Part shown: positions 1 through 15,483 of the stretch, one piece after another
Numbering within the stretch: the first letter of the stretch is position 1
Layout of the letters: each line of letters begins with the position of its first letter
From: Wenzhouxiangella sp.
GTDB taxonomy: Bacteria; Pseudomonadota; Gammaproteobacteria; Xanthomonadales; Wenzhouxiangellaceae
Reading direction: 5' to 3'
Assembly (NCBI GenBank): GCA_007127425.1
Contig: SKZJ01000021.1
Span: forward strand, 1-15,483
DNA: 15,483 bases
Notes under the pieces: model-generated
Seen by the model: only the letters and a program-made list of their open reading frames with translations
Told to the model about the DNA's origin: nothing
Database searches by the model: none
Translations under genes and position numbers: made by a program

Positions 1-1080
1 GATGAACTGCTCGTCGGTGCGGGTGAACTCGAAGAAGTCGTGCATGTCGCCCTCGAAGCCGACCTGCTCCATGACGTCGTGGATCTCACCATGGATGCGT
101 TCGACCTCGGCCAGGCCGATCTCGTGGATCTCGGCCGGACTCAGGTCGGTGGTGGTGGTGTTGGCGACCAGCCATGCGTACCACTCCTCGCCGCCGGGCA
201 GATCGTTCATGCCGGCCGTCTCGCGGCAAGCCGGCAGGTACTCGTCGGCCAGAAAATCGCGCAGGCGCTGGATGGTCGGCACCGCCGTTTCCGCGATCAG
301 GCTGCGGTAGTCGTCCTCGATGCGCTCACGCTCTTCCTCGGTCACCTCATCAGGGAAACCTTCCACTGGACGGAACAGCAGGCTGTCGGCGGGATCCTCG
401 ACCAGGTGCGCGTCGAGCTGGTCGAGTGTCCGTTCGATCAGGATCTGCGGCTGTACGATGTCCTGCTCCATGCCCTCGCGCATATTGGTGATGGCCTGGT
501 CCACCCACACCGTCCACTCTGTGACGCGCTGACGCCATGCATCGTAGTCCTCGGCGTTTCTGAACGGCTGGGCACCATCTCCGGAGCCGAGCATGATCAG
601 GGTGTTGACCGGATTGCGGAACTGGTTGATCGGCAGCAGGTGACCGGGATACGCAGCCCCTTCAATGGAGCGCTCACGCTCGCTTTCGAACATGCGATAG
701 CTGAGCAGGTCCTGGCCTTCCAGGCCTTCGCTACCGATTTCACGCAGGCGCGCCAGATAGTCTTGGTGGTGCTCGAGCATGCGGTCGCGGTGCTCTTCGC
801 TGAGCGAGTTGGGCCAGCGATCCGACCAGCGATGGTCGCCCATGAAGGTCGCGCGCAGGGGGCTGAGTTCCAGCGAGGCCTCGAAGTACTCCTCATAGAG
901 TTCGTCGAGTTGCGCGACACGCTCGCTTGCATCGATGCCCTCCTCGGTCGCGCCGGGGGCGGATTCGGAACGGGTCACCTCAGGCTCAGTCGGCTCGCTG
1001 GCCGAATCACGATCGGATTCGCAGGCTGCCAGCAGGAAGGTGGTGAGCATCAGGAAAGGCAGAAATCTCGTCATCGTCAT
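1..1080 (-). CDS. DUF885 family lipoprotein, C-terminus off the left edge
   Basis: Reading the minus strand from an ATG at 1080 gives 360 codons with no stop to base 1, so the gene is truncated by the window. Residues 1-20 are a lipoprotein signal peptide ending in the lipobox FLLAAC (Cys20); Glu at +2 argues for outer-membrane sorting. An acidic Ser/Pro/Glu linker follows (about 21-50). The body is helical, with ELYEEYFEASLELSP, LSPLRATFMGDHRWSD and TTTTDLSPAEIHEIGLAEV, which is the arrangement of DUF885 proteins (usually about 560-620 aa, metallopeptidase-like). The HExxH-type region expected further on is outside the window, so catalysis cannot be judged. A second ATG at 1074 is better spaced from the AGGA at about 1087-1090 and may be the real start. 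The gene is divergent from the CPXCG gene, with a 126-bp shared spacer. Family assignment is by recognition; the substrate is unknown. Confidence 0.85.
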   Translation of the reverse strand, partial: MTMTRFLPFLMLTTFLLAACESDRDSASEPTEPEVTRSESAPGATEEGIDASERVAQLDELYEEYFEASLELSPLRATFMGDHRWSDRWPNSLSEEHRDRMLEHHQDYLARLREIGSEGLEGQDLLSYRMFESERERSIEGAAYPGHLLPINQFRNPVNTLIMLGSGDGAQPFRNAEDYDAWRQRVTEWTVWVDQAITNMREGMEQDIVQPQILIERTLDQLDAHLVEDPADSLLFRPVEGFPDEVTEEERERIEDDYRSLIAETAVPTIQRLRDFLADEYLPACRETAGMNDLPGGEEWYAWLVANTTTTDLSPAEIHEIGLAEVERIHGEIHDVMEQVGFEGDMHDFFEFTRTDEQFI

Positions 1081-1110
1081 ATCATCCTGGGATCAGCAAT
1101 CGGTCAGACT

Positions 1111-1130
1111 AGCATGTTCTGGGTCATGCT
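1111..1130. promoter_or_regulatory. Inverted repeat AGCATG-N8-CATGCT in a divergent spacer
   Basis: Perfect 6-bp arms separated by 8 bp lie in the 126-bp spacer between the divergent DUF885 and CPXCG genes. A further CATGCATG palindrome sits at 1159-1166. The position suits an operator, but no regulator family is recognised and no convincing -35/-10 pair was found here. Confidence 0.25.
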
Positions 1131-1206
1131 CTGAACGGCAGCAGCCTGCCTCTGTAACATGCATGACAGGGATCACACAAAAACCCTCACTACAGGAGTG
1201 TCGACC

Positions 1207-1383
1207 ATGGAACTCTATCCATTTACCTGTCCGTGGTGCAATGAACCAAACGAGTTGCCACTGGATCCGGGTGAGTTCGGTCAACAGGTCGTGATCGACT
1301 GCCACGTCTGCTGCCGGCCGATCGAGATCGAGTTACCCGCCGATTCCGACGGCGAGCCCATGGTGCGCGGCGAAGGTCAGTGA
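1207..1383 (+). CDS. CPXCG motif-containing cysteine-rich small protein
   Basis: A 58-residue protein. The ATG at 1207 is chosen over an upstream in-frame ATG at 1159 because AGGAG at 1195-1199 is well spaced and because the family begins just before the first cysteine pair. CPWC at residues 8-11 and CxxCC at 32-36 (DCHVCCRPI) match the two knuckles of the CPXCG zinc-ribbon family, which is widespread in gammaproteobacteria. Zn binding is expected from the cysteine pairs; the biochemical role is unknown. The protein is full length for the family and has an acidic C-terminal tail. It is monocistronic by appearance, since a separate promoter for the next gene follows directly. Confidence 0.85.
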   Translation: MELYPFTCPWCNEPNELPLDPGEFGQQVVIDCHVCCRPIEIELPADSDGEPMVRGEGQ

Positions 1384-1416
1384 GGGTTCGCCCGCTCCGG
1401 GCCTCGCATCGGCTGA

Positions 1417-1446
1417 TTGACCATGGCGTACCACGATGCCTATACT
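1417..1446 (+). promoter_or_regulatory. Sigma70-type promoter for the glycosyltransferase gene
   Basis: TTGACC (1417-1422) and TATACT (1441-1446) are separated by 18 bp, each one or two bases from consensus. Transcription would begin near 1453. This places the start point inside the longest possible reading frame of the next gene (ATG at 1436), so that ATG would not be on the transcript. Confidence 0.55.
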
Positions 1447-1501
1447 TTCGCAGGCCCCCTTTCCGTCATCGAGTTCCGCTTTGCAAAGCCATCCCGTTTC
1501 C

Positions 1502-2344
1502 GTGGTGAGAGACTTCATCGAAGAGCAGTTCTTTCGTTGCGCCGCCAGCGGCCTGGTGCCCCGCCGGCTGTTCAAGCCTCGTCTGCCGGATCGAGACCGA
1601 CAGGCTTCCAGCCAGCCGCTCAAGCTGGAGATCGTCAGTCATTGCTGGAAATACGGCCGCTTGCTGAACTACCAGCTCAGCTCCCTGATCCTGCATCCAC
1701 CACAAGATTGCCGGGTCACGATGACGGTATTTCACTGCCCTGATGATCGCGACACCGGTCGCATCCTGGACTACTTTGCCGGGGAGACGGTACCCAACGT
1801 CACCTGGAACTGGCAAGCGCTGGACAAGGAGAGGCTATTTCGTCGCTCGATCGGCCGCAACCAGGCCGCATTGGCCACGCAGGCCGACTGGATCTGGTTC
1901 ACCGATTGTGACGTGACCTTTCAAGCCGGCGCCCTGGACAGTCTCGCCGCCGAATTGTCCGAATGCGATGCCATGCTGACCTTCCCGCAGATTCACCAGG
2001 TCAGTGAAATGCTGCATCCCGACGACCCGATCATCACCGAGGCCGAACAGGCGCCGGCGGTGCTTGACCTGGACCTGTCACGCTTCGAACCGGAGCGGCG
2101 GGAAAAGGCCGTCGGCGGCCTGCAGATCGTGCGCGGCGACGTTGCCCGGGCGATTGGCTATTGCGCCAACATCGGCGTGTACCAGCGCCCGGCAAAGGGT
2201 TTCGGTAACACCTGGGAGGACCGCACGTTTCGTTGGCTGCTGGGGACTCACGGTGAACCACTGAACACTTCCAGTTTCTACAGGATCCGGCATGCCCCGA
2301 AAGGCAGAAAGGGCAGTGATTTCAGGATTCAGGCGCAGGATTGA
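1502..2344 (+). CDS. Glycosyltransferase, family 2-like (GT-A fold)
   Basis: The frame is open from an ATG at 1436 (302 aa), but a good promoter overlaps that ATG, so GTG 1502 or GTG 1505 (280 or 279 aa) is preferred. Neither start has a strong Shine-Dalgarno sequence. Numbered from 1436, LEIVSHCWKYGRLLNYQLSSL (65-85) is a GT-A N-terminal strand-helix, ALATQADWIWFTDCDVTF (145-162) contains the DxD-type motif D157-C-D159 that would bind the metal and nucleotide sugar, and GGLQIVRGDVARAIGYC followed by WEDRTFRWLL resembles the acceptor side of GT2 enzymes. No membrane segment is visible, so it is probably cytosolic or peripheral. Donor and acceptor are unknown, and no polysaccharide genes lie nearby. 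Its TGA stop (2342-2344) directly abuts the stop of convergent metF. Confidence 0.75.
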   Translation: MVRDFIEEQFFRCAASGLVPRRLFKPRLPDRDRQASSQPLKLEIVSHCWKYGRLLNYQLSSLILHPPQDCRVTMTVFHCPDDRDTGRILDYFAGETVPNVTWNWQALDKERLFRRSIGRNQAALATQADWIWFTDCDVTFQAGALDSLAAELSECDAMLTFPQIHQVSEMLHPDDPIITEAEQAPAVLDLDLSRFEPERREKAVGGLQIVRGDVARAIGYCANIGVYQRPAKGFGNTWEDRTFRWLLGTHGEPLNTSSFYRIRHAPKGRKGSDFRIQAQD

Positions 2345-3217
2345 TCAGGAACCGGCCGCAGCACCTTTCGGCTGACCCAGCCCCAGATTCCGGCACAGCG
2401 ACAGGGTCGCTCGGGCGCGGTTGAGGGTGTAGAAATGAAGGCCCGGCGCACCGCCCTCGAGCAACCGCCGACACAAATCGGTGACCACTTCCTCGCCGAA
2501 AGCCGCGATCGACTCCCGGTCGCCGGCTTCATCCCAGGCCTTGATGCGTTTGCCGATCCACAGCGGAATCTCGGCCCCGCACATCTGGGAAAAGCGTGCC
2601 AGCCCGGTGTAGTTGGTAATCGGCATGATGCCCGGCACGATGGGGATATCCACGCCCAGTGACCGTACCTCTTCGACAAAACGGAAATAGGCGCCGGCAC
2701 TGAAGAAATACTGCGTGATCGCGCCGTCAGCACCAGCCTCGACCTTGGCACGGAAGTGCTGCAGGTCGTCGTCCGGGGTGCGCGATTCCGGGTGGTGTTC
2801 GGGGTAGCAGGCCACCTCGAGGGTGAAGGTATCGCCGTACCGCTCGCGAATGAAGCGCACCAGGTCGACCGCATAGGGGAAAACGCCCGCACCGGTGCCC
2901 GAAGGCCGATCCCCCCGCAGCACGACAAGGCGCTTGATGCCATTGGCACGATAATCGTCGAGCAACTCGACGATGTCGGCATCGCTCTCGGCCATGCAGG
3001 AGATATGCGGCGCGGCCTCGATGCCGGTCGCCTGCCGAATTCCGAACACCGTCTCGCGCGTGCGGTCGCGCGTCGACCCCCCGGCGCCGAAGGTCACCGA
3101 CATGTAAGCCGGTCGAAGTTCAGCGAGCCGGTCCCGGGTCCGCTCGAACACCGCCTGCTGCTCCGCGCTGCGGGGCGGAAAAAACTCGAAGCTGAGTTGG
3201 GGGGTGGAATTTGGCAT
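2345..3217 (-). CDS. metF: Methylenetetrahydrofolate reductase MetF
   Basis: A 290-residue protein (E. coli MetF is 296). It reduces 5,10-methylene-THF to 5-methyl-THF with an FAD cofactor, supplying the methyl group for methionine synthase. The N-terminal FEFFPPRS carries the family's catalytic Glu strand. VTFGAGGSTRDRT, VVLRGDRP, QYFFSAGAYFRFVEEV and PIVPGIMPITNY follow in the expected order of the TIM barrel. It is the last gene of the metK-ahcY-metF cluster; 216 bp separate it from ahcY and hold a long hairpin element. There is no clear Shine-Dalgarno before the ATG, which may make translation depend on the leader structure. Its stop overlaps the palindrome TGATCA shared with the convergent glycosyltransferase stop. 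Confidence 0.97.
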   Translation of the reverse strand: MPNSTPQLSFEFFPPRSAEQQAVFERTRDRLAELRPAYMSVTFGAGGSTRDRTRETVFGIRQATGIEAAPHISCMAESDADIVELLDDYRANGIKRLVVLRGDRPSGTGAGVFPYAVDLVRFIRERYGDTFTLEVACYPEHHPESRTPDDDLQHFRAKVEAGADGAITQYFFSAGAYFRFVEEVRSLGVDIPIVPGIMPITNYTGLARFSQMCGAEIPLWIGKRIKAWDEAGDRESIAAFGEEVVTDLCRRLLEGGAPGLHFYTLNRARATLSLCRNLGLGQPKGAAAGS

Positions 3218-3278
3218 CGCGGTTTCGGTGTGTCGGCGGCGTTGAGTCAGTTCAGGTCGACTTCGGCACTCGGTGAAT

Positions 3279-3428
3279 CGTAAAACGGGAAACGGAAAAT
3301 GGGGGCTGCCAGTGGTGTCTTCTTGTCAGCGCAGGGGCCAACGGCAAGACTCTGCCATTGGCTGTTGCCGTTGAAGACCAAAAACAACGTCAGCCCCCGT
3401 TTCACGTTTTACCTTTCCACCTTTCACG
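3279..3428. repeat. Heptamer-arm hairpin element A (ahcY-metF spacer)
   Basis: An imperfect palindrome of about 150 bp. The left arm 3279-3308 (GTAAAAC, GGGAAAC, GGAAAAT, then GGGGGCTG) is matched by the reverse complement of 3391-3428 (GTAAAAC, GTGAAAC, then GGGGGCTG), one heptamer shorter in the G-proximal part. Nested inside are GGTGTCTTC/GAAGACC and a 9-bp stem CAACGGCAA/TTGCCGTTG around 3339-3373, with CCATTGGC in the centre. It lies in the transcribed spacer between ahcY and metF, so the mRNA would fold into a long branched hairpin. No U-tract follows it, so a simple terminator is unlikely; mRNA processing or stability control is possible. Confidence 0.75.
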
Positions 3429-3433
3429 TTCCA

Positions 3434-4897
3434 TCAATACCGATAATGCTCCGGCTTGTAAGGCCCTTCCACCGGCACACCGATATAGTCGGCCTGGTCA
3501 GTCCTGAGCTCGGTCAGGCGCGCTCCAACGCGATCGAGATGCAGGCGGGCGACCTTTTCATCCAGATGCTTGGGCAGCACGTAGACCTCGTTCTCGTAGC
3601 GCTCACCGAACTTCCACAACTCGATCTGCGCCAGGGTCTGGTTGGTGAACGAATTGGACATCACGAAACTCGGGTGGCCGGTGGCACAGCCCAGGTTCAC
3701 CAGGCGGCCACGCGCGAGCAGGATGATCTTCTTGCCGTCGGGGAAGGTGATGTGGTCGACCTGCGGCTTGATCTCGTCCCACTCGTAGGACTCCAGGCTG
3801 GCGACATCGATCTCGTTGTCGAAATGGCCAATGTTGCAGACGATGGCCTCGTCCTTCATGCGCGCCATGTGGTCATGGTTGATGACGCTGTAGTTGCCGG
3901 TGGCGGTCACGAAAATGTCGGCCGCCTCGACCACACCAGGATCTTCGAGATTGACCACCTTGTAGCCTTCCATGGCGGCCTGCAAGGCACAGATCGGGTC
4001 GACCTCGGTCACCCAGACATTCGCCGACAGCGCTCTCAATGACTGGGACGAGCCCTTGCCGACATCGCCGTAGCCGCAGACGATGGCAGTCTTGCCGGCG
4101 ACCATCACGTCGGTGGCGCGCTTGATGGCGTCGACCAGCGATTCCCGGCAGCCGTAGAGATTGTCGAACTTCGACTTGGTCACCGAGTCGTTGACGTTGA
4201 TGGCCGGAAACTTGAGGGTGCCTTCCTTCTGCATGCGGTAGAGACGATTGACACCGGTCGTGGTTTCCTCGGTCACGCCCTGAACATTCGCCAGCGCCTC
4301 CGAGTACCAGCCCGGGTTGGCCTTCAGACGTTTCTTGATCGAGGCAAACAGGGCCTTTTCTTCCTCACTGCCCGGGTTGTCGAGCACGCTGGGGTCATCC
4401 TCGGCCTGTGCACCCAGATTGAGCAGCATCGTGGCATCACCGCCATCGTCGAGAATCATGTTGGCGGTGCCCCCGTCGGGCCACTGGAAGATTCGGTGAG
4501 TGAACTCCCAGTACTCGTCGAGAGTCTCGCCCTTGAAGGCGAATACCGGCACGCCGCGCTCGGCCATGGCGGCGGCGGCATGGTCCTGTGTCGAGTAGAT
4601 ATTGCACGATGCCCAGCGCACGTCGGCACCCAGTTCGATCAGGGTTTCGATCAGGACTGCGGTCTGGATGGTCATGTGCAGCGAGCCGGCAATGCGGGCA
4701 CCAGCCAGCGGCTTGTCCTGGGAATACTCTGCACGGGTCTGCACCAGGCCCGGCATTTCGGTCTCGGCTATGCGAATTTCCTTGCGGCCGAAATCGGCCT
4801 GGGAGAGATCGGCAACTAGATAGTCGTTTTCGGTCGGTGCGATCTGTTCGTCGAACAGTACGCCCTTTCCGGAATTTTCAAGGTTGGCGTTCATCAT
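3434..4897 (-). CDS. ahcY: Adenosylhomocysteinase AhcY
   Basis: A 487-residue protein that hydrolyses S-adenosylhomocysteine to adenosine and homocysteine with bound [18 protein letters not shown] (72-86), [10 protein letters not shown] (101-110) and [11 protein letters not shown] (150-160) form the substrate domain. [12 protein letters not shown] supplies the catalytic Lys/Asp. [10 protein letters not shown] (275-284) is the Rossmann NAD loop, and the protein ends in the typical KPEHYRY. It carries the insert of about 40 residues (about 161-200) seen in plant and many proteobacterial enzymes. Two starts are possible, ATG 4897 or 4894; AGGAG at 4902-4906 fits 4894 slightly better. It is second in the cluster, 122 bp after metK, with a hairpin plus T-tract directly before its ribosome binding site. 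Confidence 0.97.
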
Positions 4898-4910
4898 TGA
4901 ACTCCTGATT

Positions 4911-5017
4911 AAAATAAAAAAACGTTTGTGAGTGTTAGGTGTGAAGTGTTAAGTGTTAAGGGTGGGCAATCGACAACCGGTGCCCTTCACACTTCACACT
5001 TCAAACTTCAAACTCTT
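4911..5017 (-). terminator. Heptamer hairpin element B with T-tract: attenuator or partial terminator
   Basis: On the minus strand, the metK stop is followed by heptamers (GTTTGAA twice, GTGTGAA twice, then GGGCA; 5017-4981), a short loop, and CCC plus heptamers of the opposite sense (CTTAACA, CTTAACA, CTTCACA; 4969-4927). It ends in TTTTTTT (4922-4916) and ATTTT. The arms pair over more than 20 bp, with a G-A mismatch recurring at one heptamer position. AGGAG of ahcY follows only 9 bp after the 7-T run. Hairpin plus U-run is the form of an intrinsic terminator, so it may uncouple ahcY from metK. Confidence 0.6.
4927..5017. repeat. Inverted heptameric tandem repeats (element B)
   Basis: On the plus strand, 4929-4969 reads as AGTGTTA-type heptamers (AGTGTTA, GGTGTGA, AGTGTTA, AGTGTTA, then AGGGTGGGCA). 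The segment 4979-5017 is the reverse complement of AGTTTGA twice and AGTGTGA twice plus AGGGCA. The two arms carry slightly different unit sequences, so they are not a fresh inversion of each other. Confidence 0.75.
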
Positions 5018-5019
5018 CA

Positions 5020-6237
5020 TCAAAGCCCTGCCGCCTCCCGCAAGGCATCGGCCTTGTCGGTCTTCTCCCAGCTGAATGTCGTGAAGTAGTCGGTCATTTC
5101 CTTGCCCCCGCGAACCACCTTCGTGGAGACTTCCTCCGGGTGGCGGCCGAAATGGCCGTACGTAGCCGTCATGCGGTACATGGGATGCAGCAGATCAAGG
5201 GCCTTGAGAATGCCATAGGGCCTGAGATCAAAGTGTTCACGAATCAGTTGCTCGATCTTCTCCTCCGGAATGTGATTGGTACCGAAGGTGGTCACCGAGA
5301 TCGAGGTCGGCTCGGCCACGCCGATGGCATAACTGACCTGCAATTCGCATTTGTCGGCCAGGCCCGCGGCGACCACGTTCTTGGCCACGTAGCGCGCGGC
5401 GTAGGTGGCCGAGCGGTCGACCTTGGATGGATCCTTGCCGGAGAAGGCACCGCCGCCGTGACGGGCCATGCCGCCGTAGGTATCGACGATGATCTTGCGA
5501 CCGGTCAGGCCGGCATCGCCAACCGGTCCGCCAATGACGAACTTGCCGGTCGGGTTGATGTGGTAGTGGGTGTCTTTGTGCAGCCATTCGGTCGGCAGCA
5601 CCGGCTCGATGATGTGCTTGCGCACACCGGCTCGAATTTCCTCCAGATCGATGCCGTCGTCATGTTGCGTTGACAGCACCACCGCATCGATCGCGGTCGG
5701 CTTGCCATCGACATAACGCAGGGTGACCTGGCTCTTGGCATCCGGCCGCAGCCAGGGCAGCGGGTTATCGGCTCGCTTGCGAAGGCGGGCCTGCTGCTCG
5801 ACCAGACGATGGGAAAAATGGATCGGCGCCGGCATCAGTTCCGGGGTTTCGTTGGCCGCATAACCGAACATCAGCCCCTGGTCGCCGGCGCCCTGGTCCT
5901 CGGGGATATCGCGATCCACGCCCATGGCAATATCGGGCGACTGCTTGCCGATCATGTTGATCACCGAGCAGGTATGGCCGTCGAACCCGACGGACGACGA
6001 GTCGTATCCGACTTCCACCACGACCTTCCTGATCAGGGATTCCAGATCCACCCAGGCGGTCGTCGAAATCTCTCCGCCGACGATCACTGCGCCGGTCTTG
6101 ATGAAGGTTTCGCAGGCGACCCGGGCATGAGGATCCTGCGCCAGGATGGCATCGAGCACGGCATCGGAAATCTGGTCGGCCAGCTTGTCCGGGTGGCCCT
6201 CGGAAACGGATTCGGAAGTAAACAGATAGGAACTCAT
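5020..6237 (-). CDS. metK: S-adenosylmethionine synthetase MetK
   Basis: A 405-residue protein (E. coli MetK is 384). It makes SAM from methionine and ATP and is a cytosolic tetramer in known homologs. [13 protein letters not shown] (6-18) is the invariant N-terminus and fixes the start. [12 protein letters not shown] (116-127) is the signature 1 ATP/methionine loop. [17 protein letters not shown] (261-277) is the phosphate-binding signature 2. [26 protein letters not shown] closes the C-terminal domain. It is first in the metK-ahcY-metF cluster. No good Shine-Dalgarno precedes the ATG (leader ends AAACCTCGCC). No SAM or SAH riboswitch consensus was recognised in the leader. Confidence 0.98.
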
Positions 6238-6370
6238 GGCGAGGTTTATCTTTTAATCGGGATAGAAAGATATGTAGTTTAGCGCAGATGGCGTGAGGAT
6301 GCGAGTCGGGGTCTTCCACGGTTGTTTTGTCAGGGCGGATGCGGGTGCGTCCGAGCGGCGCGGGCTTCGG
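6238..6370 (-). promoter_or_regulatory. metK leader/promoter region with a small hairpin
   Basis: The 133 bp between metK and the repeat element must hold the metK promoter and leader. A 6-bp stem ATCTTT/AAAGAT (6248-6253 with 6266-6271, 12-nt loop) lies 10 bases before the start codon. AT-rich stretches near 6270-6285 could be a -10 (TAAACT on the minus strand), but no matching -35 was found, so no promoter is called. Confidence 0.3.
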
Positions 6371-6372
6371 TA

Positions 6373-6492
6373 AAACGGGGAAACGGGAAACGGGGAAACG
6401 GGAAACGGGGAAACGGGGAAACGGGGAAACGGGGAAACGGGGAAACGGGGAGACGGGAGACGGGAGACGGGAGACGGAAGACGGAAAACGAG
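6373..6492. repeat. Tandem 7/8-mer array, G-quadruplex-prone
   Basis: Sixteen contiguous units on the plus strand: ten AAACGGGG/AAACGGG units (eight of 8 bp, two of 7 bp; 6373-6450), then six heptamers of AGACGGG/AGACGGA/AAACGAG type (6451-6492). From 6403 there are six successive GGGG runs separated by AAAC, a classic intramolecular G-quadruplex pattern. The G-rich strand is the template strand with respect to metK transcription. It forms the outer left arm of the larger palindrome described next. Confidence 0.85.
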
Positions 6493-6790
6493 AGCATTGG
6501 CCCGCTGTGCAGGTATTTCGGCGGACAATCGGAAATAGGAAAACGTGAAACGAGGGGGGAACCGGCAGTTCTCGGTCAGGCATTGGTGGCCAATGGCGTG
6601 GTTCTTGGCAACCGGGCCCGAATTGGGGGCCTATCGAGGGCAATACGCCCACCATTGGCCTCCGTGCGCAAAGACAGCCGGGCACATCCCCCATTTTACG
6701 TTTTACGTTTCTCTATTTCCGATTGTCCGCTCGAAGCACCTGCACAGCGGGCCGGTGCTCCCGTCTCCCGTCTCCCGTCTCCCGTCTTCC
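6373..6790. repeat. Heptamer-arm hairpin element C, about 420-bp imperfect palindrome
   Basis: The left part 6451-6553 is repeated in reverse complement at 6691-6790. The right part has CCCGTCT four times (about 6759-6787). Its reverse complement contains GGCCCGCTGTGCAGG and GCGGACAATCGGAAATAG, matching the left at 6499-6513 and 6521-6538 almost base for base. The inner region 6554-6690 has a further inverted pair, GGCCAATGGCGTGG (6589-6602) with CGCCCACCATTGGCC (6646-6660). The design (heptamers, G-run, CCATTGGC core, C-run, heptamers) matches element A. It fills the divergent spacer between metK and cls. There is no transposase and no gene inside; the open frames crossing it are by-products of the repeats. 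Confidence 0.8.
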
Positions 6791-6811
6791 GGACAATCCA
6801 ACTTGCAACCG

Positions 6812-8290
6812 ATGGCGGAGCAGCCGACACTGCGGACTGGTCATCTGGTTGTGGCGAATTTGGATCTGGGCTTCCAAACGCTGCTGATTCTGTTGTTTCA
6901 TGCCGTGCTGGCGCCGGCGACAGCCCTGCATGCGCTGCTGTACAAGCGCGACCCGCGTGCGGCATTCGGGTGGATCGCGGTGTGCGTGCTGGCACCGGTT
7001 GCCGGCCCGGTGATCTACCTGTTTTTCGGCCTCAACCGCGCGCGCGGCAAGGCCCAACGCCTTGGGCTGGGCGATCTGCAATTCGGCTATGAACGCGGAC
7101 GCACCATTGAACGCATTCACCCGCTGCCCCCGACGATCCGGGATGAGTATCAGTCCCTGGCCCGCATCGGGCAGGCCCTGAGTCGCCATGCGCTGGTCGA
7201 CGACAACCGGGTGGAACCGCTGATCAATGGCGAGGCGGCCTATCCGGCCATGCTCGACGCCATCGAGCGTGCCGAAAGCCATATCCTGCTGACCACCTAT
7301 ATTCTCGACAATGACCGTACCGGCCTGGCTTTTCGCGAGGCACTGGCTGCGGCGGCAGCACGCGACGTCGACGTGCGGGTGATGATCGACGGCATCGGCG
7401 AGTGGTACTCCATCCCGCGCGCCAGCCGCGCACTGAAACGCCACGGCATCCGCGTCGCCCGCTTCCTGCCGCCACGGCTGCTGCCACCCTCGCTGTCGAT
7501 CAACATGCGCAACCACCACAAAATTCTCGTGGTCGACGACCAGGTCGGCTTCACTGGCGGCATGAACATCAGCGACCGACATCTGGTCGACGATCGCGAC
7601 AACCGCAACTGCACCACTGACGTGCACTTCCGGCTCAAGGGGCCGGTGGTACTCCAACTCCGTCAGGAATTCCTGAGAATCTGGGAATTCTCGACCGGAA
7701 CCACCGATGAGCCGTCCCGAGGCCGACCCGACGCTAGCGGAGAACTGGCCTGCCGCACCGTCACCGACGGCCCCGACGAGGATCTTGACCGCCTCAACAT
7801 GCTACTGAGCGCCGCCATCGCCGAGGCCAGGCAGACCGTTCGCATCATGACTCCTTATTTCCTGCCCTCGCGTGAACTGATCGGCGCCATCCAGGCGGCC
7901 GCCGTGCGCGGGGTGAAGGTGCAGATCGTGCTGCCGGAGGTCAACAACCTGCCCTACATCCACTGGGCCACGCGCAACATGCTCTGGGAAGTCCTGATGC
8001 GCGGCGTGAAGGTCCACTACCAGCCCGCCCCCTTCAATCACGCCAAGTTGTTCGTGATCGACGGCTACTACAGCCTGATCGGTTCGACTAACTGGGATCC
8101 CAGGAGCCTGAGGCTCAACTTCGAGCTGCAGGTCGAAGTCTACGGAGACGAATTTGCTGCCGGCCTGATCGATTACATCGACCGCGCCACCCATTCCGGA
8201 CGCGAAGTCACCCTGGAAGAAGTCGACGGCCGTAACCCGCTGGTGCGGTTTCGCGATGCGTTGTGCTGGCTGTTTTCGCCGTATTTGTGA
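6812..8290 (+). CDS. cls: Cardiolipin synthase (phospholipase D superfamily)
   Basis: A 492-residue inner-membrane enzyme that forms cardiolipin from phosphatidylglycerol or related donors. Two N-terminal membrane helices (about residues 12-38 and 44-68) precede two phospholipase D catalytic motifs, H235-x-K237-x4-D242 (HHKILVVDD) and H410-x-K412-x4-D417 (HAKLFVID), each followed by the GG/GS-x-N segment (TGGMNIS, IGSTNWD). Length is typical for bacterial Cls (about 480-500). ATG 6812 is chosen because the frame upstream of it runs through the repeat element and encodes nothing family-like; there is no clear Shine-Dalgarno, so the start is moderately certain. The gene stands alone, divergent from metK and convergent with the ATPase. 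Which Cls paralogue (A, B or C type) was not resolved; the two helices favour the ClsA type. Confidence 0.92.
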   Translation: MAEQPTLRTGHLVVANLDLGFQTLLILLFHAVLAPATALHALLYKRDPRAAFGWIAVCVLAPVAGPVIYLFFGLNRARGKAQRLGLGDLQFGYERGRTIERIHPLPPTIRDEYQSLARIGQALSRHALVDDNRVEPLINGEAAYPAMLDAIERAESHILLTTYILDNDRTGLAFREALAAAAARDVDVRVMIDGIGEWYSIPRASRALKRHGIRVARFLPPRLLPPSLSINMRNHHKILVVDDQVGFTGGMNISDRHLVDDRDNRNCTTDVHFRLKGPVVLQLRQEFLRIWEFSTGTTDEPSRGRPDASGELACRTVTDGPDEDLDRLNMLLSAAIAEARQTVRIMTPYFLPSRELIGAIQAAAVRGVKVQIVLPEVNNLPYIHWATRNMLWEVLMRGVKVHYQPAPFNHAKLFVIDGYYSLIGSTNWDPRSLRLNFELQVEVYGDEFAAGLIDYIDRATHSGREVTLEEVDGRNPLVRFRDALCWLFSPYL

Positions 8291-8292
8291 GG

Positions 8293-8376
8293 GTGAAAGG
8301 TGAAAGGGAAAAGGTGAAAGGGAAGAGGGAAGAGGGAAGAGGGAAGAGTGAAGAGGGAAGAGGGAAGAGGGAAGAG
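8293..8376. repeat. Heptamer array D, 12 units, polypurine (cls-ATPase spacer)
   Basis: Exactly 84 bp = 12 x 7. GTGAAAG, GTGAAAG, GGAAAAG, GTGAAAG, then GGAAGAG four times, TGAAGAG, and GGAAGAG three times. From 8315 to 8379 the plus strand is purine except one T at 8349. The array starts 3 bp after the cls stop and ends 12 bp before the convergent ATPase stop. Unlike the other elements it has no reverse-complement partner. No terminator hairpin was found in this convergent spacer. Confidence 0.9.
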
Positions 8377-8388
8377 GAACAAACCAGC

Positions 8389-9903
<1,515 letters not shown>

Positions 9904-9987
9904 GCTTGCGAGTCGCTCATCGGTCTTGAAGCGGGCATTCTGCGGAAAATACGTGGTGATGTCACCTCGCCCGGCGCACCGCGCTGT

Positions 9988-10001
9988 GGCAGAATCCTGC
10001 C
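9988..10001. promoter_or_regulatory. 14-bp inverted repeat touching a start codon, with possible extended -10
   Basis: GGCAG-AATC-CTGCC (9988-10001) is a perfect 5-bp inverted repeat ending at the base before the NERD ATG (10002). TGGCAGAAT (9987-9995) resembles an extended -10, which would put transcription start at about the ATG itself, giving a leaderless mRNA. No -35 is seen. It is either an operator or a promoter fragment; evidence is sequence shape only. Confidence 0.25.
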
Positions 10002-10787
10002 ATGGCCGACCTATCGCACGTCACCGAGTACACCGCAATCACACGCCATCGCGACGACATGCAACTGGCTGCCGGTCGCCGGCGCCGGCGCATGATCCTT
10101 GCCGTCGTTCTCGTCACCACACTCAGCGGCATCGGCTACTGGATCACCCCGCCACTGGGCATCATGCTGGTCGGTATCGGGGCCATGGTGTTGTTTTTCT
10201 CCGCCATCATCGGCGGCTCCAGCGTGCCGCACCACGTCATGGAAGGCGTCGAGGGGGAAGCCCGGGTACTAGATACGCTCAGCCGCCTGCCCGACGATCA
10301 CGCCCTCTTCAACCAGGTCCATATCCCCGACCCCGAGCTGACCAACGGCCGAAGGGAGCTGGATTTCATCATTGTCGGGCCTGCCGCCGTCACTATCGTC
10401 GAGGCCAAGAACACACCCGGGCTGATCCACGTCGACCCGGACAGCCGGCAGTGGCGGGTCGTCAAGCGCGCCGGTTGCGGCAGCAGCCCGGGCTGGAACG
10501 CGATCGACAACCCGCTCATCCAGGTCCGCGCCCAGACCCGGGCACTGGAGCGCTGGCTGCTGACCCACGGCCTGGCCCTTCGGCCGCAGGGCATGGTGTG
10601 CTTCGCCCGGCCCGATGCCGCGGTGGCCGAACCGGAAAAAGCCGAGCTACCGGTCGTGACCACCGATGAGTTGATTGAACATGTCGCGGCCTCGCAGAAC
10701 GGACGTCCCATGCCGGAGACGGATCGACAGGCGCTGATCAGACTGCTGCAGCGAACTGCCCAGGGACAACTCGCCAGGGCGGCCTGA
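10002..10787 (+). CDS. Membrane-anchored NERD (nuclease-related) domain protein
   Basis: A 261-residue protein. A basic cluster (GRRRRR, 25-30) precedes two hydrophobic helices (about 31-49 and 51-71), so the rest should face the cytosol. The NERD domain spans about 80-190. EGEARVLDTL holds the N-terminal Glu (E85), RRELDFIIVG the Asp (D121), and VEAKN the E134-x-K136 pair, which is the PD-(D/E)xK nuclease arrangement. NPLIQVRAQTRALERWL is the conserved helix after the core. All expected active-site residues are present, so nuclease activity is possible but not shown for most NERD proteins. No Shine-Dalgarno precedes the ATG, which fits a leaderless start. Divergent from the Ycf46-like ATPase. 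Confidence 0.85.
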   Translation: MADLSHVTEYTAITRHRDDMQLAAGRRRRRMILAVVLVTTLSGIGYWITPPLGIMLVGIGAMVLFFSAIIGGSSVPHHVMEGVEGEARVLDTLSRLPDDHALFNQVHIPDPELTNGRRELDFIIVGPAAVTIVEAKNTPGLIHVDPDSRQWRVVKRAGCGSSPGWNAIDNPLIQVRAQTRALERWLLTHGLALRPQGMVCFARPDAAVAEPEKAELPVVTTDELIEHVAASQNGRPMPETDRQALIRLLQRTAQGQLARAA

Positions 10788-10872
10788 CCTCGTCACCGCA
10801 CTCGCACGATTTCCCGAGACATCCGTGACCCTAAAACGGTTGGACCGGTCGGAAGACCGCCACGACCTCACA

Positions 10873-10881
10873 TGCTATTCT
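10873..10881 (+). promoter_or_regulatory. Extended -10 promoter for the sensor/GGDEF gene
   Basis: TGCTATTCT fits the TGn-TATAAT extended -10 form, 32 bp before the ATG at 10913, predicting a start near 10888 and a 25-nt leader. A stem CGGTC-GGAA-GACCG (10846-10859) lies directly upstream, in the -35 region, and could be an operator or the end of the NERD transcript; it has no T-tract. Confidence 0.4.
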
Positions 10882-10912
10882 GGCGCGACAGGGGTTACGG
10901 AAGCGCAGGCCA

Positions 10913-13828
10913 ATGCTGCAGCGCATCAGTCTTTTCGTTCATTTCGGTTTTGCCATTTTTCTGCTGGTTACTTGCACCGGTAATGCCTGGGCGCTGGCCT
11001 CAGAGCGCGGCCAACCTTTCATCTCCTGGTATCCGCCCCAGGCCTACGGCGCCGGCACGCAGAACTGGGCCATCACCCAGGGTGACAACGGCTTCATGTA
11101 CTTCGGAAACGAAGGCGTCGTCCTGGTTTTCGATGGTGCCCGATGGGAGCAGGTCCGCATCGCGCCGGGACGGGCGATCCGCTCCCTGTCACGCGCCGCT
11201 GACGGCCGCATCCTTGTAGGAAGCCAGGGTGATTTCGGCTACCTCCGTACGGTTACTGATGGCCGCGTGGAGTACATTTCCCTGGCCGATCGACTCCCCG
11301 ACGACGCGCCGGCCTTCACCGATGTTTGGCAGGCATTTTCATATGATGGAAGCTGGTACTTTTCCAGTCGGCAAGCGCTGTTTCACGTGAGGAACGGGGA
11401 CATCCACATTCATCGCCATGATCAAGCCCGGGCCGGCGCCTCCTTCCTGCTCAACGGCGAGTTGTACACCGACCTGATCACCGACGGCCTGTCACGCTTT
11501 GACGGCGACGGCTACGAGGCATTGCCGGGCGCCGAGCCGGGCATGGAGGTCTTTGCCATGACCCCCCTGCCCGACGGCCGCATTCTTGTCGGCAGTCGTC
11601 GGGACGGACTGTTCGCCTACGATCCCGAAGCTGCAGATCTGAGCACCATCGCGCCGGAGACCAGCGCCTTCCTGGCCGAGCAGCACCTCAACCACGGCGT
11701 CAACCTGTCGGACGGTCGCGCCGCTCTCGCCACGCAGCGTGGCGGCGTGGTGCTGGTCGATGTGGAAGCCGACCGCTTCGAGGTCATCGACCACCGCGCC
11801 GGATTGCCCGATGTGCGCGTCCGTCACCTGTTCGTGGATGCCGAGGACGGCTTGTGGCTTGCCATGGATTCCGGCATCGCGCGCATCGAGACCGGCGGCG
11901 TGCTGTCGCGCTTCGATCGTCACAGTGGGCTGAACGGACCGGCACTGAGCCTGATCCGGCATGAGGATACTTTGTACGCCGGCACCACGCTGGGCCTGTT
12001 CCGACTCCTCGACGGCCGGTTCCACGCCGTCGACGGCATCGACTCCGAGGTCTGGGACCTGGTCACCTGGCAAGATGAGGCAGCAGGCACTCGCCTGCTG
12101 GCAGCAACCACATTCGGCATTTATGCCGTCGGCGAAGATGGGGTCGAGCGGATTTCCGAACCCTACCTGAGCACCAACCTGGAAACATTGCCCGGGCAAC
12201 CCGGGCGATTGTGGGTCGGCACCTATGACAGGGGGCTGGGCTATCTTGACCGACTCGATGACGACTGGGCAGCGACCGAATTCACCTTATTCAATGGACC
12301 GGTACGCCGCCTCCAGGCCGGCAACAATGCCACACTCTGGATGGAAACCTGGCTGGACGGCCTGGCACGGCTGGATGCCAGGCAGGAACAGGTGTTGTGG
12401 AGACACCCGGGGGACGATTCCGATGAGGATGCGGGCAGATGGACCGTCCTGGCCAGCGACAGTCATCAACTGGTCGCCTCACACAATGGTATCTGGCAAT
12501 GGCACGAGGATGACAGCCTGCATCCGCGCAACGACCTGCACCGCACGCTGATTGCGCCTCACAGCGGCGCGACGGTGCTGGCCGAAAGCGAGCCCGGCGT
12601 GTTGTGGGCGATTACCACCGACGGCATCACGCAGCGTGTTCGAGTCACCGATATCGGCCGCCCGGAACAGGCTCATCCTCTCGATGCCATGCTCGGTCGA
12701 CTGCCGGATGTCGAGTTCCATACGGTGCTGCCCGATGAGCGGGGGGCGGTCTGGATCAGTGGCGCGGACGCCCTCTACCGCGTCGAGACCGGTCCGGGTT
12801 CGACCACGCCCGCCGAAATGAGCGTGGCCATCCGCTCGATTACCGCCGGGGGAGAGCATCTGGGACTCGCCCGGGGCGACAAGCCGGTGACCTTGAGTAA
12901 TGAGGATTTCCCGCTCACTTTCGACTTTGCCGCGACCGCTTTCGACTGGCCGGAGGGCACGCGCTACCGCTACCGAATTCCACCCCTGCAGCCGGAATGG
13001 TCGGACTGGCAGGCCGAGGCCCGACACGAGTTCAGTCATCTGCCGCCGGACCGTTACCGTTTTGAAGTCCAGGCACGCGATGCCCTGGGCCGACTTGCCA
13101 CCGCGCGCGGCTTCGCGTTTGACATACCGCCGCCGTGGTACCAGAGCACCTGGGTCATGGCGATCGCGGCACTGGTGCTGGCCGGCATGATCCCGGGGTT
13201 ATTGTGGCTGGGGGGCTACCGGCAGGCACGACAGAACGCCCGCCTCGAGACGCTCGTGGCCCGGCAAACGAGCGAACTGCAGCAGCAAAAGCACCTGCTC
13301 AGGAAGGAACGCAACCGCTTCGATCATTTCAGTCGACACGATAAACTGACCGGGCTGCCCAATAGCCGCCACGGCAAGGAACAGCTCGAGTGCGCCTGGC
13401 GCGCCGCGCTCGACGGCGGCCAGTTCGTATCGCTGGCTCTGGTCGATGTCGATCATTTCCAGCAAATCAACGATCGCCACGGGCACGATGCCGGGGATCG
13501 GGTCCTAGTCGAAATGGCCGAACTGTTGCGCTCAAGCTCGCGCCCCGACGATGTGGTCGTGCGTTGGGGCGGAAAGGAATTCCTGCTGCTTTTCCCCGGG
13601 ACGGGACTACCCGACGCGGTCGCCATCTGTCACCGTATCTGCGACCTCGTGCATGCGCACGAATGGGGAGACCCGGGAGACGAGAGCGGCGTTTCCATCA
13701 GCGTCGGCGTGACCGCCACGCGCGGGCACAAGAACGTGGCCGAACTGTTGTCACGGGCTGATGAACTGCTCGACCAGGCCAAGCGAAACGGTCGTGACCG
13801 TGTCGAAGTCGAACGTGAGAATTGGTAA
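10913..13828 (+). CDS. Periplasmic two-component-regulator-propeller sensor with degenerate GGDEF domain
   Basis: A 971-residue protein. It has a signal peptide (about 1-28, ending AWALA), then beta-propeller repeats typical of reg_prop sensors over about 35-640 (GDNGFMYFGNEG, DGRILVGSQGDFGYL, DAEDGLWLAMDSGIARI). A Y_Y_Y-type domain follows (about 661-741, RYRYRIPPLQPEWSDW, LPPDRYRFEVQARDALG), then one membrane helix (about 743-766), a short coiled coil (770-800) and a GGDEF domain (808-968). LTGLPNSRHG is present, the first metal Asp is D845 (DVDHFQ) and an RxxD inhibitory site is at 877-880 (RPDD). The signature is GGKEF (886-890) instead of GG[DE]EF, and the usual Lys after DxDHF is Gln850. 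Diguanylate cyclase activity is therefore doubtful; it may instead bind c-di-GMP. It is followed after 13 bp by mrpE and may be co-transcribed with it. Confidence 0.92.
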   Translation: MLQRISLFVHFGFAIFLLVTCTGNAWALASERGQPFISWYPPQAYGAGTQNWAITQGDNGFMYFGNEGVVLVFDGARWEQVRIAPGRAIRSLSRAADGRILVGSQGDFGYLRTVTDGRVEYISLADRLPDDAPAFTDVWQAFSYDGSWYFSSRQALFHVRNGDIHIHRHDQARAGASFLLNGELYTDLITDGLSRFDGDGYEALPGAEPGMEVFAMTPLPDGRILVGSRRDGLFAYDPEAADLSTIAPETSAFLAEQHLNHGVNLSDGRAALATQRGGVVLVDVEADRFEVIDHRAGLPDVRVRHLFVDAEDGLWLAMDSGIARIETGGVLSRFDRHSGLNGPALSLIRHEDTLYAGTTLGLFRLLDGRFHAVDGIDSEVWDLVTWQDEAAGTRLLAATTFGIYAVGEDGVERISEPYLSTNLETLPGQPGRLWVGTYDRGLGYLDRLDDDWAATEFTLFNGPVRRLQAGNNATLWMETWLDGLARLDARQEQVLWRHPGDDSDEDAGRWTVLASDSHQLVASHNGIWQWHEDDSLHPRNDLHRTLIAPHSGATVLAESEPGVLWAITTDGITQRVRVTDIGRPEQAHPLDAMLGRLPDVEFHTVLPDERGAVWISGADALYRVETGPGSTTPAEMSVAIRSITAGGEHLGLARGDKPVTLSNEDFPLTFDFAATAFDWPEGTRYRYRIPPLQPEWSDWQAEARHEFSHLPPDRYRFEVQARDALGRLATARGFAFDIPPPWYQSTWVMAIAALVLAGMIPGLLWLGGYRQARQNARLETLVARQTSELQQQKHLLRKERNRFDHFSRHDKLTGLPNSRHGKEQLECAWRAALDGGQFVSLALVDVDHFQQINDRHGHDAGDRVLVEMAELLRSSSRPDDVVVRWGGKEFLLLFPGTGLPDAVAICHRICDLVHAHEWGDPGDESGVSISVGVTATRGHKNVAELLSRADELLDQAKRNGRDRVEVERENW

Positions 13829-13841
13829 GATTCGCCGTCCT

Positions 13842-14327
13842 ATGAGATACATCATTGCGCTCACATTAATCCTGGCCACGCTCTGGCTGGCCGTTTCGGG
13901 GGTCTACAAACCCTTGATTTTACTGCTTGGGGCCGGCTCGGTCGCCCTGGTCGTATGGATCGCCCTGCGCATGGAGGTCGTCGGAGAGGAGCACAACCCG
14001 ATTCTCTATTCCTGGCGACTTCCGCTGTACTGGGCCTGGCTGGTCTGGCAGATCGTCCGTGCCAACCTCAACGTCGCGCGCCTGATTCTCTCGCCCCGAG
14101 GCATTCGCCCCCGCGTCATCACGGTTCCGACCCCTCATCGTTCCACCGTGGCCCGGGTCACCTACGCCAACTCGGCAACGCTGACACCGGGCACCGTCTC
14201 GCTGCTTCTGACGAAGAAGGAACTGACCGTTCACGCGCTCGATACCCGATCGGCAGAGGAACTCGAGGAAGGTGCCCTGGCGCGACGTATCGCCTGGCTT
14301 GAAGGTTCCGACACGGAGCAACCCTGA
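13842..14327 (+). CDS. mrpE: Na+/H+ antiporter subunit MrpE/MnhE
   Basis: A 161-residue membrane protein. ATG 13842 (MRYIIALTLILATLWL) is chosen over an in-frame ATG at 13761, which would overlap the GGDEF gene and adds a non-hydrophobic tail. Two N-terminal helices (about 2-20 and 22-44) are followed by YWAWLVWQIVRANLNVARLIL, the conserved MrpE segment, then a soluble domain containing YANSATLTPGTVSLLL (TPGT), the family hallmark. Length matches MnhE (about 159). It is part of a multi-subunit monovalent cation/proton antiporter in the cytoplasmic membrane. The 13-bp gap from the sensor gene and the 1-bp gap to mrpF indicate one operon. Confidence 0.9.
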   Translation: MRYIIALTLILATLWLAVSGVYKPLILLLGAGSVALVVWIALRMEVVGEEHNPILYSWRLPLYWAWLVWQIVRANLNVARLILSPRGIRPRVITVPTPHRSTVARVTYANSATLTPGTVSLLLTKKELTVHALDTRSAEELEEGALARRIAWLEGSDTEQP

Positions 14328-14328
14328 C

Positions 14329-14622
14329 ATGACCCTGGTACTGGTTCTGACCACGATGGCCATCTTCGCCACCATGGCCCTGGCGCTGGTGCGCGCGCTC
14401 AAGGGACCGACGGTGTACGACCGCATCAATGCTGTCAACGTCTTCGGCACCAAGACCGTGCTGATCATCGCGCTGATCACCTACATCACCGGCCATGCCG
14501 ACCTGATCGACGTGGCGCTGGTCTATGCCCTGATCAATTTCATCGCCATCGTGGCCGTTCTGAAACTGGCCAAGACCCGCGACCTGGCCAGCTCCAGTGA
14601 TGGAGTGGTCGACGATGTTTGA
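14329..14622 (+). CDS. mrpF: Na+/H+ antiporter subunit MrpF/MnhF
   Basis: A 97-residue protein with three helices (about 3-20, 33-52, 58-79). GPTVYDRINAVNVFGTK (26-42) is the MrpF signature (family GPTxxDRxxAxxxxG), and the acidic pair in HADLIDVALVYALINF marks the third helix. ATG 14329 lies one base after the mrpE stop, implying translational coupling, and gives the standard family length. Like MrpG it is a small membrane subunit of the Mrp complex, with counterparts in the MbhB position of membrane-bound hydrogenases. Confidence 0.9.
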   Translation: MTLVLVLTTMAIFATMALALVRALKGPTVYDRINAVNVFGTKTVLIIALITYITGHADLIDVALVYALINFIAIVAVLKLAKTRDLASSSDGVVDDV

Positions 14623-14965
14623 CATGCTCATCGACATCCTGTCCTGGGCCTGCCTTCTCCTCGGCGGGCTGGTCGGCATCATCGGCGGTCTCGGACTGGT
14701 TCGCCTGCCGGACTTCTTCAGCCGACTGCATGCTGCCGGCGTGGCTGAAACGCTATGCCCACTTCTGGTGGTCCTCGGTCTCGTGCTGCAATCGGGTATC
14801 AGCCTGCTGACGCTGAAGCTGGTGCTGATCCTCCTGTTCCTGTTGTTCACGGCCCCGACCGCGACCCATGCGGTGGCAAGGGCAGCGCTGGTCGACGGGG
14901 TCGAACCCGAAGTGACCGAAGACGACTCCGAATCCACATCGGGAGAGCCGTCATCGAATACCTGA
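14615..14965 (+). CDS. mrpG: Na+/H+ antiporter subunit MrpG/MnhG
   Basis: A 116-residue protein with three helices (about 5-30, 43-62, 66-86). IGGLGLVRLPDFFSRLHAAG (20-39) and AETLCPLLVVLG match the MrpG signature (GxxRxPDxxxRLHAxxxxxTLG). The ATG at 14615 follows GGAG at 14600-14603 and overlaps the mrpF stop by 8 bp, so the two are translationally coupled. An upstream in-frame ATG at 14597 is less likely. The acidic C-terminal tail (EPEVTEDDSESTSGEPSS) is unusual for the family and could suit a saline cytoplasm; that is an inference. Confidence 0.9.
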   Translation: MFDMLIDILSWACLLLGGLVGIIGGLGLVRLPDFFSRLHAAGVAETLCPLLVVLGLVLQSGISLLTLKLVLILLFLLFTAPTATHAVARAALVDGVEPEVTEDDSESTSGEPSSNT

Positions 14966-15483
14966 TCGACGTCACCCTGCTGATTTTCCTGGTGATCGTG
15001 GCCATTGCCATCGTGCGCGCAAAAGACCTGTTCGCCGCAGCCATGCTGTTCGCCATTTATTCACTGCTGTCGGCGGCGCTTTTTGCCGTGCTCGATGCCG
15101 GCGACGTGGCGCTGACCGAGGCCGCGGTCGGTGCCGGCATCAGCACCATCCTCGTACTCGCCCTGCTGGCCCTGGCCCGCCGCTACGAACACCCCAAGCA
15201 AGGCCACAACCTGCTGGCTCTGGCGGTCGTTGTCGTCACCGGCGCGGCACTGATCTACGCCACCCTGGACATGCCGAAGTTCGGCGACGCCGGCAACCCG
15301 GCCCAGGTGCACGTGGGTCCCTATTACGTCGAACAGAGCTACCCCGACATGGGCGTGCCCAACATGGTTGCCGCCGTACTGGCCAGTTATCGTTCCATTG
15401 ATACGCTCGGCGAGGCCTTCGTCATCCTGACCGCCGGCCTGGCCGTCTATGCGCTGCTGTCAACTCCACTGCGTCGCAGAAAA
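14953..15483 (+). CDS. DUF4040 / MrpA C-terminal (MbhD-MbhE-like) antiporter subunit, right end at window edge
   Basis: Open to the last base, 177 codons from 14953. Helices lie at about 3-24, 31-50, 57-76, 86-105 and 153-172. VRAKDLFAAAMLFAIYSL and DVALTEAAVGAGISTILVL are the DUF4040/MbhD core found at the C-terminus of full-length MrpA. SYRSIDTLGEAFVILTAG is the adjoining MbhE-like motif. The conserved N-terminus (IEYLIDVTLL) has no ATG, GTG or TTG: the codons there are GTC 14950 and ATC 14953, and GGGAGA at 14941-14946 is ideally spaced for ATC. GTG 14992 would cut the first helix. The start is therefore uncertain. The C-terminus (PLRRRK) is probably near completion. mrpB would be expected next, outside the window. 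Confidence 0.8.
   Translation, partial: MEYLIDVTLLIFLVIVAIAIVRAKDLFAAAMLFAIYSLLSAALFAVLDAGDVALTEAAVGAGISTILVLALLALARRYEHPKQGHNLLALAVVVVTGAALIYATLDMPKFGDAGNPAQVHVGPYYVEQSYPDMGVPNMVAAVLASYRSIDTLGEAFVILTAGLAVYALLSTPLRRRK

Follow-up and report, generated by a model that had tools for sequence, protein, structure and literature searches.

Heptameric tandem repeats are known from cyanobacteria as STRR (short tandemly repeated sequences), which the repeats described here resemble in being heptameric and tandem. Among close parallels, the available text of Rehm et al. (2015; PMC4692102) describes the GGGAATC repeats of Xanthomonas and the GGGGA(C/T)T repeats of Nostoc, mentions Calothrix heptamers, and recounts a 2007 observation, left unexplained, that heptameric repeats are over-represented in bacterial genomes. 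According to the same text, two Xanthomonas genomes hold 70 and 75 convergent pairs of GGGAATC sites, 83% of the repeats lie at the same place in the sister species, and no function was found (PMC4692102). In Beggiatoaceae, TAACTGA direct repeats are abundant intergenic heptamers of a gammaproteobacterial genome, with one fixed unit that, in the part of MacGregor (2015; PMC4679880) at hand, lies mostly just upstream of start codons and is almost never inverted; TAACTGA is absent from the 32 dominant units of our period-7 arrays. In the accessible portion of "Satellites in the prokaryote world" (PMC6749651), the heptamer families named are all different ones; a word search of the AB-CW3 genome paper (PMC7691419, accessible portion) for repeat, tandem, and intergenic came up empty, and we found no literature on such repeats in Wenzhouxiangella.

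Here we analyzed a 15,483-nucleotide stretch of a Wenzhouxiangella sp. contig (the window) together with related genomes. The spacers hold members of a repeat family, built of short tandem 7-mers or at times 8-mers, that many genomes of the genus share; often, two convergent arms enclose a loop or core (Table 1). Arrays in the window spacers, detected by TRF and lag scan, have periods of 7, 8, or combinations of these; the shuffle control (window and 20 own contigs) gave no period-7 array, and no Rfam match at gathering score was obtained in the whole window, thus rejecting a known RNA family. The first-pass annotation had placed arrays in four of five spacers between 3218 and 8388; the repeats are present, but the spacers number four and all of them carry repeats. 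The strict 7-bp period that it described holds insofar as 7-mers are common, yet the array at 6373-6457 is built of 8-mers and the one at 3279 is weakly periodic and unmarked by the array detector. Likewise, the layout attributed to three spacers is clear in 3276-3431 (weak GTAAAAC/GGGAAAC heptamers, G-run, core with the center GGCCAACGGC...GCCATTGGC, C-run, reverse-complement heptamers) and in 6534-6725 (G-run, CATTGGCC center, C-run, TTTTACG heptamers), whereas the 4931-5014 pair has a different, short loop. Inverted arms join 4931-4953 to 4985-5007 in the metK-ahcY spacer, and 6461-6520 to 6732-6791 and 6521-6552 to 6699-6730 in the metK-cls spacer. Compared with shuffles, folding gave z values of -3.55 (3276-3433) and -3.91 (4922-5016) as RNA and -16.27 (6440-6795) as DNA. 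No partner arm was seen for 8292-8377 within its spacer.

Table 1. Genes and repeat features of the window
Feature	Position	Strand	Basis or remark
metF (MTHFR)	2345..3217	-	
Palindromic paired-arm element, ahcY-metF spacer	3276..3431	.	model match on both strands, fold
ahcY (AdoHcyase)	3434..4897	-	stop codon followed by element 3276..3431
G-rich arm, units GTGTTAA/GTGTGAA, metK-ahcY spacer	4931..4960	+	TRF, lag scan, inverted-arm match
C-rich partner arm, CTTCACA/CTTCAAA, metK-ahcY spacer	4985..5014	-	TRF, lag scan, inverted-arm match, fold
metK (S-AdoMet synthetase)	5020..6237	-	
8-mer array GGGGAAAC with some 7-mers, metK-cls spacer	6373..6457	+	TRF, lag scan
G-rich outer arm, units GGGAGAC/GGAAGAC	6448..6490	+	TRF, lag scan, inverted-arm match
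Middle inverted repeat, left arm	6521..6552	+	91% complementary to 6699-6730
Palindromic element, nested second copy	6534..6725	.	model match
Middle inverted repeat, right arm	6699..6730	-	complementarity to 6521-6552
C-rich outer arm, CTCCCGT, partner of 6448-6490	6758..6791	-	TRF/lag scan, inverted-arm match
PLD-family protein, cardiolipin-synthase-like, named cls here	6812..8290	+	
Single G-rich array, GGTGAAA passing into GGGAAGA	8292..8377	+	TRF, lag scan; directly 3' of PLD-family gene stop
AAA ATPase	8389..9903	-	

In four sampled genomes of the genus, array density reaches 10 to 14 per 100 kb, mainly with periods 7 and 8, and two other genomes of the genus, each a single contig, are nearly devoid of arrays (0.5 per 100 kb). 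The arrays are mainly non-coding: in 156 of the 170 from the four genomes, less than half of the array overlaps a predicted gene, with gene calls taken from our simple codon model rather than a standard annotation, and the other 14 were left out. These 156 comprise 128 arrays of period 7 and 28 of period 8, and overall 89 of 589 spacers hold an array. Eight of 20 contigs of genome G014, the window, and locus L250 had been chosen for holding arrays or the orthologous locus. An assembly artefact can be set aside: several contigs of genome G003 start or end in arrays, yet the single-contig genome G039 also has them.

The arrays share a marked polarity. All 35 neighboring pairs on opposite strands are convergent, with the G-rich arm first, and in 122/156 arrays the G-rich strand points away from the gene edge closest to it; of the 87 arrays within 30 nt of a gene edge, 55 follow a stop codon with the G-rich strand pointing away. 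A partner arm lies on the inner side of 66/127 arrays and on the outer side of 2/127, and long inverted repeats occur in 45/83 array spacers versus 26/330 array-free spacers. Arms match their own partner better than they match other spacers (means of 13.0 versus 8.3, 17.6 versus 12.8, 10.5 versus 9.9, and 16.2 versus 9.2).

In relatives, orthologous spacers often keep an array but with a different unit, as seen for ahcY-metF (arrays in 12/24 genomes by detector), atpG-atpD (6/11 genomes, four kinds of unit), and purH-purD (7/11 by detector), against an overall 89/589 spacers with arrays. The loci were selected: the atp and pur spacers were chosen because G039 has arrays there, and loci L002 to L020 for their resemblance to the window. 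Dropped from the ahcY comparison were L209, a locus cut short, and L226 to L230, which are partial hits; the atpA-atpG comparison excludes G035, in which 8 bases are left. Among 105 orthologous spacer pairs, mostly from the window locus, both members carry arrays in 15, one in 25, and none in 65; outside the window locus the counts are 3 with both and 3 with one, too few to stand alone. The view that period and layout are kept while sequence changes proved largely right, as 7-bp periodicity recurs in further spacers of the genome and orthologous spacers of relatives hold arrays, often of other units. Neither of the two outcomes named at the outset as pointing to chance local expansion was thus seen, the metK-cls array (0/9 relatives) being the exception.

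The units themselves are related. The dominant units of the 128 period-7 arrays amount to 32 distinct 7-mers, 27 of which are joined in one single-substitution network, compared with a mean of 4.4 for shuffled letters (0/500 reaching 27). Such a single mutational cloud favors descent with drift over independent invention and rules out independent local expansion of random 7-mers; it also overturns the earlier suggestion that the arrays did not descend from one sequence. The window units, first described as peculiar to each spacer, are not unrelated: GGTGAAA, GGGAAAA, and GGGAAGA succeed one another inside 8292-8377. We found nothing in favor of a template-driven machine building 7-mers, Y1 transposase being the sole enzyme family searched. 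Moreover, unit sets differ sharply between genomes (GGTTTCA arrays are most abundant in G003), many units coexist in one genome (20 dominant units among 30 arrays in G000), and arrays from separate loci resemble each other more within a genome than between genomes (p = 0.006).

We tentatively favor a model in which slippage and template switching maintain the heptamer stems of hairpins at gene ends. Replication slippage would add or remove copies within an arm. At the hairpin, template switching could use one arm as the pattern for the other, which would make both change jointly and preserve the period, and some copying between dispersed arrays may spread a unit through the genome. Template switching makes and keeps hairpins, according to the available text of PMC8794818. 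The stem-loop would serve at a gene end or between cistrons, e.g., in metK-ahcY-metF and atpA-atpG-atpD, and the stem would matter more than its sequence. The polarity, the inner position of partners, the inverted-repeat excess, the better match of arms to their own partner, the changing units at one spacer, and the single unit network argue for this model, as do the stable GC hairpins that follow the ahcY stop in the array-free relatives L216, L219, L222, and L225 (z of -3.4 to -4.6). Against it stand (i) the weak hairpins after ahcY in L221 and L224 (z of about -1.4) and the stable stem lying further downstream in L218 and L220, (ii) the roughly half of all arrays that have no partner, (iii) genome G014, which has no inverted-repeat excess (3/15 versus 10/58), (iv) the metK-cls array, missing from relatives, (v) the choice of test loci, picked since G039 or the window carries arrays there, and (vi) the stem mismatches given below, which show no sign of selection on the sense mRNA. 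Slippage and template switching both leave the polarity unaccounted for. A strong terminator is unlikely given arrays inside the apparent operons metK-ahcY-metF and atpA-atpG-atpD and the oppC-like/oppD-like pair.

A plausible but less favored alternative is neutral DNA dynamics only, with slippage and template switching making and keeping arrays that have no function, and with gene-end positions arising because coding sequence and promoters exclude arrays. Array spacers are indeed rarer between divergent genes (14/89 versus 140/500, p = 0.018), the two single-contig genomes live almost without arrays, and the Xanthomonas repeats yielded no function in the text available (PMC4692102). Consistent with neutrality, 40 stems in codirectional spacers had 61 G.U versus 47 A.C mismatches (p = 0.105), which gives no sign of selection on the sense mRNA strand, and we rejected mRNA selection read from wobble asymmetry as not significant. 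Nevertheless, neutral dynamics fail to predict the strict 35/35 polarity or the GC hairpins that some array-free relatives have at the corresponding spot. Less likely than not, yet plausible, is a genome-wide concerted evolution of a structure free to vary in sequence, in which dispersed hairpins within a genome would swap 7-mer units in register, each species would rewrite position-conserved stems in its own dialect, and 7-mers and 8-mers would form separate exchange pools.

Miniature mobile elements of the MITE or REPIN type, with heptamer ends and inserting behind stop codons, are an unlikely source. REP/REPIN palindromes are linked to Y1 transposases, and our arrays resemble them as dispersed extragenic palindromes, above all a similar-looking sub-family with a conserved internal sequence, a ~155-bp palindrome that G000 and G008 carry at many places. 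Among relatives, one and the same spacer also occurs both occupied and empty (metK-cls, atpG-atpD). However, REP/REPIN are fixed sequence families, whereas here the arms consist of tandem repeats whose sequence changes, and 38/58 cores have no relative among the cores and lack that internal sequence, which led us to reject a single mobile core as a general explanation; the other 20 fall into clusters, some being orthologues or one place counted twice. Y1 transposase (PF01797) was detected in 9/30 genomes and in none of G003, G035, G010, G017, G034, and the incomplete G000; the lack of a hit in G003, which is 99% complete and has the most GGTTTCA arrays, led us to reject RAYT mobilization. No target-site duplication was noticed by eye in the metK-cls and atpG-atpD spacers.

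Very improbable as the common denominator is regulation by G-quadruplexes, an idea put forward for GGGAATC and GGGGA(C/T)T repeats: four GGG tracts occur in 23/156 arrays, including window units such as GGGAAGA and GGGAGAC, but the 93/156 arrays without any GGG cannot be three-tetrad G-quadruplexes, and in G011 AAATAG-type arrays occupy three of the spacers in which other genomes have GG-rich units. Equally hard to credit are multiple sites for a putative DNA- or RNA-binding protein whose species-varying specificity drives the unit sets, which would suit the genome-specific units and the within-genome likeness across loci but not the many units coexisting in one genome, as in G000.

The paired form is known from the Xanthomonas GGGAATC repeats, described in convergent pairs in the available part of Rehm et al. 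(PMC4692102), contrary to the first-pass annotation, which knew of no such description. As in that text, the heptamers are intergenic and occur in convergent inverted pairs, with the G strand directed away from ORF edges, near stop codons, and fewer between divergent ORFs (PMC4692102). A heptameric non-coding unit, convergent pairs, and, at the selected loci, the same place are thus shared; the unit GGGAATC (GGGANTN) and four G3 tracts do not describe the arrays here, and the GGGAATC trimer pattern GGGAATCGGGAATCGGG matched 16/151 genomes of the order and 0/16 of this genus. Unlike Xanthomonas and Nostoc, reported there with one unit type per organism (PMC4692102), these genomes have many; unlike in Xanthomonas, species often have different units at a given place, and most arrays are without G-tracts. 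New here are the many units per genome, the different units at the same place, and the arrays incapable of a three-tetrad G-quadruplex. Most arrays of this genus do not suit the G-quadruplex reading; what recurs from unit to unit is polarity, pairing, and gene-end position. About 30 related genomes differ in the units that they carry at the same spacers, which allows a direct test of slippage, template switching, and selection on structure against each other.

As a contig, the window comes from a Wenzhouxiangella-like genome of metagenomic origin (apparently G000 among the compared genomes), and the best nine public matches of its ahcY protein show 84 to 89% identity, five of the nine being labelled Wenzhouxiangella or Wenzhouxiangellaceae. 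The codirectional genes metK, ahcY, and metF are followed by a PLD-family gene (here cls) and an AAA ATPase gene, and all four spacers within 3218-8388 carry repeats, with periods of 7, 8, and combinations according to TRF and a lag scan.

Repeat elements and other features of the window, with loci (L-handles) of the compared genomes that carry the ~155-bp element
Position or locus	Feature	Fold z
3276-3433	Spacer element	-3.55, beats all shuffles
4922-5016	Spacer element	-3.91, beats all shuffles
6440-6795	Spacer element	-16.27, beats all shuffles
8292-8377	Array, no partner arm seen	
3276-3431, 6534-6725	G-run elements, members of the ~155-bp palindromic element	
L105, L113, L181, L182, L186, L247	~155-bp element	
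L005, L010, L014, L015, L019, L227, L292	~155-bp element	
10913-13828	971-aa protein with Reg_prop repeats and GGDEF domain	

Such arrays abound in the window's own genome, where 41 stretches (230 kb including the window) held 27 period-7 and 6 period-8 arrays, and every remaining period up to 13 gave 0 to 2. Genome G003 showed 44 and 17, respectively, in 492 kb (other periods, at most 7), and the single contig of G039 showed 30 and 4 in 400 kb. The single-contig genomes G031 and G038 of the genus had one array each in 200 kb, and ten stretches (200 kb) representing six further families within the order had three period-7 arrays; shuffling left 0 period-7 arrays for the genus sets and 1 for the other-family set. 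In the G003 draft, contig ends often lie inside heptamer arrays (L145, L149, L161, L165, L169), so short-read assemblies probably undercount the arrays and break at them.

Arrays on opposite strands follow a strict polarity. Wherever neighbouring arrays of one spacer lay on opposite strands, the G-rich arm came first (35 of 35 pairs: 7 in G000, 13 in G003, 7 in G014, and 8 in G039), and 10 more neighbouring pairs lay on the same strand. Of 127 arrays, 66 had a reverse-complement partner within 300 nt on the inner side and 2 had one on the outer side. Long inverted repeats occurred in 45 of 83 array spacers versus 26 of 330 array-free ones, with no such excess in G014 taken on its own. In most arrays (122 of 156), the G strand was directed away from the closest gene edge. 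For 87 arrays an edge lay no farther than 30 nt off; 55 of these followed a stop and 23 preceded a start with G away, and 9 had the opposite direction. Divergent spacers made up 14 of the 89 with arrays versus 140 of the 500 others.

The units themselves change sharply between genomes, as counted by exact dimers over 30 genomes: GGTTTCA (365 in G003, 8 in G000), GGTGAAA (256 in G035, 127 in G039, 64 in G000, 0 in G003), GTGTKAA (213 in G039, 107 in G011, 0 in 25 genomes), and GGGARAC (90 in G034, 41 in G014, 13 in G000, 0 in 23 genomes). Among 37 arrays at six spacers, likeness was 0.624 between different loci of one genome (p = 0.006) and 0.628 between genomes at one locus (p = 0.001), versus 0.567 for unrelated pairs; array units thus carry both locus descent and a genome-wide component. 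Across 128 period-7 arrays, the dominant units comprised 32 distinct 7-mers, 27 of them linked by single substitutions (null mean, 4.4; 27 reached in 0 of 500), which argues for one drifting family.

The same spacers were compared across species at loci picked because G039 or the window carries arrays there, the all-spacer rate being 89 of 589. Among the 24 genomes whose ahcY-metF locus was complete, the detector found an array in 12 (units including GGTGAAA, GGTTTCA, GGGTTCA, GGGAAGA, and AAATAGT), the window's own element there falling below its limit. It also found arrays in the atpA-atpG spacer in 6 of 10 genomes and, with several kinds of unit, between purH and purD in 7 of 11. Arrays followed atpG in 6 of 11 genomes, where they used four kinds of unit and kept the usual order with a C-rich counterpart; the remaining 5 had a short native spacer. 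The array block between metK and cls was absent from all nine relatives examined; this spacer (6300-6790) is far longer in the window than in them, and its metK promoter side is conserved.

Some array-free relatives have a stable hairpin within the first 120 nt after the ahcY stop (L216, L219, L222, and L225; z -3.4 to -4.6), with z -2.2 at L223 and a weaker hairpin at L221 and L224 (z about -1.4). In the array-free L218 (z -5.1) and L220 (z -4.8), a long stable stem lies farther downstream, close to the metF start. The array-bearing L201 and L206 showed no folding excess in these 120 nt, their partner arms lying partly beyond the stretch. The position after stops, also within apparent operons, together with the hairpins of some array-free relatives, suggests that the arrays may serve as a gene-end hairpin. 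The mismatch types gave no sign of mRNA-strand selection (61 G.U versus 47 A.C, p = 0.105), and a neutral reading is also plausible.

The two G-run elements in the window are members of one palindromic element, ~155 bp long, that has heptamers at its ends, a G-run, and GGCCAATGGC-n8-GCCATTGGCC at its centre. With a cutoff of E below 1e-8, 11 more places matched it, and several of these lie in stretches fetched for their resemblance to the window. The centre pattern occurred in 5 of 30 genomes (G008, 24; G000, 10; G009, 4; G035, 1; G039, 1), the other 25 and the control giving no match, and a copy follows ahcY in both G000 and G008 (L227). With its CATTGGCCA-type centre and heptamer ends, the element is dispersed in G000 and G008 and rare in G009, G035, and G039. 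The cores between GGTTTCA arms in G003 repeatedly contain GGTGGGCGGCTTCGCCGC or GTCGCCCCGG...CCGGGGC palindromes (L143, L145, L165, L169, L172).

Slippage could set the copy number of units, and template switching between hairpin arms, as treated in PMC8794818, could make a unit common to both arms while retaining the period. The polarity is accounted for by neither. It matches that of the GGGAATC repeats of Xanthomonas, for which Rehm et al. (PMC4692102) describe convergent pairs, a gene-end position, and conserved positions, and report no function. The arrays studied here behave like these repeats but differ in two defining features, the unit and the G-tracts. What they add to that account is that the unit can differ at a given place, that a single genome uses diverse units, and that there are units lacking G-tracts.
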